Source: Halorussus halobius
GTDB lineage: Archaea > Halobacteriota > Halobacteria > Halobacteriales > Haladaptataceae
Direction: 5' to 3'
NCBI RefSeq assembly: GCF_004765805.1
Contig: NZ_SBIU01000003.1
Span: 744,001-808,000 of the forward strand
Length of the DNA stretch: 64,000 bases
The position numbers and the translations under genes are program-made. Numbering within the stretch: position 1 is the first letter of the stretch; each line of letters begins with the position of its first letter. Under the pieces are notes generated by a model. It did no database searches. It saw only the letters and a program-made list of their open reading frames with translations, and had not been told where the DNA came from. Shown in pieces: positions 1-64,000 of this stretch.

Positions 1-770
1 GCGAGCGACTCGAACGGCTCCGGGCCGAGGCGCTCGGCCGGGACGACACCGACGACCCGGTGGTGGCGGCCTTCTCCGAGCTGCGCGAGGAGTACGACAT
101 CCCCGAACGGGAGGTCGAGGTGTTCATCGACGCGATGGCCGAGGACGTCGAGACGGAGCGTTACGAGACCTACGACGAGCTCGCGTCGTACATGCGCGGG
201 TCGGCCGCGGCGGTCGGCGTGATGATGCTGTCGGTGATGGACGCCGCGAACGAGACGACCCGACCGCCGGCGGTCGCGCTGGGCGAGGCGTTCCAGTTGA
301 CCAACTTCCTGCGCGACGTGCGCGAGGACGTCGAGGACCACGGTCGCATCTACCTGCCCGCGGCCACGCTGGAGCGACACGGCGTCACGGCCGCCCAGAT
401 TCGGCGTTGCAACCCGACGAAGGGCTTTCGCGCAGCCATGGCCGAGGAACTCCGGCGGGCCGAGCGCAAGTACCGCGAGGGCGTGGCGGGCATCGAACAC
501 CTGCCCGACGACTGTCAGTTCGCGGTGCTGTACGCCGCCGTGCTGTACGCCGAACACCACCGGGGCATCCGGGCGCGGGACTACGACGTATTCGGCTCGT
601 CGCCGGAGGTCGGCGCGCTCCGCGCGGCGTGGCTGTGGGCCAGGACCCGATGGCACTGGCGGCGGAGCCGCGACCCCGTGACGGTGTTCCACCGCGTGAG
701 CGCCGTCCCGGACCGCGAAGACGGTCACGACGCTCCGGACCCCACGGGCGGCGTGCCACACGTCGAGTAG
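1..770 (+). CDS. crtB: Phytoene synthase, 5' end cut off by window edge
   Basis: Joins two geranylgeranyl diphosphates into phytoene, the first committed step of carotenoid synthesis. The frame is open from base 3, so the N-terminal part lies upstream; about 255 residues are visible. The second aspartate-rich substrate-Mg2+ motif of the squalene/phytoene synthase family is clear (QLTNFLRDVREDVEDHGRIY at about 310-370), preceded by the helix YMRGSAAAVGVMM. The first aspartate-rich motif is probably outside the window. It runs convergently into cruF with one base between the stop codons, which fits the bacterioruberin gene cluster that follows. Identity is well supported by the motif and by context. 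Confidence 0.93.
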   Translation, partial: ERLERLRAEALGRDDTDDPVVAAFSELREEYDIPEREVEVFIDAMAEDVETERYETYDELASYMRGSAAAVGVMMLSVMDAANETTRPPAVALGEAFQLTNFLRDVREDVEDHGRIYLPAATLERHGVTAAQIRRCNPTKGFRAAMAEELRRAERKYREGVAGIEHLPDDCQFAVLYAAVLYAEHHRGIRARDYDVFGSSPEVGALRAAWLWARTRWHWRRSRDPVTVFHRVSAVPDREDGHDAPDPTGGVPHVE

Positions 771-771
771 T

Positions 772-1668
772 TCAGCCCCGTTCCGGAGCGTTCCGCCCCG
801 ACGCCGCGAAGTCGAAGCGGTCGGTCCGAACGAGTCCCCCGGCGAGCGCCACGGCCAGCGCCACCGCGACCCAGTTGCCGAAGTAGACGTTCATCGCGCC
901 CCACAGCACCACGAAGCTCACGAAGTCGTCGAGCGCGAACTCACAATCCGCCAGCCGCGCCGCCACCGCCTCGCGGTCGAACCCCCACTCGACCAGCCCC
1001 AGCGCCACCAGCCCGCTGAGCACCCAGCCCGCGTAGTTCGACAGCGGGACGCCGTAGTAGGCACCCCCGGCGTCGTACGCCCAGAAGCCCAGCCCGACCG
1101 CAGCCGGGTCGAGGACGAGGTCGACCGCGAGGACGACCGCGAGCGCGGCCCCGAGCCGGACCGCACGCCCCGCGCGGGGCAGGAGGAGCAACACCAGCAG
1201 GTAGCTGTTCAACACCAGCGGGACGAAAAAGACCGGGAGCCCGACCGGGACGCCCCCGACCATGGGGCCGAGCGAGAGCTGGTAGCTGAACTCGCCGTAC
1301 GGCACGCCGTAGTGGACGCCCACGGACTCGATGGCGTAGCTGTACGCCGCGACCGCCAGCAGGCCGAGACCGGCCCGCCGGTCAACGAGGGGCGCGAGCG
1401 CGGCCGCGAGCGGCGTCCGCATCACGAGCGTCCCGAACAGCACCAGCGCGGGGTGCATCGCGAGCCACGCCGGGAGCCACCGCTCGGCGCTGGCGACGAA
1501 CAGCGCGGCCCCGACCAGCGGGAAGACCACCGCGATGGTGAACCGGTTCTGACGGACCAGCCCGGCGAATCGGGCCTCGGCCGCACGGCGGTCGAACCCC
1601 GTCGTCCCGGAGCCGCCCGACCGTCCGACGCCACCCGACTGTCCGGCGTCGTCCGACCGCTCAGACAC
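772..1668 (-). CDS. cruF: Bisanhydrobacterioruberin hydratase (CruF/DUF422 family)
   Basis: Predicted C50 carotenoid hydratase that adds water at the ends of bisanhydrobacterioruberin to give bacterioruberin, the red membrane pigment of haloarchaea. The 298-residue protein has a polar Gly/Ser-rich N-terminus and then about seven hydrophobic segments, as expected for this integral membrane family. Its start overlaps the end of lyeJ by 8 bp, so the two are co-transcribed and probably translationally coupled. The order crtD-lyeJ-cruF matches the cluster characterised in Haloarcula japonica. Assignment rests on membrane topology, length and that conserved order. Confidence 0.88.
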   Translation of the reverse strand: MSERSDDAGQSGGVGRSGGSGTTGFDRRAAEARFAGLVRQNRFTIAVVFPLVGAALFVASAERWLPAWLAMHPALVLFGTLVMRTPLAAALAPLVDRRAGLGLLAVAAYSYAIESVGVHYGVPYGEFSYQLSLGPMVGGVPVGLPVFFVPLVLNSYLLVLLLLPRAGRAVRLGAALAVVLAVDLVLDPAAVGLGFWAYDAGGAYYGVPLSNYAGWVLSGLVALGLVEWGFDREAVAARLADCEFALDDFVSFVVLWGAMNVYFGNWVAVALAVALAGGLVRTDRFDFAASGRNAPERG

Positions 1669-2527
1669 GCACGACCCTCCAGAGGCCGCCGAGCGTCAGC
1701 ACCGCGCCGACGACCGCGTTGACGGCGGGATACCACCAGTAGGCGCGCGCCACGTCGACGTCGGTCTCGGCCACGGCGACCGCGAGGACCGGGTACAGCG
1801 ACAGCAAGACGCCGGCCCGGGGGTCGAGCAGGCCGAACAGAACCGCCGCGAGGAGCCAGCACGCCGCGCAGTACGCCAGCGTCGCGCGCTCGCCCAGCGC
1901 GGTCGCGGTGGTCCGGAGTCCGGCCCGCCGGTCGGGTTCGATGTCGGGCACCGCCGAGAAGGTGTGCATCGCCATCGTCCACAGCCAGCCGGCCGCGAGC
2001 GCGAGCGCCGGGGGCTGGCGGCCCGCGAGCGCGACGTAGGCCGCCGCGCCCGGCAGGACGTACAGCCCGTTCGACACCGAGTCGAGCGGCGGGGTGGTCT
2101 TGAGCCGGAACGGCGGGCCGCTGTAGGCGTATCCCAGCGCGAGAAAGGCCAGAATCCACGCGCCGGCGGCCGGTCCCGCGCCCGCGGGGGTGAGCGCGCC
2201 CGCGGCCAGCAGGCCCGCGACCGCGAGGCCCGCCAGCCCACAGAGCGCCACGACCGCCGTGACCGCGCGGTCGCCCCGGTAGCGCGCTTCCCGGGCGTCC
2301 TCCCCCGTCTTCTTCGGGTTCTCGGCGTCGGCGTCGACGTCGAAGGCGTCGTTGACGCCGTAGAGGTAGACGTTCGCGGGCACGAGGAAGTACGCGAACA
2401 GCGCGAGCGCGGCGGGCGACAGCAGGTCGCCGACCGCCGACGCGCCGTACGCGACCCCGACGAGGACGGGTCCCGCGAGGTAGAGCCAGAAGCGCGGCCG
2501 CGAGAGCGCGAGGAGGTACCGGAGCAT
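1661..2527 (-). CDS. lyeJ: Lycopene elongase/hydratase, UbiA prenyltransferase family
   Basis: Adds C5 prenyl units to both ends of lycopene and hydrates them, turning C40 into C50 carotenoids. The 288-residue protein is polytopic. It has the two UbiA aspartate motifs: NDAFDVDAD near residues 59-67 and a second, DIEPDRRAG, near 190. The ATG at 2527 was chosen because it lies two bases after the crtD stop and gives the usual family length; longer open frames upstream run through crtD in another phase. It overlaps cruF by 8 bp. It is the middle gene of a tightly packed three-gene operon. Confidence 0.92.
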   Translation of the reverse strand: MLRYLLALSRPRFWLYLAGPVLVGVAYGASAVGDLLSPAALALFAYFLVPANVYLYGVNDAFDVDADAENPKKTGEDAREARYRGDRAVTAVVALCGLAGLAVAGLLAAGALTPAGAGPAAGAWILAFLALGYAYSGPPFRLKTTPPLDSVSNGLYVLPGAAAYVALAGRQPPALALAAGWLWTMAMHTFSAVPDIEPDRRAGLRTTATALGERATLAYCAACWLLAAVLFGLLDPRAGVLLSLYPVLAVAVAETDVDVARAYWWYPAVNAVVGAVLTLGGLWRVVRV

Positions 2528-2529
2528 CG

Positions 2530-4014
2530 CTACCCGGCGTAGTCGTCGAGGACGGCGTCGGCGGCGTGTTGGCCGCCGGTGAGACACATCGGGACGCCGA
2601 TGCCGGGCGTGGTGAACCCGCCGGTGAAGTACAGCCCCGGCACCTCCGACGAGCGGTGGCCCGGCCGGAGCGGCCCGGTCTGGCGCAGGGTGTGGGCCAG
2701 CCCGAGCGCGGTGCCTTCGCGGGAGTTGTACCGCTCGGCGAACTCCGAGACGCAGAACCGTTCCTCGACCACGATGCGGTCCCGGAGGTCGACGCCCGCG
2801 TTGGCCGTGATGTCGTCGAGAACGAGGTCCCGATAGCGCTCGCGGGTGGCCTCGTCGTCGTCGAGTCCGGGCGCGATCGGGACCAGCGCGAACAGGTTGC
2901 TGTGGCCCTCGGGCGCGACCGTGTCGTCGGTCTTGCTGGGCACGCACAGATAGTAGGCGGGGTCGTCGGGCCACGCGGGGGCGTCGAATATCTGCTCGAA
3001 GTGGTCGTCCCACTCGGTCGGCAGGACGAGCGTGTGGTGTTCGAGCGGTTCCACGTCGCCCTCGACGCCGAGATACAGCAGGAACGCGGAGGGCGCGTAG
3101 GTCCGCGAATCCCAGTAGTCGGCGTCGTACTGCCGGCTCTGGGGCGGCAGGAGTTCCTGCTCGGTGTGGGCGTAGTCGGCGTCGCTGACCACGAGGTCCG
3201 CGCGGAGGAACTCCCCGTCGGCCATCTCGACCCGGAAGTCGCCCGCCGCGCCGAGGATGGCGGTCACCTCGCTGTCGGTGCGGTACTCGACGCCCAGTTC
3301 CGAGCCGAGGTCGGCGATGCCGTCGACCACGCCGCCCATCCCGCCCTCGGGATAGTGGACGCCGAGGTTGAAGTCGACGTGGCTCATCAGGTTGTAGAGC
3401 GCGGGCGTGTTACTGGGCGACCCGCCGAGGAAGACGAGCGTGTACTGCATTATCTGCTGGAGCTTCGGGTGGTCGAAGTACTCCTCGACGTGGCCCTGCA
3501 TCGACCCGAGGAACGTCAGCCCGCGCGCGTGACGGACGACGTCGAGGTCCACGTAGTCGCGGAATCGCGGGCGGTCCTCGTAGACGAAGTGTTCCATCCC
3601 GACGTCGTAGGTCTCCTCGGCCTCCGCGAGGTAGGCGTCGAGCGCGTCGCCCGCGCCCGGCTCGTACGCCTCGAAGGCGGCCTTGGTCGCCTCGCGGTCG
3701 GCGGTGACGGTCACCTCGTCGCCGTCCTTGAAGAATATCTTGTAGTGAGGGTCCAGGTGCTCCAGTTCGTAGTAGTCGCCGGGCTCGCGGTCGAAGTGAC
3801 CGAAGAAGCGCTCGAACACGTCGGGCATCAGGTACCACGACGGTCCCATGTCGAACCGGAAGCCGTCGCGTTCGAGTACGCTGGCCCGACCGCCGAGCTG
3901 GTCGTTCTTCTCCACCACCGTCACGTCCGCGCTCGCGTCCGCGAGATAACAGGCGGTCGAGAGGCCGCCGAACCCGCTGCCGACGACCGCGACCGACCGA
4001 CCTTCGAGCGTCAT
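2530..4014 (-). CDS. crtD: Carotenoid 3,4-desaturase (phytoene desaturase family)
   Basis: FAD-dependent amine-oxidase-fold desaturase, 494 residues. The N-terminus carries the dinucleotide-binding motif VVGSGFGGLSTACYLA followed by VVEKNDQLGGRAS. The C-terminus has the second family signature, GLYFTGGFTTPGIGVPMCL. In haloarchaea the enzyme next to lyeJ and cruF introduces the 3,4 double bonds during bacterioruberin synthesis; a plain phytoene desaturase cannot be excluded from motifs alone. Start at 4014 is preferred over an upstream start 14 codons earlier, because it puts the FAD motif at the usual distance and lies 28 bp from a TATA-like box. First gene of the crtD-lyeJ-cruF operon. Confidence 0.9.
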   Translation of the reverse strand: MTLEGRSVAVVGSGFGGLSTACYLADASADVTVVEKNDQLGGRASVLERDGFRFDMGPSWYLMPDVFERFFGHFDREPGDYYELEHLDPHYKIFFKDGDEVTVTADREATKAAFEAYEPGAGDALDAYLAEAEETYDVGMEHFVYEDRPRFRDYVDLDVVRHARGLTFLGSMQGHVEEYFDHPKLQQIMQYTLVFLGGSPSNTPALYNLMSHVDFNLGVHYPEGGMGGVVDGIADLGSELGVEYRTDSEVTAILGAAGDFRVEMADGEFLRADLVVSDADYAHTEQELLPPQSRQYDADYWDSRTYAPSAFLLYLGVEGDVEPLEHHTLVLPTEWDDHFEQIFDAPAWPDDPAYYLCVPSKTDDTVAPEGHSNLFALVPIAPGLDDDEATRERYRDLVLDDITANAGVDLRDRIVVEERFCVSEFAERYNSREGTALGLAHTLRQTGPLRPGHRSSEVPGLYFTGGFTTPGIGVPMCLTGGQHAADAVLDDYAG

Positions 4015-4038
4015 GCGCGTTTCTGAGGACGGCGCGTC

Positions 4039-4045
4039 CTTAAAT
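4039..4045 (-). promoter_or_regulatory. TATA-like box for crtD operon
   Basis: Read on the minus strand this is ATTTAAG, centred 28 bp before the crtD start codon. That spacing places transcription initiation at or next to the ATG, so the crtD-lyeJ-cruF mRNA is probably leaderless. Confidence 0.6.
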
Positions 4046-4126
4046 CGACGGTACATCGTCGCGGGCAGTCGAGAACGCCACGCACCGATACCCTTTTGTC
4101 TAAACGCTTATCGTATCGAAGTACGG

Positions 4127-4435
4127 ATGAATCCGGCGAAGTTCGCCGTGGTGCTGGGCGTCGGCCTGCTCGCCGTTCTGTTCGTGGCCACACTCTACGT
4201 GGTCTGGACCCGCATCGTGGGTCTGGACCCGACCGTCGCCCAGTGGTTCGCGGCGCTGTCGACGCCCGTGCGGTCGGCGCTCGCGCTGGTCTCGGGCGTC
4301 GCGCTCGGCGCGGCGAGTCTGGCCGCGCCCACGGTCGCGGCCGGGGTCGCCGGGCTGGTGTTGCTCGCGGCCAGCGGCTTCGCGGCGGTGATGGCGTTCG
4401 AGTTGGTCCGCCAGCGCGAGCGCGCCGGAATCTGA
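4127..4435 (+). CDS. Small haloarchaeal membrane protein, unknown function
   Basis: A 102-residue hydrophobic protein with about three membrane segments: residues 5-27, 45-70 and 73-92. It ends in a short basic tail (VRQRERAGI). The ATG at 4127 was chosen because an AT-rich TATA-like stretch (CGCTTATCGTATC) lies about 20 bp upstream; the frame opens earlier, but that part is low in membrane character and overlaps the crtD promoter. Divergent from crtD and convergent with the methyltransferase. I recognise no family. Confidence 0.7.
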   Translation: MNPAKFAVVLGVGLLAVLFVATLYVVWTRIVGLDPTVAQWFAALSTPVRSALALVSGVALGAASLAAPTVAAGVAGLVLLAASGFAAVMAFELVRQRERAGI

Positions 4436-4453
4436 GTCGCGCGGACGCTCCTG

Positions 4454-5164
4454 TCACTTGGTGAGCGCGACCCGGTAGTGAACTTCCTCGGCGTCGTACC
4501 GCACGTCCGCGACCGACCAGTCGGTCGCCACGGCGGCCGCCCGGACGCGGTCCGGGCTGAACAGCCGGAAGAGGAGGACGTCGCCCACGTCGCCCTCGTA
4601 CTCGAAGTACATCACGCGGTAGCCCAGCCCCGGCGTCGGGTCCGCGCGGTAGCCCAGCATCTCGACCTCGGCCGCGCCCGCCGGGTCGTAACAGTCGAGG
4701 ACCGCCGTCGCGTCGTCGGTCGTCACGTGTGCGAGGTCGGACAGAAATCGGCGGAGACCGTCCATCGACCCCGCGAGTCCCATCTGGGTGCCGACCGCGA
4801 GCGCGGCCCCGAACCGGTCGCGGTCGAACGACTCGCGGAGCGCGAACATGTCGGCCCGCCGGGCGTCGCGGACGCCCCGCTCGCGCATGGTCTCGACGAG
4901 GTGGTCGCTCACCTCGACCGCGACCGTCTCGAACTGCTCCTGAAAGTACAGCGCGTGGCGGCCGGCACCCGCACCCATGTCGAGCAGCGGGCCGTCGAGC
5001 CGCGAGGCGACCCACCGGCCGTCGGGGTCGTCGGCGTCGAACCCCGAGAAGTAAAACTCCTCGATGGGATGCTCGCGGGTCCACTCGCCGTCGCGCTGGA
5101 CCAGTGGTTCGTCCTGCTCGCCCCGGTGGAAGTCCCGAATAGCGCGTCCGAACGGGTCTGGCAT
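4454..5164 (-). CDS. SAM-dependent class I methyltransferase
   Basis: A 236-residue protein with the class I glycine-rich SAM site LLDMGAGAGRHALYF (about residues 60-74). An acidic ribose-binding residue follows in AVEVSDHLVETMRERG, and a motif-II-like strand in GAALAVGTQMGLAG. No substrate-recognition domain is recognisable, so the methyl acceptor is unknown. It stands alone on the minus strand between a small membrane protein and btuD. A cytosolic enzyme is expected, as there is no signal peptide or membrane segment. Confidence 0.82.
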   Translation of the reverse strand: MPDPFGRAIRDFHRGEQDEPLVQRDGEWTREHPIEEFYFSGFDADDPDGRWVASRLDGPLLDMGAGAGRHALYFQEQFETVAVEVSDHLVETMRERGVRDARRADMFALRESFDRDRFGAALAVGTQMGLAGSMDGLRRFLSDLAHVTTDDATAVLDCYDPAGAAEVEMLGYRADPTPGLGYRVMYFEYEGDVGDVLLFRLFSPDRVRAAAVATDWSVADVRYDAEEVHYRVALTK

Positions 5165-5257
5165 GCGTCGAATCGCATCGGGCTGGCGGAAAAGCGTTCG
5201 TGAGAATCGGTAGCGTGCCCGCGTCGCCGGGCAGGGCGCGGGAGCGGACCTGCGAGG

Positions 5258-6523
5258 CTACTCGACTCGCGCGCCGTGGGACGCGGACGCAGCGACCGCG
5301 TCCGCGACTGCCGCCAGGAGGTCGTCCGGGCCGACCACCCGCCCGCGCTCGCGGAGTTCCCCGTAGAGGGCGGCCGCCTCGCTGCCGGCGTAGTTGCGCT
5401 CGTCGAACGACCGCTCCTCGACCACCACCACCACGGAGTCGGCCCCGCGGGCGGCCCGGAGGTTGGCGAGGTTGCCCGCGCCGACCTCCACGTCGCCCAG
5501 CACCGTCGCGTCGGCCTCGCTGACGCGCCGTTCGACCTCGGCGCGGGCCGCCTCGCCGACTGGGGCGAACGGCTCCTCGGCCACGGCGTCGAGGCCGAGG
5601 CTCCGAGCGGTTTCGAGGTCCGAATCGCCCTCGTTGAGCGCGCCGACCGACACCTCGTAGCCGGCGGCCGACAGCAGGTAGAGCAGTCGGGAGACGGTGC
5701 CGCCGCCCCCGACGACGTGGACCCGACCCTCGGGCTCGGCCTCGGCCGGGCGCTCGGGCAGCGCGGTCACGTACGTCGACCCCGTGACGGGGTGGCGCGA
5801 GACCACGGCCCGCGTGTCGAAGGCGGCTTCGAGGTGGTTCTCCGAGAGGACCGACGCCGGGTCGCCGCTGGCCCGGACCTCGCCGTCGGCGAGCAACAGC
5901 AGGTCGTCGCAGTAGTGGGCCGCGAGGTTGAGGTCGTGGATGGCCGCGACCACGGTCTTGCCGTCGTCGTCGACCAGTCGCCGGACGAGTTCGAGCGTCC
6001 GCACCTGATGGTTGATGTCGAGGCTCGCGGTGGGTTCGTCGAGCAGGAGGACGGGGGCGTCCTGTGCGAGCGCGCGCGCCAGCAGCACGCGCTGGCGCTC
6101 GCCGCCCGAGACGGCGGTGATGGGCCGGTCGGCGAGGTGGTCGACCTCGGTGCGCTCCATCGCGGCGGCCACCCGCTCGCGGTCGCGCTCGTCGGACCCC
6201 GAGAGCCGCGACCGGTGGGGATGGCGGCCCATCGCCACCACTTCCTCGACCGGGAAGTCAAAGGAGAGGTGAGTGTCCTGGGGCACGACCGCGACCCGCC
6301 GGCTGGCCTGCTTGGAGGTGAGACCCTGCACGGGGTCGTCGTCGAGTCTGACCTCGCCGCGGTCGGGGTCGAGTGCGCCGGTGACCGTTCGCAGGAGGGT
6401 GGTCTTGCCCGCGCCGTTGGGTCCGACGAGGCCGACGAACCGGCCCCGCTCGACGTGGGCGTCGACGTCGTCGAGTATCCGCGTGCCGCCGAGTTCGACC
6501 GCGACGTCGTCTATCCGTATCAT
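5258..6523 (-). CDS. btuD: Cobalamin/heme-type ABC importer ATPase with C-terminal extension
   Basis: ATPase of a BtuCDF-type importer. Walker A is GPNGAGKTTLL (about residues 34-44), the signature is SGGERQRVLLARAL, Walker B is VLLLDEPTASLD and the switch histidine is in AIHDLNLAAHYCDD. The ABC domain ends near residue 255. A further ~165 residues form an extra domain with a Rossmann-like opening (VHVVGGGGTVSRLLYLL), seen in haloarchaeal BtuD and of unknown role. The ATG at 6523 follows a good ribosome-binding site (GGAGGAG, 5 bp spacing). An intergenic repeat element of about 450 bp separates it from btuC, so it may use its own promoter. Confidence 0.9.
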   Translation of the reverse strand: MIRIDDVAVELGGTRILDDVDAHVERGRFVGLVGPNGAGKTTLLRTVTGALDPDRGEVRLDDDPVQGLTSKQASRRVAVVPQDTHLSFDFPVEEVVAMGRHPHRSRLSGSDERDRERVAAAMERTEVDHLADRPITAVSGGERQRVLLARALAQDAPVLLLDEPTASLDINHQVRTLELVRRLVDDDGKTVVAAIHDLNLAAHYCDDLLLLADGEVRASGDPASVLSENHLEAAFDTRAVVSRHPVTGSTYVTALPERPAEAEPEGRVHVVGGGGTVSRLLYLLSAAGYEVSVGALNEGDSDLETARSLGLDAVAEEPFAPVGEAARAEVERRVSEADATVLGDVEVGAGNLANLRAARGADSVVVVVEERSFDERNYAGSEAAALYGELRERGRVVGPDDLLAAVADAVAASASHGARVE

Positions 6524-6527
6524 CGAT

Positions 6528-6535
6528 TCTCCTCC
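6528..6535 (-). promoter_or_regulatory. Shine-Dalgarno site of btuD
   Basis: Minus-strand GGAGGAG lies five bases before the btuD ATG. Most genes here look leaderless, so this strong site implies a 5' leader on the btuD transcript and supports the chosen start. Confidence 0.6.
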
Positions 6536-6641
6536 GTGGCTCCGTTCGCCCGGGTCGACTCCCGCCGCGAGATGCTACGATTACTTCTTGACCCGTCCGT
6601 GATACTCCGGCTACCTTCCGAACCGGGTGGAACAACGTCCG

Positions 6642-7085
6642 GAAAGCCCCCGCCCGCTCGCTGTGTATTGTTGGCTCGGTCGGTCGCGTCTCGATTACCG
6701 TGGTGAACGACACCCCGAAAGCCCCCGCCCGCTCGCGGTCGCTCAGCGACATATCGCGGGCCTCTCTGCACCGCCCGGCCCGCGATAGCGGTCGCTGAGT
6801 CGACCACGGCCTTCGGCCGCGAGCGGGCGGCCCCTTTCAGTCCCGCCGCCACGGAGTTCGGGCGGTCGAGCGCGACCGGTGGACCGTCGGTCGAGCGCGA
6901 GTGCCACGTCCTCCCCAGCCGACTGCGTTGCTCGGCCGTCGCTTCGCTCCGGCCTGCGCTACTCGTCCACCGTCGGAGCAAGCTCCGACGAGCCGTCGGT
7001 CGCGTTCGCTCCCGAAGACCTCGCGCGGTCGGCGCGGCGCATGAACGCGCCGCGCCAGCGCGCGCCGGAGTCGGACGGTCGAACT
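6642..7085 (+). repeat. Hairpin-rich intergenic element, copy 1 (forward)
   Basis: Two leader boxes reading GAAAGCCCCCGCCCGCTCGC start at 6642 and 6717, 75 bp apart. The second opens a perfect 12-bp outer stem: CCGCCCGCTCGC at 6725-6736 with GCGAGCGGGCGG at 6819-6830. Inside is a 10-bp hairpin (ATCGCGGGCC 6753-6762 with GGCCCGCGAT 6777-6786) around loop TCTCTGCACCGCCC. A small hairpin GGCC-TTC-GGCC follows at 6808-6818, then CCCCTTTCAG. The tail to about 7085 holds GTCGGAG/CTCCGAC (6972-6989) and GGCGCGGCGC/GCGCCGCGCC (7031-7056). The tail aligns with copies at 46.1-46.3 and 48.0 kb. It separates btuC from btuD. Confidence 0.75.
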
Positions 7086-7118
7086 GAGGTGACTCCGGAA
7101 ATGGGTCCAGATACCGCC

Positions 7119-8219
7119 TCATAGCGCGTGGACCTCCCGAGTTCGGAGCAGGTAGAGGAAGAAGGGCGCGCCGAGGAACGCGGTCACGATGCCGACCGGC
7201 AGCTCGGCGGGAGCCGAGCGCGCGAGGGTGTCCGTGGCAACGAGGAAGGTCGCGCCCGCGAGCGCCGACGTGGGCAGGAGGATGCGGTGGTCCGGGCCGA
7301 CCAGCAGGCGCATGACGTGGGGCACCACCAGTCCCACGAAGCCGATGACGCCCGTGACCGCGACCGCTGCGCCGGTCATCACGCTGGCGACTGCGAGCAG
7401 GAGGCGCTTGGTGCGTTCGACCTCCACGCCGAGCGCGTGGGCGTCCTCCTCGCCGAGCAGCAGGACGTTGAGGTCCCGCGCGTACGCCAGCAGGCCGCCG
7501 AAGCCCAGCAGCGCGACCGGCAGGACGAGGGTCACGTCCGACCACGACGCCAGGTGGAGGTGGCCCATCAGCCAGAACACCGCCTGCTCCATGCTCTCGC
7601 CGCTCTGGAGCAACAGGAACGAGACCACCGCCCCGAGGAACGTCTGGACGGCCACGCCCGCCAGCAGGAGCGTCGCCACCGGGGTCCGACCGCCCTCGGT
7701 CGCCAGCAGGTACACCCCGAACGCGGCCCCGATCGCGCCGAGGAACGCCGCCGTCGGGAGCGCGAGCGGGACCGCGTACGGCAACGCGATGGTCGCCACC
7801 GCGCCCACGGCCGCGCCCGACGAGACGCCGATGATGGAGGGGTCCGCCATCGGATTCCGGAAGAAGCCCTGCATCACGACGCCCGCCGTCGCGAGCGCGA
7901 ACCCCACCACCCCACCCAGCGCGATGCGGGGCAGTCGGACCACGGTGACGATGGTAGTGGCGGCGTCGGCCACGCCGAACTCGAACAGGGGCGCGAACTC
8001 CACGGCCAGCGTCGGAATCGTCAGCCCCGCGCCCGCGACCCGGAGCGTCTGCTCGCCGACCCCGACGCCCACCGGAATCGCGAGGGCGTTCAACAGCACC
8101 TTCGCCACCACGAGGTAGTCGAGTTCCACGGGGCCGATGGCGGCGCTGACGACGACGACCACCGCCAGCGTGGCGACCAGTCCGGTCGACCACCCGACCA
8201 CTCGCGCGGCGTCACGCAT
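7119..8219 (-). CDS. btuC: Cobalamin/heme-type ABC importer permease
   Basis: FecCD/BtuC-family permease of 366 residues with about ten membrane helices. It carries the family segment [18 protein letters not shown]. It also has the cytoplasmic coupling region around [21 protein letters not shown] and the ending [19 protein letters not shown]. The substrate pore pairs with the BtuF binding protein encoded divergently and with the BtuD ATPase downstream. The ATG at 8219 was chosen for its distance of about 27 bp from the shared AT-rich box. A frame that continues further upstream covers the promoter and btuF start and lacks a membrane signal there. Confidence 0.92.
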
Positions 8220-8244
8220 GATTTGAAACCGAGTTTGCTTTAGG

Positions 8245-8256
8245 TAAATACTTATT
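8245..8256. promoter_or_regulatory. Shared divergent promoter of btuC and btuF
   Basis: The AT-rich block TAAATACTTATT sits between the two divergent starts. Its left half is about 27 bp from the btuC ATG and its right half about 28 bp from the btuF ATG. One short region could therefore hold overlapping TATA boxes for both genes. A GGAGGTG ribosome-binding site at 8267-8273 precedes btuF, so btuF may instead have a short leader. No cobalamin riboswitch is seen. Confidence 0.6.
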
Positions 8257-8280
8257 GGATACTCCCGGAGGTGGGGACGC

Positions 8281-9432
8281 ATGAGACGAGCGTTCACAGT
8301 CGCGGTCGCGGCTCTGCTGGTACTCGCGGCGGGCGTCGCGCCCGCGGCGGCGGCCTCCGGGAGCGCGGCCGGCGCGGCGCAGGCGGACTGTTCGTTCCCC
8401 GTCACGAGTACGGACGCGACGGGAACCGAGGTAACGGTCGAGGAGCGCCCCGAGCGAATCACCACGCTCTCGCCGAGCGCGGCCCAGACGATGTGGGAAC
8501 TCGGCGCGGAGTCCCAGGTGGTCGGGGTCACCAAGTACGCCACCTACCTCGAGGGCGCGGACTCGCGGACCAACGTCTCGGGCGCTGGCCAGAGCTACGC
8601 CAGCGTCGAGTCGGTCGTCTCGACCGAGTCCGACCTCGTGATCGCGCCCAACGTGGTTCCGAACTCGACGGTCGAACAGCTCCGGGAGGCCGGGCAGACC
8701 GTCTACAAGATGGAGTTCGCCACCTCGGTCGACGACATCTACGACAAGACCGAGCTGTTCGGCGAGTTGACCGGCAACTGCGAGGCGGCGTCGGAGACGG
8801 TCGCCTCGATGCGCGACCGCATCTCGACGGTCCGCGAGGCGGTCGAGAACAGCGACCGGCCCCGCGTGTTCGCCTCGCAGGGCGGCGGCTGGACTCCCGG
8901 CTCGGGCACGTTCATCGGCAACATGGTCGAGCTCGCGGGCGGTACCAACGTCGCCGCGGAGGCCAACATCTCGGGCTACGGCCAGATAAGCGAGGAGGTC
9001 ATCGTCACCCAGGACCCCGAGTGGATAGTCCAGATCGGCCAGTTCGGCACCTATCCGCAGACCGAGGCGTACAACGGCACGTACGCGGTCCAGAACGACC
9101 AGATACTCACGGTGACCAGCGAGAACGTCAGCCAGCCCGCGCCCCGCGTCGTGAACGCGGTCGTGAAGATGGCCGAGGCGTTCCACCCCGAGGCCTACGC
9201 CGAGGCCAACGCGACGACGACGGTCGAGACCACGACGAGCGAGACCACGACCGAACTCGAGACGACGGTCGAGCCGACCACAGTCGAGCCGACGGAGACG
9301 ACCACCGAGGCCGCGATGCAGGAGGAGACGACCACCGCGGCCGACGACTCGTCCGGCGGCGTCCCCGGCTTCGGCGTTCCCGCCGCGGTGTTCGCGCTCG
9401 CGGGCGCTGCGCTGCTCGCCCGACGTCGCTGA
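8281..9432 (+). CDS. btuF: Cobalamin/heme-type substrate-binding protein with PGF-CTERM anchor
   Basis: Extracellular binding protein of the BtuCDF importer, 383 residues. It has a Sec-type signal peptide ([20 protein letters not shown]) and then a periplasmic-binding domain opening [21 protein letters not shown] Thr/Glu-rich linker covers residues about 305-350. The C-terminal sorting signal is [18 protein letters not shown] followed by RRR, typical of archaeosortase-processed PGF-CTERM proteins. After processing it should be lipid-anchored outside the cell. It is divergent from btuC and shares its promoter region. Confidence 0.92.
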
Positions 9433-9493
9433 GCGGGAGTCGTCTCCCGCGTCTTTCCTAAGGTGTTTAACCGACGCGCGAGCACCTTCGGGT

Positions 9494-9775
9494 ATGGTCG
9501 AGAAAGTGCTGTGGCCCGCCTACTTCGACGCGGACAGGACCCGCTCGGAGGGACGACGGGTGGCCACCGAGATGGCCGTCGAGGACCCGACGGTCGACGA
9601 GATAGCCAAGGCAGTCCAGCAGGTGGGGTACGACGCGGTCATCGAGCGCGACAAGGCCTACTCCCGCCAGAACTGGACCGAGTCGGGCCGCGTGCTGGTC
9701 CGGAACGCCGACGACTCCACCAAGAACGACCTGATACAGGCGGTGGCGGCGTACGTCACCGCCCTCCGGGAGTGA
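9494..9775 (+). CDS. srp19: Signal recognition particle protein SRP19
   Basis: Binds 7S RNA and prepares it for SRP54 in the archaeal signal recognition particle. The 93-residue protein shows the family pattern: [19 protein letters not shown] at the N-terminus, then the conserved stretch [20 protein letters not shown] and a basic-aromatic patch (KAYSRQNW). Its stop shares bases with the start of gar1 (TGATG), so the pair is translationally coupled. This arrangement is common in haloarchaea. Confidence 0.95.
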
Positions 9776-10002
9776 TGCACAGGCTCGGCGAGGTGGTCCG
9801 GACCGCGCAGGGGCTCGCGGTCGTCCGGTGTCCCGGCGACGACCCGCCGGACGTCGGCACCGAGGCGGTCGACGAGCAGTTGACCGCCGTGGGCCGGGTC
9901 GTGGACGTGTTCGGCCCGACCGCCCGGCCTTACGTCGCCGTCTCGCCCGACGACGGCGTCGCGCTGGCTCCCCTGCTGGGGTCGAAGCTCTACGCCCGGT
10001 AA
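9775..10002 (+). CDS. gar1: H/ACA ribonucleoprotein component Gar1
   Basis: A 75-residue beta-barrel subunit of the H/ACA pseudouridylation complex. It fits the archaeal Gar1 pattern [19 protein letters not shown], the short central strand region TAVGRVVDVFGPTARPYVAV, and the end GSKLYAR. The start at 9775 overlaps the srp19 stop by one base. The frame extends far upstream through srp19 in another phase, so the ATG was set by this overlap and by family length. Confidence 0.93.
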   Translation: MHRLGEVVRTAQGLAVVRCPGDDPPDVGTEAVDEQLTAVGRVVDVFGPTARPYVAVSPDDGVALAPLLGSKLYAR

Positions 10003-10036
10003 GCGCGAAGCCGAGGCCCCCGGTGGCCCCGACTTC

Positions 10037-13000
10037 TTACCCTGCTCGTGCTCGACCGACCAGCAGCGCGGCCCCACCGACGCCCACAAGCGGCGTCAGC
10101 GCCCCCGGCCCGCCGGTCCCGCTCGCTTCGGAACCGCCGACGGCGGGGTCCGCGCTCGCGTCGGCGGTCGTCGGGAGCGCCTCGGTGGTCGTGGCGACGC
10201 CCTCGCCGCCGAACTCGACCACGGCACCGTCGAAGACGAACTCGCCGGTGGCGTTCAGGTACGGCTGGTCGGTCGCTCCGGCGTCGGCCACGAAGTCGAA
10301 CGCCTCGTCGCCGTCGGTGTCCCGGTGGGCGACCACGACGACGGCCTGCTGGCCCGACCGGTCCTCGGTCAGCGCCACGGCAACGTCCTCGGACTCGCCG
10401 GGAGCGAGGTACGCCGAGGCCCCGACGAACGCGCCCTCGGCGTCGTAGGCCGCCACGAAGCCGCCCTCGGGCAGGCCGGCGGACTCGACCGCTATCTCCC
10501 CGTCCTCGACGCTCTGGTCCTCGACCGAGACGCTCGCTTCGGCGACCGTGGTGGTTTCGGTCGTCGTGGTCGTGGTCTCGGTCGTGGTCGGCTCTTCGGT
10601 GGTCGTCGTCGGTTCTTCGGTCGTGGTGGTCGCCTCCGTGGTCGTTGGTTCTTCAGTCGTGGTGGTTGCGTCGGTGGTCGTCGCAGTCGTCGTCATCTCC
10701 TCGGTCGTGGTCGTCGTTGGCTCTTCCGTGGTCGTCTCCTCGGTCGTGGTGGTCGCTTCCTCGGTGGTCGTGATTTCCTCGGTGGTCGTGGTCGGTTCCT
10801 CGGTCGTAGTCTCCCCTGTGGTGGTTTCCTCAGTCGTGGTGGCCGCTTCCTCGGTGGTCGTGGTTTCTTCAGTCGTGGTCGTCGGCGCTTCGGTCGACGT
10901 TGGTTCCGCCGTCGTCGGTTCTTCGGTCGTGGTGGTTTCCTCGGTCGTGGTCTCGGTCTGTTCAGTCGCCTCGTCTTCGGTCGTCGTCGCTCCGCCGTCG
11001 CCGTCGGTCGCGGTCGTCTCGGGCGTCGCTTGCGCGGTCACCTCCACGACCGCGCCGGCCGCGACCACCCGGTCCTCGACCGCGTAGGGCACGTCGACCT
11101 CGCCCTCGCTTTCCACGAAGTCGAACGCCTCGTCGTCGTCGGTGTCGCGGTAGACGACCGCGTACAGCGCTTGGGTCTCGTCGACCGACTCGTCGAGTTC
11201 GACGGTCACGTCCTCGGACTCGCCGGGGTCGAGGTACGCCGAGACGCCGACGACGCTCCCGACGAGGTCGCCCGCGACCGCACCGCCGTCGTGGACCGCG
11301 ACGAAGCCGCCCTCGGGCAGTTGTGCCGATTCGACCGCGACCGCCTCGCCGTCGAGGGACTGGTTCTCGAACGCGACGGCCGGTTCGTCGGCGCGTTCGG
11401 CCGTGGTCGGTTCCTCGGTCGTGGTTTCCGTCGTGGTGGTTTCGGTCGGTTCTTCGGTGGTCGACTCCTCGGTCGTCGTCGGTTCTTCGGTTGTTGGCTC
11501 TTCGGTGGTCGTTGGCTCGTCCGTGGTGGGCTCTTCGGTCGTCCCCTCCTCCGTGGTGGGCTCTTCGGTCGTCGTGGCGGTCTCCTCGGTCGTCGTCGCT
11601 TCCTCGGGGACGCTCACCTCGGCCTCCGCAGTCACCGCCTCGTCGTCGGCAACGTAGAGCGTGTCCGATTCGCCGTCGGTCTCGACGAAGTCGAACGTCT
11701 CGTCGTCGTCGGTGTCGCGGTACGCGACGGCGACCAGCGTCTCCCCGTCGGCGACCGCGCGGTCCAGCGCCACCGTGACGTTCTCGGACTCGCCGGGGTC
11801 GAGGTACGCCGAGACGCCGACGACCGCCTCGGGTATCTCGCCTTCGGCGGGGCGCTCGCTCTGGACGGCGACGAACCCGCCCTCGGGGAGGGTCGCCGAG
11901 GCGATGGTGACCGTCTCGTCGTCGACGGTCTGGGCTTGGAAGGTGACGCTCGCTCGCTCGGTCGTGGTTTCTTCGGTGGTCGTCTCCGCAGTCGTGGTCC
12001 CTTCGGTCGTCTCGGCCGCGGTCGTCGTTTCCGTCGTGGTCGTCGCGGTCGGCTCCTCGGTCGGGGTCGTGGGTTCGGTCGTCGTCGTAGTCGCCTCGGT
12101 CGTCGTGGTTTCCTCGTCGGGTTCGACCTCGATGCTCGACGACTCCTCGCTGGCGCGGTCTTCGAGGTCCTCGGGGTCGGCCTCGGCGTCCTGCTCGACC
12201 GCGTCGCTCGCGGCGACCGCCCCGTCGCTGGCCGCCGTCTCGACCTCGCTCGCGTCGGTGAGGTCCCGCTCGCCCGCCGACTGTGCCGCCCCGCTGGCCG
12301 CGCCCTGCGCGATGGCCTGTATCTGCTCGATTTCGACGGTCTGTATCGCAACGATTCGGTCGACGGTCCCGCCGGCCGCGCCGGACGAGGCGGCCTGAAT
12401 CTGCTCGACCGAGGCCACCTGGCTCTGGGAGATAGCGCCGGTAGAGGCCCCCTGCGCGGCGGCCTGGACCTGCGCTATGTTCACTTCCTGGCGCTGGACC
12501 GTCCGGGTCGCGCCCGTGGCCGCGCCCTGCGCGGCGGCCTGAATCTGGGTCACGTCGGCGTCCTGGGACTGGACGAGCGCGCCGCCCGCCGCCCCCTGCG
12601 TGGCCGCCTGCACCTGCGCGATGGATATCTCCTGGGTCTGGGTCACGCCGCCTCTGGCCGCGCCGTGGGCGGCGGCCTGGACCTGCTCGACGTTCACGAC
12701 CTGATTCTGGACGGCCGAGAACGCGGCTCCCGACGCCGACCCCTCCGCCGCGACCTGAATCTGAACGACGTTGACTATCTGAATCTGGACCAGCGTCAGC
12801 TGGACGACCACGCCGCTGGCGGCCCCTTGCGCGGCAGCCTGGACCTGCTCGACGTTCACCGATTGGGTCTGGACCAGCGACCCCCGCGCCGCGCCCTGCG
12901 AGGCCGACTGTATCTGGTCGACGGTTATCTTCTGGCGCTGGTCGACGTCGACGTCCTGAATCTGGGTGACCGTGCCGGCGGCCGCGCCGCGACAGGCGGC

Positions 13001-13900
13001 TTGGACCTGCTCGACGCTGACCGACTGGCGCTGGCTCACGCCGCCTCGGGCCGCGCCCAGCGCGGCGACCTGCACCTGCTTGACGGTGACCTGCTGGACC
13101 CCTGCCAGCGCGCCATCGGCGGCCCCCCGGACTGCGGCTTGCATCTTGTCGAGGCCGACCTGTGGGGGCTGTTCGAACGCGCCGTAGGCGGACCCCTGCG
13201 CGGCCTCCTGAATCTTGCCGACGTCGGTCACGCCGCGCTCGATGGCCGACCGGGCGGCCCCGCTGGCCGCGCCCGTCGCGGCGGTCCGTATCTGGGTCAG
13301 GTTCGCCCGCTGCATCTGGGCCAGCGAGCCGTGGGCCGCGCCGTAGGTCGCGCCCTGAATCTGGCCCTGGAAGATGTCGACGTCCTGCATCTCGACCAAC
13401 CCGCCGGCGGTCGCGCCCCGGACCGCCGACTGTATCTGGGTCGCGTTCGCGTCCTGGGACTGGACGAGCGCGCCGTGGGCCGCGCCGCGTGCGGCGATCT
13501 GTACCTGTGCGGCGGTGACCGACTGGGACCGGTCGACGGCCGCGACCGCGGCCTCGACCGCGGCCGCCCGCTGCTCCTGAGTCACGTCGACGCCCTGCGA
13601 CTGGGCGAGGGTCGCGCCCTCGTCGGCCCCGCGCTCGGCCGCTTCGACCCGCACGTCGTCGCCGTCCTGCGCGGCGTCGTCGTGCGGGAGTACCGCGTCG
13701 GCGGACGTCGGCGCGTCGGTGCGCCCGGCCGGCGTGGACAGGAGTTCGGGCGTCTCGACGTCCGGGGTCGCGTCGGCGTCGGGCGACGTCGCGCCCTCCA
13801 GCGCCGCGTCGGTGTCCGTCGCGAGAACCGGCGTGCCCCCCGCGCCGACGAGCAGCGCGACGACTAGCAATCCCGTGAGAACGCGTCCGGCTGGCGTCAT
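10037..13900 (-). CDS. Giant secreted repeat protein: QVQAAA repeats plus three DUF7282-type domains
   Basis: A 1287-residue exported protein of unknown function. A signal peptide occupies residues 1-27. Residues about 100-541 are 18 copies of a 23-residue repeat with core QxVxVxQVQAAAxGAAxG. An acidic spacer follows. Three domains of DUF7282 type begin near residues 650, 855 and 1125; each has the core LPEGGFVA then SAYLxPGES and RDTDxDExFDFV. They are separated by long Thr/Glu/Pro linkers, likely glycosylated. The tail (TPLVGVGGAALLVGRARAG) resembles a sorting or anchoring helix. The strand is certain: this frame keeps G/C at third positions and encodes recognisable domains. A cell-surface role is inferred. 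Confidence 0.85.
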   Translation of the reverse strand: MTPAGRVLTGLLVVALLVGAGGTPVLATDTDAALEGATSPDADATPDVETPELLSTPAGRTDAPTSADAVLPHDDAAQDGDDVRVEAAERGADEGATLAQSQGVDVTQEQRAAAVEAAVAAVDRSQSVTAAQVQIAARGAAHGALVQSQDANATQIQSAVRGATAGGLVEMQDVDIFQGQIQGATYGAAHGSLAQMQRANLTQIRTAATGAASGAARSAIERGVTDVGKIQEAAQGSAYGAFEQPPQVGLDKMQAAVRGAADGALAGVQQVTVKQVQVAALGAARGGVSQRQSVSVEQVQAACRGAAAGTVTQIQDVDVDQRQKITVDQIQSASQGAARGSLVQTQSVNVEQVQAAAQGAASGVVVQLTLVQIQIVNVVQIQVAAEGSASGAAFSAVQNQVVNVEQVQAAAHGAARGGVTQTQEISIAQVQAATQGAAGGALVQSQDADVTQIQAAAQGAATGATRTVQRQEVNIAQVQAAAQGASTGAISQSQVASVEQIQAASSGAAGGTVDRIVAIQTVEIEQIQAIAQGAASGAAQSAGERDLTDASEVETAASDGAVAASDAVEQDAEADPEDLEDRASEESSSIEVEPDEETTTTEATTTTTEPTTPTEEPTATTTTETTTAAETTEGTTTAETTTEETTTERASVTFQAQTVDDETVTIASATLPEGGFVAVQSERPAEGEIPEAVVGVSAYLDPGESENVTVALDRAVADGETLVAVAYRDTDDDETFDFVETDGESDTLYVADDEAVTAEAEVSVPEEATTTEETATTTEEPTTEEGTTEEPTTDEPTTTEEPTTEEPTTTEESTTEEPTETTTTETTTEEPTTAERADEPAVAFENQSLDGEAVAVESAQLPEGGFVAVHDGGAVAGDLVGSVVGVSAYLDPGESEDVTVELDESVDETQALYAVVYRDTDDDEAFDFVESEGEVDVPYAVEDRVVAAGAVVEVTAQATPETTATDGDGGATTTEDEATEQTETTTEETTTTEEPTTAEPTSTEAPTTTTEETTTTEEAATTTEETTTGETTTEEPTTTTEEITTTEEATTTTEETTTEEPTTTTTEEMTTTATTTDATTTTEEPTTTEATTTTEEPTTTTEEPTTTETTTTTTETTTVAEASVSVEDQSVEDGEIAVESAGLPEGGFVAAYDAEGAFVGASAYLAPGESEDVAVALTEDRSGQQAVVVVAHRDTDGDEAFDFVADAGATDQPYLNATGEFVFDGAVVEFGGEGVATTTEALPTTADASADPAVGGSEASGTGGPGALTPLVGVGGAALLVGRARAG
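12278..13603 (-). repeat. 18 coding repeats of about 69 bp
   Basis: This stretch encodes residues 100-541 of the giant surface protein. Most units are 23 codons; a few carry 2-8 extra codons (units at about 13250, 12920, 12740 and 12370). Units are related but not identical at DNA level, so it is an old expansion rather than a recent slippage product. Confidence 0.8.
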
Positions 13901-14080
13901 GAGTGACGTACGTACGCCGGCCCCCGAACGTCAACCCCGCCAACAGTTGATTCCGTTCGCGCGTCGGGGCCGCGGGAAACGAGCCGTGTCGCGGATTCCA
14001 GCCGTCGCTACTCGCGGACATTCGGGATTACGGGCCGCGAATCCGCAACCCCAAAGGCCGAGGGGTGTCACCCACCGGGC

Positions 14081-15184
14081 ATGGAGACTCGAACGCGCGC
14101 GCTCGCCGCCTCCGGGTTCACCGTGGGTCTGTTCCTGCTGGTCCAACTCGGCGCGCTGGCGCTGGTCGAACCGTTCCAGCGGGCGGGCTACCAGCAGACG
14201 CCGAACCCGTCGGACCCGACGAACGCGGTCGTCTACGTGGCCGCGATACTCGTGATGACCGGCGTGATGCTCGCCATCATCAAGTTCGGCGTCGAGTGGA
14301 TACTCCGGGCCGTCATCGTCCTCACGACCGGTCTGCTGTCGTGGTACGTCTTCTCGGTCGTGGTCCCGCCGGTCCTCACCGCCACGGTCGGCGGCGCGGC
14401 GGTCAACGTCCTCGCGGTCGCGGCGTCGGCCGGCACCGCGCTCGCGCTCGTGGTCCACCCCGAGTGGTACGTCATCGACCTCGCGGGCGTCGTCATCGGC
14501 GCGGGCGCGGCGGGCCTGTTCGGCATCAGTTTCGGCCTGCTCCCGGCCATCCTGCTGCTCTCGGCGCTGGCGATTTACGACGCCATCAGCGTCTACGGCA
14601 CCGAACACATGCTGACGCTGGCCTCGGGCGTGATGGACCTCAAGATTCCGGTCATCCTCGTCGTCCCGCTGTCGCTGTCGTACTCGTTCCTCGACGACGC
14701 GGCGGCCGCCGGCGAAGCGATGGACGACGCGGCGTCGGACGAAGCCGAGGCGGCGGACGAGAGCGCGAGCGACGGGGAATCGTCAGAGGAGGTCAGTGCC
14801 CCGAACGGCGGGCAAGTCAGCGCGGAGGAGACCGAAGCCGCGACCGACCCCGCGGACGAAACCGACGCGGCGGCCGAGCGTCCGGACGCGGCCGACCGGG
14901 ACGTGTTCTTCATCGGCCTCGGCGACGCGGTGATGCCGACCGTGATGGTCGCCAGCGCGGCCTTCTTCGCGCCGGCCGACTCGCTCGTGTCGGGCATCGC
15001 GCTCAACCTGCCCGCACTGACCGCGATGGTCGGGACGATTGCGGGCCTGTTCGTGCTACTGTGGCTGGTGCTGAAGGGCCGAGCGCACGCGGGACTGCCC
15101 CTGCTGAACGGCGGGGCAATCGGCGGCTATCTCGTGGGTGCGGTGGCGAGCGGGATTCCGCTGATGCAGGCTGTCGGGCTGTAG
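14081..15184 (+). CDS. Presenilin-family intramembrane aspartyl protease (PSH)
   Basis: A 367-residue polytopic protease that cleaves peptides inside the membrane. The two catalytic motifs are present: YD at residues 166-167 in helix 6 and GLGD at 279-282 in helix 7. A PAL-like segment is near the C-terminus (AGLPLLNGGAIGG). Between the two catalytic helices is a loop of about 70 residues made almost only of Asp, Glu, Ala and Ser, much longer and more acidic than in the crystallised archaeal homologue. About nine hydrophobic segments are visible. It stands alone and is convergent with the ornithine cyclodeaminase-like gene. Confidence 0.9.
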   Translation: METRTRALAASGFTVGLFLLVQLGALALVEPFQRAGYQQTPNPSDPTNAVVYVAAILVMTGVMLAIIKFGVEWILRAVIVLTTGLLSWYVFSVVVPPVLTATVGGAAVNVLAVAASAGTALALVVHPEWYVIDLAGVVIGAGAAGLFGISFGLLPAILLLSALAIYDAISVYGTEHMLTLASGVMDLKIPVILVVPLSLSYSFLDDAAAAGEAMDDAASDEAEAADESASDGESSEEVSAPNGGQVSAEETEAATDPADETDAAAERPDAADRDVFFIGLGDAVMPTVMVASAAFFAPADSLVSGIALNLPALTAMVGTIAGLFVLLWLVLKGRAHAGLPLLNGGAIGGYLVGAVASGIPLMQAVGL

Positions 15185-15327
15185 AACGTGAGTCTTCGGG
15201 TTCGAGTGTTCGACTCTTTTTCGTCGTTCAGAGCCACTCGCGGGCCGACGGAACGACCCGGAGCGCCGTCGCGACGAGGTAGAATCCGAGAGCGATTGCG
15301 ACGACGCCGGAACCGAGACGCGTCCTC

Positions 15328-15570
15328 GAACGCCCTCGGCGCGCTCTCCAACGACAGGTCAGCAACTACGGCCCCGAAAGCCCTCGGCGCGCTCTGCGAC
15401 GACAGGACCGCAACCGACTCCTCGAAAGCCCTCGGCGGGCTCGCGGTCGCTCTGGCGGATATCCGACGGACGTAGTTGCGACGGATAGGGCCGCCAGAGA
15501 CGACCACGGGCCTCCGGCCCGCGAGCCCGCCTCGCCCTTTCAGTCCGCCGAGGTGGTGGTTGTGTCACCG
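15328..15570 (+). repeat. Hairpin-rich intergenic element, copy 3 (forward)
   Basis: Three leader boxes (GAACGCCCTCGGCGCGCTC, then two starting GAAAGCCCTCGG) begin at 15328, 15376 and 15424, exactly 48 bp apart, with diverged spacers. The last one enters an 11-bp outer stem (GGCGGGCTCGC 15434-15444 with GCGAGCCCGCC 15521-15531) enclosing an imperfect internal stem. A triloop hairpin GGGCC-TCC-GGCCC sits at 15508-15520 after CGACCAC, then CCCTTTCAGTCC. Outer-stem bases differ from copy 1 but still pair. It lies between two convergent genes. Confidence 0.75.
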
Positions 15571-15635
15571 CCCGCGACGGAGGAGGGGTCGAACTGGCCC
15601 TACCGTCGTCGTCCCTGCGCTTCGATTGGAGACGC

Positions 15636-16634
15636 CTACTTCCCCGTGAGCGCCTCGCTCGCGGGTGCGAACGATATCTCCGACCCGAGCCCCTCCGCCT
15701 TCGCTTTCTCGTAGAGCATGTGGGCCGCCGCGACCGTCTCGATTCCCGTGCCGCCGCTGTCGAACACCGTGATGTCGTCGGGCGATTCGCGGCCCGGCGC
15801 GGTGCCGGCGACGACCTCGCCGAGTTCCGCGTGGACGTGGTCCTCCGACACTGCGCCCTCCTCGACCGCCGCGATGAACGACCCCGCGTCCCGCGTGACG
15901 CGCTCGCGGAGGTCGGGCACGTATCTGGCGCGCTCGATGGTCGTGGCGTCGAGTTCGCGCTTCTCGGGGTGGTACTGGCCCATCGCGGTGACGTGAGTCC
16001 CCGGCGCGAGCAGGTCGCCGTCGAACACGGGTTCGCTCGCGGTGGTCGCGGTGATCACCACGTCGGCCTCCTCGACGGCCGCCGCGCTGGAGGCCACGGC
16101 GGCCACTGAGGCGTCGAGTCGGTCGTTCATCTCGCCCGCGAACGACTCGCGGTTCCCCTTGGTGGGCGAGTACACCCAGACGCTCTCGAAGTCCCGGACG
16201 GTCGCGGCCGCGCGGAGTTGGCCCCGCGCCTGCGAGCCGCTGCCGACGACCGCGAGCGTCCTCGCGTCCTCGCGGGCCAGCGCGTCGATGCCCACCGCGC
16301 CGGTCGCGCCGGTCTTGAAGGGATTCATGCTCGCGCCGTCGAGCAGGGCGAGGGGTTCGCCCGACTCGGCGTCGAACACGGGGGCCACGAACCACGCGTC
16401 GCTCTCGCCGAAGCCGGCGGCGTACATGTACCCGCCCATCGCGCCCGTGTCGGGCAGAATCGCCGAGTAATCCGTGAGCATCCCCGGCGGGTCGGCGCTG
16501 GTGAGTTTCTCGCGGGGACGCGCGGGCGCGCCCTCGCCGCGCTGGCGATATCCCTCGCGGACCGCCTCGACGTACTCCTCGGGCGAGGCGAGGCCCGAAA
16601 CCTCCTCGCTGGTCAAGAACAGGGCGTCTGCCAT
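15636..16634 (-). CDS. Ornithine cyclodeaminase / alanine dehydrogenase family protein
   Basis: NAD(P)-dependent enzyme of the OCD/mu-crystallin family, 332 residues. It carries the dinucleotide-binding stretch TLAVVGSGSQARGQLRAA near residue 120. The N-terminal substrate region is PREKLTSADPPGMLTDY, and the lysine/arginine pattern is typical of the family. Actual substrate (ornithine, alanine, an imino acid) cannot be told from sequence. ATG at 16634 was preferred over an earlier start nine codons upstream because homologues begin close to the motif LFLTSEEV. The next gene on the same strand starts about 80 bp further upstream. Confidence 0.85.
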   Translation of the reverse strand: MADALFLTSEEVSGLASPEEYVEAVREGYRQRGEGAPARPREKLTSADPPGMLTDYSAILPDTGAMGGYMYAAGFGESDAWFVAPVFDAESGEPLALLDGASMNPFKTGATGAVGIDALAREDARTLAVVGSGSQARGQLRAAATVRDFESVWVYSPTKGNRESFAGEMNDRLDASVAAVASSAAAVEEADVVITATTASEPVFDGDLLAPGTHVTAMGQYHPEKRELDATTIERARYVPDLRERVTRDAGSFIAAVEEGAVSEDHVHAELGEVVAGTAPGRESPDDITVFDSGGTGIETVAAAHMLYEKAKAEGLGSEISFAPASEALTGK

Positions 16635-16713
16635 GGGTGAACCGAGACGCGCGAGCCCCAAAACCGTCCCGGTCAGGTCGCCCGGCCCACCCCTCTCGGT
16701 CGTCTCGACCGGC

Positions 16714-17970
16714 TCACTCCGAGGCGAGGTCCGCCAGCGCGCCCGCCAGCACTCGGGTCGCGGCCGCGCAGTCGTCCCAGTCGGTCCACTCCCTCGGGTT
16801 GTGCGAGATACCGCCCTCCGAGGGCGCGAACAGCAGGCCGGCGTCGGTGACGCTCGCGACGTGCATGGTGTCGTGAGCCGCGCCCGAGTGGCAGTCCAAT
16901 GTTTCGATGCCCGCGCTCGCGCCCGCGTCGCCGGCGGCCTCGCGGACCCGGTCGCTCATGGGCGTGGGGTCGAGGTCGAACGGTCGCCGGAACTCGGTCT
17001 CGACGCCGCGCTCGCGTTCGAGGCGCGCGAGGCTCCGGCGCGCCCGCGAGACGATGGCTTCCATCGCCGCGCGGTCGACGTCCCGAACGTCGACGCCGAC
17101 CTCGACCGCGCCGGGGACGACGTTGGTCGCGTTCGGGCGCACGTCGAGGCTTCCGACCGTGCCGACCGCGGTGGGGCTGTCGCTCGCGACGACCTCGGTA
17201 GCGGCCCGCTCGACGTCGCGGACGAACTCGGCGGCGGCCGCCAGCGCGTCGGTCCGGTCGCCCATCGGCGTCGCCCCGGCGTGGTCGGCCTCGCCGCGAA
17301 TCTCGACCTCGCAGTGGGTGATGCCCGTGATGGCGGTGACCACGCCGACCGGGACGCCGGCCGATTCGAGCCGCGTACTCTGTTCGACGTGAAGTTCGAG
17401 CCACGCGTCCCACTCGCTCGCGTCGAGGCGGCCCTCGCCCCGGAAGCCCATCCCGTCGAGCGCCCCGTCGAGCGCGAGTTCGGGGTCGTCGTCCGCAGTG
17501 AGGGCGAGCGCGTCGGCGACCGACCGCTCGCCCGCCGCGACCGACGAGCCGAGCAGGCCGGAGGCGAACCGCTGGCCCTCCTCCTCGGTGAACGAGACGA
17601 CCTCGACCGGGCGCGCGAGGTCGACGCCCGCGTCTCGCATCGCTCGCACGGCTTCGAGCGCGGCGTACGCGCCCAGCGGGCCGTCGAAGATGCCGCCCGC
17701 CGGCACCGAGTCGAGGTGGCTCCCGGCCGCCACGGGGTCGGCGTCCGAGTCGGCACCGTCGGGCGTCCACCGGCCCGCGACGTTGCCCACCGCGTCGACT
17801 CGCACGTCGAGGCCGGCGGCGTCGAGTCGGTCGACGAAGCGCCGGCGGGCCGCCCGGTTGGCTTCGGTGCCGGTCAGCACGGTCCGCCCTCGCCCCTCGT
17901 CGGTGTCGATAGCTCCGAACTCGGCGTTGGCCTCGAGGTCCGCCCGGAGGCGCTCGCGGTCGACGTTCAT
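16714..17970 (-). CDS. M20-family Zn-dependent amidohydrolase (N-carbamoyl amino acid hydrolase / allantoate type)
   Basis: A 418-residue binuclear zinc hydrolase of the hydantoinase/carbamoylase branch of M20. Visible metal and catalytic motifs are GSHLDSVPAGGIFDGPLG, FTEEEGQRFASG, LELHVEQ and a C-terminal HNPREW. The dimerisation lid domain contains RPNATNVVPG. It probably removes carbamoyl or ureido groups in purine or hydantoin breakdown. The ATG at 17970 gives normal family length; the frame stays open far upstream but overlaps the opposite-strand SWIM gene. Same strand as the OCD-family gene, so a joint role in amino-acid salvage is possible. Confidence 0.87.
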   Translation of the reverse strand: MNVDRERLRADLEANAEFGAIDTDEGRGRTVLTGTEANRAARRRFVDRLDAAGLDVRVDAVGNVAGRWTPDGADSDADPVAAGSHLDSVPAGGIFDGPLGAYAALEAVRAMRDAGVDLARPVEVVSFTEEEGQRFASGLLGSSVAAGERSVADALALTADDDPELALDGALDGMGFRGEGRLDASEWDAWLELHVEQSTRLESAGVPVGVVTAITGITHCEVEIRGEADHAGATPMGDRTDALAAAAEFVRDVERAATEVVASDSPTAVGTVGSLDVRPNATNVVPGAVEVGVDVRDVDRAAMEAIVSRARRSLARLERERGVETEFRRPFDLDPTPMSDRVREAAGDAGASAGIETLDCHSGAAHDTMHVASVTDAGLLFAPSEGGISHNPREWTDWDDCAAATRVLAGALADLASE

Positions 17971-18166
17971 GTCGGGCGGGTCGGCCGCCGGGGTATTGAG
18001 TGGTGGGTTCGGGGCAGACGAGGCGAGGCTTCGGGGCGGGCGGGGGACGGCGGGTCGCGACACCGGAACCGGTTTACGGCGGCCGTCCGAACTCCCCTGC
18101 CGTGTTCCCGGCCGACGCCCCCGGACGACTTCGTTCGCGACCGACGACCACGTCGGAGTGGTCCGA

Positions 18167-18514
18167 GTGAACGAGGTCGACCGATGGCAGGCCGCCCTCG
18201 ACGAGGCCGGCGAGCTCACGCCGGCGGTCACCGACCGCATCCTCTCGGTCCACGACGACCGGGGAGCCCGGGCCATCGAAGCGGTCTCGGAGGGCCGGGT
18301 CAAGGAGTACCGCGACTTCACGGTGGTCGTGGGCCACGACGACGAGTACGTCGTCGAGGGCCGGGGCTGTGGCTGTCGGGACAGCGAGTACAACCTCGAC
18401 CCCGAGGACCCCACCGAGCTCTGCTGGCACGTCATCGCGGTGGCGATCGCGCGCCGGATTGGCGAGGTCGACGACCACGACATGTGGTACTCCGACGTCC
18501 GGGACTTCCTCTGA
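18167..18514 (+). CDS. Small SWIM zinc-finger protein
   Basis: A 115-residue protein with a SWIM-type zinc site: CxC in GRGCGCRD, then CxH in LCWHVIAV about 20 residues later. SWIM domains bind nucleic acid or protein partners. The start is uncertain: GTG at 18167 is used, another in-frame GTG lies at 18158, and the frame is open much further upstream across the opposite-strand hydrolase. It lies convergent with hisH. No other domain is visible. Confidence 0.75.
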   Translation: MNEVDRWQAALDEAGELTPAVTDRILSVHDDRGARAIEAVSEGRVKEYRDFTVVVGHDDEYVVEGRGCGCRDSEYNLDPEDPTELCWHVIAVAIARRIGEVDDHDMWYSDVRDFL

Positions 18515-18603
18515 ACCGTCGACTGCCTCCGGGCGGTCCGTCGCGGCGAGACCCGCCAACCGCGCTCCGGACGGCGTTCGACCGGGCGCGTCCGGCGACG
18601 GCC

Positions 18604-19302
18604 TCAGACGCCGTCCGACTCGGGGTCCCCACAGAGCGACACGAAGTTCCGGAGGATTCGGAGGCCCGTCTCGCCGCTCTTCTCGGGGTGGAACTGGGTG
18701 CCGAAGACGGTGCCCGTCTCGTCGGCGACGATGGCGGGGAACGACCGCCCGTACTCGCTGGTGGCGACGACCGCGCGGTCGTCGTCTGGGACCGCGTAGT
18801 AGGAGTGGACGAAGTAGGCGTACTCGCCGTCGACCCCCTCGACCAGCGGATGGTCGCGCTCGACCGAGAGCCGGTTCCAGCCCATGTGGGGCACTTTTTG
18901 GCCCTCGGCGAACCGAACGTTGGTTCCGGGAATCAGGTCGAGGCCCCGGACCTCGCTCGCGCTCTCGCCGGACCGCCCGTCCGCGGCGCGTTCGGCCTCC
19001 TCGCTGGTCGTGAGCAGCATCTGCATCCCGAGACAGATGCCGAAGACCGGCGTCCCGCGCTCGGCGGCGTCGAGGAGCGCGTCCCGATACGGCCCGGCGT
19101 TCTCGACCCCCTCGCGGAACGCGCCCACGCCGGGCAGGACCACGCCGTCGGCCGATTCGAATGCGTCGGGGTCGTCGCTGACCTCGACGCTCGCGCCCGC
19201 TCGCTGTAGTCCCCGCGTGACGCTCCGGAGGTTGCCGAGCCCGTAGTCGACGACCACGACCGAGGCCGACGCCTCGCGCTCGCGTGCCCGCTGACCGTTC
19301 AT
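18604..19302 (-). CDS. hisH: Imidazole glycerol phosphate synthase, glutamine amidotransferase subunit
   Basis: Supplies ammonia from glutamine to HisF in histidine synthesis. The class I amidotransferase triad is present: cysteine in FGICLGMQML, and histidine and glutamate in TQFHPEKSG. The N-terminal VVDYGLGNLRSV is characteristic of HisH. The N-terminus has about 13 extra residues before the first strand, with no other ATG available. hisF is not adjacent; the next gene upstream is the divergent phosphonate transporter. Confidence 0.94.
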   Translation of the reverse strand: MNGQRAREREASASVVVVDYGLGNLRSVTRGLQRAGASVEVSDDPDAFESADGVVLPGVGAFREGVENAGPYRDALLDAAERGTPVFGICLGMQMLLTTSEEAERAADGRSGESASEVRGLDLIPGTNVRFAEGQKVPHMGWNRLSVERDHPLVEGVDGEYAYFVHSYYAVPDDDRAVVATSEYGRSFPAIVADETGTVFGTQFHPEKSGETGLRILRNFVSLCGDPESDGV

Positions 19303-19496
19303 GTTCGAACGTGAGCCTGACGGTCGGAAGACCCTTTCCCTCGTGGCAACTCAGGCGACGGCGTTCGCATCGCGACGAGCGCTCGCGGGACGCTCGGACG
19401 CTCTCGCTACGTGTGGGTATCTTTCTCTCGATAGCTCCGCGGGATACAAATAGGAACCTTTTTCAGATAACTCTTTTACCGTTTACACGATTCGGC

Positions 19497-20435
19497 ATGG
19501 CTAAACGACGCACGTTCCTCAAATCGGCAGGCGCGGCAGGTGCAGTCGGACTGAGCGGCCTCTCCGGTTGTATCGGGCAGTTCGGTAGCAACCAGGCGTA
19601 CGGCAACGGCACCGTCCGGTTCCTCATGTCGCCGACCGAGGAGCAAGAGACGATGCGGGCGCAGTACCAGCCAGTGGAGGAGCGACTGAACAACCACATC
19701 GAGGACGCCGACGCTGAGGTCCAGTTCGCGGCCGACTACAGCGCCACCCTCGAGGCGCTCGACAGCGGGACGGCCGAAGTGGCCGAGACCGGGCCGTTCG
19801 CCGCAGCGCTCGGCGCGGACACCGACAAGGCCGAAATCGCCCTTCAGCGACGGGCGTACGGCGGCTGGACCTACGGCAGCTACCTCATCACGACGCCGGA
19901 CTCGGACATCGGGTCGGTCGAGGACCTCGAAGGCAAGACCATCGCGTTCGCCGACGCGCTGTCGGCCAGCGGCTCGCTGTACCCGCTGTCGCTGCTCGCC
20001 GACGCCGGCCTCTCGGTGCCGGACTCGCCGGGCAACGACCGGGGCGCGGACTTCTCGGCGAGCTGGTCGACCCACGAGCAGGCGCTGGAGTCCCTGCTGA
20101 ACGGGCAGGCCGACGCGGCCGGCGTCGGCGCGTTCATCGCGACCAACGACGAGAACGAACTCCTCGAGGAGGTCGAGGAGATCGACAGCCGGGAGGGCAT
20201 CCCGCGCGCGCCCATCCTCGTCGCGCCCGACCTCTCGGACGACGAGAAAGACCAGATCGTCACGGCGTTCACCGAGGCCCCCGACGAGATGTACTACGGC
20301 GACGACGGCGAGCAAGACACCGACGACGACCTCTGGTTCGACGGCGTTCGCGAGCGCGGTGCGGACACCTACCAGCCGGTCATCGACGCCGCGAACGAGC
20401 TCGGCTACGGCGAAGAAATCTTCACCGACGAGTAA
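19497..20435 (+). CDS. phnD: Phosphonate/phosphite-type ABC substrate-binding lipoprotein
   Basis: A 312-residue Tat-exported lipoprotein: RRTFLKSAGAAG at the N-terminus and a lipobox ending GLSGC. The binding domain is of PhnD type (FLMSPTEEQETMRAQYQPVEE, then SGTAEVAETGPFAAAL and VEDLEGKTIAFADALSASG). It would capture phosphonate, phosphite or a related oxyanion outside the cell and deliver it to the downstream permease. The ATG at 19497 follows an AT-rich promoter stretch at 19455-19480. It is first in the operon phnD-phnC-phnE. No phosphonate-degrading genes are in the window. Confidence 0.88.
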   Translation: MAKRRTFLKSAGAAGAVGLSGLSGCIGQFGSNQAYGNGTVRFLMSPTEEQETMRAQYQPVEERLNNHIEDADAEVQFAADYSATLEALDSGTAEVAETGPFAAALGADTDKAEIALQRRAYGGWTYGSYLITTPDSDIGSVEDLEGKTIAFADALSASGSLYPLSLLADAGLSVPDSPGNDRGADFSASWSTHEQALESLLNGQADAAGVGAFIATNDENELLEEVEEIDSREGIPRAPILVAPDLSDDEKDQIVTAFTEAPDEMYYGDDGEQDTDDDLWFDGVRERGADTYQPVIDAANELGYGEEIFTDE

Positions 20436-20484
20436 CGCGCCCACTTCGGCGCGTTTAACAGGCCTCATTTTGGTACTACAATCA

Positions 20485-21258
20485 ATGGCAACGGTCACGG
20501 CACAAAGCATCAGCAAAGTGTACGGCGGACACACCGTCGCACTCGACGACGTCTCGTTCGAGATTCCCGACGGCGAGTTCGTGGTCCTGCTGGGTCCGTC
20601 CGGCGCGGGCAAGTCGACGCTGCTCCGACTGCTCAACGGACTCGAACAACCCACCGAGGGGAGCATCAGCATCGGCGACGAGGTGGTGACCGGCACCCGC
20701 AGCGACGTGGCGATGGTGTTCCAGCGACACAACCTCGTCGAGAGCATGAGCGCCTACCGGAACGCGCTGACCGGCGCGCTCGCCCGGACCGGGACCGTCG
20801 AGAGCGCGCTCACGCACTACGACGAGGCCGACAAGCGGACCGCGCTCGAAGCCCTGGAGACGGTCGGCCTGCTCGCGGAGGCCGACCAGCGCGCGAGTTC
20901 GATGAGCGGCGGCCAGCAACAGCGGGTCGGCATCGCGCGGGCGCTGACCCAGAATCCCCAGTTGCTCATCGCCGACGAGCCGGTCGCCAGCCTCGACCCG
21001 AAGGCGGCCCAGGACGTGATGGGCTACCTCAAGCAGGCCGCCGACGAGCGCGACCTCACCACCATCACGAGCCTCCATCAGGTGAACATCGCCCGCGAGT
21101 ACGGCGACCGATTCATCGGCCTCCGGGACGGCAACGTCGTGTTCGACGGCACGCGCGACGAACTCACGATGGAGGTCGTCGACGACATCTACTACGGCGA
21201 GGCGGACTCGGCCGGCGACGTCGGCGTGAACGACGTGGTCGCAGGGAGTGAGTCGTAG
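20485..21258 (+). CDS. phnC: Phosphonate-type ABC importer ATPase
   Basis: A 257-residue ABC ATPase: Walker A GPSGAGKSTLL, Q-loop VFQRHNLV, signature MSGGQQQRVGIARAL, Walker B LLIADEPVASLD and switch histidine in SLHQVNIAREYG. Spacing and the order phnD-phnC-phnE identify the PhnC type. The ATG at 20485 lies 49 bp after the phnD stop; the phnE ATG follows its stop codon directly, so the two are tightly coupled. Confidence 0.92.
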   Translation: MATVTAQSISKVYGGHTVALDDVSFEIPDGEFVVLLGPSGAGKSTLLRLLNGLEQPTEGSISIGDEVVTGTRSDVAMVFQRHNLVESMSAYRNALTGALARTGTVESALTHYDEADKRTALEALETVGLLAEADQRASSMSGGQQQRVGIARALTQNPQLLIADEPVASLDPKAAQDVMGYLKQAADERDLTTITSLHQVNIAREYGDRFIGLRDGNVVFDGTRDELTMEVVDDIYYGEADSAGDVGVNDVVAGSES

Positions 21259-22248
21259 ATGGTGAGCATCGACGAGATAAAGGAGGGAATCGAACGACGC
21301 CAGCGGGTCCGCCGCACCGGCGCGACGGTCGGTCTGCTCGTCGTCCTCACGCTGACCGCGGCCGGCGCGACCTACCTCGGGTTCACCATCGCGGAGATCG
21401 TCCGCCAGTTCGGGACGTGGACGGAGTTCCTGAGCGCGTTCCTCTCGCCCGACTTCTCGGAGTTCACCGTCTACTCGCGCCAGAACGGCCTCGCCGGTCT
21501 CGACGCGTTCTTCGGGAGCCTGCTCAACCCCTCGACGCTGCTTTCGAGCAGCGGCCTCCAGTGGAGCGGCACCCTGTTGCTCGGGTCGGCGGTCGCCACC
21601 ATCATCATCGGCTTCACGGGCACCGTCATCGGCTTCCCGCTCGCGCTCACCTTCGGCATCCTCGGCTCCGAGCGCGTGACGCCGTTCCCGTTCAACTTCA
21701 TCTTCCGGGGCATCATGAGCAGCATCCGCGCCATCCCGGCGCTGGTCTGGATTCTCATCTACGTCCCGCTGGTCGGCATCAGCCCGGAGGGCGCGATGCT
21801 GGCGGTGGCGACCGACACCATCGGCAACCTCGGGCGGCTGTTCACCGACGAGCTGGAGGAGATCGAGGACGGTCCCATCGAGGCCATCGAGTCGACCGGC
21901 GCGAAGCGGCCGCAGGTCGTGTTCTTCGGCATGCTGAGTCAGGTGTCGAACGGGTTCATCGCGTGGACGCTGTACGTGCTGGAGATAAACACCCGCATCG
22001 CCATCAGCCTCGGCGTCGTCGGCGCGGGCGGCATCGGCCAGTACATCGAACTGGCGGTTCGCGGGTTCCGCTACGGCGAGGCGGCCGCCGGCATCTTCGT
22101 GGTCATCGTCATCGTGCTCAGCGTGGAGATGCTCTCTTCGCGCGTCCGCGCCCGGCTCCGCCCCGGCGAGCACGAGGGCAAGGGGCTGCTCGACTCGCTC
22201 CGGGACCTCGGCGACGGCGGCAAGTGGTTCGGCGCGTCGAAGCAGTAA
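21259..22248 (+). CDS. phnE: Phosphonate-type ABC importer permease
   Basis: A 329-residue membrane permease with about six helices. The EAA-type loop contacting the ATPase is visible around ELEEIEDGPIEAIESTGAKR. The start ATG abuts the phnC stop without a gap. The conserved end region GAGGIGQYIELAVRGFRYGE fits PhnE proteins. Substrate specificity is set by the binding protein and is not known beyond the phosphonate/phosphite class. Confidence 0.92.
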   Translation: MVSIDEIKEGIERRQRVRRTGATVGLLVVLTLTAAGATYLGFTIAEIVRQFGTWTEFLSAFLSPDFSEFTVYSRQNGLAGLDAFFGSLLNPSTLLSSSGLQWSGTLLLGSAVATIIIGFTGTVIGFPLALTFGILGSERVTPFPFNFIFRGIMSSIRAIPALVWILIYVPLVGISPEGAMLAVATDTIGNLGRLFTDELEEIEDGPIEAIESTGAKRPQVVFFGMLSQVSNGFIAWTLYVLEINTRIAISLGVVGAGGIGQYIELAVRGFRYGEAAAGIFVVIVIVLSVEMLSSRVRARLRPGEHEGKGLLDSLRDLGDGGKWFGASKQ

Positions 22249-22303
22249 GCGAGCGCCACTCCTCCGTTCGCGGAGTCGCGACGACGGACGATTCTCCGGC
22301 GAC

Positions 22304-22897
22304 TCAGTAGTCCCCGAGCCGTGACTGACCGCCCGCGCCGCCCCCGCTCACCATCCCGGCGGCCTTGTCGAGCGCGGCGTCGAGCGTCTCCTCTTGGCTC
22401 CGGTCGTAGAGGGTCGCGGCCGGGTGGACGCAAATCAGCACGTCCCGGACCGCGCCGCCGAGGTCGGCCTGCGCGAGCGACCCGGCCTCGGTCGTGACCG
22501 CCACGTCGCGGTCGAGCAGGTGTTCGCTGGGCACCTTCCCGAGCGTGACTATCACGTCGGGGTCGACCTGCTCGATTTCGCGCTGGAGGTACGGGAAGCA
22601 GTTGTCCAGCTCCTGACTCTTGGGGTCGCGGTTCTCGGGCGGGCGACACCGCACGCAGTTGGTGATGCGAACGTCCTGGCGGGCGAGCCCGCGCGCGTCG
22701 AGTTTCTCGTCGAGGATGGAACCGCTCCGCCCGACGAACGGTTCGCCCTGCTCGTCTTCCTGCTGGCCCGGCCCCTCGCCGACGAACAGGAGGTCGGCGT
22801 CGGCCGGCCCGGTGCCGTCGACGATTCGGCTCCGGCTGTCGACCAGTTCGGGACAGCGCGTACACTCGGTGACCTCGAGGCCGTCCATGTCGTCCAT
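22304..22897 (-). CDS. Family 4 uracil-DNA glycosylase
   Basis: Removes uracil from DNA; an Fe-S-containing family 4 enzyme. The 197-residue protein has a CTRC pair at the N-terminus and the family signature GEGPGQQEDEQGEPFVGRSG. TNCVRCRPPENRDP and a later cysteine (LDNCFPYL) complete a likely 4Fe-4S site. The second catalytic motif is VHPAATLYD. The ATG at 22897 is chosen because a TATA-like TTTACTA lies about 26 bp upstream; a GTG four codons earlier is also possible. Confidence 0.9.
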   Translation of the reverse strand: MDDMDGLEVTECTRCPELVDSRSRIVDGTGPADADLLFVGEGPGQQEDEQGEPFVGRSGSILDEKLDARGLARQDVRITNCVRCRPPENRDPKSQELDNCFPYLQREIEQVDPDVIVTLGKVPSEHLLDRDVAVTTEAGSLAQADLGGAVRDVLICVHPAATLYDRSQEETLDAALDKAAGMVSGGGAGGQSRLGDY

Positions 22898-22954
22898 GGG
22901 TGGGCGCACGGGTCGGGGATAGTAAATGTCGGCGGCCTCGGGCCGGACGTCCGG

Positions 22955-23512
22955 CTACTCGCGCCGCCGGAGTCCGTCGGCGGCCCGCGCCGCCAGCCGC
23001 GCGACTCGGAGCGGTTCGGGACGGCCGCCCTCGGGCGTGAACGCCCGCACCGCGTCGCGGGCTTCGCTCGAATCCACGCCGACCGAGCGGACGAACAGGC
23101 CGTGGTCGTCGACGGAGATTCGCTCTCTGGGCGGCTGGCGCTCGAAAATCGCCTCGCGCTCGGCCAGTCGTTCGCCCTCGAACTCGGCCGCGAACGCCTC
23201 GGCCAGTCCGGAACTCCCCTCGAAGGTGACCGAGAGGACGGGCCGACCGGTCGCCTCGTGGACCCGGCGGAGGTCGACGACGTTGTACCACGCCAGCGCG
23301 ACGCCCGCGACGAACACGTAGCGGACGTCCTCGCGGTCCAGATCGGAGAAGAGGTCGACGATGGCGTCCGTGGCGTCGAGACCGCCGACGGTGCAGGTTC
23401 GGTAGGCGAAGCCGTCGGCGACGCGGTCGGCGCGGACCACCGCGCCCGCGAGCGTGCTCCGGTCGCCCCGGTAGGACTCGGCGACGCCGAGCGCGCGGAC
23501 GCCGGACTTCAC
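22955..23512 (-). CDS. DUF99 family protein
   Basis: A 185-residue archaeal DUF99 protein starting at GTG. It has the typical opening VKSGVRALGVAES and the core YVFVAGVALAWYNVVDL. The family fold is related to endonuclease V, but no activity is established here. It lies 57 bp upstream of the uracil glycosylase on the same strand, which would suit a DNA-repair link; that is inference only. Confidence 0.82.
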   Translation of the reverse strand: MKSGVRALGVAESYRGDRSTLAGAVVRADRVADGFAYRTCTVGGLDATDAIVDLFSDLDREDVRYVFVAGVALAWYNVVDLRRVHEATGRPVLSVTFEGSSGLAEAFAAEFEGERLAEREAIFERQPPRERISVDDHGLFVRSVGVDSSEARDAVRAFTPEGGRPEPLRVARLAARAADGLRRRE

Positions 23513-23581
23513 GACTCGGCTCCCGTCACGGTTCGGACAGGCTCACGGGTCGGGAGTCCCCGAAGTGCGGGCCATCGCGGC

Positions 23582-23773
23582 TCAGGTCTCCTCGGGGCCG
23601 TCGGCTTTGATGTCCTGGAGCCGGTCGAGGAGTTCGTCGTTCGAGGCTCCGATCTCGAAGTCGACGGTACCCTCGTGGGAGTTCTCCTCGGCGCTAACGC
23701 TGCTGTCGTCGTCGATGTCGGCGTCGTACTCCTGGTTGTCCTGTTCGGACTCGTCGTAGCTCCCAAAGCCCAT
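23582..23773 (-). CDS. Small acidic DUF5786-type protein
   Basis: A 63-residue, strongly acidic protein beginning MGFGSYDESEQDNQEYD and ending in a helix SNDELLDRLQDIKAD. It matches what I know of the haloarchaeal DUF5786 family, whose function is unknown. A TATA-like box (GGCTTTAGTGG read on the minus strand) about 30 bp upstream supports the start. Confidence 0.78.
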   Translation of the reverse strand: MGFGSYDESEQDNQEYDADIDDDSSVSAEENSHEGTVDFEIGASNDELLDRLQDIKADGPEET

Positions 23774-23856
23774 GTGTAGCCGATACTACGCGTCTGGGCC
23801 ACTAAAGCCTCCCGCCGCCCGTCAGGGTTTTGAGGAGTGGGCGCGAAGCGCCCGCC

Positions 23857-24468
23857 ATGCGAGTCACCAACGTCACCGCCGACGCGGAGACGTTCACCTG
23901 CAACGCGTATCTCGTCGAGGGCGACCGGACGGTGCTGGTCGACGCCGGGAGCGTGGCCGGCGTCGAGGCGGTCGTCGCCGACCGCGTCGACGACGTGGAC
24001 GCGGTCGCGCTGACCCACCAGCACGGCGACCACGTCGGACAGCTCGACGCGGTGCTGGACGCCTTCGACGCCGACCTCCTGTGTTACGACGACCACCCGC
24101 GCCGGACCCGGGAACTCCGGGACGGCGACGCGCTCCGCATCGGCGACGAGGCGTTCGAGGCCATCTACTCGCCGGGCCACGCCGACGACCACCTCGCGTT
24201 CGCGAGCGACTCGACGATATTCAGCGGCGACGTGGTGGTGTACAGCGACGGCGCGTTCGACGACGGGAGCTTCGGCCGCACGGACATGGCGGGCCAGTCC
24301 CGCGAGCGCGAGATAGAGAGCATCCGGACGATACTGGACCGACTCCCCGAGGGCGTCGAGCACATGTACGCGGGCCACGGCGAGCCGTTCCACGGAAGCG
24401 TGCGCGAGGTAATCGAGCGCGCGTTAGCGCGGGCCGAGCGCCGCGAGCCCAAGTATCCCGACGAGTGA
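23857..24468 (+). CDS. MBL-fold metallo-hydrolase
   Basis: A 203-residue metallo-beta-lactamase-fold hydrolase with the zinc motif THQHGDHVGQ, a later metal histidine in YSPGHADDH, the bridging aspartate in FSGDVVVY and a final histidine in YAGHGEPFH. It resembles glyoxalase II/YcbL-like thioesterases. The substrate is unknown. The ATG at 23857 gives the usual N-terminal strand; nine codons of open frame precede it. Confidence 0.85.
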   Translation: MRVTNVTADAETFTCNAYLVEGDRTVLVDAGSVAGVEAVVADRVDDVDAVALTHQHGDHVGQLDAVLDAFDADLLCYDDHPRRTRELRDGDALRIGDEAFEAIYSPGHADDHLAFASDSTIFSGDVVVYSDGAFDDGSFGRTDMAGQSREREIESIRTILDRLPEGVEHMYAGHGEPFHGSVREVIERALARAERREPKYPDE

Positions 24469-24531
24469 GACCGCCTCGGCGAGTAATCGACAGCCACTTT
24501 ATGGTTCGGCTCCGGACGTCGAGTCGGACCC

Positions 24532-24837
24532 ATGGACGCCCAACGCAAGGTCGCACAGTTCCTCGCGACCCACGAGATGGACGCCGACCCGGCCTACCGC
24601 GCGCTCGACCTCGCCTCGGAGGTCGGCGAACTGGCCAGGGAGGTGAACGACTCGACCGACTACGGCGACTCGCCCGGAGACGTGGCCGCCAGCAGCGACG
24701 AACTCGGCGACGCGCTGTTCGCGCTGCTCGCGCTCGCGGCGTCGCTGGACGTCGACGCCGGCTCGGCGCTCGACGAGTCGCTGGCGAAGTACGAGGACCG
24801 CATCGACGAGACCGGCGACCCCGGGTCGGGCGAATGA
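24532..24837 (+). CDS. MazG-like nucleotide pyrophosphohydrolase
   Basis: A 101-residue all-helical protein with the MazG metal-binding pattern: EVGEL in LASEVGELAREV and the pair in DELGDALFALLAL. It ends in a helix LDESLAKYEDRID. Such proteins hydrolyse nucleoside triphosphates to monophosphates, often cleaning damaged nucleotides. It sits just upstream of rimI on the same strand, with separate promoters likely. Confidence 0.82.
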   Translation: MDAQRKVAQFLATHEMDADPAYRALDLASEVGELAREVNDSTDYGDSPGDVAASSDELGDALFALLALAASLDVDAGSALDESLAKYEDRIDETGDPGSGE

Positions 24838-24934
24838 GGTCGATTCCGGCGTGGACGCGCCCGGACTCGGCCGAGCGCGTTCGCCAGCGAACCGGGCATG
24901 AAACTCTTAAGGGTCGGGCGTATAGCCGCGTGCA

Positions 24935-25471
24935 GTGACGACGACTCGCGCGGGAACCGGGAGCGGAGTGGGCATCCGGCAGGCGACCCGGCTCGACCTG
25001 CTGGCGGTGTTGCGCATCGAGCGCGCGTCGTTCGACCAGCCGTGGCCGTTCGCCGCGTTCGAGCGCTACCTCGGCGAGCCCGGCTTCCTCGTCGCGACCG
25101 CCGGCCCGGACCGGACCGGCGACGACGCCTATCGGTTCGACGAGTCCGGCGACGACGAATCGAGCGAGAGCGTGCTCGGCTACGTCGTCGCGGACCTCGT
25201 TGCCAACCACGGGCGGGGACTCGGCCACGTCAAGGACGTCGCGGTCCACCCCGACCATCGCGGCGAGGGCGTCGGTGGGGCCCTGCTCGAACGCACGCTC
25301 TCGGTGCTGGGGGCGCGCGGCGCGCGCAGCGTCAAGCTGGAGGTCCGGGAGAGCAACCACCGCGCGCTGTCGCTGTACGACGACTTCGGTTTCGAGCACC
25401 TCCGGACCGTCCCCCGGTACTACGACGACGGCGAGGACGCGCTCATCATGGTCGTGGACTTAGACGCGTAG
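24935..25471 (+). CDS. rimI: Ribosomal-protein-S18-alanine N-acetyltransferase type GNAT
   Basis: A 178-residue GNAT enzyme that acetylates protein N-termini; archaeal RimI/Ard1 types act on many proteins. It shows the acetyl-CoA motif VAVHPDHRGEGVGGALLE and the RimI stretch RESNHRALSLYDDFGFE. The start is GTG at 24935: the TATA-like CTTAAGG at 24906-24911 is 27 bp upstream, so the mRNA is probably leaderless. Confidence 0.85.
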   Translation: MTTTRAGTGSGVGIRQATRLDLLAVLRIERASFDQPWPFAAFERYLGEPGFLVATAGPDRTGDDAYRFDESGDDESSESVLGYVVADLVANHGRGLGHVKDVAVHPDHRGEGVGGALLERTLSVLGARGARSVKLEVRESNHRALSLYDDFGFEHLRTVPRYYDDGEDALIMVVDLDA

Positions 25472-25516
25472 CGGTCGAACGTGGCGCTTTTCGGTCCCGG
25501 CGACCTACCCGCGCAC

Positions 25517-25963
25517 ATGGGATACGCCTGCCCGGTCTGCGAGACGCCCCAGTCCGACGCCGAACACCTCGCGAACCACCTCGCGTTCACGGCGATGCTC
25601 GGCGACGACGACCACGAGGCGTGGCTCGACGACCACGCGCCCGGGTGGGACGAGGACGGCGAGGACGAACTCGCCGACCGCGTCGAGGAGTACGCCAAGG
25701 AGGTGGGCTTCCCGCAGGTGTTCGACGACACGACCCACGACCACCGCCACGCGAGCGACGAGCCGCGCGGCGGCGACCTGTTCGAGGACGAACTGGCGCG
25801 CGCGAACGGACGCGGCCGCGGGTCGATGGCCGGCGGGACGGGCGGTGGCGCGCTCGACGGCGAGGCACAGGAGATTCTGCAGGAGGCGCGGGACATGACC
25901 CGCGAGATGCTCGACGACGAGGACGAGAGCGCGGACGGGAACTCCGACGAGCGCGACGAGTAG
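25517..25963 (+). CDS. DUF5810-type zinc protein
   Basis: A 148-residue acidic protein opening MGYACPVCETPQSDAEHLANH: a CxxC followed by histidines that suggest one zinc site. The rest is low-complexity and acidic. I place it in the haloarchaeal DUF5810 family. The ATG at 25517 was chosen over one 12 codons upstream because family members begin MGYACPVC. It is followed by the DUF5809-type gene, its usual neighbour as far as I recall. Confidence 0.78.
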   Translation: MGYACPVCETPQSDAEHLANHLAFTAMLGDDDHEAWLDDHAPGWDEDGEDELADRVEEYAKEVGFPQVFDDTTHDHRHASDEPRGGDLFEDELARANGRGRGSMAGGTGGGALDGEAQEILQEARDMTREMLDDEDESADGNSDERDE

Positions 25964-26183
25964 CGCTCCGAGACGGAGCGCGAGGTGGACGCCCCGACCG
26001 AGCGAACGGATTCGACGACGCCGACCGCTTGAGCCACGGGGCCCCATCCACTCGCGACCGCACGGCACCGCCCCGCATCGTTCCGCACGGCACGCTCCGC
26101 CCTGCATCGCTCCCCAGTGCGAACGCGACCACCGTCGTTCGGAGGACGAAACGCAGTAGTCCCCGCCGCCCGAACGACCGGAC

Positions 26184-26594
26184 ATGGAGACGCACGGCCT
26201 GTTCTCACCCGACGACGAGGCCGACGCCCGCGAGCGGTTCGAGGCGCTCGGCCCGGCGGCCCAGACGGTGGTCAAGGAGACGGCGAAGGCGATGGCGTTC
26301 GACGCCGACGAGTACGACGAGCGCGTGACCGGCGAGGTGGTCGAGACCGCCCGCGACGCGCTGTTCGCCTCGCTGCTGGCGGTCCGGACCGGGACGCGCG
26401 AGGCGTACGACGAGTGGCTGGCCGACCGCGACCGCAAGGTGGTCGAACACGGGAGCGGGAACGTCTCGCGGGTGGCGTGGCACGACGCGTTCGGCGAGAC
26501 GGTGGTCGCCGCGACCTACGAGAGCGAGGAGCGCGCGGCCATCGAGACGCTCCGCCGGCAGGCCTACGGTCGGGTGTACCGCGACGTGGTGTAG
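26184..26594 (+). CDS. DUF5809-type protein
   Basis: A 136-residue soluble protein starting METHGLFSPDDEADARERF with a conserved middle KAMAFDADEYDERV and end RRQAYGRVYRDVV. It is helical and acidic with no known catalytic motif. I place it in the haloarchaeal DUF5809 family of unknown function. It stands about 220 bp after the DUF5810-type gene on the same strand. Confidence 0.76.
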   Translation: METHGLFSPDDEADARERFEALGPAAQTVVKETAKAMAFDADEYDERVTGEVVETARDALFASLLAVRTGTREAYDEWLADRDRKVVEHGSGNVSRVAWHDAFGETVVAATYESEERAAIETLRRQAYGRVYRDVV

Positions 26595-26689
26595 GTGTCC
26601 CGGGACGCGAGGGCGGTACCGCGGCGCGGCGTTCTCACTCGTCGCCAATCGGCGAGCGATTTTTGTTCGACCGGCATCCACGTTCGAAC

Positions 26690-26845
26690 ATGACCGAGAT
26701 ATCAGTGGCGAAGCTCGGCTCGCTGGGCATCCTCGGCGTCCTCGGCGTGTGGACGAACCAGCCCGAACTGTTCGGCCTGTTCGGCCTGTTCGCGCTGTTC
26801 GCTTCGGACCGGACGGTCGAACTGCCGCTTCCGAACGCGGGGTAG
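26690..26845 (+). CDS. Tiny Phe/Leu-rich membrane protein
   Basis: A 51-residue hydrophobic protein with one or two membrane segments containing the near-repeat GLFGLFALF. The frame is open upstream through another gene's phase, so the ATG at 26690 was chosen from the hydrophobic profile and a T-rich stretch (GATTTTTGTTCG) about 25 bp upstream. Function unknown. It lies between the DUF5809-type gene and the Nudix gene on the same strand. Confidence 0.6.
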   Translation: MTEISVAKLGSLGILGVLGVWTNQPELFGLFGLFALFASDRTVELPLPNAG

Positions 26846-26910
26846 CGAGGGAGCGACGAGCGTCGGTTCCGATAGCCACGTTTTAGCGCGCTCGTCGCGC
26901 AGTCGTCACC

Positions 26911-27492
26911 ATGAACGAGGAGTGGCGCGTCGTGGAGTCGGTCGTCGAGTACGAGACCCCGTGGTACACCGGCGGCTACGACCTCGTGGAACAGCCCGAC
27001 GGCTCGACCAAGCGGTACTACTGGGCCGAGCTTCCGCCCGCGGTCGTCGTGGTGGCGGTCGCCGACGGGCAGGTCGTGTTGGTCGAGCAGTACCGGCCGG
27101 CCACCGGAGAGACGTACCTCGAATGTCCCGCCGGCATCGTCGAGCGCGAGCCGCAAGGCGGCCCGGACGGGTCGAGCGGTCCCCGGCCGGGAGACGGCCG
27201 CGAATCGTTCACCGCCGCCGGCGCGCGCGAACTCCGCGAGGAGACCGGCTTCGAGGCGGCGGACGTGAGCCTGCTGGCGTCGTTCGACGTCGCCACCGGC
27301 TTACTGCGCCACGAGCGCGGCATCGTCTTCGCCGAGGGGCTCACGCCGGTCGAACAGGACCTCGACGACAACGAGTTCCTGACGGTGCGGACCGTCCCGG
27401 TCGAGGAGGCGCTCGACGTCGCGCGCGCCCACCCCGCCAACGACGCCACCATCGAGGCGCTGTTGCTCGCGGCGGAGGACGGATTCCTCTGA
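26911..27492 (+). CDS. Nudix hydrolase, ADP-ribose pyrophosphatase type
   Basis: A 193-residue Nudix enzyme. The Nudix box is AAGARELREETGFEAADV at about residues 105-122. The upstream strand VVLVEQYRPATGETYLECPAG is typical of ADP-ribose pyrophosphatases. It would hydrolyse a nucleoside diphosphate linked to another group. GTTTTAGCG lies 27 bp before the ATG, so a leaderless mRNA is likely. Its stop codon abuts the stop of the convergent glycosylase gene. Confidence 0.9.
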   Translation: MNEEWRVVESVVEYETPWYTGGYDLVEQPDGSTKRYYWAELPPAVVVVAVADGQVVLVEQYRPATGETYLECPAGIVEREPQGGPDGSSGPRPGDGRESFTAAGARELREETGFEAADVSLLASFDVATGLLRHERGIVFAEGLTPVEQDLDDNEFLTVRTVPVEEALDVARAHPANDATIEALLLAAEDGFL

Positions 27493-28131
27493 CTACCGGC
27501 AGTGCTCGACGGTCTCCCGAATCGCGGCCACGTACTCCTCGCGCGAGTAGCCGAGCCGGGGCAACCAGACGTTCTGATACGAGGGATGAACCAGCGGCAG
27601 GACCGTCGCGTCGAACGACGGGGCGTCCCGCGGGTCGAGCACCGAGTCGAGGAAGCCGTCCGGGAGGGCGTCGTCGCCGAGAATCGACAGCGTGGCGTGC
27701 TTGCCGGTGGTCGCGACCACCGCGGGCGCGACCCGCTCGACCTCGGCCCGGAGGTGCTCGCGGCAGGTCGCGCGCTCGGCGGCGGTGGGTTCGCGATTCG
27801 ACGGCGTCCCCTCGCTCGAATCGCCGCCTTCGGGGAAGCACTTCACGGCGTTGGTGTAGTAGCACTCGCCTCCGAGTCCGGCGTCGGCGAACAGCTCCCG
27901 GACGACCCGACCGGAGTGGCGGGACGTGTACGCCATCCCGGTCCAGTTGCCGCCCCGCCAGCGGTCGGCGTCCGGGTCGCCGTAGGCCGGCGCTTCGCCG
28001 ACGACCAGCACGTCGGCGTCGAGCGAGCCGTTGCCCCACGCAATGCGCTCGCGCGAGTCGGCCAGCGCGGGACACCGCGAACAGCCCGGTTCGAGGACGG
28101 TCCGCGAGTCGGGGTCGGGAAATTCGGCCAC
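27493..28131 (-). CDS. Uracil-DNA glycosylase superfamily protein
   Basis: A second UDG-fold protein in the window, 212 residues. It has a CSRC pair near the N-terminus, motif 1 VVGEAPAYGDPDADRWRGG, a fold signature TNAVKCFPEGG and a C-terminal HPSYQNVW. The first motif differs from the family 4 enzyme at 22.3 kb, so its substrate range may differ. Start is taken as GTG at 28131, matching how I recall haloarchaeal relatives starting (VAEFPDP); a TTG 24 codons upstream is less likely. Confidence 0.8.
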   Translation of the reverse strand: MAEFPDPDSRTVLEPGCSRCPALADSRERIAWGNGSLDADVLVVGEAPAYGDPDADRWRGGNWTGMAYTSRHSGRVVRELFADAGLGGECYYTNAVKCFPEGGDSSEGTPSNREPTAAERATCREHLRAEVERVAPAVVATTGKHATLSILGDDALPDGFLDSVLDPRDAPSFDATVLPLVHPSYQNVWLPRLGYSREEYVAAIRETVEHCR

Positions 28132-28235
28132 ACTCGGCCTTGACTCCCCGACGTCGTGAATCTCACGCTCCGCGTTCCCGAGTGCGGGACCGCGTCCGGG
28201 CAAACTATTTGTCGCTCGCTCGACGTGCTACCGGC

Positions 28236-28733
28236 ATGGACGTCGAGATAGCGACCGCGACCCCGGACGACGCGGGCGCGGTCCAGCGGGTCGCCCGCGA
28301 GTCGTGGCACGCCGCCCACGACGGCGTGGTCGGCCCGGACGTCGTCGAGACGGCGATAGACGAGTGGTACGACGTCGACAGCCTCGCGGCGTCGATGGAC
28401 CGCGACGACGGCCGGTTCCTCGTGGCGCGGGCCGACGGCGCAGTCGTCGGGTTCGCGCAGGCCGTCCTCGGCGACGAGGACGACCCCGCCTACCTCGCAC
28501 GCATCTACGTCGCGCCCCACTGCTGGGGCGAGGGCGTCGGCACCGACCTGCTCGGCCGACTCGAACGATGGCTCCGCGAGGCGGGAGCCGACCGGCTCCG
28601 ACTGGCCGTGATGACCGACAACGAGGTTGGCAACGCCTTCTACGGGGAACGCGGCTACCGGGTACTCGACGAGCGCGAGGGCGAGCTGTTCGGCGCGACC
28701 TTCGAGGAATCCATCCGCGAAAAGCGACTGTAG
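28236..28733 (+). CDS. GNAT family N-acetyltransferase
   Basis: A 165-residue GNAT-fold enzyme with the acetyl-CoA site IYVAPHCWGEGVGTDLLG and the C-terminal NEVGNAFYGERGYRVLDE. Substrate unknown. The TATA-like ACTATTTGTC lies about 27 bp before the ATG. It is divergent from the UDG-superfamily gene and convergent with the receiver-GAF gene, six bases from its stop. Confidence 0.86.
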   Translation: MDVEIATATPDDAGAVQRVARESWHAAHDGVVGPDVVETAIDEWYDVDSLAASMDRDDGRFLVARADGAVVGFAQAVLGDEDDPAYLARIYVAPHCWGEGVGTDLLGRLERWLREAGADRLRLAVMTDNEVGNAFYGERGYRVLDEREGELFGATFEESIREKRL

Positions 28734-28738
28734 TCGGG

Positions 28739-29617
28739 TCAGGCGGGCGACCCCATCCGGTCGAGCGCGGCCGTCACGTGGGCCAACAGGAGCTCCGCGA
28801 GTTCGAGGTCGCGGTCGTCGAATCCGCCGACCTCCCGGGAGACCGCCTGAAACACCCCGTATCCGTCGACGGGGACGGCCATCGCCGAGAGGTAGTCGGG
28901 TTCGGCCGGGGCGGCCTCGTGGTCCCGGAGGTCGTCGATGCGGACCGACTCCCCGCGCTCGAACACCTGGCCCGCGAAGCTGTCGTCGTCGTCCAGATGC
29001 GTCGCCCGGTAGTAGCCGTCCGACGGGATGCCCTTCGAGACGGCCTCCGGAACCAGTCGGTCCCCGTCGCGGAGGCTGATGTCGCACAGGTCGAACGCCA
29101 GAATCTCCTCGGCGGCCTCGACCGCGAGCCGACAGAGTGCGGTGGGGTCGGTGCAGGTGGCCGCCTCCGCGGCCGTCTGGTGGAGCGCCTCTATCTTCTC
29201 GTTGGTCCGCCGGAGTTCGAGCTCGGTCCGGCGCTGGGAGATGGCGTTCTCGATGCGCTTGGCCAGCACCTCGTAGTGGTCCCGCCCCGAGTTCTTCTGG
29301 ACGTAGTCGGTGACGCCGGCCGAGATTGCCTCGGAGGCAATCTCCTCGCTCCCCCTGCCCGTGTAGAGGATGAACGGGACCGAGGGCCGCTCGTCGCGGA
29401 CCGCCGACAGCAGTTCCAGCCCGTTCATGTCGGGCATGTTGTAGTCGGACACGACGCAGTCGAACTCCCGTTCCCGGACGAGCGAGAGCGCCTCGGTCGC
29501 GGACGTCGCAGTCTCGGTCCGCAGCGAGTCGGTTATCCGTCCGAGGTATGCGGCTACCAGCTCGGCAAGCTCCGATTCGTCGTCGACGACGAGTACCCGC
29601 CCGTCAGAGGCCGCCAT
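28739..29617 (-). CDS. Response regulator: receiver plus GAF, no output domain
   Basis: A 292-residue signalling protein. Residues 7-120 are a CheY-type receiver with acidic pair VVDDE, phospho-acceptor D58 in CVVSDYNMPDMNG and lysine in VQKNSG. A short coiled helix (about 125-150) leads to a GAF domain (about 155-285; SFAGQVFERGESVRIDDLRD). There is no HTH, kinase or GGDEF part, so output must pass through a partner protein. An AACTTATCC box about 30 bp upstream supports the start. No cognate histidine kinase is adjacent. Confidence 0.85.
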   Translation of the reverse strand: MAASDGRVLVVDDESELAELVAAYLGRITDSLRTETATSATEALSLVREREFDCVVSDYNMPDMNGLELLSAVRDERPSVPFILYTGRGSEEIASEAISAGVTDYVQKNSGRDHYEVLAKRIENAISQRRTELELRRTNEKIEALHQTAAEAATCTDPTALCRLAVEAAEEILAFDLCDISLRDGDRLVPEAVSKGIPSDGYYRATHLDDDDSFAGQVFERGESVRIDDLRDHEAAPAEPDYLSAMAVPVDGYGVFQAVSREVGGFDDRDLELAELLLAHVTAALDRMGSPA

Positions 29618-29723
29618 GGTTGATAGAGCCTGACACTGTAGGATAAGTTTTCCGACTGATACTCCCGGACCGGAACCCGACCGCGGTCGAAGCCCCGCGG
29701 GCCGCGACCGGGTCCGGGGCGGC

Positions 29724-31031
29724 CTACTCGTCGACGACCTCGAGTCCGCGATTGTTGACCGCCGCCGGGTCGAGCCCGTGGTCTTCGAGCACCTGCTTGT
29801 ACTCGCGCTCGCAGGCCTCGGCGTCGGCCTGCTTGTCGCTGGCGCGGTCACACAGCGCCACGAGGTCCTCGGGCACGTCGTTGGTGTACACTATCCAGTG
29901 GTTGATGAGGTCGGAGAGTCGCCGGATGGGGCTGGTGAAGTGGCCGTATATCTCGAAGTTGAGCGCGTGGTGACCGCCGAACGGGTCGTTCATGTACTTG
30001 GCGCGGGGCATCACCTTCATCACGGCCCACTGTATCTTGTCGAGCTGGCGCTGGGGAGCCTCTTCGAGCGTGGCGTTGACCGCCTTCCGGGGGTCGTCCC
30101 ACGCCTCCCCGGGGATGGAGACGCCGTCGAGGTCCTGAATCTCCTGGAGGGCCTCGCTCCACTCGTCGGGACTGGGCTGGGGGTGGACCCGGTACATCGC
30201 CTCGACGCCCCGGTCCCACATCAGGGTGTGCGTGACCGCCTTGTTGGCCTTGAGCATGCACTCTTCGATGATGGTGTGGGCGCGGTCGCGCCGGGGATTG
30301 AGGACGAGGCTGCCGTCCTCCTTGCGCTGTTCGTGCATCCGGTCGGCCAGTTGCCAGACCAGCTCGTTGCGCTCGGCGAGGTCGACCTCGGCGTCTTCGA
30401 GCAGGTCCTCGGCGGTCTCGGGCTCGTCGAGCAAGGTCTCGGCCTCGCTGTAGGTCAGCCGGGCGTCGCTCCGGACGACCGACTTGTAGATGTCTATCTC
30501 CTCGTAGCCCAGGTCCTCCTTGTCGAGGTGCATCTCGACGGTGTGGGCCAGCCGGTCCTCGTTGGGCACCAGCGAGCAGACGGTCTCGGCGAGGACGGGC
30601 GGCAGCATGTGGACGGTGTAGGCCGGCAGGTAGACGGTGTTGGCCCGCTCGACCGCCTCCTCCCACATGCTGGTCTCGGGGTTGACGTAGTGGGTCACGT
30701 CGGCGATGTGGACCCACAGCACGTACTCGTCGGGCCGCTCCTCGACCGACAGCGCGTCGTCGAAGTCCTGGGCGTCGATGGGGTCGGTGGTCCAGGTCGT
30801 CATCTCCCGGAGGTCGCGGCGCTCGTCGACCTCGTCGGCGATCTCGGACTGGATGTCCTCGGTCCGCTTCTCGGCCTCCGTGAGCACCGCGTCGGGGAAC
30901 CCGTCGCGTATCTCGAACTTCTCGAACAGCTCCTCGCGCTCGTCGGCGAGCCGGTCGGCCGTCTCCCGGGATATCTCGACCGGCCCCTGTCCCTCGACGG
31001 TTCCGGCCTCGGCCTGCGCGTCACTCGTCAT
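29724..31031 (-). CDS. rnr: Ribonuclease R / RNase II family exoribonuclease
   Basis: A 435-residue 3'-to-5' exoribonuclease reduced to the RNB catalytic domain, without the flanking cold-shock and S1 domains of bacterial RNase R, as known for haloarchaeal members. The metal-binding aspartates are in DPIDAQDFDDALSVE (residues 83-97). Other conserved parts are AHTIIEECMLKANKAV and HFTSPIRRLSDLINH. It degrades structured RNA. The start at 31031 has a TATA-like GACTAACTA about 27 bp upstream. Confidence 0.92.
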   Translation of the reverse strand: MTSDAQAEAGTVEGQGPVEISRETADRLADEREELFEKFEIRDGFPDAVLTEAEKRTEDIQSEIADEVDERRDLREMTTWTTDPIDAQDFDDALSVEERPDEYVLWVHIADVTHYVNPETSMWEEAVERANTVYLPAYTVHMLPPVLAETVCSLVPNEDRLAHTVEMHLDKEDLGYEEIDIYKSVVRSDARLTYSEAETLLDEPETAEDLLEDAEVDLAERNELVWQLADRMHEQRKEDGSLVLNPRRDRAHTIIEECMLKANKAVTHTLMWDRGVEAMYRVHPQPSPDEWSEALQEIQDLDGVSIPGEAWDDPRKAVNATLEEAPQRQLDKIQWAVMKVMPRAKYMNDPFGGHHALNFEIYGHFTSPIRRLSDLINHWIVYTNDVPEDLVALCDRASDKQADAEACEREYKQVLEDHGLDPAAVNNRGLEVVDE

Positions 31032-31149
31032 ACCGACGACTAGTGGTGTCGAGTAGTTAGTCGTATCGGAGCATCCCGGTCGCCGGGGTGGGTCGGTCCC
31101 GCGGGAGCGTCGCCGACGCGCGCCCCGACAGTGATGTCGGCGGTCGACG

Positions 31150-31449
31150 CTATCGCTCGGAGTCGACCGGACCGTAGCGGTCCTCGACGGCCCGACAGTA
31201 GCGGTCGAGAAACTCCAGTTCGTCGAGGCCGCCGGCGTCGATGTCCACGAGCAGGGCTTCGAGTTCGTCCCGCGGCTGGTGACAGAGGTCGGTGTGACAC
31301 GACTTGCAGAGGTGCTCGAACTCCTTGCCCGTCCGGTCCCACCGGTCGCCCTCCTTGTCGTACTCGCGGGCGTCCGAGCGGTCGACGGTCTCGCCGCAGG
31401 CGATGCACTCGACGGTGTCGTCGCCCCGGCGCTTCCGGGAACCCCACAT
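31150..31449 (-). CDS. Small zinc-ribbon protein (DUF7562-like)
   Basis: A 99-residue protein with CIACGE and, 30 residues on, CKSCHTDLC: four or five cysteines that can hold a zinc. The end is a helix (RDELEALLVDIDAGGLDELEFL). The ATG at 31449 (MWGSRKRR) was preferred over a GTG 24 codons upstream, since AAGTACGG about 27 bp before it can serve as TATA box. It resembles what I recall as DUF7562; function unknown. It sits about 120 bp upstream of rnr on the same strand. Confidence 0.72.
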   Translation of the reverse strand: MWGSRKRRGDDTVECIACGETVDRSDAREYDKEGDRWDRTGKEFEHLCKSCHTDLCHQPRDELEALLVDIDAGGLDELEFLDRYCRAVEDRYGPVDSER

Positions 31450-31602
31450 ACGCGCACCCACGTCCCGGCCGTACTTGCTGTTTTTGGTCACCCCTTCGGG
31501 ACGTTTACGCCAGTCGGCCACGAGAGTAAGGAGTGCTTACCCGTCGTTCTGCCCGCATCCGCCCGGATGTCGGACGCGGAGGGGACGTGCTGCGCGAGTT
31601 CC

Positions 31603-31839
31603 TCACTGCTCGGACCGATTCATCTCGTCCCAGCCGGGAAGGAACGCTACGTTTTCGGTGACGACCGCGAGTAGATACGTCGAGAAGGGCAGAATCAGTC
31701 CAATCGTGGCGAGATACGTCAGGTCGAGTTCCCCGGACGCTTCGAAGAACACGCCGACGTACTGAATAACGGCTATGGTCGCCAGAACGGTGGCTATCGT
31801 GCCGAGATACGTCTTCGGGGCGGGCCTCGGGAGCCTCAT
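31603..31839 (-). CDS. Small two-helix membrane protein
   Basis: A 78-residue protein with two membrane segments (about residues 12-32 and 40-60) and polar ends. A clear TATA-like GATTTAATAGA lies about 27 bp upstream of the ATG. No family recognised. It has no close neighbour on its strand. Confidence 0.7.
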   Translation of the reverse strand: MRLPRPAPKTYLGTIATVLATIAVIQYVGVFFEASGELDLTYLATIGLILPFSTYLLAVVTENVAFLPGWDEMNRSEQ

Positions 31840-32009
31840 AGAACGAAAGACGTGTCTATTAAATCATAAATCTGCTGACGGAGTCGGCTACGTGAACCGC
31901 GGAACCACCGCACGGCGACAGCAACCCCGCGAAGCGTCCCGACCGCAACCCCGCCCGCCACCGCACTCCATCAGGGGGCTTATTCGGCCGGCCGACCAAC
32001 CTCGGTCCG

Positions 32010-32387
32010 ATGGACGCCGAAATCTCCCCCGAAGCCGTCGAAGACCTCCTCGACGCCGGCGAGGACGTGCGCATCGTCGACATCCGGCCGGCCGACGCGT
32101 TCGAGCGCGGCCACATCCCCGATAGCGAGAACGTTCCGTTCCACGCGCTCGCCGACGAAATCGAGCGGTTCGACGGCGCGAGCCGAGTCGTGACCGTCTG
32201 CCCGCACGGCAAGTCGAGCGTGCAGGCCGCCCGGTTGGTCGCCTCCTACGAGGGACTGTCCGACGACGCCCGCGTCGAGAGCATGGCCGGCGGACTGTCG
32301 GCGTGGGACGGCGAACTGGCGACCGAGGACGACGCCGACGAACCGACGACTCAGCGCGGGGACGACGGTCCGGACGCCCCGTTCTGA
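32010..32387 (+). CDS. Rhodanese-like domain protein
   Basis: A 125-residue single rhodanese domain. The active-site loop is VTVCPHGKSSVQAA, with the sulfur-carrying cysteine in CPHGKSS; VRIVDIRPADAFERGHIP is the CH2A-type opening. It could transfer sulfane sulfur in tRNA thiolation or cofactor synthesis; no partner lies nearby. GCTTATTCGG lies 27 bp before the ATG. Confidence 0.88.
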   Translation: MDAEISPEAVEDLLDAGEDVRIVDIRPADAFERGHIPDSENVPFHALADEIERFDGASRVVTVCPHGKSSVQAARLVASYEGLSDDARVESMAGGLSAWDGELATEDDADEPTTQRGDDGPDAPF

Positions 32388-32439
32388 GGAGCGTCGCGAC
32401 TCGTCGACCCGGTACGAAGCTGGAAAACGGACGTGAACG

Positions 32440-32757
<318 letters not shown>

Positions 32758-32875
32758 CTATTAAACGTTGTCGGGAACTCCGTTAGTGTATCGGCCACCC
32801 GGCGGGGGAACGCCGGCACGTCACCCACCGCCGAGCGCGGCGCGGCGAGCCGGCCGCCGAATCGGAGCGGTCGTG

Positions 32876-35149
32876 CTACCGGCCGCCGAACCGACCGCGC
32901 TTCTCGCGGACCAGTTCGTCGACCAGTCCGACCGCCTCGTCGGCGAGGTCGCCGTCGGCCTCCCCGGCGTACCGGACCCGCTCGTAGATGTCGCCGACGC
33001 GCTCGACCCGGTCGTCGAGGTCGGTCCGGACCCCGAGCGCCGAGAGGTACTCCCGCGGCGTCTCCGCCGGGCGGCGCTCGCGGTGTTGGGCACCCAGCAG
33101 GGTTTCGAGCCGGTCGAACGCCCGCGTCACGTCGGTCTCGGGGTCGCTTCGGGGTTGCCACCGGAGCGCGACCGCTCGCCGGAGCCGGTCGAGCAGTCCC
33201 GCCCTGCGGGCGGCCGCGAGCAGACCCACCGCCGCGAGCCCGCCCAGAATCGTCTGCTCGCGCGAGGGCGGCTCGACCGGGAGGCCGCCGCCCCCGTCGG
33301 CCGACTCGCCCGCGCCGACCGTGTCGTCGGCGGTAGACGTCTCGGCCGTGCCGTCGAGCGAGCCGTCGTCGAGCGGGTCGAGTCGCTCCCGGTCGACCGG
33401 GGCGCGGGGGTCGGCGAGCGTTCCGTTCGGGACGTCGCCGGCCGTCTCGGTGTCCGCCTCGCCGGGTTCTTCGGTCGGTTCGGCGGCCGTGGTCGTCAGC
33501 GACTCGCCCGCGCTTTCGTCGACGTCGACGTTCGAGACGTCGGCCTCTCGACCCTGCTCGACGCGGGCGTTCTCGGCCTGCTGGCGCGCGGCGGCGGGCG
33601 TGGGGTCGAACTCGACCCAGCCGACGCCGGGGAAGTACGCCTCGACCCACGCGTGGGAGTCGAGCCCGCGCACGACCCACTCGTCGTCGGCGACCTGCTG
33701 GCCCGACGTGTAGCCGACCGCGAACCGGGCGGGCACGCCCTGCGAGCGCAACATCGCGACCATCGCGGTGGCGTAGTAGGTGCAGTAGCCCCGCTCCATC
33801 TCGAAGATGAACTCCTCGGCCACGTCGCCGTCGGGCCGGTCGACGTCGAGCGAGTAGCGCTTGTTGGCTTCGAGCCAGTCCTCTATCGCCACGGCCCGCT
33901 CGTAGGGCGTGTCGGCGTCCTCGGTCACCGCAGCGGCGCGGTCGCCGATTCGGTCGGCCGAGCTCTCGGGAAGCTGGAGATACCGGTCCTCGACTCCCTC
34001 GGGGTAGTCGGTGCCGGCCGACCGAAGCAGGCGGCGCGAGGACTCGGGCGTCCTGCTCTCGACGGTGTAGGACTCGCCGTCGCGGAGCGCGCCCACCGGT
34101 TCGAACGCGCCCAGCGCGGTGACCCGGACGTTGCTCCGGTCGCCGCCCTCCACCCGGACGGGCTTCCACGCGGCCGGCATCGCGGTCACCCGGTCGGCCT
34201 CCACGGTGACGGTCTGTTCGAGTCGCGACTCGGGGCCGGGCGGGCCCTGCTGGGCGGCGTACTCGGTGGAGTCGCCCGTCCTGAGCCAGCCGTCGCCGTC
34301 GTAGCGGTCGTACGCCCCGACCCGCCAGTACGCCGACTCGTCGGCCTCGACGGTGAACCGGACTTTCGGCGAGAGCCGGATGGAGCCGACGACCGTCATC
34401 CGCTGCTGGTTGGAGACGAACGACCCCTCAACCGTGGGCGTGCCGCCGCTCGCCCCCGGCAGGACGGGATTGGTCGCGCCGCCGGGGACGACGCTGACCG
34501 TCGACGCCAGCACCACGATGACCACCAGCGCGACCCCGATGGCGTCGACCTGCGCGGCGGTGCCGCCCCGGCGAGCCAGCGTGCCGAACCCGAGCGCGGC
34601 GGTGGCCGCGAGCGCGCCGACCAGCGTGGGGAAGCTCCCGGCGTCGCCCGTCAGCACGAAAAAGCCCAGCGCGGCCCCGCCGGCCGCCACCGCCAGCGCG
34701 TACCGCCGCCGGAGCACGAGGTACCACGGCGCGAACACCAGCGCGGGGGCGACGCCCAGCGCCCACGCGCCGACCTCTGCCATCCGCAGCACCGACAGCC
34801 CGGTCAGCAGGGCGACGTTGTCGGCGACGATCTTCCCGGCCGACACCGCCACGAGGTAGGCGCTGGGCACCGACAGGTAGTAGCCCGCGAGTCCGAGCGC
34901 GAGCAGTCCCGCCGCGAGGACGGCCGCCCGACGCGGCGCGAGCCGGCGAGCGACCAGCGTGGCCGTCCCGAGCGCGGCCGCGACCAGCGCGACCAGCGTC
35001 GCGGTCCCGCCGACCACGTCGGTCACGTGATAGAGCACGCCGACGTAGGTGGCCATCAGCACGGCGACCGACCCGACCGCCAGCCGGTGGTACGACGCCG
35101 CGCCCCCGCCGATTCGGAGGTCCCGCCGGAGCGTCCCGTCCGCGCTCAC
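32876..35149 (-). CDS. Membrane transglutaminase-like (DUF3488/TgpA type) protein
   Basis: A 757-residue membrane protein. About six to eight N-terminal helices (residues 20-240) lead into an extracytoplasmic transglutaminase-like domain. Its catalytic triad is visible: cysteine in RGYCTYYATAMV, histidine in LDSHAWVEAYF and aspartate in WVEFDPTPAA. One more membrane helix near 600 and a cytoplasmic tail with a DUF4129-like sequence follow. The start is GTG at 35149, overlapping the DUF58 stop (GTGA). Third gene of the MoxR-DUF58-transglutaminase operon, a widespread set linked to cell-surface assembly; its haloarchaeal substrate is unknown. Confidence 0.9.
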   Translation of the reverse strand: MSADGTLRRDLRIGGGAASYHRLAVGSVAVLMATYVGVLYHVTDVVGGTATLVALVAAALGTATLVARRLAPRRAAVLAAGLLALGLAGYYLSVPSAYLVAVSAGKIVADNVALLTGLSVLRMAEVGAWALGVAPALVFAPWYLVLRRRYALAVAAGGAALGFFVLTGDAGSFPTLVGALAATAALGFGTLARRGGTAAQVDAIGVALVVIVVLASTVSVVPGGATNPVLPGASGGTPTVEGSFVSNQQRMTVVGSIRLSPKVRFTVEADESAYWRVGAYDRYDGDGWLRTGDSTEYAAQQGPPGPESRLEQTVTVEADRVTAMPAAWKPVRVEGGDRSNVRVTALGAFEPVGALRDGESYTVESRTPESSRRLLRSAGTDYPEGVEDRYLQLPESSADRIGDRAAAVTEDADTPYERAVAIEDWLEANKRYSLDVDRPDGDVAEEFIFEMERGYCTYYATAMVAMLRSQGVPARFAVGYTSGQQVADDEWVVRGLDSHAWVEAYFPGVGWVEFDPTPAAARQQAENARVEQGREADVSNVDVDESAGESLTTTAAEPTEEPGEADTETAGDVPNGTLADPRAPVDRERLDPLDDGSLDGTAETSTADDTVGAGESADGGGGLPVEPPSREQTILGGLAAVGLLAAARRAGLLDRLRRAVALRWQPRSDPETDVTRAFDRLETLLGAQHRERRPAETPREYLSALGVRTDLDDRVERVGDIYERVRYAGEADGDLADEAVGLVDELVREKRGRFGGR

Positions 35150-36252
35150 GCTCGGTCACCTCCGAGCGTCCCGGTCGCGTCGGCGCGCGCTCGTCCGCCG
35201 TCCGCGAGGGTGGCCGTCCCGGACGATGCCGACTCCCGGTCGCCACCGGTCGCGCCGTCGGCCCCCGCCGCGTCACCCCCGCCGTCACCGGCCAACTGAC
35301 CGAAGGTGACGGTCCGGCCGCCGACCGTGACCTCGACCGCCTCGGCGTCGGTCGGTCCCCGAACCAGCACGTCGACGTCCGCGCGCCGGGACTCGCCGAC
35401 CGTCCCCGGCCGGCTCCGGGCCAGCGCGGTCAGCAGTTCGGTCCGGTGGTCGGGGCCCGCGCCGGGGTCGACCCGGTCGCCGGGGACCGTCAGGCCGACC
35501 GCGAAGCCGGCGTCGAGCAGGTAGGCGGCCACGCTGGCCGCCGCCTCGGCCACCTCGTCCATCCGGCCGCCGTCGGCCTCCGCGAGCAGTTCGACGCGCC
35601 TGCGGTCCTCGCTGGCCGCGAACTCCATCACCACGAGGTCCTCGTCCGGGCGCTTGGCGCTGGACTTCCAGTGGACGTCCCGGAGCGGGTCGCCGCGCTC
35701 GTACTCGCGCAACCCCTCGAAGCGGTCCCGGCCGCCCGCGCCGAACTCGCGGTCGAGCGCCGCGAGTTCGCCCGCGTCGGTCAGCCGGTGGACGGTGGGA
35801 AACACCACGACGTCGGTGCTGGCCGGGTAGGCGTAGGTCGTCCGCCAGACGCCGAACACGTCCTCGGCGACCACCTCGACCGGGCCGACCGACCGGACGC
35901 CCCGGTCGTCGAGTCGGACGTCGAACGTCACCGTCCCGTCGGTCACCGTGGTCTCGACGGCGTCGGTCTCGACGGCGAGCCCGTCACCGGCCCGCAACTC
36001 GACGGTCGCGGCCAGCGGGGTCGCGGTCTCGAACGCCAACGACGCCGTCACCGTCTCTCCCGCGAAGCCGTACTCGGGCATCTCGGTTCGGAGGTCGGGC
36101 TGGTCGGCGCGCTCGACCCGAAACCACCCCGCTACCAGCACGACGACCGCGGAGGCGACCACGGCGTCGAGCGAGCGGGCGCTGAACCACGCGGCCATTC
36201 CGAACCCACCGACCGCGACCGCCGCGACCGTCCAGCCGCGTCGGGTCAGCAT
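35146..36252 (-). CDS. DUF58 family membrane protein
   Basis: A 368-residue protein with two N-terminal membrane helices (about residues 8-42). A beta-rich extracytoplasmic or cytoplasmic part follows, and the DUF58 signature is REYERGDPLRDVHWKSSAKRP. DUF58 proteins carry a degenerate von Willebrand A fold and are encoded with MoxR ATPases, which may remodel them. Its ATG is two bases from the moxR stop and its stop overlaps the next start. The last third is Asp/Gly/Ala-rich. Confidence 0.9.
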   Translation of the reverse strand: MLTRRGWTVAAVAVGGFGMAAWFSARSLDAVVASAVVVLVAGWFRVERADQPDLRTEMPEYGFAGETVTASLAFETATPLAATVELRAGDGLAVETDAVETTVTDGTVTFDVRLDDRGVRSVGPVEVVAEDVFGVWRTTYAYPASTDVVVFPTVHRLTDAGELAALDREFGAGGRDRFEGLREYERGDPLRDVHWKSSAKRPDEDLVVMEFAASEDRRRVELLAEADGGRMDEVAEAAASVAAYLLDAGFAVGLTVPGDRVDPGAGPDHRTELLTALARSRPGTVGESRRADVDVLVRGPTDAEAVEVTVGGRTVTFGQLAGDGGGDAAGADGATGGDRESASSGTATLADGGRARADATGTLGGDRA

Positions 36253-36253
36253 C

Positions 36254-37231
36254 TCACTTCACCGGGACCGCGTCGAGCGCTTCGGCGACGAGGTCCTCGC
36301 CGGACGCGCCGCCGGTCTCCGCGCCGGTCCGGACCCGGTGGGCTAGCACCGGTTGGGCCTCGGCCTTGACGTCGTCGGGGACGACGTACTCCCGGCCGTC
36401 GAGGACCGCGCGGGCCTGCGCGGCCCGGAGGAGCGCGATAGAGCCCCGGGGACTCACCCCGAGGTCGGCGTGGTCGCGGGTGTAGTTGGCCAGCCGGGTG
36501 ACGTACGCCCGGACCGGCTCCTCGGCGGTCACGCGGGCGACCGTCTCCCTGGCTCGGACGACCTCCTCGCCGGTCGTCACGGGGTCGAGGTCCTCGATGG
36601 GGTGGCGGCCCGAGAGCCGCCGGAGCACCTCGGCCTCCTCGTCGGGCGCGGGGTAGCCCAGCGAGAGCCGCTTGGTGAACCGGTCGACCTCGGCCACGGG
36701 GAGCTCGTAGGTCCGGTCGGCCTCCACGTCGTTCTGGGTGGCGACGACCGCGAACGGCTGGTCGAGTTCGTACGTCTCGCCGTCGACCGTGACCTGGGCC
36801 TCCTCCATGGCTTCGAGCAGGGCCGACTGGGTCTTGGGCGGCGCGCGATTTATCTCGTCGGCCAGCACCACGTTGCCGAACACCGGACCGGGGCGGAACT
36901 CGAACTCCCGGCTCTGCTCGTCGAAGACGTTCACGCCCGTCACGTCGGTCGGCAGGAGGTCGGGGGTGAACTGGACGCGGGAGAACTCGCAGTCGATAGA
37001 GCGGGCGAGCGACCGGGCGAGCATCGTCTTGCCGACGCCGGGCACGTCGTCGAGCAGGAGGTGACCGCGAGCGAGCACGGCCGTCACGATGTGTTCGGTC
37101 ACGTCGTGGTGGCCGACGATGACGCGCTCGACGTTCTCGACGACCCGGTCGGCGAGGTCGGCGGCCTCGGAGACCGGAAGCGGGTCGGGCGACGCGTCGG
37201 TTCGACGCTGGGTGGGGTTGGCGTCCGTCAT
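36254..37231 (-). CDS. moxR: MoxR family AAA+ ATPase
   Basis: A 325-residue AAA+ chaperone-like ATPase. Walker A is DDVPGVGKTMLARSLA, Walker B VVLADEINRAPPKTQSALLE, sensor 1 AVVATQND and a C-terminal sensor 2 region NLGVSPRGS-like (DLGVSPRGSIALL). MoxR proteins mature partner protein complexes; here the partner is likely the DUF58 protein encoded next. The ATG at 37231 was chosen; a GTG six codons upstream is also in frame. It heads the three-gene operon. Confidence 0.92.
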   Translation of the reverse strand: MTDANPTQRRTDASPDPLPVSEAADLADRVVENVERVIVGHHDVTEHIVTAVLARGHLLLDDVPGVGKTMLARSLARSIDCEFSRVQFTPDLLPTDVTGVNVFDEQSREFEFRPGPVFGNVVLADEINRAPPKTQSALLEAMEEAQVTVDGETYELDQPFAVVATQNDVEADRTYELPVAEVDRFTKRLSLGYPAPDEEAEVLRRLSGRHPIEDLDPVTTGEEVVRARETVARVTAEEPVRAYVTRLANYTRDHADLGVSPRGSIALLRAAQARAVLDGREYVVPDDVKAEAQPVLAHRVRTGAETGGASGEDLVAEALDAVPVK

Positions 37232-37551
37232 GGGTGGCGTCGTCCGCACGCGGCGGGCGAGAAGGTCGGGGCGGGTCCCGCAGAGGCGTGCGTTCGCTGC
37301 CCCTACCTTTCGTCCCCACCTTTGAAACTTTTGTCCCGGCAGGAAGACGCTTGGAAACAGGTTGCGGTTCGTTACAGGATTGAAAAATAGATATACTAAT
37401 CGAAATATACCACATTATTACACTGCGTGACGCCGACGGGGCAGGCGAAACAGTCTCCAAGTCCGATGGGACGATAACTCCCTAAAGTTTGGCACAACTA
37501 GAAAGAACTACGTTCAAGAAAGCGGACTAACAGTATGGAAACTGGTTCTAA
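37232..37551. other. 320-bp AT-richer intergenic region
   Basis: No gene was found here. GC drops sharply around 37370-37550, with runs such as AAAAATAGATATACTAATCG. It should hold the promoters of the divergent moxR operon and of the gene starting at 37552. The only short frame on the plus strand is six codons (ATG at 37535) ending in the next start (ATGA), too short to call a gene. Confidence 0.5.
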
Positions 37552-38058
37552 ATGACTCTTTCAGAATTCATTTCTGATATTTTATACGGTATAGCAGGTT
37601 GGCTGTTAGTTGCTATGGGTTTTTTGTCCATCTTCGGTGTCTTCCTCCACGCGTTCAACGGAAGCGCAGAGGCGATACCTATCGCTTCTCTGACTGTTCT
37701 TTCGGTACTCTTTCTGATTTCCGGCATGCTGGTGAATCCGGGGTTTCGGAGACGAATCGCACGGCGACGGAGGCTCACTCGATTCGGCAGAGTATCAAGG
37801 GTTGACCAACGCGTCGTTCACTCGTCTGAAAACCACGAGCAATCATGCATAAGCTGTGGTAGTCAGGTGGAACACGGCATCAAACGACGGTATCGCGAAG
37901 AGTACGTCGTCGCCGGGATTCCGATCTTCACCGCGTCCGAAGGTCGTAACTTCTACTGTCCCAACTGCGCGATGCAAGAGATGAACACGCCTAAAGACGA
38001 GGGGTCAGCCGGTGACGGGCAGCGTAATCCGGAACGCCACCGAGAAACATCCCGATAA
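37552..38058 (+). CDS. Membrane protein with C-terminal zinc ribbon, lower GC
   Basis: A 168-residue protein with two membrane helices (about residues 12-33 and 41-62), a basic stretch (RRRIARRRRLTR) and a zinc-ribbon-like part with CISCGS and, about 35 residues on, FYCPNC. Codons are clearly less G/C-rich than in the neighbours (for example TTT, ATT and TTA occur in the first 30 codons), which suggests recent acquisition. Family not recognised with confidence. It opens the accessory pocket that ends with hicB. Confidence 0.72.
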   Translation: MTLSEFISDILYGIAGWLLVAMGFLSIFGVFLHAFNGSAEAIPIASLTVLSVLFLISGMLVNPGFRRRIARRRRLTRFGRVSRVDQRVVHSSENHEQSCISCGSQVEHGIKRRYREEYVVAGIPIFTASEGRNFYCPNCAMQEMNTPKDEGSAGDGQRNPERHRETSR

Positions 38059-38442
38059 GCAATCCCGTCCGATTCAGTCCGGTCGTTCACGTCTTTTTAT
38101 CCCCCTGTGTATGATTTCATCTCCTGTTATTCCGCGTGGATTTCGGTGGTTGAGCGCTCCGACCCAACACGAGTTCCGACAGTTCCGGACGTCAACACCA
38201 GCACACGGTAGCGCGGCGCACGTGAACGACGCGCAAGGACCGGGGAGCACAGGCTGGACCGGTGCTTACAGGGCGCAAATCGCCCCACTAATCTGTGAAC
38301 GATGTTCCCAGACGACGCAGGCGGCTGGGAAGACGTGAGGTTCGCGGTTGCTGTGCGGGGCGGTGGCGGTGCTCTACGGTGGTCCTCTACACCTTGGTAG
38401 AAGCTAGCGCCCTCGATACTCCCCTCCAGCTCTCCCGGCGCA
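38059..38442. other. 384-bp gap without a recognised gene
   Basis: Both strands are open in places but encode only Arg/Ser/Pro-rich translations without family features. A 7-bp hairpin TTCCCAG/CTGGGAA (about 38305-38332) and several short inverted repeats around 38360-38410 are present. I do not recognise RNase P RNA, 7S RNA or a tRNA in it. Confidence 0.4.
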
Positions 38443-38688
38443 TCACCACGCCTTGCAGTCCGGGCAGACCAGTTCGCCCTCGCGCTGGCCGTCGCGCCGC
38501 CAGCGGCGCTCGGCCGACCTACCGCAGTCGGCACACTCGCCGCCCGCCGGCGTCCACTCGAAGGTCGAGCGCGCCGGAGCGACTGCGGACGACTCGGCGA
38601 CCTCCGCCGAGTCGTCCGCATCCGATTCGGCGTCCCCGTCGCTCTCGTCGGGCGAATCGAACGCGTCGAGCGTCGCGTCGTCGGTCAC
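38443..38688 (-). CDS. Small acidic zinc-ribbon protein (DUF7573-like)
   Basis: An 81-residue protein starting at GTG (TDDATLDAFDSPDES). An Asp/Glu/Ser-rich N-terminal half precedes FEWTPAGGECADCGRSAERR and a final LVCPDCKAW: two CxxC pairs for one zinc. It resembles what I recall as DUF7573, common in haloarchaea and of unknown function. Longer frames upstream on this strand lack the acidic composition, so the GTG at 38688 was chosen. Confidence 0.7.
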   Translation of the reverse strand: MTDDATLDAFDSPDESDGDAESDADDSAEVAESSAVAPARSTFEWTPAGGECADCGRSAERRWRRDGQREGELVCPDCKAW

Positions 38689-38801
38689 GCGCAGGGCTAC
38701 ACAGTCCCCCGTCGTAAGCGTAGCGGAGGAGACGCGAGTGTGTCGAAGTCGAGGCGGTCCGAGTGTCGTGGTCACACTGCGACGGCACGCTCGACCGTGG
38801 C

Positions 38802-39056
38802 CTACCGATTCCGCTCGATCCAGTCCACGAATCGCTGGAAATCGTTCATACCGGCTTTTTCGCCGATACTTCGGAGGGTTCCTTCGTTCAGTTCGTCGTG
38901 AAGCGGGACGGGTACCGTTCGAGCGTCCGCATCGTGGTCCGCTGGTGGCTCCCACCGGAGAATCGCGTGGTCGCCGTTCGTTCGGTCCCACTCGTAGATA
39001 CCACAGTTCACCACGACTTTGACGACTTCTCGACCGGAGAACGTTCCACGTGCCAT
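38802..39056 (-). CDS. hicA: HicA-type toxin
   Basis: An 84-residue HicA mRNA interferase-like protein of dsRNA-binding fold. The opening TFSGREVVKVVVNCGIYEWDR and the catalytic-histidine region RTNGDHAILRWEPP fit the family, with VPVPLHDELNEGTLRSIGEK after it. It would cleave mRNA when free of antitoxin. Located 24 bp downstream of hicB on the same strand, so antitoxin is made first. Confidence 0.86.
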   Translation of the reverse strand: MARGTFSGREVVKVVVNCGIYEWDRTNGDHAILRWEPPADHDADARTVPVPLHDELNEGTLRSIGEKAGMNDFQRFVDWIERNR

Positions 39057-39080
39057 CGATTCCGAATCGAAGAAACGGTG

Positions 39081-39329
39081 CTATTCGAACATCTCCGAGT
39101 CGTCGAGCGACCCGGACTCGTTGTTCGCCGGGTCGATGCCCAACTCACGAAGGTCGTCTTCGGAGGGTTTCTCACCCTCTCCACGGTACCCGGCGAGCGC
39201 TTCGTCGAGGTTCGCCAGTGCCTCCTCGCGAGTTCGGCCCTGTGAGGTGACGCCCGTTTCGGTGTCTCTCGCTACCCACCAATCGTCCCTGTCCGAAAGC
39301 GTGATCGTCGGCTCGATGCCGGTACTCAT
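39081..39329 (-). CDS. hicB: HicB-type antitoxin
   Basis: An 82-residue HicB antitoxin with the partial RNase H-like fold: ITLSDRDDWWVARDTETGVT then QGRTREEALANLDEALAGY. It neutralises HicA. It lacks a clear C-terminal DNA-binding domain; the tail is acidic (LGIDPANNESGSLDDSEMFE), so autoregulation may differ from HicB proteins with HTH or RHH domains. T-rich promoter-like bases lie at 39345-39363. Confidence 0.86.
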   Translation of the reverse strand: MSTGIEPTITLSDRDDWWVARDTETGVTSQGRTREEALANLDEALAGYRGEGEKPSEDDLRELGIDPANNESGSLDDSEMFE

Positions 39330-39471
39330 CACTCCCTTCTTGGAGTTAATCGGTGAAAAACCTACCTGCGACCGTGATGGGTTTGGGCTGTGGTCGGAAG
39401 TTCGATTGCCGGAATCCATCTCGCTCCCCGCAGACGAATCGTACAAGTACCCCCGCGCCCCACGGACCCAC

Positions 39472-39678
39472 ATGGTGAACCTCATCCAGGACGTCCTCGA
39501 CATGGCCGGATACATCGGCGACGCCGCCACCGCGTTCCCGACCTCGGCGCTCCTCGTGGCGGTCGGCGCAGTACTGATCGCCGGCGCGTCGCTCGCGCTG
39601 GCGTACTTCGCGGCGGGCGCGGTCGTGGACTCGCTCCTCCCCGAATCTATCGGTCGGCCGCCCCAGCAACGAGGCTGA
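39472..39678 (+). CDS. Small single-helix membrane protein
   Basis: A 68-residue protein starting MVNLIQDVLDMAGYIGDAAT with one long hydrophobic segment (about residues 22-52). Its last 32 bp overlap the end of the convergent F420 oxidoreductase gene. The frame extends upstream through the hicB region, so the ATG was chosen by hydrophobic profile. Function unknown. Confidence 0.65.
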   Translation: MVNLIQDVLDMAGYIGDAATAFPTSALLVAVGAVLIAGASLALAYFAAGAVVDSLLPESIGRPPQQRG

Positions 39679-40651
39679 CCGCCGCCGTCGGGTCCGGGCC
39701 GAGCGGCGACCCCGCGACGAAGCTGTCGGCGTACGACAGCACCGCGTCGATTCGCTCGCTCGCTTCCTCGGGCGTCCCGGCGATGCAGAAGGCGTCTATC
39801 ATCGCGGGCGTGACCGCCTCGAACGCCGACGAGAACTCGCCGGCTTCGATGGCCTCGCCGATGGTTTTTGCGCGCTCGCGGTCGATGCCGTGCCGGTCGA
39901 GCACCGGCGGGGCCGCGCCGGCCGCGATGAACGCGACCGGCGGGCGGGCGGCCTCGCGGGCGGCCTCGCCGTCCTCGGCCACGCTGACGCTGGCGTAGGC
40001 CGCGAAGTCGAACGCCTCTCGGTCGCCGTACTCGGCGGGGCGCTCGGCGACGCCCTCGCCCACGCGCCCGTCGGCCCACGCGAAGTCGTCCGGATGGGCG
40101 GCGTTGACCAGCACGCCGTCGGCGTGCTTGGCGGCCATCCGTATCATGTGTGGCCCCTGCGCGCCGACGTAGACCGGGAGTCTGCCGACCGCGTCCGGGC
40201 GGTCGGGAATCGCGTCCGGGTAGTTGAGCCCGGCGTCGGTCGCCCGGAAGGTCCCGTCGTGGTCGACGCGGTCGCCGGCCCAGAGCCGGCGGGCGACCCG
40301 CATCGTCTCCAGCACGCGCCGGAGCGGCCGGTCGCGCTCGACGCCCAGATTCCGGAGCGTCGAGCGGTCGCCCGCGCCGAGCCCGCAGACCGCCCGGCCG
40401 CCGCTGGCCTCGGCGAGCGTGGCGACCCGCGAGGCCAGCGAGACGGGGTGGGTCTCGTAGGGGTTGGCGACGCCCGGTCCGAGCAGGAGGTCGTCGGTCG
40501 CAGCCGCGACCCGGTCGAGGACGACGAACGGGTCGCGGTTGTTGTAGTGACAGCTCGCGAACAGCGCGTCGAAGCCCGCGTCCTCGGCCGCGCGGCCGAG
40601 GTCCACGAGTTCCGACACCGGGTGTTCGGGCGTGAGTTCAATCCCGAGCAA
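39647..40651 (-). CDS. F420-dependent LLM-class oxidoreductase (Mer-like)
   Basis: A 334-residue TIM-barrel flavin/F420 oxidoreductase resembling 5,10-methylenetetrahydromethanopterin reductase. Conserved stretches include FASCHYNNRDPF, LLGPGVANPYETHPV and LPVYVGAQGPHMIRMAA. In non-methanogenic haloarchaea such proteins probably act in folate-type one-carbon metabolism or other F420 redox steps. The start is TTG at 40651, which matches how I recall relatives starting (GIELTPEHPVSEL) and overlaps cofE by 14 bp. Encoded downstream of cofE, so enzyme and cofactor synthesis are coupled. Confidence 0.88.
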   Translation of the reverse strand: MLGIELTPEHPVSELVDLGRAAEDAGFDALFASCHYNNRDPFVVLDRVAAATDDLLLGPGVANPYETHPVSLASRVATLAEASGGRAVCGLGAGDRSTLRNLGVERDRPLRRVLETMRVARRLWAGDRVDHDGTFRATDAGLNYPDAIPDRPDAVGRLPVYVGAQGPHMIRMAAKHADGVLVNAAHPDDFAWADGRVGEGVAERPAEYGDREAFDFAAYASVSVAEDGEAAREAARPPVAFIAAGAAPPVLDRHGIDRERAKTIGEAIEAGEFSSAFEAVTPAMIDAFCIAGTPEEASERIDAVLSYADSFVAGSPLGPDPTAAVSLVAGAADR

Positions 40652-41405
40652 ACTCCCACCCCCGGAGCGCCTGCCGAACGAAGTCGCCCTCGACCTCCCG
40701 ATAGAGGTGTTCGCTCCCGTCGTGGTCGCCGAACGCCCAGTCGCGGACGACCGCGACCGGCAGGCCGTCGTCGCCCTCGCCGGTCACGAGGTTGGCCGCC
40801 GCCGCGAGCTCGTCGACCACCGCCTCGACCGTGACTTCGAGTTCGTGGCCGTCGCGGTCGCGTTCCCCGCGCCAGTCCCTGCTGGCCGGGATGCCGGCCC
40901 ACCCGAGCGCGACCCCGCGCTGGCCGTGCCGGAACGGTCGCCCGGAGGTATCGGTCACGATTACCGCGGGGTCGGCCGCGAGGTTCCGGCGAATCCGGGC
41001 CGCGCTCTCGTGAGGTCGCTCGGGCAACAGCAACAGGTCGGCGTCGCCGTCCCCGACGTTCGACCGGTCGATGCCGGCGTTGACCCCGACGTGGCCGAAC
41101 TTGGTCGCGGTGAGCAAGAAGGGGGCCTCCACGATAATCTCGGTGCTCTCCTCCAGCACGGCCTGCGCGAACCGGGGGTCTTTGTCCTCGTCGGCTATCT
41201 CGGCGAGCCTGGCGGCGAGTTCGCGCGCCCTCGGACTCGCCGGGAAGTCCTCGAGGTCGGCGCGCCGGTCCTCGGCCTTCGAGACCACCGTGCTGGCGAC
41301 CGCTACCACGTCGTCGTCCCGGAGGTCGGTCCGGTCGTCTATCAGCGCCGCGAGGTCGTCGCCGGGCCGGACCTCGGGGAGGCCCGGCACCGCGAACACG
41401 TCCAT
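40638..41405 (-). CDS. cofE: Coenzyme F420-0:L-glutamate ligase
   Basis: Adds gamma-linked glutamates to F420-0 using GTP. The 255-residue protein has the CofE features VVAVASTVVSKAEDR, TATKFGHVGVNAGIDRSN and VIVTDTSGRPFRHGQRGVALG. It stands directly upstream of, and overlapping with, the F420-dependent oxidoreductase. No other cof genes are in the window. Confidence 0.94.
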   Translation of the reverse strand: MDVFAVPGLPEVRPGDDLAALIDDRTDLRDDDVVAVASTVVSKAEDRRADLEDFPASPRARELAARLAEIADEDKDPRFAQAVLEESTEIIVEAPFLLTATKFGHVGVNAGIDRSNVGDGDADLLLLPERPHESAARIRRNLAADPAVIVTDTSGRPFRHGQRGVALGWAGIPASRDWRGERDRDGHELEVTVEAVVDELAAAANLVTGEGDDGLPVAVVRDWAFGDHDGSEHLYREVEGDFVRQALRGWEFARD

Positions 41406-41514
41406 GGCTCAGGATTGGCGCGTCCCGGGTAAAAACCCGTCCGAAACGGGCAAGCGCGACCGCGCCCGGGCGGGCCGGGCCGGGAACGCCCCGAGACCTC
41501 GCGCGGTCCGGACC

Positions 41515-41958
41515 TCACTCGTCGTTCTCGCCCTCGCTCGCGCGGACCGTCAGCACCGGCACGTCCGACAGGCGGACCACCTTCTCGGCCACGCTGCCCA
41601 GCAGGTATCGCTGGAGGCCAGTTCGGCCGTGGGTGCCCATCACCACGACGTCGACGCCGTGGTCCTCGACGTACGACAGGATGGCCCGGTGGGCCACGCC
41701 GTCGAGTACCTCGGTCCGCACGTCGTCGAGGCCCGCGTCGGCGGCCCGGTCGGCGAGGTCGGCGGTCAGTTCCGCCCCGCGCTCGCGGAGGTCCTCGAGC
41801 ACGGTCACCGGCCGGAACTCGCCGGCCTCCGACGAGACGTCGACGACGTGGAGCACGAGGAGCCGCGCGTCGTAGGTCTCCGCGAGGTCGAGCGCGCGCT
41901 CGAACGCCCGTTCGGCTCCGGCGCTGCCGTCGGTCGGGACGAGGACGTCGTCGTACAT
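41515..41958 (-). CDS. Universal stress protein, UspA family
   Basis: A 147-residue single UspA domain: opening MYDDVLVPTDGSAGAERA and the ATP-binding motif VVMGTHGRTGLQRYLLGSVAEKVVR (the G-2x-G-9x-GS pattern). It probably binds ATP and acts in stress adaptation; partners unknown. It is about 110 bp upstream of cofE on the same strand, probably a separate unit. Confidence 0.92.
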   Translation of the reverse strand: MYDDVLVPTDGSAGAERAFERALDLAETYDARLLVLHVVDVSSEAGEFRPVTVLEDLRERGAELTADLADRAADAGLDDVRTEVLDGVAHRAILSYVEDHGVDVVVMGTHGRTGLQRYLLGSVAEKVVRLSDVPVLTVRASEGENDE

Positions 41959-42058
41959 ACCCCGTCGTTCGAGGCCCGCGGTAGAAAGCACTGGGGGTGA
42001 TTCCCGGCGGTCGGGACCCGCCAGTACGCCTTTGGCCGGACCTGTGGTAGCACGGACC

Positions 42059-42454
42059 ATGCAGTACGACGAGTTCACGGGCCAGATACAGAGCCGGCTC
42101 GAACTGTCCGACACCGGCCGGGCGGTCCGGGCGACCCGCGCGGTCCTCGAAACGCTGGGCGAGCGACTCCAGGCGGGCGAGGCCACCGACCTCGCCGGCC
42201 CGCTTCCGATGGAGATAGACTACTACCTCGAGTCGGCCGACCACGGCCAGCGGTTCGACTACGACGAGTTCGTCGACCGGGTCGCCGACCGCGCGACCGT
42301 CGACGCCTCGGACGCCAACTACCACGCGCAGGTCGTGGTCGGGCTGGTGAGCGAACTCGTCGCGCGGAGCGAAATCGAGCAGGTCCGGGCCCAGCTTCCC
42401 GACGACTTCGACCCGCTGTTCAAGCTGATGGATGCCGAGGAAATCGAGGAGTAG
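42059..42454 (+). CDS. DUF2267 family protein
   Basis: A 131-residue protein of the DUF2267 family: MQYDEFTGQIQSRLEL, then RAVRATRAVLETLGERLQAGEA, LPMEIDYYLES and a C-terminal LPDDFDPLFKLM. It is helical and cytosolic; function unknown, often encoded near stress genes. The ATG at 42059 lies about 100 bp from the divergent UspA gene. Confidence 0.85.
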   Translation: MQYDEFTGQIQSRLELSDTGRAVRATRAVLETLGERLQAGEATDLAGPLPMEIDYYLESADHGQRFDYDEFVDRVADRATVDASDANYHAQVVVGLVSELVARSEIEQVRAQLPDDFDPLFKLMDAEEIEE

Positions 42455-42558
42455 GCGGACCGGGCGAGCACGGGCCCGCGCCGGCCTCCGGTCGGTAGTG
42501 GTCGCCGACGTCCGGCGCAGGTGGTCGGTCTCGGCGCGGGGAAGAGACGTTCCGGCGC

Positions 42559-43617
42559 TCAGAGCGTCATCGTCATCTCGGGCATCCGGACGAACGCGGT
42601 CTCGTAGCCCTCGTGGCGGGAAATCTGGGGCGGCGCGTCGACCGTCAGCGTCAGCGAGTCGCCCGATTCGAGCGAGTCGACGCCCGCGCCGTAGTGGTAG
42701 CCGAGGTCGGGGTCGACTGCGGGGTCAAGGGCGTCGTCGAACACCGTCGAGCCGTCCCGGCGGAGCGTGGCCGACAGCGACATGAACGGCAGGGGATAGC
42801 GGTTGTACGGCGTCCGGGGCGACACCGCGAGGTAGGTCCGGTCGTCGCCGACGAAGTGGGGGTTCTCGTCGGGCCGGAACACCGCGAAGTCGGCGTCGCC
42901 GCTCGCGCTCGTGGCGAGCATGCCCGGCAAGTCGCCGAGTTTGGGGACCTGGGCCAGCGGCGCGTCCATGCCCATCGGGTCGAGCGCGCCCGCGTCGCCC
43001 TTCCTGTCGGGGAGTTGCTCGTAGGGTAGCTCGGAGAGCTCGTCGCGGCTGTGCTCGAACTCCACGTCGACGGTCGTCCCCTCCTCGAACGCGCCCCGCA
43101 GGTCGCCCATCCGGCGGGTCTGCATCGCGCCGACCGAGAGCTCGGCGGTGTAGGTGCCGTCGCCGTCGAACGCCACGTTGTCGCCGAAGTGATACCCCAT
43201 GTTCTGCGAGAGCATGGTCCACAGCGACCGCGAGTCGGTCTCCTCGCCGTCCGCGTAGAAGGTTCCGGAGACGTTGGCGGTCGGCAGCACGGTCCCGGTC
43301 TCGTCGTCCCAGATGGTCGCCATGACGTGGGCGGTCACGTCGTCGCCGACCTGGTTGAGGTCGAGGTCCGTCCCCGTGATGGTCCAGAAGGCGTGGGGGA
43401 TGCTGTACATCAGGCCCGCCCGGTACCGCCCACTCTTACCCATGCCGAGCATCGCCATCCCCTCCTCGTGGGTTGGGTAGTACACCTGCTCCTCGCGGTC
43501 CTCGACCGTCGTGAACTGCCTCGACAGCGCGGACTGGGTCTCGAACAGGCCCATACAGCCGGCCAGCCCCGCCATCCCGAGGCCCGCTCCCGCGCGCAGG
43601 AAGTCGCGTCGCTCCAT
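42559..43617 (-). CDS. Tat-exported lipoprotein, DUF7350/iron-transport P19-like
   Basis: A 352-residue lipoprotein with Tat motif RRDFLRAGAGLG and lipobox GLAGCM. The N-terminal half (about residues 45-190) has the layout of P19/Tp34-type periplasmic iron-associated proteins: GKSGRYRAGLMYSIPHAFW and, after a His/Met-containing stretch, NMGYHFGDNV. The C-terminal half repeats a beta-rich domain. I recall it as DUF7350, but that label is tentative. Metal binding is plausible from Met/His residues but not shown. Confidence 0.72.
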   Translation of the reverse strand: MERRDFLRAGAGLGMAGLAGCMGLFETQSALSRQFTTVEDREEQVYYPTHEEGMAMLGMGKSGRYRAGLMYSIPHAFWTITGTDLDLNQVGDDVTAHVMATIWDDETGTVLPTANVSGTFYADGEETDSRSLWTMLSQNMGYHFGDNVAFDGDGTYTAELSVGAMQTRRMGDLRGAFEEGTTVDVEFEHSRDELSELPYEQLPDRKGDAGALDPMGMDAPLAQVPKLGDLPGMLATSASGDADFAVFRPDENPHFVGDDRTYLAVSPRTPYNRYPLPFMSLSATLRRDGSTVFDDALDPAVDPDLGYHYGAGVDSLESGDSLTLTVDAPPQISRHEGYETAFVRMPEMTMTL

Positions 43618-43717
43618 CGTTCGAGCGTAGTGGCCTCGGGGAGATACGGGTTCTGGTACGGGCGTCGAAAAGCGGGCGTCGCGACCGGACGCGCTACCGG
43701 AACGACGGTGGCGCTCG

Positions 43718-45625
43718 CTACCGGACGTGCTCGTCGAGGAACGCCCCGATGCGCTCGAACTGCTCGATGCGGTTGTCGAGCTTCGTGGTGTGGTGGCCCT
43801 CGTCGTCGAAGACGCACGTCTCGACCGGCACCCCGCGGTCGGCCAACTCGTCGGCTATCCGGCGAGCCTCGCCGACGGGCACGCGGGGGTCGTTCTCGCC
43901 GTGCTGGACGAACAGCGGGCACGAGATCTCGTCGACCGAGTGGATGGGGCTGATGGCTTCGAGCAACTCGCGGTCCTCGGAGAGGCTCCCGTACTCGGCC
44001 TCGCGGTGCGAGCGCCGCCAGTCGCCGGTGTTTTCGAGGAACGTCACCCAGTTGGCGATGCCGACGAAGTCGACGCCCGCCGCCCAGAGGTCGGGATACT
44101 CGGTCAGCGCCGCCAGCACCATGAACCCGCCGTACGACCGGCCGTAGGCCACCACGCCGTCGGGGTCGATTTCGGGGCGGTCGACCAGCCAGTCGACCGC
44201 CTCGGCGACGTCCCGGACCGAGTCCATCCGCTTTTCGACGTCGTCGAGCGCGGCGTACGCCCGGCCGTAGCCCGACGACCCCCGGACGTTGGGCTCGAAC
44301 ACCGCGTAGCCGGCGTCGAGGAAGTACTGGCGGATGGGCCGGAACCAGGGCCGGCGCTGGTAGTGGGGACCGCCGTGGATGTCGACGACTACGGGGACCT
44401 CGCCGGCCGACGCCTCACCCTCGGCCGCGCTGCCGTCGGCCTCTTCGGGGAGCGTGAAGTACGCGGGAATCTCCCGGCCGTCGAACGTCTCGTAGCGAAC
44501 GAGGTCGGGCGAGTCGTAGGCGTCCAGCGACAGCCCGCCCGGCGAGGGCCGGGTCCAGCGCTCGGGGGCCAGCGGGTCGTCGGTCGCGAGCGACGACTCG
44601 CCCGTGCCGCCCGCGGCCGAGTCGTCCGCGCCCTCGCCCGCGGTCCCGACCACGAACACCGAGTGGTTCAGGTCGGGCGCGGAGACGGTGGCGGCGACGC
44701 GCTCGCCCCCGGGCCCCATCGAGAGACCGTGGACCACGCCGTCGGGCAGGTCGACCTCGGCGGTGGCCGCGCCCCCGTCGTCGGTCAGCCGGCCGACCCG
44801 GAGGTCGGCGTAGCCGTCGACGTTCCGGCTGAACGCGAGTCGGCCCGAGTCGGCGTCGAGCGCGAGGTGGTCGAGGCTCCAGTCGCCGCCGGAGACGACC
44901 GTCTCGGTCGCGCCGGTCTCGACGTCGACTCGGACGAGTTCGAGGGCGTCGCTGTCGGCGTCGCTCAGGCAGTAGACCGCGTCGCCCTCGGGCCCGAACG
45001 TCGGCTCGCGGTAGCGCACGTGACCCTCGTGGGGCGTGACGTGGCGGCGCTCGCCGGTCTCGACGTCGACGACGTAGAGGTCGTCGTCGGAGCTCGCGCG
45101 GGCCTTCACCACCAGCAGGCGGTCGCCCGAGGGGCTCCAGCCCGCGACGCCGAGAAAGCCCTCCATCTCGCTCTCGCGGACGAGGTCGGGCTCGGCGGTC
45201 GCGGTACCCGTGCTATCGCCGACGGCCATCGCGTACACGTCGAACGTGTCGGACTCGCGCCGGTTGGCGGTGAACGCGACGCGGTCGCCGCCGGGGCTCC
45301 AGCCGCCCCACATGTGGATGGCGTCGGGGCGGTCGGTGAGCCGCGTGACGGCGTTGTCCGCGGGGTCGAGCGCGAACAGTTGGTCGTGTTCGTCCGCGCC
45401 GGCGTCCTTGCCGAACGCGAGGCGGTCGCCGGCGGGCGACCACGAGACGAACGAGACGCGCTCGTCGTAGAAGGTGCGCTGTCGGGGCCACGCCTCGGAG
45501 TCGGTGACGGTCCACACCTGCTTCGTGCCGGTGGTGTCCGCGAGGACGGCGAGTCGGCCGTCGGGCGCGAGCGTCGGGTCCGTGGTCTGCCGTGCGGTCA
45601 AGTAGGGTCGCACGTCGTGAGCCAT
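43718..45625 (-). CDS. S9 family prolyl-oligopeptidase-type peptidase
   Basis: A 635-residue serine peptidase: an N-terminal beta-propeller (about residues 20-375) with WSP/GD blades such as FVSWSPAGDRLAFGKD and a C-terminal alpha/beta-hydrolase domain. The nucleophile serine is in AYGRSYGGFMVL, the aspartate in GENDPRVPVGEA and the histidine in DDEGHHTTKLDN. No signal peptide, so it acts in the cytosol, probably trimming peptides. ATG at 45625 was chosen; 42 codons of open frame upstream read through the repeat element. Confidence 0.9.
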   Translation of the reverse strand: MAHDVRPYLTARQTTDPTLAPDGRLAVLADTTGTKQVWTVTDSEAWPRQRTFYDERVSFVSWSPAGDRLAFGKDAGADEHDQLFALDPADNAVTRLTDRPDAIHMWGGWSPGGDRVAFTANRRESDTFDVYAMAVGDSTGTATAEPDLVRESEMEGFLGVAGWSPSGDRLLVVKARASSDDDLYVVDVETGERRHVTPHEGHVRYREPTFGPEGDAVYCLSDADSDALELVRVDVETGATETVVSGGDWSLDHLALDADSGRLAFSRNVDGYADLRVGRLTDDGGAATAEVDLPDGVVHGLSMGPGGERVAATVSAPDLNHSVFVVGTAGEGADDSAAGGTGESSLATDDPLAPERWTRPSPGGLSLDAYDSPDLVRYETFDGREIPAYFTLPEEADGSAAEGEASAGEVPVVVDIHGGPHYQRRPWFRPIRQYFLDAGYAVFEPNVRGSSGYGRAYAALDDVEKRMDSVRDVAEAVDWLVDRPEIDPDGVVAYGRSYGGFMVLAALTEYPDLWAAGVDFVGIANWVTFLENTGDWRRSHREAEYGSLSEDRELLEAISPIHSVDEISCPLFVQHGENDPRVPVGEARRIADELADRGVPVETCVFDDEGHHTTKLDNRIEQFERIGAFLDEHVR

Positions 45626-45715
45626 GCTGCCGGGGTCGGGACGAGCGCAAGAAAAGGTGTGGGTCGCGGAACCGTGCGTGGTCGAGGGAGTCGGCGTCAC
45701 CGGGAGCGAGACCGC

Positions 45716-46080
45716 GAACGCCCTCGGCGCGCTCTCCAGCGATACAATCACTGCAACCTCCTCGAAAGCCCTCGGCGCGCTCTGCTACATTGGAACCACA
45801 AACACAGCCCAGAAAGCCCTCGGCGCGCTCTGCTACATTGGAACCACAAACACAGCCCAGAAAGCCCTCGGCGCGCTCTGCTACATTGGAACCACAAACA
45901 CAGCCCAGAAAGCCCTCGGCGCGCTCGCCCGGCCGGGACTCGCTGCGCTCCTCGGCCGCCGGCCTGCGGTGCTTGCGTCGTCCAGGCCGGACCGACCCCG
46001 CCTCGCCCTTTCAGTCCACCAGGGTTGCTGGCTGTGTCACCTGCCGAACCCGACGTTTCCAGGCCGTGGCGCGACTACCG
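45716..46080 (+). repeat. Hairpin-rich intergenic element, copy 4 (forward), with 48-bp array
   Basis: Leader boxes start at 45716, 45764, 45812, 45860 and 45908, all exactly 48 bp apart. The first is GAACGCCCTCGGCGCGCTC, the rest begin GAAAGCCCTCGGCGCGCTC. The three units from 45764 to 45907 are identical; the first spacer differs. The body after 45908 ends in CGCCCTTTCAGTCC (about 46000-46013) and GGCTGTGTCACC, shared with copy 3, but its outer stem is not paired. It meets copy 2 tail to tail. Confidence 0.75.
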
Positions 46081-46089
46081 AGCCTCCCA

Positions 46090-46475
46090 GTCCGGCGCGT
46101 GCTGGCGTCTTGGCGAGCGAAGCGAGCCAAGGCTCGTGGGAGCTTGCTCTCACGGCGCGAGTTCATCTCGCGCCAAACGCGCGAGGTCGTCGGGAGCGAT
46201 GCGCGGCGCTTCGCGCCGCGAACAGCGAGCGGTGAAACCGCGAGCAAGCGACCGACGGCTCGGAAGACGCGGTTTGTCTTCCGGTGGATGAGGACCGCAG
46301 CGAAGCGAGGACCGCAATCGGTTGGGGAGGCCTGTGGCTCGCTGTCGCCGGTCGGGTGGGATTGAAAGGGGCCGCCCGCTCGCGTGCAGTTCAGTCGTCC
46401 GTGCAGGCTCTATTCCGGCCTGGCGGTGCGGAGAGGCCGGAATATCCTAAACAGCGACCGCGAGCGGGCGGGCTC
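46090..46475 (-). repeat. Hairpin-rich intergenic element, copy 2 (reverse)
   Basis: Reverse copy related to the one at 6.6 kb. The outer stem is 13 bp perfect: CCGCCCGCTCGCG 46372-46384 with CGCGAGCGGGCGG 46459-46471. The internal hairpin is TATTCCGGCC (46411-46420) with GGCCGGAATA (46435-46444); its loop matches 12 of 14 bases of copy 1 although the stem differs. The tail has GGAAGAC/GTCTTCC (46262-46282), GGCGCGAG/CTCGCGCC (46154-46174) and the block 46290-46344 that recurs inverted at 48001-48055. Confidence 0.75.
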
Positions 46476-46520
46476 TCTACGAGGAACCCGGAGAAGGCGA
46501 GATGGTCAATAGGTGGCGAG

Positions 46521-46799
46521 TCACCCCGACGGCGTAATCAGGAGTTCCAGGACGGTGCCAGCCAAACTCAGACAGGCACCGGCGACCAGTACGAGAAGGA
46601 CGCCTCCCGAGACCTCGAACTCGGCCGGGTCGGTCGACAGCGAGTCGTAGACAGCAGCCACGACCAGTCCGCTTGCACCGACTGCCAGCAGTAGTAGCGG
46701 AATGCTCCGCTCTCCTGCGACCAGCGAGGGTATCGCTTGGAGTCCCATCGAGACCCCAATGACGGCAAGTGCGGCGTTATACGTGTACAGGCGCTCCAT
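46521..46799 (-). CDS. Small three-helix membrane protein
   Basis: A 92-residue membrane protein with three hydrophobic segments (about residues 7-24, 31-50 and 64-86). The ATG at 46799 (MERLYTYNAALAV) has CTTATTTCGG about 27 bp upstream, so a leaderless mRNA is likely; the frame is open 30 codons further upstream. No family recognised. Its stop lies about 50 bp from repeat copy 2. Confidence 0.7.
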   Translation of the reverse strand: MERLYTYNAALAVIGVSMGLQAIPSLVAGERSIPLLLLAVGASGLVVAAVYDSLSTDPAEFEVSGGVLLVLVAGACLSLAGTVLELLITPSG

Positions 46800-46933
46800 G
46801 CAGTCGAAACCCCCCCGAAGCCCGAAATAAGTGAGGGTAGTCGCTGTTCCGACCTTTCCAGCGGAGGGTGACCAGCGTCGCAAGCGCACGGAGAAGACAG
46901 TCGCCGGGGTATCGAACGCGGTTCGCTCCCGTT

Positions 46934-47665
46934 TCAGTCCTCCCGAACGTCGTGCCGAAGCGTCCCCACGCCCTCGACCTCGACCTCCACGGTGTCGCCG
47001 CCCTCCAGCGGCGCGACGCCGGCGGGCGTGCCGGTCGAGAGCACGTCGCCGGGTTCGAGCGTGAGATAGGCGGTGACCTCTTCGAGGAGTTCCGGCACCG
47101 ACCAGATGAACTCCGACCGCGAGGACGACTGGCGCGTCTCGCCGTTCACGCGCAACTCGACGCCAGCGTCGTCGGGCACCTCGTCGGGCGTCGCCAGCAC
47201 CGGCCCCAGCGGCGCAGAGTTGTCGAACGCCTTGCCCCGGACCCAGTTCTGCTCGCGGTCCTGGTCGTCGCGGTTCGACACGTCGTTCATGCAGGTGAAG
47301 CCCGCGACGTACTCCATGGCCTCGTCGGCGTCGACGTTCCGGGCCTGCTCACCCATCACGACCGCCAACTCGGCCTCGTGGTCCACTCGCTCCTTGCCCG
47401 GCGGGAGCGTCACGGTGTCGCCGTGGCCCGAGAGGGTATTTGGCGGCTTGAGAAACAGGAGTGGTCGGTCGGGAATCTCGCTGTCGCGCTCGTCGGCGTG
47501 GTCCCGGTAGTTCAGCCCCACGCAGACGATTTTGGTCGGTTCGGCCGGCGGGAGGAGTTCGACCGCCGACTCGTCGTAGGTCTCGCCCGCCGCCTCGATG
47601 CCGTCGTCGGTCCACTCGCCGGTTCGTGTGGTGCCAGCCGGGTCGCGGAATCTGACTTCTCGCAT
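46934..47665 (-). CDS. Fumarylacetoacetate hydrolase family protein
   Basis: A 243-residue FAH-fold enzyme. Metal-binding and family motifs are seen: KIVCVGLNYRDHADE, DHEAELAVVMGE, then GFTCMNDVSNRDDQ and STGTPAGVAPLEGGD. Members act as hydrolases, isomerases or decarboxylases on acylpyruvate-like compounds; which one applies here is unknown. ATG at 47665 fits the usual N-terminus; the frame is open far upstream through repeats. Confidence 0.9.
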   Translation of the reverse strand: MREVRFRDPAGTTRTGEWTDDGIEAAGETYDESAVELLPPAEPTKIVCVGLNYRDHADERDSEIPDRPLLFLKPPNTLSGHGDTVTLPPGKERVDHEAELAVVMGEQARNVDADEAMEYVAGFTCMNDVSNRDDQDREQNWVRGKAFDNSAPLGPVLATPDEVPDDAGVELRVNGETRQSSSRSEFIWSVPELLEEVTAYLTLEPGDVLSTGTPAGVAPLEGGDTVEVEVEGVGTLRHDVRED

Positions 47666-47740
47666 GTGGCGAGGTGGGCGGCGCGGCGGTAAAGAGGTTC
47701 GCCGTCCGGCAACGCTTCGGGTGTTCTGTAACGTGAGAGA

Positions 47741-47869
47741 GTGGTCGTGGTGTGGCCGTGTGGTCGCGGTGTGGCCGTGTGGTTGCGGTGTCGCCCGTGT
47801 GGTTGCGGTGTCGTCCGTGTGGTCGCGGTGTCGCCCGTGTGGTTGCGGTGTCGCCCGTGTGGTCCCGGT
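47741..47869. repeat. Tandem 19-20-bp G/T-rich repeat, about 6.5 units
   Basis: Units begin at 47741, 47760, 47779, 47799, 47819, 47839 and 47859. The consensus is GTGGTYGCGGTGTCGCCCGT, with two 19-bp units at the left. The array lies upstream of the FAH gene start and about 130 bp before repeat copy 5. It has strong G/C strand skew and no matching coding role. Confidence 0.85.
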
Positions 47870-48000
47870 GCAGTTACGCCTCGGTTCGAGCGATAGCTCG
47901 CGTTCTCGAAGCGGCTTCCGCTCTCGAAACAGGTGTTGGCGGAGGCACGAAGCTAGCTTCTGCCTCGACCTGTGAGAGACCGCACGGCACAGCACCGAAA

Positions 48001-48110
48001 CGGCGAGCCTCACACCTCCCCAACCGCTTGCGGTCCTCGCTTCGCTGTGGTCCTCAGCCCTCGCGCGTCTTGGCGCGACACGAGGTCGCGCCACCGCGCG
48101 CCAAACCGAT
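48001..48110 (+). repeat. Tail fragment of hairpin-rich element, copy 5 (forward)
   Basis: Bases 48001-48055 are, reversed, about 85% identical to 46290-46344 in copy 2. The hairpin GGCGCGAC/GTCGCGCC (48072-48092, loop ACGAG) follows, then CCGCGCGCC. It takes the place of the tail hairpin of copies 1 and 2 with yet another paired stem sequence. No leader box or outer stem is found upstream, so it is a truncated copy. Confidence 0.65.
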
Positions 48111-48183
48111 ACGTCGAGGCAGCCAACGCCGGTCCGAGATGTCGAGATAGCGCGCTGGATTCCGGGTCGATACCGACGAGTCC

Positions 48184-49482
48184 TCACGCCGGGTTCGGCT
48201 CGGGGAGCGCCCGACGCTCGCGGGGCGGCACCAGGAAGTTCCCGCGCCGGAGCACCGCCATGTACTGGAGGATGCCGTTGTTGTTCTTCTGGCCTACCGC
48301 CGCCCCGTCCGCGAGGTCCTCGCCGGTCATCGCGTCGCGGGTGTCCACGAAGTCGCCGATGGTGCGCTGGAGCGACACGAAGTGGAGGCCCGCCCGGCCG
48401 TCGTCGGTCGAGTTGACGTCCCGACGGAGCATCAGCGGGGAGCCGTCCTCGTCGCGGGCGCGCGCGGACTTCTGGGAGTGGCCCACCACGCCCTTCGTCC
48501 GGGCGTGGTCGTCGGCGTGGGCGGGACAGCCCCGTTCTTCCATCCTGGCGGAGTCGCCGAGGTTGTTCCCGACGCCCTCCACGAGGTCCTCCTCGGCGTG
48601 GACCGGGCAGAACATCTTGCTCACGCGCTGGGACCGGCTGTCCTGCTCGTACCACTGGTCGAGGTTCAGGCGTATCTTCGAGAGCTGGTGGGTGGTCCCG
48701 CCGGCGAACGGCCCCTCGGGGATGGTCACGCGGTCCTCGCTGGCCTGACTCCGGTCGTAGCCCGACTTGAACCCCATGTAGAGGGGCGCGTCCTCGTCGA
48801 CCGGCTCCGAGTCAGGGATGCCGTCGACGTCCTGGTTGTCGGCCGGCAGCCCCTCGCCCGTGAACCCGGTCCGGCGGTCGGCGCGCTCGAAGACCCCCGA
48901 GAGGTCGGCCGCCAGCTCGACGCCGTTGAGTTCGGACTGCTCGCCCAGCAGGGCCTCCTCGGCCGCCAGCACCACGGCGGCGTGGTCGCTGGCGAGGTGG
49001 ACCACCGCGTCCTGTTCGTCGAGCGCGGGGTCCTCGAAGGGCGTGAGCGCCCGCGGGGGCCGGAGGTCGACCGACCCGGGCAGGTCGGCGTCGAACCGGT
49101 CGAAGTACGACGGCGAGTAGCCCACCGTGAACAGCAGTCCGTCGTGGCCCCGGCGGTAGGCGCGTTCGAGGCTCCGGAACGCCGACTCGACCGTCTCGCG
49201 CTCGGCGTCGGTCGGCGTCCCCTCGCCCGCGTAGTTCAGCAGGACCAGCACGCGGTGGCGCGGCGCGACGTCGTTGCCGTGGTCGTCGGTCGCGAGAAAC
49301 TCGTTCCACGCGTGCTGGCGCGCGGGCAGCGACGAGAGGTCGTCGGGGCCCTGCGGGACGTCCGGGTCGCCGCCCCGGTCGAGACACGCCGACAGCGCCG
49401 ACGCCCCGCCGATGGCGACCGCCGCCTTGGCGAACTGCCTGCGCGAGAGTCCGCGATGGTCGCGTCCGTCGGTGTCGTCCAT
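48184..49482 (-). CDS. Tat-exported DyP-type peroxidase-like protein
   Basis: A 432-residue protein with Tat signal SRRQFAKAAVAIGGASALSAC, including a possible lipobox. The rest resembles haloarchaeal DyP-like proteins (I recall DUF7405, tentatively): MGFKSGYDRSQASED, KMFCPVHAEEDLVEG and a C-terminal LHFVSLQRTIGDFV then NNNGILQYMAVLRRGNF. The canonical DyP GXXDG motif appears as GFKSG, without the catalytic aspartate. Heme binding is possible through His in GCPAHADDHARTKG or VGHSQ. Iron-linked surface redox is a guess. Confidence 0.75.
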   Translation of the reverse strand: MDDTDGRDHRGLSRRQFAKAAVAIGGASALSACLDRGGDPDVPQGPDDLSSLPARQHAWNEFLATDDHGNDVAPRHRVLVLLNYAGEGTPTDAERETVESAFRSLERAYRRGHDGLLFTVGYSPSYFDRFDADLPGSVDLRPPRALTPFEDPALDEQDAVVHLASDHAAVVLAAEEALLGEQSELNGVELAADLSGVFERADRRTGFTGEGLPADNQDVDGIPDSEPVDEDAPLYMGFKSGYDRSQASEDRVTIPEGPFAGGTTHQLSKIRLNLDQWYEQDSRSQRVSKMFCPVHAEEDLVEGVGNNLGDSARMEERGCPAHADDHARTKGVVGHSQKSARARDEDGSPLMLRRDVNSTDDGRAGLHFVSLQRTIGDFVDTRDAMTGEDLADGAAVGQKNNNGILQYMAVLRRGNFLVPPRERRALPEPNPA

Positions 49483-49565
49483 CGGGAGTTAGTAAGGACG
49501 GCGGACGAAAGGGGATTCTGGTTCGCGCGTCGAAAGCCGCCGGGCAGACTCGGTGCCGGCCGACG

Positions 49566-50078
49566 CTATCCGTCCTCGACCAGCCCGTCGACCAGCTTCG
49601 CGAACCGGTCGACCATGCGCTCGGGCAGCGAGGGCGTGACCGTCCCGAGCAGGTCGGCGGTCGCCTCGGGCCGGACGAGTTCGAGCCACACCCGGTTGCC
49701 CGACCGCCGCTTTGCCACGAGGTCCCGGGCGACCAGCTCGTCGAGGTGCCACTCCACCGTGCTCCGGGCTACGCCGAGGTCGTCGGCGAGGTCGCCGGGC
49801 GTGGCTGACCCGCGGTCGAGCAGGTGGGCCAGCAGGTCGCGGGCGGTCTCCCGCCGGAACATCGCGAGGGCGGCCCGCTCCCAGTCGTCGTAGCCAGGCG
49901 GGTAGAGGTGAGTCCGGCCCCGGACCTCCTCGGCGACCACGCGGTCGTCGCGCCGGAGCCGCCGGAGGTGGTACTGGACCTGCCCGGGCGCGAGGTCGAG
50001 CGCGCGCACCACGGCGCTGAAGTGGACGCCCGGATGGTCGCGGACGTGGTCGGCGATGGCGCTGCGGGTCTCGCTCAC
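49566..50078 (-). CDS. Transcription regulator with two winged-helix domains
   Basis: A 170-residue protein with two winged HTH units in tandem: residues 5-60 (HPGVHFSAVVRALDLAPGQVQYHLRRL) and about 80-145 (RGSATPGDLADDLGVARSTVEWHLDEL). Two-unit ArsR-like regulators of this type are common in haloarchaea. The start is GTG at 50078, overlapping the stop of the upstream membrane-protein gene (GTGA). The two should be co-expressed; the regulator may respond to a signal sensed by the membrane protein. Confidence 0.86.
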   Translation of the reverse strand: MSETRSAIADHVRDHPGVHFSAVVRALDLAPGQVQYHLRRLRRDDRVVAEEVRGRTHLYPPGYDDWERAALAMFRRETARDLLAHLLDRGSATPGDLADDLGVARSTVEWHLDELVARDLVAKRRSGNRVWLELVRPEATADLLGTVTPSLPERMVDRFAKLVDGLVEDG

Positions 50079-50512
50079 GGCTCGTCCCCCCGCGAACCGT
50101 CGGCTGGCGAGTCGTGTTCGCGCTCACCGGAGTCGGTCCCCCCGTCGCTCCGGACCGACGGGTCGCGGTCCGTCCCCGAGGACTGTCGGACCGCGCGGGC
50201 GTCGTACACCGCCGCCACGACCAGCGCGGCCATCGCGGCGTCGAGCCCGTGTTCGAGCCAGTGGTGAACCCCCGCGTCCATCGACCCGGCCAGCGACAGC
50301 GCCGCCACGCCGGTCCGGGCGAGCAGGGTGGCCAGCGCCAGCGTCACCAGCAGGTACGACCGCGAGCGCCGGCGGACCAGCGCGGCCAGCGCCAGCCCCA
50401 GCACGGCAGCCGACCCGAGGCCGGCCAGCGCGAGCACGGCGGTAAAGGCGAGGTCCGGGCCCGCGGCGGGGGCGGCGTGCAGAGTGACTCGGCCCGAAGC
50501 CGGGAGTTGCAT
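50075..50512 (-). CDS. Membrane protein coupled to the HTH regulator
   Basis: A 145-residue protein with about three membrane helices (residues 17-41, 48-70 and 76-105) and a polar acidic tail with Ser/Asp/Arg. ATG at 50512 (MQLPASGRV) was chosen because hydrophobic character starts there; the frame is open 29 codons further. It overlaps the regulator gene by 4 bp. Such membrane-HTH pairs recur in haloarchaea; function unknown. Confidence 0.75.
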   Translation of the reverse strand: MQLPASGRVTLHAAPAAGPDLAFTAVLALAGLGSAAVLGLALAALVRRRSRSYLLVTLALATLLARTGVAALSLAGSMDAGVHHWLEHGLDAAMAALVVAAVYDARAVRQSSGTDRDPSVRSDGGTDSGEREHDSPADGSRGDEP

Positions 50513-50558
50513 GGCTCGGCGTTGTGCCCGAGCGAATTTACGGGTTTGGATGGTGCGC

Positions 50559-50801
50559 TCACAGCAATCGCGGGTCCTCGGACTCGACGGCGTGACCACA
50601 ACGCGGGCACCGGTAGCTAGCCCTGCCGTCCGTGGCGAACCGCCGCGTCGGGCCGACGTATCCGCAGTTCGGACACCGCCGAATCGGCAGGCGTATCACG
50701 CCCCGAACGACGGCCGGGGCGGCCAAAAGCCGGTCGGCGACGAGTCCTCGGAGCCGACCGGCGGCCCGGACGAGTCGAACCGGCAGGCCCGGCCCCAGCA
50801 T
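50559..50801 (-). CDS. Small zinc-ribbon protein
   Basis: An 80-residue basic protein. The N-terminal half is hydrophobic-basic, and the C-terminal half has two CxxC knuckles (RRCPNCGYVGPTRRF and YRCPRCGHAVES). It may bind nucleic acid or be peripheral to the membrane. CGTTTACCCC about 27 bp upstream supports the ATG at 50801; this box is part of a divergent promoter shared with the flavoprotein gene. Confidence 0.75.
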   Translation of the reverse strand: MLGPGLPVRLVRAAGRLRGLVADRLLAAPAVVRGVIRLPIRRCPNCGYVGPTRRFATDGRASYRCPRCGHAVESEDPRLL

Positions 50802-50806
50802 CAACC

Positions 50807-50833
50807 TTTAGGAGCGTTCGGGGTAAACGAGTA
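50807..50833. promoter_or_regulatory. Divergent promoter pair
   Basis: CTTTAGG (about 50808-50814) lies 27 bp before the plus-strand ATG at 50838. GTTTACC, read on the minus strand (about 50826-50832), lies about 27 bp before the minus-strand ATG at 50801. The starts are only 36 bp apart, so transcription of the two genes must compete or be jointly controlled. Confidence 0.55.
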
Positions 50834-50837
50834 AAAT

Positions 50838-51392
50838 ATGGCAGACGTTGCAATCGTCGGCGGCGGTCCCGCCGGACTCAGCGCCGCACTGTTCACCGCG
50901 AAGAACGACCTCGACACCGTGGTCTTCGACACCGACGAGACGTGGATGCACAAGGCCCACCTGTACAACTATCTGGGCATCGACTCGGTCGACGGCACCG
51001 AGTTCATGGAGCAGTCCCGCGAGCAGGTCGCCGACTTCGGGGCCGACGTCCGCGTGGGCGAGGAGGTCACCGCCGTCGAAGACGCCGGAGACGCCTTCGT
51101 CGTCACCACGGACGACAGCGAGTACGACGTGCGCTACGTCGTCTTCGCCACCGGGACCGACACCGAGCTGCTGGACGGCCTCGGGGTCGAGTTCACCGAC
51201 GACGACCTCGTGGACGTCGACCTCTCGATGGAGACCAGCGTCGACGGTGCGTACGCCACGGGCGCGATGGTCCGCGACCAGGAGTGGCAGGCGGTCATCT
51301 CGGCCGGCGACGGCGGCGCGGCCGCGCTCGACATCCTCAGCAACGAGAAGGGCGAGCAGTACCACGACTTCGACGTCCCCGACGACGCGTAG
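50838..51392 (+). CDS. Short FAD-binding thioredoxin-reductase-like protein
   Basis: A 184-residue flavoprotein with the FAD motif VAIVGGGPAGLSAALFTAK, the strand YVVFATGTDTELL and a terminal SVDGAYATGAMV like the last FAD motif of thioredoxin reductases. The NADPH domain with its CxxC is missing, so the protein is about half the usual length. The reading frame is complete, and similar short forms occur in haloarchaea. It may need a partner reductase or act as a small flavin oxidase. Confidence 0.85.
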   Translation: MADVAIVGGGPAGLSAALFTAKNDLDTVVFDTDETWMHKAHLYNYLGIDSVDGTEFMEQSREQVADFGADVRVGEEVTAVEDAGDAFVVTTDDSEYDVRYVVFATGTDTELLDGLGVEFTDDDLVDVDLSMETSVDGAYATGAMVRDQEWQAVISAGDGGAAALDILSNEKGEQYHDFDVPDDA

Positions 51393-51434
51393 CGACCGAA
51401 CGAAGCCGCGTTCTCGCCGCTCGGACCGACCGAC

Positions 51435-52784
51435 TCAGACCGTCCGACGAACCACGTTCACGACTTTCTCGCTGACTCCGGGCGTCGCTCGCGCCATCGC
51501 GCCGATCAGCACGTAGACCCCGAGGTCGCGGTCGAGCCACGACGCCGAGATGCCGTCGTCGCTGGCGTTGCCGGCGAGTCGCTCCTCGGCGTACGCGAAG
51601 TCGCCGCCGATCTCCGAGAGGAGCGTGCCGCTGAGAGGGTCGGACTCGACGCCGGACGCGACCGCCTCGAAGGCTCGCTCGCGGATAGTCCGCACGTCGT
51701 CGGCGGTCTCGACCGTGACGTGGTCGCCGTCGGCGACGCGGTCGCACAGGAGTTCGAACGCCCGGATTCGGACCAGCGTCTCGTGGACCGACCGGACCGC
51801 GCTGGCCAGCCGACCCGTCGCACGCTCGTCGTCGAGGCCGTCGGCGTACTCGAACGCCCGGGTCAGGTCGGTCAGCGCGCTCGCGACCGGCGTGCCCTCG
51901 ACGTCGCGGTCAACGAACGACGAGGCGTCGTCCGGGTCGCCGTCGGGCAGCGATTCCCGGCGGTCGTCGAGGGTCGCGACGAGTTGCTCGACCGCGCTCT
52001 CGAACCCGCCGCGAATCCGCCGCGAGTCGTCGAGCGACCCGGCGAACCGCCCGTAGAGGTACTCGGCGTCGTCGAGCGCGACCCGCGCGTCCGCGATTCG
52101 GCCGGCGAGGTCGCCGACGGTGAAGGGGTTCTCCGGCCTGTGAGCGCTTCGCTCGCCCGCGCCCCGGAGCCGTCGGACCGCGAGCGCGACGAGGCTCTCG
52201 ACCTCGGCGTGGACCAGCACCGCTCGGACCGAGTCGTCGCCGACGTAGCGCCAGCGCCGCCGGAATTCGTCGACCCCGTCCCGGACGTCGGGGACCCCGG
52301 CCAGCACGTCGTCGGCGGTCAGCCCCTCGTCGATGGCCGCCCACGCGCCGGCGACGCCCCGAGCGCTCTCGCGGGCGTCCCGGAGCCGGTCCATCGTCTC
52401 GAAAGCCGAGTCCGCGTCCGGCGCGCCCTCTAACTCCTCGGTCGCGTCCTCGTACCGCCGGGAGAGTTCGGCCCGGATCGCGCCGTTGGGGACCGCTTCG
52501 CGGTCGAGCGGCGCGGGCACCGCCGACAGCGACTCGCGGGAGTCGGCGGCCGACTCGTCCAGATACGACTGCTCGATGTCGACCGGCAGCGTCTCGGCGA
52601 CCGACGGCGGGTCGGTCGAGAGCGCGTCGGCGTACGCCTCCGGGTCGATGGTCGGTCCGTCCTCGCCGTCGTCGCCGCCGAAGGCGTTACAGCCCGCGAG
52701 CGCCGCGCTCCCCGCGAGCGCGACGAACCCCCGGCGGGTCACAGCCACCGACCGACTCTCGGAGCCGGCGCGCCGGTCGGTCAT
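51435..52784 (-). CDS. Tat lipoprotein, helical, unknown function
   Basis: A 449-residue exported lipoprotein: twin arginines in VTRRGFVALAGSAALAGC and lipobox LAGC. The mature part is mostly alpha-helical and acidic, with no catalytic motif recognised and a final hydrophobic stretch GVYVLIGAMARATPG. It overlaps the upstream lipoprotein gene by 4 bp (ATGA), so the two work as a coupled pair on the outer face of the membrane. Confidence 0.8.
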   Translation of the reverse strand: MTDRRAGSESRSVAVTRRGFVALAGSAALAGCNAFGGDDGEDGPTIDPEAYADALSTDPPSVAETLPVDIEQSYLDESAADSRESLSAVPAPLDREAVPNGAIRAELSRRYEDATEELEGAPDADSAFETMDRLRDARESARGVAGAWAAIDEGLTADDVLAGVPDVRDGVDEFRRRWRYVGDDSVRAVLVHAEVESLVALAVRRLRGAGERSAHRPENPFTVGDLAGRIADARVALDDAEYLYGRFAGSLDDSRRIRGGFESAVEQLVATLDDRRESLPDGDPDDASSFVDRDVEGTPVASALTDLTRAFEYADGLDDERATGRLASAVRSVHETLVRIRAFELLCDRVADGDHVTVETADDVRTIRERAFEAVASGVESDPLSGTLLSEIGGDFAYAEERLAGNASDDGISASWLDRDLGVYVLIGAMARATPGVSEKVVNVVRRTV

Positions 52785-53485
52785 CGCTCGCCCTCCGAGG
52801 TCGGCGCGTCCTCGGTCGCGGTAGCGTTCGTCGCGGGACCGAGGTGGGGCGCTTCGGTCGTCGTGCCGGCCTCGCGGTCCCGGCGGGGCGGACGACAGCC
52901 GGAACTGCTCCAGCCCGACCCGTAGCTCGACACCGCGTCGGGGTCGAGCACGTCGGGAACGCGGATGAGCCACGAGACCGCGACGGTCGCGTCGGCCTCG
53001 CAGGGGACGTCGGCGTCGCGGTAGTCGCCGCCGTACTGGGTGTCTATCTCGCCCGTCGACCACGTGACGTGACAGAGTTCGGGCGACCGACACGCCTCGA
53101 CCGGTCGGGACTCGACGTAGAGGGTCCGGGCGTCGAAGTCGGTCTCCGAGACGAACGCGCGGGCAGCGTCGGCCCCCTCGACGTCGGCGAATCGGAGCCG
53201 TGCGGCCGTCTCCTCGGACGCCACGAGCGCGCGAGGACGCGCGTCCCGGGGTCTGCCGGTGGTGCCGTCGCGGGTCGTCTCGCCCTCCCGCTCGTCGGGG
53301 AGCCACGCCGGCGGCTCCTCGGTCGGACTCCGCAGGGCGTAGCTCTCCGGGTCGCGCGCGACCTGCTCGGCGTCCCCGGGCGTCCCGGGCGAGGAGTCGC
53401 TCCGGGACGCCCGGTTGCACCCGGCCAGTCCCGTCAGAAGTGCGGCGGTTCCGTGGAGGAGGCGTCTCCGCGTGCGAGAGACCAT
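52781..53485 (-). CDS. Lipoprotein, unknown function
   Basis: A 234-residue exported lipoprotein: basic start VSRTRRRLLHGTAALLTGLAGC with lipobox. The mature part has four cysteines in a compact region (EACRSPELCHVTW, DVPCEAD and SGCRPPRRD) that may form disulfides. Its end is Thr/Glu-rich. First gene of a two-gene unit with the helical Tat lipoprotein. No family recognised. Confidence 0.78.
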   Translation of the reverse strand: MVSRTRRRLLHGTAALLTGLAGCNRASRSDSSPGTPGDAEQVARDPESYALRSPTEEPPAWLPDEREGETTRDGTTGRPRDARPRALVASEETAARLRFADVEGADAARAFVSETDFDARTLYVESRPVEACRSPELCHVTWSTGEIDTQYGGDYRDADVPCEADATVAVSWLIRVPDVLDPDAVSSYGSGWSSSGCRPPRRDREAGTTTEAPHLGPATNATATEDAPTSEGER

Positions 53486-53846
53486 ACTCGTCGGGCCGGA
53501 CGAGAGCTCAATAACTCCTTCGGGTCAGTTGACCGACCGCTCGCCGGAACGTTCGGCATGCGTGACACTGACTCGCAGGGATACTCTCGGCCGCGACGAC
53601 AGTTACCCCACGGCCGCGATTCCGCGACGAGGCGTCACGACTGGCCCCGACACGGGGCGTTTCCCGACCGACACGTCCCGTGAATCGGTCTGAAAGGTAT
53701 GAACGATTCGTGAACGGTCCGTGGAGTCGGAACGTCCGGACTCAAACCCGCGTTGTCGCGTCCCGCACCGTTCGAACCGGCGGAACGGCGCTCAACCGAG
53801 TCACCGCTTGATGGGGGAGTACCCCGACCATCGAGCGGGGAGACAG

Positions 53847-54047
53847 ATGGCAACGAAAAATGCAGCGTTCACCGAGACCGTCGAACCGTGCGAGGAATGC
53901 GGGGAGCAGACGCCACACGACGTGCGCATCGAGATTCAGACCGAGAGCACCAAGTCCGAGAACACCGAGTTCTCCCGGGAGCCGTACCGCGTCACCGAGT
54001 GTTCGAAGTGCGGGCGGACCCGCGACAAGCGCATGAACAACGCGTAA
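53847..54047 (+). CDS. Small zinc-binding protein (DUF7835-like)
   Basis: A 66-residue protein with two CxxC knuckles (VEPCEECGEQTPHDV and VTECSKCGRTRDKR), so one zinc ribbon. It matches a very common haloarchaeal family I recall as DUF7835, function unknown. The ATG at 53847 follows a purine-rich GGGGAGACAG. The frame upstream is open but unlike the family. Confidence 0.8.
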   Translation: MATKNAAFTETVEPCEECGEQTPHDVRIEIQTESTKSENTEFSREPYRVTECSKCGRTRDKRMNNA

Positions 54048-55154
54048 CGCCGACGCCGTAGACGGGGTTCCGTTTCGGACCGAGACGTCGCGGGCCAGTT
54101 CTGTATAGCGCAATAGAATTTATAGGGTGGTACTCCGCGTCCGCCGCGCGACCGACCCGACGACCCAGCCCATCCGAATCGAGGTGGAGGCTGGGCGACC
54201 ATCGACGCCTGAGTGCCCGCCGAGCCGTCGGAGACGACTACGGCCCCGCCGCGGAGCCGACGAGGGTCGCGCGCACGCGCGAAAGCAAACACGGGCACGA
54301 GCAGAAACCGAACAAAATCAGCTACGGCGGCGGAGAGACGAACGACGCGAGACGACAGCGCCGACCGCCGGCAGTCGCCCGTCGCGGTGGGACCGAACCC
54401 GCGCTTCGTCCGGAACGGCCGGCAGGTGCGGGCCAGAGGTCCGAGCGCGCGTACTCGCCGTTCCCCGCGAGTCGCACGCGACGGATGACCGCGAGCGACT
54501 GCGCTGGGCGTCCGTTCTCGTGGGCGGCGACGCGACGCCGGCCAACGGGCACGGCCTCCGGCGGACCCCGACCCGCGGGCGAACCGACGCGGCCGCGGGC
54601 AGTCGAAACCCGAGCCGACCCGAGCCGAGCGGGACCGGCTGTCGGTACAAGCACTGCAGGCCCCGCGGGGCCCCAAGGTCCCGCGAGGGGAGACCCGAAC
54701 GCAACGAGACGGCACGGGAGTCCCGCCGGACACGCGTCGACCGCCCGAGGTTCGGGCCCCGACCAGCTCCGGCACGCCGCCGACCACGACGGGCCAGACC
54801 GTTCACGCACAGGGCGGGGCCGCCACTCTGGGGCGTCCGCCGGCACCGGGTCGGCAGATGGCCGCCGGAATGCCGTGAGGCGACGAACGTGAACGCCGCC
54901 GGTCGTCGAACCCCTCCGAGACGGCTAGACGGGGCTGAGGGCCGCTCGGCGCGCAACTTGTAAATTGCATCTCGCTATATCAAATCGGGCGGCGAGCGGC
55001 CGTCCGGGCCCTGCGCCCGGAGCGGGGTGCGCTTGTCGGCGCTCCCCGAGCGCCGGCCCAGCGCGCTCGCGGACGGAGAGTCCCGACGTGGAGTTGGTCG
55101 CGTCCGAACATGTGCCGGACAACGTCCACGGGGGTTCGCTCCGAACGGGGTCAC
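54048..55154. other. 1.1-kb region without a convincing gene, bounded by AT-rich inverted motifs
   Basis: Long frames are open on both strands but translate to Arg/Gly/Ser/Pro-rich sequence with no family and no consistent third-position bias. Near the left edge is CTGTATAGCGCAATAGAATT then TATAGG (54101-54126). Near the right edge, read on the minus strand, is GATATAGCGAGATGCAATTT then ACAAG (54958-54982). The two share TATAGCG and AATTTA at the same spacing. I see no RNA gene that I can name. Confidence 0.5.
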
Positions 55155-56906
55155 ATGGCGACGGTAGAACCGCTCTCGTCGGTCGTGATGGTACTCCTTC
55201 TGCTCGGCGTCGGACTGTGGTTGCGAACGGTCGAAGACTGGCGGTCGTACGTGCCGGCGGCCGGCGGGACGGCCTCCGGCGACTCGGCGTACGGCACCGC
55301 CGAGAAGCCGTCCGGTCTCGTGCGCTGGCTGACGACGGTCGACCACAAGGACGTCGGCCTCATGTACGGCACCTTCGCGCTGCTGTCGTTCGCGTGGGGC
55401 GGCATCGCGGTCGTGTTGATGCGGACCGAACTCGTGACCCCGCCGGTCGACCTGCTCGGGGCGAACTTCTACAACGCCCTCCTGACGACCCACGGCATCA
55501 CGATGCTGTTTTTGTTCGGCACGCCCGTCCTCGCGGCCGTCTCGAACTACCTGATTCCGCTGTTGATCGGGGCCGACGACATGGCGTTCCCCCGCATCAA
55601 CGCCATCGCGTTCTGGTTGCTCCCGCCGGGGGCGCTGCTCATCTGGGGCGGCATCCTGCTCGAACCCCTCGGCGTCGGCGTCGAGGGCGCTCAGACCGCG
55701 TGGACGCTGTACCCGCCCCTCTCGGTCGAGCAGGCCAATCCGGGCGTCGACCTGATGTTGCTCGGCCTGCACCTGACGGGCGTCTCAGCCACGATGGGCG
55801 CGATCAACTTCGTCACGACCATCTTCACCGAGCGCGGCGAGGACGTGACGTGGGCGAACCTCGACATCTTCTCGTGGACCGTCCTCGTCCAGTCCGGCCA
55901 GATACTGTTCGCGTTCCCGCTGCTGGGGAGCGCGCTCGTCATGCTGTTGCTCGACCGCAACTTCGGGACGACGTTCTTCGCGGTCGAGGGCGGCGGGACG
56001 ATGCTCTGGCAGCACCTGTTCTGGTTCTTCGGGCATCCGGAGGTGTACATCCTGGTTCTTCCACCGATGGGGCTGGTGAGCTTGATTTTGCCCCGGTTCG
56101 CGGGCCGGAAGCTGTTCGGGTTCAAGTTCGTCGTCTACTCCACCCTCGCGCTGGGGGTGCTCTCCTTTGGCGTCTGGGCCCACCACATGTTCGCGACCGG
56201 GATGGACCCCCGCATCCGGGCGTCGTTCATGGCGGTCTCCATCGCCATCGCGCTCCCGAGCGCGGTCAAGACGTTCAACTGGATCACCACCATGTGGAAC
56301 GGCCGGCTCCGGCTGACCGCGCCGATGCTGTTCTGCGTCGGGTTCGTCGCGAACTTCATCGTCGGGGGCGTGACGGGCGTGTTCGAGGCCGCGATTCCCA
56401 TCGACCTCGTGCTCCACGACACCTACCACGTCATCGCGCACTTCCACTACGTCATCATGGGGGCCATCGCGTTCGCGGTGTTCGCGGCGGTGTACTACTG
56501 GTTCCCGCTGTACACCGGCCGGTGGTACCAGCAGACGCTGGCGAAGTGGCACTTCTGGCTGTCGATGGCCGGCACCCAGCTCACCTTCTTCCCGATGATA
56601 CTGCTGGGCTACGGCGGGATGCCCCGGCGGTACGCGGGCTACGACCTCGGGGTCGGGCCGGTCGCCCAGTTCGCGGACCTCCACCAGCTCGCGACGCTGG
56701 GCGTCTACCTGCTCGCGGTCGGCCAGCTCGTCTTCCTCTGGAACGTCGTCACCTCGTGGCTCGAAGGACCTCGCGTCGAGAGCGGCGACCCGTGGGACCT
56801 CGAAAAAGACGACTTGCGCACCCACGAGTGGGCGTGGTTCGAGCGCGAACGCGAACGGGACCTCGCGGTCGCGGACGGCGGTCCCGAACCCGAGGGCGAC
56901 GACTGA
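55155..56906 (+). CDS. Haem-copper oxidase subunit I (A-type cytochrome c oxidase)
   Basis: A 583-residue terminal oxidase subunit with about 12-13 membrane helices. It has heme and CuB ligands: an N-terminal histidine in LLTTHGITMLF, the D-channel glutamate and cross-linked tyrosine in FFGHPEVYILVLPPMG, two CuB histidines in GVWAHHMFATGM, and DTYHVIAHFHYVIMG near the end. The PEVY form points to an A-type oxidase. No subunit II or III gene follows. The ATG at 55155 was chosen over one 15 codons upstream because the membrane segment begins just after it. Confidence 0.93.
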   Translation: MATVEPLSSVVMVLLLLGVGLWLRTVEDWRSYVPAAGGTASGDSAYGTAEKPSGLVRWLTTVDHKDVGLMYGTFALLSFAWGGIAVVLMRTELVTPPVDLLGANFYNALLTTHGITMLFLFGTPVLAAVSNYLIPLLIGADDMAFPRINAIAFWLLPPGALLIWGGILLEPLGVGVEGAQTAWTLYPPLSVEQANPGVDLMLLGLHLTGVSATMGAINFVTTIFTERGEDVTWANLDIFSWTVLVQSGQILFAFPLLGSALVMLLLDRNFGTTFFAVEGGGTMLWQHLFWFFGHPEVYILVLPPMGLVSLILPRFAGRKLFGFKFVVYSTLALGVLSFGVWAHHMFATGMDPRIRASFMAVSIAIALPSAVKTFNWITTMWNGRLRLTAPMLFCVGFVANFIVGGVTGVFEAAIPIDLVLHDTYHVIAHFHYVIMGAIAFAVFAAVYYWFPLYTGRWYQQTLAKWHFWLSMAGTQLTFFPMILLGYGGMPRRYAGYDLGVGPVAQFADLHQLATLGVYLLAVGQLVFLWNVVTSWLEGPRVESGDPWDLEKDDLRTHEWAWFERERERDLAVADGGPEPEGDD

Positions 56907-56949
56907 AGCGGGCCGCGCCGAATCGCGTCGACCCGCCAGCCCGGCTGCG

Positions 56950-57486
56950 CTACACCAGCGTCTCGGGCCGGTCGCCGAGGTAGTCGAACACCGCGCCGAG
57001 CGAGAAGCCGTACGCGAAGTGCGCGCCGAGCGTCAGGCCGAGGTACACCACCATCGCGAGTCCGGCGTACCCCTCGTAGAAGGCGGGCGCGAACCCCGTC
57101 CAGAGCACGAACCCGAACGCGAGCCCCCTGACCGCGTACCGCTCGCCCGGCAGGTAGCGCCCGATGGACGCGAACAGCAGCGGCCACATCACCATCCCGG
57201 TCAACAGGAACAACACGAAGCCCACCGCGGTCGGAGTCAGCGGCAACAGCGCGTTGAACCCGGTGAGCTCGGCCAGCGTGCCGAAACTCGACAGTTCGAA
57301 CGCCCCCAGCGACCGGGCGATGAGCAGTCCCACCGTCAGCGCGCCGGTACCGACCAGCCCGCCGACCGCGCCGACGACGCCGTCGGTCACGATACCCGCG
57401 AGGTGGTCGAAGTCGGCCTCGCCGACCTCGGCCACGTCCTCGGAGATGTCCGCGGTCGACTCCCCCCGTTCCCCATCCATGAACAT
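56950..57486 (-). CDS. DUF6789-type membrane protein
   Basis: A 178-residue protein with an acidic N-terminus (about 25 residues) and about four membrane helices. It contains FLLTGMVMWPLLFASIGRYL and GLTLGAHFAYGFSLGAVFDY, which fit the DUF6789 family as I recall it. Two ATGs (57486 and 57480) are possible; CTTTTGGA about 22-27 bp upstream fits either. It is convergent with the oxidase subunit I gene, 43 bp apart, and may be an accessory factor. Confidence 0.75.
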   Translation of the reverse strand: MFMDGERGESTADISEDVAEVGEADFDHLAGIVTDGVVGAVGGLVGTGALTVGLLIARSLGAFELSSFGTLAELTGFNALLPLTPTAVGFVLFLLTGMVMWPLLFASIGRYLPGERYAVRGLAFGFVLWTGFAPAFYEGYAGLAMVVYLGLTLGAHFAYGFSLGAVFDYLGDRPETLV

Positions 57487-57747
57487 CGGTACCGTGGAAC
57501 AATCCAAAAGTCTTCTTGCCAGCCCGCGGACGCCCGTTCGGAATCGGCGAGCGGCCGCCGACGCGCAGTCGACGAGCCCGTCGACCGACGGCACGGACGA
57601 CGGGAGGCTGTTCCGCGCGTCCGACGGAGTGTCGTCCCGCGACCGTGCGAAACGACACCAACCCTCAGTCAGTTTTATTAGAAGACCGGTAAAAGCTGCT
57701 GGTACGTCAGTCGCCCGGACCGGCCGGGCCCACGAGGTGACGACCCC

Positions 57748-57918
57748 ATGACCAGCCTACCCGACCCGACGGACGCCCGCGCCGCTATCGGCAGTAGCGG
57801 GCGGTCCGGCACGTCGGCGTGCGTCGCCGCCCGCGCGTCCGGGCGGGGGCCAGACGCCGACCGGGTGGGCGTGATGGGCGATTCGTATCGCCTCGCCGAG
57901 ACCACTCCGACCGCGTAG
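57748..57918 (+). CDS. Possible 56-residue ORF
   Basis: A short frame beginning MTSLPDPTDARAAIGSSG with fairly G/C-rich third positions and an AT-rich promoter-like stretch (TTTTATTAGAAG at about 57673-57684) 65-75 bp upstream. No family or motif, one cysteine. It is the only candidate in the 680-bp space between the DUF6789-type gene and the next plus-strand gene; it may be noncoding. Confidence 0.25.
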   Translation: MTSLPDPTDARAAIGSSGRSGTSACVAARASGRGPDADRVGVMGDSYRLAETTPTA

Positions 57919-58163
57919 GCGGCGGCCGGCGGACCGACGTTCCGCCGCGCCCGCCGGGTCGGCCCGCTTCCTTCCGAACCCACGACTCGGAAGCGGGCCG
58001 CGTGCGTCGGAGCGTGGTCTCGGACCCACGTCCTTCTCCGGCGCACTCGCCCGGTAGCTGTCCGCCTCCCCGCGACTCGGACCCGACCGAACAGAGCCAT
58101 CTGTGCTCCCGACAGCGCCGCGAGTGCGGCCGCGGGGTCACACCCGACGGGAGCGCCACACCC

Positions 58164-58469
58164 ATGAACGCACTCCAGATCGACGCGACGGCAGACCTCG
58201 AAGTCCAGGTCCCGCGCGGCGGCGACGGCACGCTCGAGGACGGCGTCACCACCGTCGTCGACCGGAGCGGCGCGGTCGCCAGCGCCGAGGTCGTGGACGT
58301 CAACGGCGTCACGCCGACGCTCAACGACCTCCGCGTGGACGCCTCGGTCCGCGTCCGCGTCCGACTCGACGAGTCAGTCGACGACGAGCGGGCGGCGGTC
58401 CGGGACGCGGTCGCCGACGGCTTCGGCGTCCGCGACGTGACGGCGGTCGAGACCGACCGCTCGGCCTGA
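58164..58469 (+). CDS. Small acidic protein, unknown
   Basis: A 101-residue acidic protein beginning MNALQIDATADLEVQVP. It alternates short beta-like strands (DASVRVRVRLDESV) and has an amphipathic helix near the end. Codon bias is typically haloarchaeal, which supports coding. No family recognised. The frame is open far upstream but loses its acidic character there. Confidence 0.55.
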   Translation: MNALQIDATADLEVQVPRGGDGTLEDGVTTVVDRSGAVASAEVVDVNGVTPTLNDLRVDASVRVRVRLDESVDDERAAVRDAVADGFGVRDVTAVETDRSA

Positions 58470-58641
58470 ACGGCCGACGACCGACCGCGGGACGCCGACC
58501 GCCCACCGCACGCCGCCGACCGACCCGACGACGCTCGGGCCGACGCGCGCGGGCTTCGACGAATCGCCCGACGACCGACCACACCTATCCGAACCCATGC
58601 GATACACGCACCACTCGACGTCACTCCCGAATCGAACGACG

Positions 58642-58896
58642 ATGCGACGAGCGGCGGCGCGCACCGCCGACGCCGCGTCGGATTCGGCCGCCAGCGCGGC
58701 GGTCGCCTGCGCGGCGCTGGGGACCTTCGCGGCCGGCGGGGTCGGCCTCGCGGTCGCGCTCGCCGGCCTGGTCGCCGCGATGCCCGCTCACCCGCCCGCC
58801 CTGCTCGCGACCGCCGCGGCGACGACGGTCGCCCTCCACGCGCTTCCCGTGATCGCGGTTCGGGCGGCCGCCCGCGTCGCTCGCGCGACCGAGTAG
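58642..58896 (+). CDS. Small Ala-rich membrane protein
   Basis: An 84-residue Ala/Val-rich protein with two membrane segments (about residues 18-48 and 52-73) separated by a short proline-containing turn. An earlier ATG 15 codons upstream (58597) is also possible. No family recognised. It follows the small acidic gene on the same strand. Confidence 0.5.
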   Translation: MRRAAARTADAASDSAASAAVACAALGTFAAGGVGLAVALAGLVAAMPAHPPALLATAAATTVALHALPVIAVRAAARVARATE

Positions 58897-59016
58897 CGCC
58901 CGCTGGCCCGCGTCGGCCGACCGCCGCGGAAAGCGGTCGCCTACGGCTCTAGGCTCTCCTTGTCGACCGTAAGCCACGCCATAACAATGGGAACGCGGCC
59001 ACGACAACCTGACGAC

Positions 59017-59310
59017 ATGGACCTGTTGAAAGACATTACGCGGGAACTGCGAGGCGGGGACGAGTCGGCCCGCAGCGACGGCCAGACCCCGACAGCGTCG
59101 ACGCGGCCGACCGACACCGCCGAGCGCGACCGCGCGAGCGAACGCACGACCGCCGACTCGACGGACGGCGACCGACCGACCGGCGACGAATGCACCGCCT
59201 CCTCCCGTCCGGACACGCACGTCTGCTCGTTCTGCGAGACCGAGTTCGACGCCGACCGGGAGGTCTGTCCCGACTGCGACGCCGAGATAGTGTTCCGGGG
59301 CGCGCGGTAG
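59017..59310 (+). CDS. Small protein with C-terminal zinc ribbon
   Basis: A 97-residue protein: helix MDLLKDITRELRGGDES, a long Thr/Ser/Asp/Arg-rich disordered middle and a zinc ribbon at the end (HVCSFCETEFDADREVCPDCDAEI). The ATG at 59017 was chosen because an AT-rich box (CCATAACAAT) lies about 35 bp upstream and the first helix starts there. Function unknown. Confidence 0.72.
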   Translation: MDLLKDITRELRGGDESARSDGQTPTASTRPTDTAERDRASERTTADSTDGDRPTGDECTASSRPDTHVCSFCETEFDADREVCPDCDAEIVFRGAR

Positions 59311-59403
59311 GCCCGGAAAGCCGGCGTTACGCGGGTCGACAGGCCGGACGTATCGCGGAACGTAGCTCGGTCTTTACACGCGTGGGTATCCTGGCTGGGA
59401 GCG

Positions 59404-60567
59404 ATGAGCCGCCGCCACACCCGCCGCCGACTCCTGCGGGCCATCGCCTCGACCGGACTGGGCGGGGTCGCTGGCTGTGCCGGACCGGCCGCCCTAGGCG
59501 ACGGGGACGCCCCGCAATCGACCGACCGGGGGTCGGCGAGCCTCGCCCCCGTGGACGTGCGCGGGGCACTGTACGTTCCCGCGCGGGCGTGGAACACGTT
59601 CCAGATGTGGCACGACTACGACGAGGCCGTCGTCGAGCGCGACCTGGGCTACGCGACCGAGGTGAACCTCAACGCCGTCCGGACGTGGGTGAGCTACGAG
59701 CAGTACCGGCGGGACCCCGCGGCGCTCGAACGCGCGGTCGACCACTTCCTCGCGACCGCCGACGAGCGGGGAATCGAGGTGCTGTTCGGCCTGTTCGAGA
59801 GCGTCGGCAAGGAGCCGACCGAGGAGCACCTCCACGACACCGACCCGGTGACCGCGCCGCCGGTCCAGTCGCCGGCCAGCGACGTGCTCGTCGACGAGTT
59901 CCGGTGGGACGGTCCCCGCGAGTACGTCCGGTGGTTCATGGAGCGGTACGGCGACGACGACCGCCTGCTCGCCGTCGAGGTGATGAACGAGCCCGGCTGG
60001 CTCGACGCGATGAAGAACTTCGCGGCCGGAATGTTCGAGACGATGGTCGACCACCGCGGGTCCGTGCCGCTGACGGTGGGCTCGACCAGCATGGCCAACA
60101 ACGCCGAGTACCTCGACTGGGGCGCGGACGTGCTCCAGTTGCACTACAACTTCCCCGACTCGGAGGCGGCGTTCCACGACCTGCTCCCCCAGGCGCTCGA
60201 ACTCGGCCGGGACCTCGACGTGCCGGTGTACCTGAGCGAGTGGCAGCGGGTCGCCGACTTCGGGTGGGACGAGTCCGAGGTCGTCGACGAGCCCGGCCCC
60301 GATTACGCGTCGCTCGCGCCCGCCATCCGCGAGTACGGCGTCGGCAACTTCTTCTGGTCGCTGATGGTCAAGCCCGCCTACGTCCGGTACATGCGCGAGC
60401 GGGGCATCATCAACGGCCTCTTCCACGAGGACGGGGCGGTGTGGAGCCGCGAGGACGCCCGCGCCATCAAGGCGATGTCGGGCGAGCCCGACCTCGACCT
60501 CGAACAGCGCCAGGAGTGGCCCGACTGGGCGGCCGAGGTCAAGCGCGATGCGTTCGACGACGAGTGA
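59404..60567 (+). CDS. Tat-exported glycoside hydrolase, GH5-like (clan A)
   Basis: A 387-residue exported lipoprotein: RRRLLRAIASTGLGGVAGC with lipobox cysteine 25. The mature part is a TIM barrel with the clan A pair: acid/base glutamate 196 in VEVMNEPGW and nucleophile glutamate 279 in VYLSEWQ. RTWVSYEQYRRD near residue 93 fits the barrel opening. It probably hydrolyses a beta-linked mannan, glucan or glycoprotein sugar outside the cell; substrate unknown. It stands alone with no sugar transporter nearby. Confidence 0.8.
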   Translation: MSRRHTRRRLLRAIASTGLGGVAGCAGPAALGDGDAPQSTDRGSASLAPVDVRGALYVPARAWNTFQMWHDYDEAVVERDLGYATEVNLNAVRTWVSYEQYRRDPAALERAVDHFLATADERGIEVLFGLFESVGKEPTEEHLHDTDPVTAPPVQSPASDVLVDEFRWDGPREYVRWFMERYGDDDRLLAVEVMNEPGWLDAMKNFAAGMFETMVDHRGSVPLTVGSTSMANNAEYLDWGADVLQLHYNFPDSEAAFHDLLPQALELGRDLDVPVYLSEWQRVADFGWDESEVVDEPGPDYASLAPAIREYGVGNFFWSLMVKPAYVRYMRERGIINGLFHEDGAVWSREDARAIKAMSGEPDLDLEQRQEWPDWAAEVKRDAFDDE

Positions 60568-60592
60568 GCCGAGTGCGACCCGCGCCGGACAG

Positions 60593-60916
60593 TCAGTACA
60601 GTTCGCCCCCGAGCGGGACGTCCGCGTCGGGACCGACCAGAACGGGATTGCCCGCCTCGTCGGGGACGCCGACCGTCAGCGCCTCGCTCTTCTCGCCCGC
60701 GATGCGGACCGACCCGAGGTTCGTGGCACAGAGCACCTGCCTGCCCACGAGGTCGTCGGGGTCGTAGTTGTAGCCGGTCTGGGCGACCGACTGGACCGTC
60801 TCCTCGCCGAGGTCGACCTGTAGGATGGCCATCTCGGGCTTTTCCGTCTCGGGGAACGACTCGGCGTCGACCACCTCGCCGACGCGGAACGTCGTCTCGA
60901 AGGGACTGTCGGCCAT
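60593..60916 (-). CDS. tRNA-binding domain protein (CsaA/EMAP type)
   Basis: A 107-residue OB-fold protein of the tRNA-binding family: FRVGEVVDAESFPETEKPEM, then ILQVDLGEETVQSVAQTG and LVGRQVLCATNLG. This matches CsaA-like proteins and the C-terminal tRNA-binding domain of methionyl-tRNA synthetase. It probably dimerises and binds tRNA or acts as a chaperone. The ATG at 60916 gives the family start. Confidence 0.88.
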   Translation of the reverse strand: MADSPFETTFRVGEVVDAESFPETEKPEMAILQVDLGEETVQSVAQTGYNYDPDDLVGRQVLCATNLGSVRIAGEKSEALTVGVPDEAGNPVLVGPDADVPLGGELY

Positions 60917-61065
60917 GACGGCCGTGGGTTGGGTCCGCGGGGACTTAAGCCTCGATGCGGACGCGATTTTTGTCCATCGACCGCGCCAGTCGGCGGCCGC
61001 GCATCCGTCCGCTGGCGAGCGCGCGTCGCACAATCTTCAAGTCCGAACCGCCCGAATCGGCGGTC

Positions 61066-61617
61066 ATGGACGAGACTGGTGGCGACGGAGACGGTGACGC
61101 CCCCGATACTGCGACCGACGAGGCGGCCCCGGTCGGAGCGGACGAACTCGACGGCGACGGCGTGACGGGCATCTTCGCCCGGGAGTCGTCGTACCTCGAC
61201 CGGTACGTCCAGTTCGGCCTCGCCAGCGGGCGGGTCCTCAGCGTCTCCTTTCCCGAGACGCCCGACGAGGAGGCCCGCCCGGACCACGACCTGCTCGACC
61301 GGGCGTTCGACTACCTCGACGGGGTCACCAGCGAGGAGTTCGACGACGTGGCGGTCGCGCTCACGGTCCCCACCGACCAGCGCCGGGTGCTGGACGGGGT
61401 CCGGGAGATTCCGTACGGCGACGAGATAGACGTCGAGACGCTCGCCCGGATGACCAGCGGCCTCGACCACGCCGACGACGAGGACCTGAACGCGGTCCGG
61501 GCCGCGCTCGCCGAGAACCCCGCGCCGCTGGTGATTCCGGACCACCGGGTCAGGGACGGGCCGAGCGCCGCGCCGCCGGGCGTCGAGCAGAAGCTCCGGT
61601 CGCTGGAAGGGCTGTAA
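61066..61617 (+). CDS. MGMT-like protein lacking the catalytic cysteine
   Basis: A 183-residue protein whose C-terminal half follows the O6-alkylguanine transferase DNA-binding domain: VREIPYGDEIDVETLARM, then AALAENPAPLVIPDHRVRDG. The active-site PCHR is PDHR here, aspartate 159 in place of cysteine, so direct alkyl transfer is impossible. It is likely an alkyltransferase-like protein that flags damaged bases, or has another role. The N-terminal 35 residues are acidic. Start ATG at 61066; upstream frame overlaps the divergent tRNA-binding gene. Confidence 0.82.
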   Translation: MDETGGDGDGDAPDTATDEAAPVGADELDGDGVTGIFARESSYLDRYVQFGLASGRVLSVSFPETPDEEARPDHDLLDRAFDYLDGVTSEEFDDVAVALTVPTDQRRVLDGVREIPYGDEIDVETLARMTSGLDHADDEDLNAVRAALAENPAPLVIPDHRVRDGPSAAPPGVEQKLRSLEGL

Positions 61618-61622
61618 TCGCG

Positions 61623-62324
61623 CTACGGCTCGGCTGACCCGCGGTCGGTCGCGTCGTCGGTGCCGGCCCGGTCGCCTCCCGCGTCGCGCTCGGCGTCCGA
61701 ACTCGTCCGCACGTCGCGCTCGGATTCGGCGTCGACGCGCTCGACGGGCGCGCCGAGCGCGTTGCGCTTCACGCTCCGCAGCCCCGCTTGGGCCGCTCGG
61801 CGCGACGAGTACCCCTGTCCGGAGTCGGCGAGCACGTTGCCGTTGTCGTGGACGAGCCGCCAGCGCCACTTCCCGGCCTCGTCCCGATACACCTCGAAGC
61901 CGGCCTGCGCGGGCGGGTCGAGCGCCTCGACGGTCGAGCCGTCGGGCTGGCGCATCTGGACGGTCCCCGGCGCGCGACTCGCGAGCGACCTCGCGGTCCG
62001 CTCGACCCTGCGCGCCACCGAAGGGGCGACGCGCTCGACGAGCGCCATCGCGTCGCGGGCGTCGGACGCGAGCCCCGACGAGACCTCCCGGGCCACCACA
62101 GGCTCGCCGTCGCGGTAGAGCGCGACCCGGAACCCCCGCCAGTCGACGGTCGCCTCGTCGGCGGGTTCGGGCAGGTCGACGGCGGTACCCGCCTCGGTCC
62201 ACCCGTCGTCGCGCCGGTAGTCGAGTCGGACGGTCGCGGCCCCCAGTTCGTTGCCCTCGCGCCGGTAGGAGACCCGCGCTCGGAGCCGCGGGTGGGCGAC
62301 GAGCGTGTACTCGTGGTCGAACAC
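61623..62324 (-). CDS. HVO_2922/YegP-domain protein with N-terminal extension
   Basis: A 233-residue protein. The C-terminal part has a YegP/DUF1508 domain of HVO_2922 type (FEVYRDEAGKWRWRLVHDNG, then LADSGQGYSSRRAAQAGL). About 120 residues of beta-rich sequence precede it with no domain I recognise. The acidic tail is disordered. Start was set to GTG at 62324 (VFDHEYTLVAH); a TTG far upstream overlaps the divergent gene. Convergent with the MGMT-like gene, five bases between the stops. Confidence 0.75.
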   Translation of the reverse strand: MFDHEYTLVAHPRLRARVSYRREGNELGAATVRLDYRRDDGWTEAGTAVDLPEPADEATVDWRGFRVALYRDGEPVVAREVSSGLASDARDAMALVERVAPSVARRVERTARSLASRAPGTVQMRQPDGSTVEALDPPAQAGFEVYRDEAGKWRWRLVHDNGNVLADSGQGYSSRRAAQAGLRSVKRNALGAPVERVDAESERDVRTSSDAERDAGGDRAGTDDATDRGSAEP

Positions 62325-62434
62325 GGGGGCACTATCGGCCCGACGGGCATGAGTCTGTTCGCCGGCCGGGGTCGAGCCGTAGCGGTTCCGCCGGCTCCGG
62401 TGCCCCCACCCCGGCCGAAGACAAAAAGCTAACA

Positions 62435-63019
62435 ATGGGGTCCTCCCTCTTCCCGAGCGTGTTCACGCCCAGCGTCCACGTGCTGTTCGAACTGCCGTCG
62501 TTCGGGGGGTTCGAGTGGATGGCGCGGCTCGTCGAGACCGCGACGGGATGGGTCGGGCTGGGCATCATCTTCGTCTACTCGTTTCTCATCGCGTTCGCGC
62601 TCCCCGGCGTGAGCGAGGTGGTGCTGGCCGCCCCGCTCGACCTGGGCCTCTCGGAGCCGGTCAAGTACGCGGTCATCATCGTCGTCAGCGGCCTCGGCAA
62701 GGCCGCCGGCAGCGTCCTGGCGTTCCACATCGGCCAGGAGGCCAAGGAGTCGGGACCCATCATCCGGTGGCTCCGGCGCTCGCGGTTCGACGTCATCGAG
62801 TGGTCCGAGCGCAAGACGGTGCAGGTCGCCCAGAAGTGGGGCTACCTCGGCATGGCGCTGGCGCTGTCGGTCCCCTTCTTCCCCGACACCATCTCCATCT
62901 ACGCGTTCGCCATCCTCGAAGAGGACTACACCAAGTTCGCGCTGGCGACGTTCGCGGGGAGCGTGGGTCGACTCCTCGTCACGATGGGGCTCGTCGGCGG
63001 CGCGCTGCTCGCGTTCTGA
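62435..63019 (+). CDS. VTT/SNARE-associated (YqaA-like) membrane protein
   Basis: A 194-residue membrane protein with about four helices and the VTT/DedA-like pattern: EVVLAAPLDLGLS, VVSGLGKAAGSVLAFHIGQE and a charged loop FDVIEWSERKTVQVAQKWGY followed by SVPFFPDTISIYAFAI. Related proteins act in membrane homeostasis or lipid scrambling. It lies about 200 bp upstream of prefoldin beta. Confidence 0.82.
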   Translation: MGSSLFPSVFTPSVHVLFELPSFGGFEWMARLVETATGWVGLGIIFVYSFLIAFALPGVSEVVLAAPLDLGLSEPVKYAVIIVVSGLGKAAGSVLAFHIGQEAKESGPIIRWLRRSRFDVIEWSERKTVQVAQKWGYLGMALALSVPFFPDTISIYAFAILEEDYTKFALATFAGSVGRLLVTMGLVGGALLAF

Positions 63020-63112
63020 CGACGCCGGTTGCCGGACGGGGCACCGCACGCGGATACGCGCGACAACGACTCGGTGCGCTCGGCGAATCCAGCAGCGTCC
63101 CGGCGTCGGAGA

Positions 63113-63134
63113 GCGCGCCGAGGGCTTTCGAGAA
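63113..63134 (-). repeat. Single leader box of the hairpin-rich element, reverse
   Basis: Read on the minus strand it is GAAAGCCCTCGGCGCGCTC, identical to the box in copy 4. No outer stem or tail is found beside it. It lies between the VTT gene and prefoldin beta, so a lone box can exist without the body. Confidence 0.6.
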
Positions 63135-63220
63135 CCCGCCGTCACTCGGACTCGCCTCTCCGAACACCGTCGGCGGACCGAAAGCGGGGGTTTTTCAGTC
63201 CGGGTCGCGTCCGTCGAGGT

Positions 63221-63616
63221 ATGCAGGGTAATCTGCCGCCGGAAGCACAGGAGAAACTCGAAGAGCTACAGGACCTCCAGGACACGGCCCAGCAAGTCGC
63301 GGTCCAGAAGAATCAGGCCGAGACCCAGCTCAACGAGGCCCGGACCGCGCTCGACGAGCTCGACGACATCGACGAGGACACCACGATGTACCGCGAGGTC
63401 GGCGAGCTGTTCGTCAAGACCGACTACGAGCAGGCCGAGTCCGACCTCGACGAGAAGGTCGACAGCCTCGAAATCCGCGTCGAGACCCTCGAAAAGCAGG
63501 AGGAGCGCGTCCAAGAGCAGTTCGAGAGCCTCCAGTCCGAGCTCCAGAACATGCTCGGCGGCGGTGGCGGCCCCGGCGGCCCGCAGGGACCGGGCATGGG
63601 CGGCCCCGGCGCATAG
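63221..63616 (+). CDS. pfdB: Prefoldin subunit beta
   Basis: A 131-residue coiled-coil chaperone subunit that delivers unfolded proteins to the thermosome. Two long helices (about residues 5-45 and 75-115) flank the beta hairpin ([20 protein letters not shown]). The Gly/Pro-rich tail ([15 protein letters not shown]) is common in haloarchaeal forms. The ATG at 63221 follows a purine-rich GAGGT; TTTTTCA lies about 27 bp upstream. The next gene starts right after its stop. Confidence 0.95.
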
Positions 63617-63898
63617 ATGCCGACCGACGACGAGCGGGCCGCAGGCGACGACCAGTCCCCGACCGACGACGAGGTCGTCCGGACGGCCGCCGAGGCCGCC
63701 GAGGGACTCATCTTCTCGCGGCTGTCGAACTCGGCGGTTCGCGACGTCGACGTGACCGTCAACTTCGAGGACGGCATCCTCGACGTGGACGTCTACCTCA
63801 ACGCGCCCGAGGCCGGCGACGAGGAGCAGGTCGCCGAGGACGCCGCGCTCGCGGCCCGGTCGGCGGTCGACGACCTGTTCGCCGACGTCGAGGACTGA
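63617..63898 (+). CDS. DUF3194 family protein
   Basis: A 93-residue acidic protein: after an Asp-rich N-terminus, EVVRTAAEAAEGLIFSRLSN and then a strand pair VRDVDVTVNFEDGILDVDVY. This matches DUF3194, usually encoded next to prefoldin beta in archaea. The ATG abuts the prefoldin stop codon, so translation is coupled. Function unknown. Confidence 0.86.
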   Translation: MPTDDERAAGDDQSPTDDEVVRTAAEAAEGLIFSRLSNSAVRDVDVTVNFEDGILDVDVYLNAPEAGDEEQVAEDAALAARSAVDDLFADVED

Positions 63899-64000
63899 GC
63901 CCCGGCCGGCGGTTTTTCGAGCGCCGCGCTCCCGACTACTCACGTTTTCGTCCCCGTCCGACGCTCTCCGGAAGCGACAGACCAAAGACGGCGGCTCGTG

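Follow-up and report, generated by a model that had tools for sequence, protein, structure and literature searches.

Intergenic hairpin repeats of a Halorussus genome as probable old copies of an IS6-type MITE family with a self-complementary interior

Between the genes of a 64-kb stretch of the Halorussus halobius genome lie repeated elements whose hairpin stems differ from copy to copy and nevertheless stay paired. This raises the question of what kind of element these repeats are and what keeps them foldable. In a first-pass annotation they had been read either as a noncoding RNA or as a hairpin-dependent mobile DNA. The window, meaning the whole 64-kb stretch that was analysed, comprises positions 744001-808000 of contig C2 of the genome G000.

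Copies in the window and spread of the family

Four cores were located in the window with a covariance model built in this analysis (Table 1). The plan that the first-pass annotation had described as common to the copies was recovered, with left boxes, stems, internal hairpins and right boxes in place. The core of copy 1 is arranged in the order GAAAGCCC, outer stem P1, P2/P3 hairpin, P4 hairpin, P1' and CCCTTTCAGTCC, and its left unit starts 75 bp ahead of an identical box at 6717. In copy 4 the left box is degraded, the right box reads CCCTTTCAATCC, and the right end faces copy 3. Pairing is perfect in the outer stems CCGCCCGCTCGC (6725/6819) and GGCGGGCTCGC (15434/15521) and likewise in the internal stems ATCGCGGGCC/GGCCCGCGAT of copy 1 and TATTCCGGCC/GGCCGGAATA of copy 4 (46411-46444, minus strand), the loops of which agree in 12 of 14 positions when compared by eye. 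The three tail hairpin stems were also located, the third at 48072-48092. The tail had been described as common to copies 1 and 2, and this had to be corrected: the tail boxes CTCCCCARCC and CAGCRCGCGCC are absent by the 15.4-kb copy, and the tail actually belongs to the 6.6-kb copy, the minus-strand 46.4-kb copy and a lone module at 48.0 kb. This lone module, composed of CTCCCCAACC, CTCGCGCG and the GGCGCGAC hairpin, lies between predicted genes, and a tail can occur by itself.

Table 1. Positions of the elements and their parts in the 64-kb window
Feature	Position	Strand	Remarks
Copy 1, left array unit	6642..6716	+	GAAAGCCC, 5' half of outer stem and spacer
Copy 1, core, type I	~6717..6843 (model match from 6716)	+	103.5 bits; DNA fold z -8.4
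Copy 1, P1 5' arm CCGCCCGCTCGC	6725..6736	+	3' arm at 6819-6830
Copy 1, P3 hairpin ATCGCGGGCC/GGCCCGCGAT	6753..6786	+	14-base loop
Copy 1, right part and hairpin-rich tail	6844..7085	+	
Copy 1, tail elements	CTCCCCAGCC 6911, CTCGCGCG 7020, hairpin 7031-7056, CAGCGCGCGCC 7056	+	
Copy 2, left array	15328..15423	+	two 48-bp units
Copy 2, core, type I	15424..15546	+	113.9 bits; DNA fold z -5.7
Copy 3, left array	45716..45907	+	four 48-bp units
Copy 3, core, type II interior	45908..46017	+	24.9 bits
Copy 4, tail	46094..46358	-	CTCCCCAACC 46320, CTCGCGCG 46178, hairpin 46154-46174, CAGCACGCGCC 46094
Copy 4, core, type I	46359..46480	-	100.3 bits; DNA fold z -5.3
Lone tail module	48016..48092	+	covariance model finds no core there
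Fifth, weak model match	52135..52200	-	22.6 bits, E 0.0004
Relic	63061..63171	-	terminal repeat 63155-63171, degenerate with 4 mismatches; single array unit 63111-63129; lacks a good core hairpin (14.8 bits with the model, E 0.06)

The right box with at most one mismatch occurred seven times in the window, against 0.54 occurrences expected. No recognisable terminal repeats flanked any of the window cores, so that the identity of the window copies rests on their shared interior. Throughout the family this interior is built from modules. A tandem series of left units, 48 or 75 bp long and each opening with GAAAGCCC or GAACGCCC and the 5' half of the outer stem, is followed by the core (GAAAGCCC - P1 - branched hairpins - P1' - CCCTTTCAGTCC) and, in some copies, by the hairpin-rich tail. 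The interior of the core is either of the P2/P3 type (type I) or of a different type (type II), and some copies carry extra arms at the junction.

The exact right box CCCTTTCAGTCC was found 51 times in the window genome (32 forward, 19 reverse; none with the reversed-pattern control) and in 187 of 293 genomes of the order, representing 65 of 87 genera (control, 0 to 2 per genome and strand). Matches to the type I model were obtained in at least 135 of the 293 genomes at E <= 0.001; up to 12 candidates were scored per genome, so these counts are minima. Among the matches listed for a 15-base pattern were Halorussus, Halosimplex, Halonotius, Halovenus, Haloarcula and others, and scattered non-haloarchaeal matches to this pattern were taken as chance. 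The same pattern was present in 34 stretches of viral contigs. A plasmid collection gave no match to an element of the related genus g31. When the genes beside the elements were compared at 117 loci for a recurring family, the 25 largest clusters (at most 10 loci each) contained no transposase and, as judged by eye, represented ordinary multi-copy or housekeeping families.

The arrangement of neighbouring copies varied. A frequent arrangement at loci L094, L113, L135, L201 and L263-L291 is that of two cores in facing orientation, the right boxes being connected through a short palindromic linker (CCCTTTCAGTCCRCCAGG...CCTGGYGGACTGAAAGGG or an ATCC variant) to give a double-headed element. At locus L242 (G114:C1:1922300-1932500) several copies are packed into about 7 kb; two of these are oppositely oriented and share 98.7% identity over 157 bp, and the cluster looks like recent local spread. 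Loci L246 and L247, on contigs C5 and C10 of G041, share 3,092 identical bp including an element, which is either a duplication or an assembly artefact.

Terminal repeats, target duplications and IS6-type elements

In g31 the copies end in terminal repeats of about 17 bp, GGYNGTGTTCARATAAG, and the elements are 184-536 bp long. The terminal repeat (up to two mismatches, within 700 bp) was searched for at 217 box sites and was present on the left of 45 and on the right of 45, compared with 2 and 2 in the wrong-orientation control; since double-headed elements count twice, the 217 sites are not all independent. The sites in g31 accounted for 38 left and 37 right repeats at 44 sites (control, 2 and 2), the window genome for 1 and 6 at 50 sites, and other genomes for 6 and 2 at 123 sites (control, 0 and 0 in both groups). 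Paired ends were accompanied by target duplications of at least 7 of 8 bp at 18 of 29 loci of the related genus, and at 14 of these all 8 bp matched. Three pairs of the 18 loci share their site between genomes, which leaves 15 distinct insertions. For one element, L287 of G059, the joined flanks were continuous in G103 (95%) and in G172 (94%), two genomes of the same genus, but split in G059 itself, and the site was thus empty in both of the other genomes searched. The relatives G059, G103 and G172 have no exact right box, yet gave 22, 26 and 29 model matches (E <= 0.01).

Transposases of the IS6 type (PF13610, DDE_Tnp_IS240) were matched in 9 of 10 genomes, with 38 matches in total and 30 loci analysed. 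Eleven of the 30 loci had the same paired ends as the elements, and six of the eleven had duplications matching in 8 of 8 bp. Five of these six IS6-type elements are 697 bp long, and one of the six is located in G017, a genome of the window's genus. No transposase match was obtained in G285, which contains 156 exact right boxes, and the sole match in the window genome is broken by a stop. In the window genome itself, locus L019 has ends with 3 and 2 mismatches that are 223 bp apart and a 7/8 duplication. At L048- the ends have 0 and 1 mismatch over 218 bp, and the duplication matches only after one end is shifted by one base.

The window repeats are thus very probably old copies of a haloarchaeal IS6-type MITE family with a modular, DNA-structured and self-complementary interior. 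An IS6-type transposase would act on the MITE ends and move them in trans, as the shared end sequences suggest. The proposal of a hairpin-dependent mobile DNA was therefore right as to mobility; the signs of that mobility are TIRs and 8-bp duplications shared with IS6-type insertion sequences, and a mobilisation signal in the hairpins is putative.

A similar element, MITEHarch3, is presumably haloarchaeal, judging from its name. It is entered in ISfinder under the IS6 family according to the accessible part of PMC6807381 and, compared by description and not by sequence, it is likewise short and transposase-free. For the IS6 family, 8-bp duplications and two MITEs of 227 and 336 bp are given in the available portion of PMC7986276. 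Insertion sequences of archaea are also assigned to this family in the literature consulted (PMC6807381, PMC7986276, PMC3119063). The present family differs from these MITEs in that their descriptions, in the corresponding parts of both sources (PMC6807381, PMC7986276), give neither a covarying internal fold nor persistence after loss of the ends. The MITEs of Haloquadratum walsbyi have TIRs and often duplications, and are mobile without a functional transposase in the genome; they and the PATEs resemble the present elements in being transposase-free, but a covarying branched interior is not among the features described in the accessible text of PMC3119063. In literature covered by title or by the start of the abstract, with ISfinder and most subscription papers outside this scope, the interior was undescribed, and literature searches with box, array-unit or TIR sequences yielded nothing related by title. 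The first-pass annotation had named a known IS end or MITE as the explanation that would count against it. The kind of element is indeed already known, an IS6-type MITE; what is unusual, and is left unexplained by that kind, is the covarying interior that persists at one site after the ends were lost.

Covariation of the core and the btuC-btuD site

The type I stems covary strongly. In 40 aligned cores 93.4% of the cells pair, compared with 78.3% after shuffling, and both sides had changed in 168 cells, compared with 52.4; none of 500 shuffles reached either value. A second alignment of 106 model matches, taken from 100 chosen loci, fitted to the structure and including weakly matching type II cores, was paired to 94.0% (shuffled, 75.5%), showed double changes in 29 of 31 pairs and contained 503 cells changed on both sides (shuffled, 163). 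Sliding the pairing partners in this alignment decreased pairing to 29.9-42.3%. The compensatory base changes first noticed by comparing a few copies were thus borne out against shuffled controls, and the figures apply to the type I fold. As single-stranded DNA the three type I cores of the window fold far better than shuffles; for the type II core at 45.9 kb the fold did not surpass that of shuffles (z -0.6). Conservation extends to the unpaired boxes and the junction bases (AT / AG), that of the right box being partly due to how the copies were chosen. Among the g31 copies, 237 of 260 cells in 20 distinct cores are Watson-Crick pairs. Their stems vary from copy to copy, with matching changes on the two arms, and covariation is therefore not confined to old copies.

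The 6.6-kb copy is situated between btuC and btuD. Of 18 genomes of the genus that were searched, 17 had a btuD match, and 15 of these carry a core in the same orientation at this junction; ten genomes of other genera had a junction of 0-137 bp with no core. In a FastTree phylogeny of both proteins the two core-less genomes are nested, G017 as the sister of G074 (support 0.87) and G142 as the sister of G066 (0.98), so that one gain and two losses are the simplest history. The best match to the terminal repeat in the 30 flanks of the 15 cores had 5 mismatches once (L075; shuffled mean, 7.6) and 6-9 otherwise. At the same site 437 of 465 pairs are Watson-Crick, and the right box is less stable (CCCTTTCGGTCC, CCCTTTCATCC and others). 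For most of the time since the genus arose, the insertion appears to have persisted without its ends. The loop class of P3 changed at least seven times on the tree, however the doubtful genome G082 is classed; that hairpins were replaced as wholes suggests that copies exchange them.

Persistence is established for the btuC-btuD site alone; the 15.4-kb copy was present in 1 of 14 genomes with a readable junction. Between a psh-like gene and ocd, corresponding to window positions 15185-15635, 9 of 14 junctions contain a 27-residue ORF (like MTDVERKKNETKAGTNSSFIAAVMIAA) as detected by pattern; this ORF was not detected in the window genome, where the 15.4-kb element occupies the junction.

G017 has no exact boxes and G142 has two, with one model match each (in G017 at E = 0.008), compared with 80 exact boxes in G074, the sister of G017, and 51 in the window genome. 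The other copies of G017 and G142 were presumably lost rather than never gained; loss is established at btuC-btuD. By synteny, three of five G074 elements could be compared with G017, and none was present there. The single G097 element detected by script was absent from G142, the detector being one that misses imperfect cores such as the btuC-btuD core of G097 itself. G017 retains IS6-type elements with the same ends despite the near-absence of copies.

Maintenance of the pairing

Departures from pairing in the 106 aligned rows comprised 40 G.T, 41 A.C and 142 others. Isolated departures flanked by intact pairs numbered 18, 37 and 69, respectively, and the 60 best rows contained 8 G.T and 17 A.C isolated departures. 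Control stems from tRNAs had 27 G.U and no A.C; these stems came from 17 kept ARAGORN predictions out of 22 in the loci analysed, including one doubtful tRNA-Ser, and the ARAGORN brackets accept G.U and so favour it. A fold kept at the RNA level should produce a strong excess, well beyond 2:1, of G.T if formed by the plus strand and of A.C if formed by the minus strand. No strong wobble preference was evident on either strand from the departure counts and the tRNA control. The excess of A.C over G.T among isolated departures (37:18) may hint that wobble pairs are weakly tolerated on the opposite strand, which at the btuC-btuD site is the transcribed strand; departures there were 12:3 (A.C:G.T). 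Relative to genes, with orientations taken from home-made codon-usage gene calls, 51 core-like places were in tandem one way in 17 cases and the other way in 12, divergent in 13 and convergent in 9. Two of the 51 (L042 and window position 49499), which overlap predicted genes, probably do not represent copies. Pairing looks to be maintained at the DNA level, because G.T and A.C are about equally frequent in the cores (40:41), compared with 27:0 in tRNA stems, and because the orientation is mixed.

Covariation is usually taken as proof of a functional RNA, and here it was found in the interior of a mobile DNA with no strong wobble preference. This calls for caution in RNA discovery and makes the counts of G.T against A.C a usable test.

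Self-complementarity would be kept in the DNA form, as a cruciform or a single-stranded hairpin. Copies that exchange hairpin cassettes may maintain part of the pairing, correction of imperfect palindromes by template switching perhaps adds to this upkeep, and selection for a foldable interior during mobile life would also contribute. The fold may then have been shaped while the elements were mobile and later kept complementary by copy exchange and palindrome correction. Host use of the interior fold is possible. The family is a natural system in which to study how palindromes are kept intact in archaeal chromosomes and whether transposons, once dead, turn into chromosome-structure sites.

The upkeep might also involve no selection at all, template switching and gene conversion between copies leaving covariation as a mutational by-product. 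We regard this as quite conceivable, though short of probable: correction acting on DNA should leave G.T and A.C departures in equal number, as was seen, and P3 hairpins were swapped as units at an orthologous site, but correction alone does not explain the conserved unpaired boxes and junction bases (AT / AG).

Bacterial REP/BIME sequences occur as many intergenic palindromic copies with facing pairs and hairpins. The same features were found here; the present family differs in having the ends and duplications of a DDE transposon. As with REP/BIME, the host may have taken over old copies as intergenic DNA-structure sites, folding being selected independently of transposition, a possibility that we put forward with some doubt. 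It would account for the btuC-btuD copy, which is present in one orientation in 15 of 17 genomes, has kept 437 of 465 pairs Watson-Crick while its terminal repeats eroded, and changed its P3 loop class at least seven times. However, this copy is dispensable, since it is missing from G017 and G142, two genomes that are nested in the tree and nearly free of copies at other sites. Cassette exchange could moreover preserve stems without selection at each site, and the other copies are lineage-specific. Tentatively, the branched DNA fold born in a MITE may be a lasting intergenic fixture of haloarchaeal chromosomes that matched changes and hairpin replacement keep foldable at fixed sites long after mobility is lost; the near-copyless G017 and G142 would then look as if a factor reading or protecting the fold had been lost.

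A structured noncoding RNA, one of the two readings of the first-pass annotation, or an RNA regulator is improbable. Strong covariation and stable folds would agree with it, but the ratio of 40:41 against 27:0 in tRNA stems and the mixed orientation to genes disfavour it, as does an Rfam scan of the window, which gave no match at gathering thresholds. Movement as single-stranded DNA via hairpins, by an IS200/IS605-type, PATE-like or REP/RAYT element, is very improbable in spite of the hairpin-rich structure and high copy number, as the mobile copies have TIRs and 8-bp duplications and PATEs are described without either in the accessible text of PMC3119063. Membership of the IS605-derived PATEs was rejected, since TIRs and target duplications are present.
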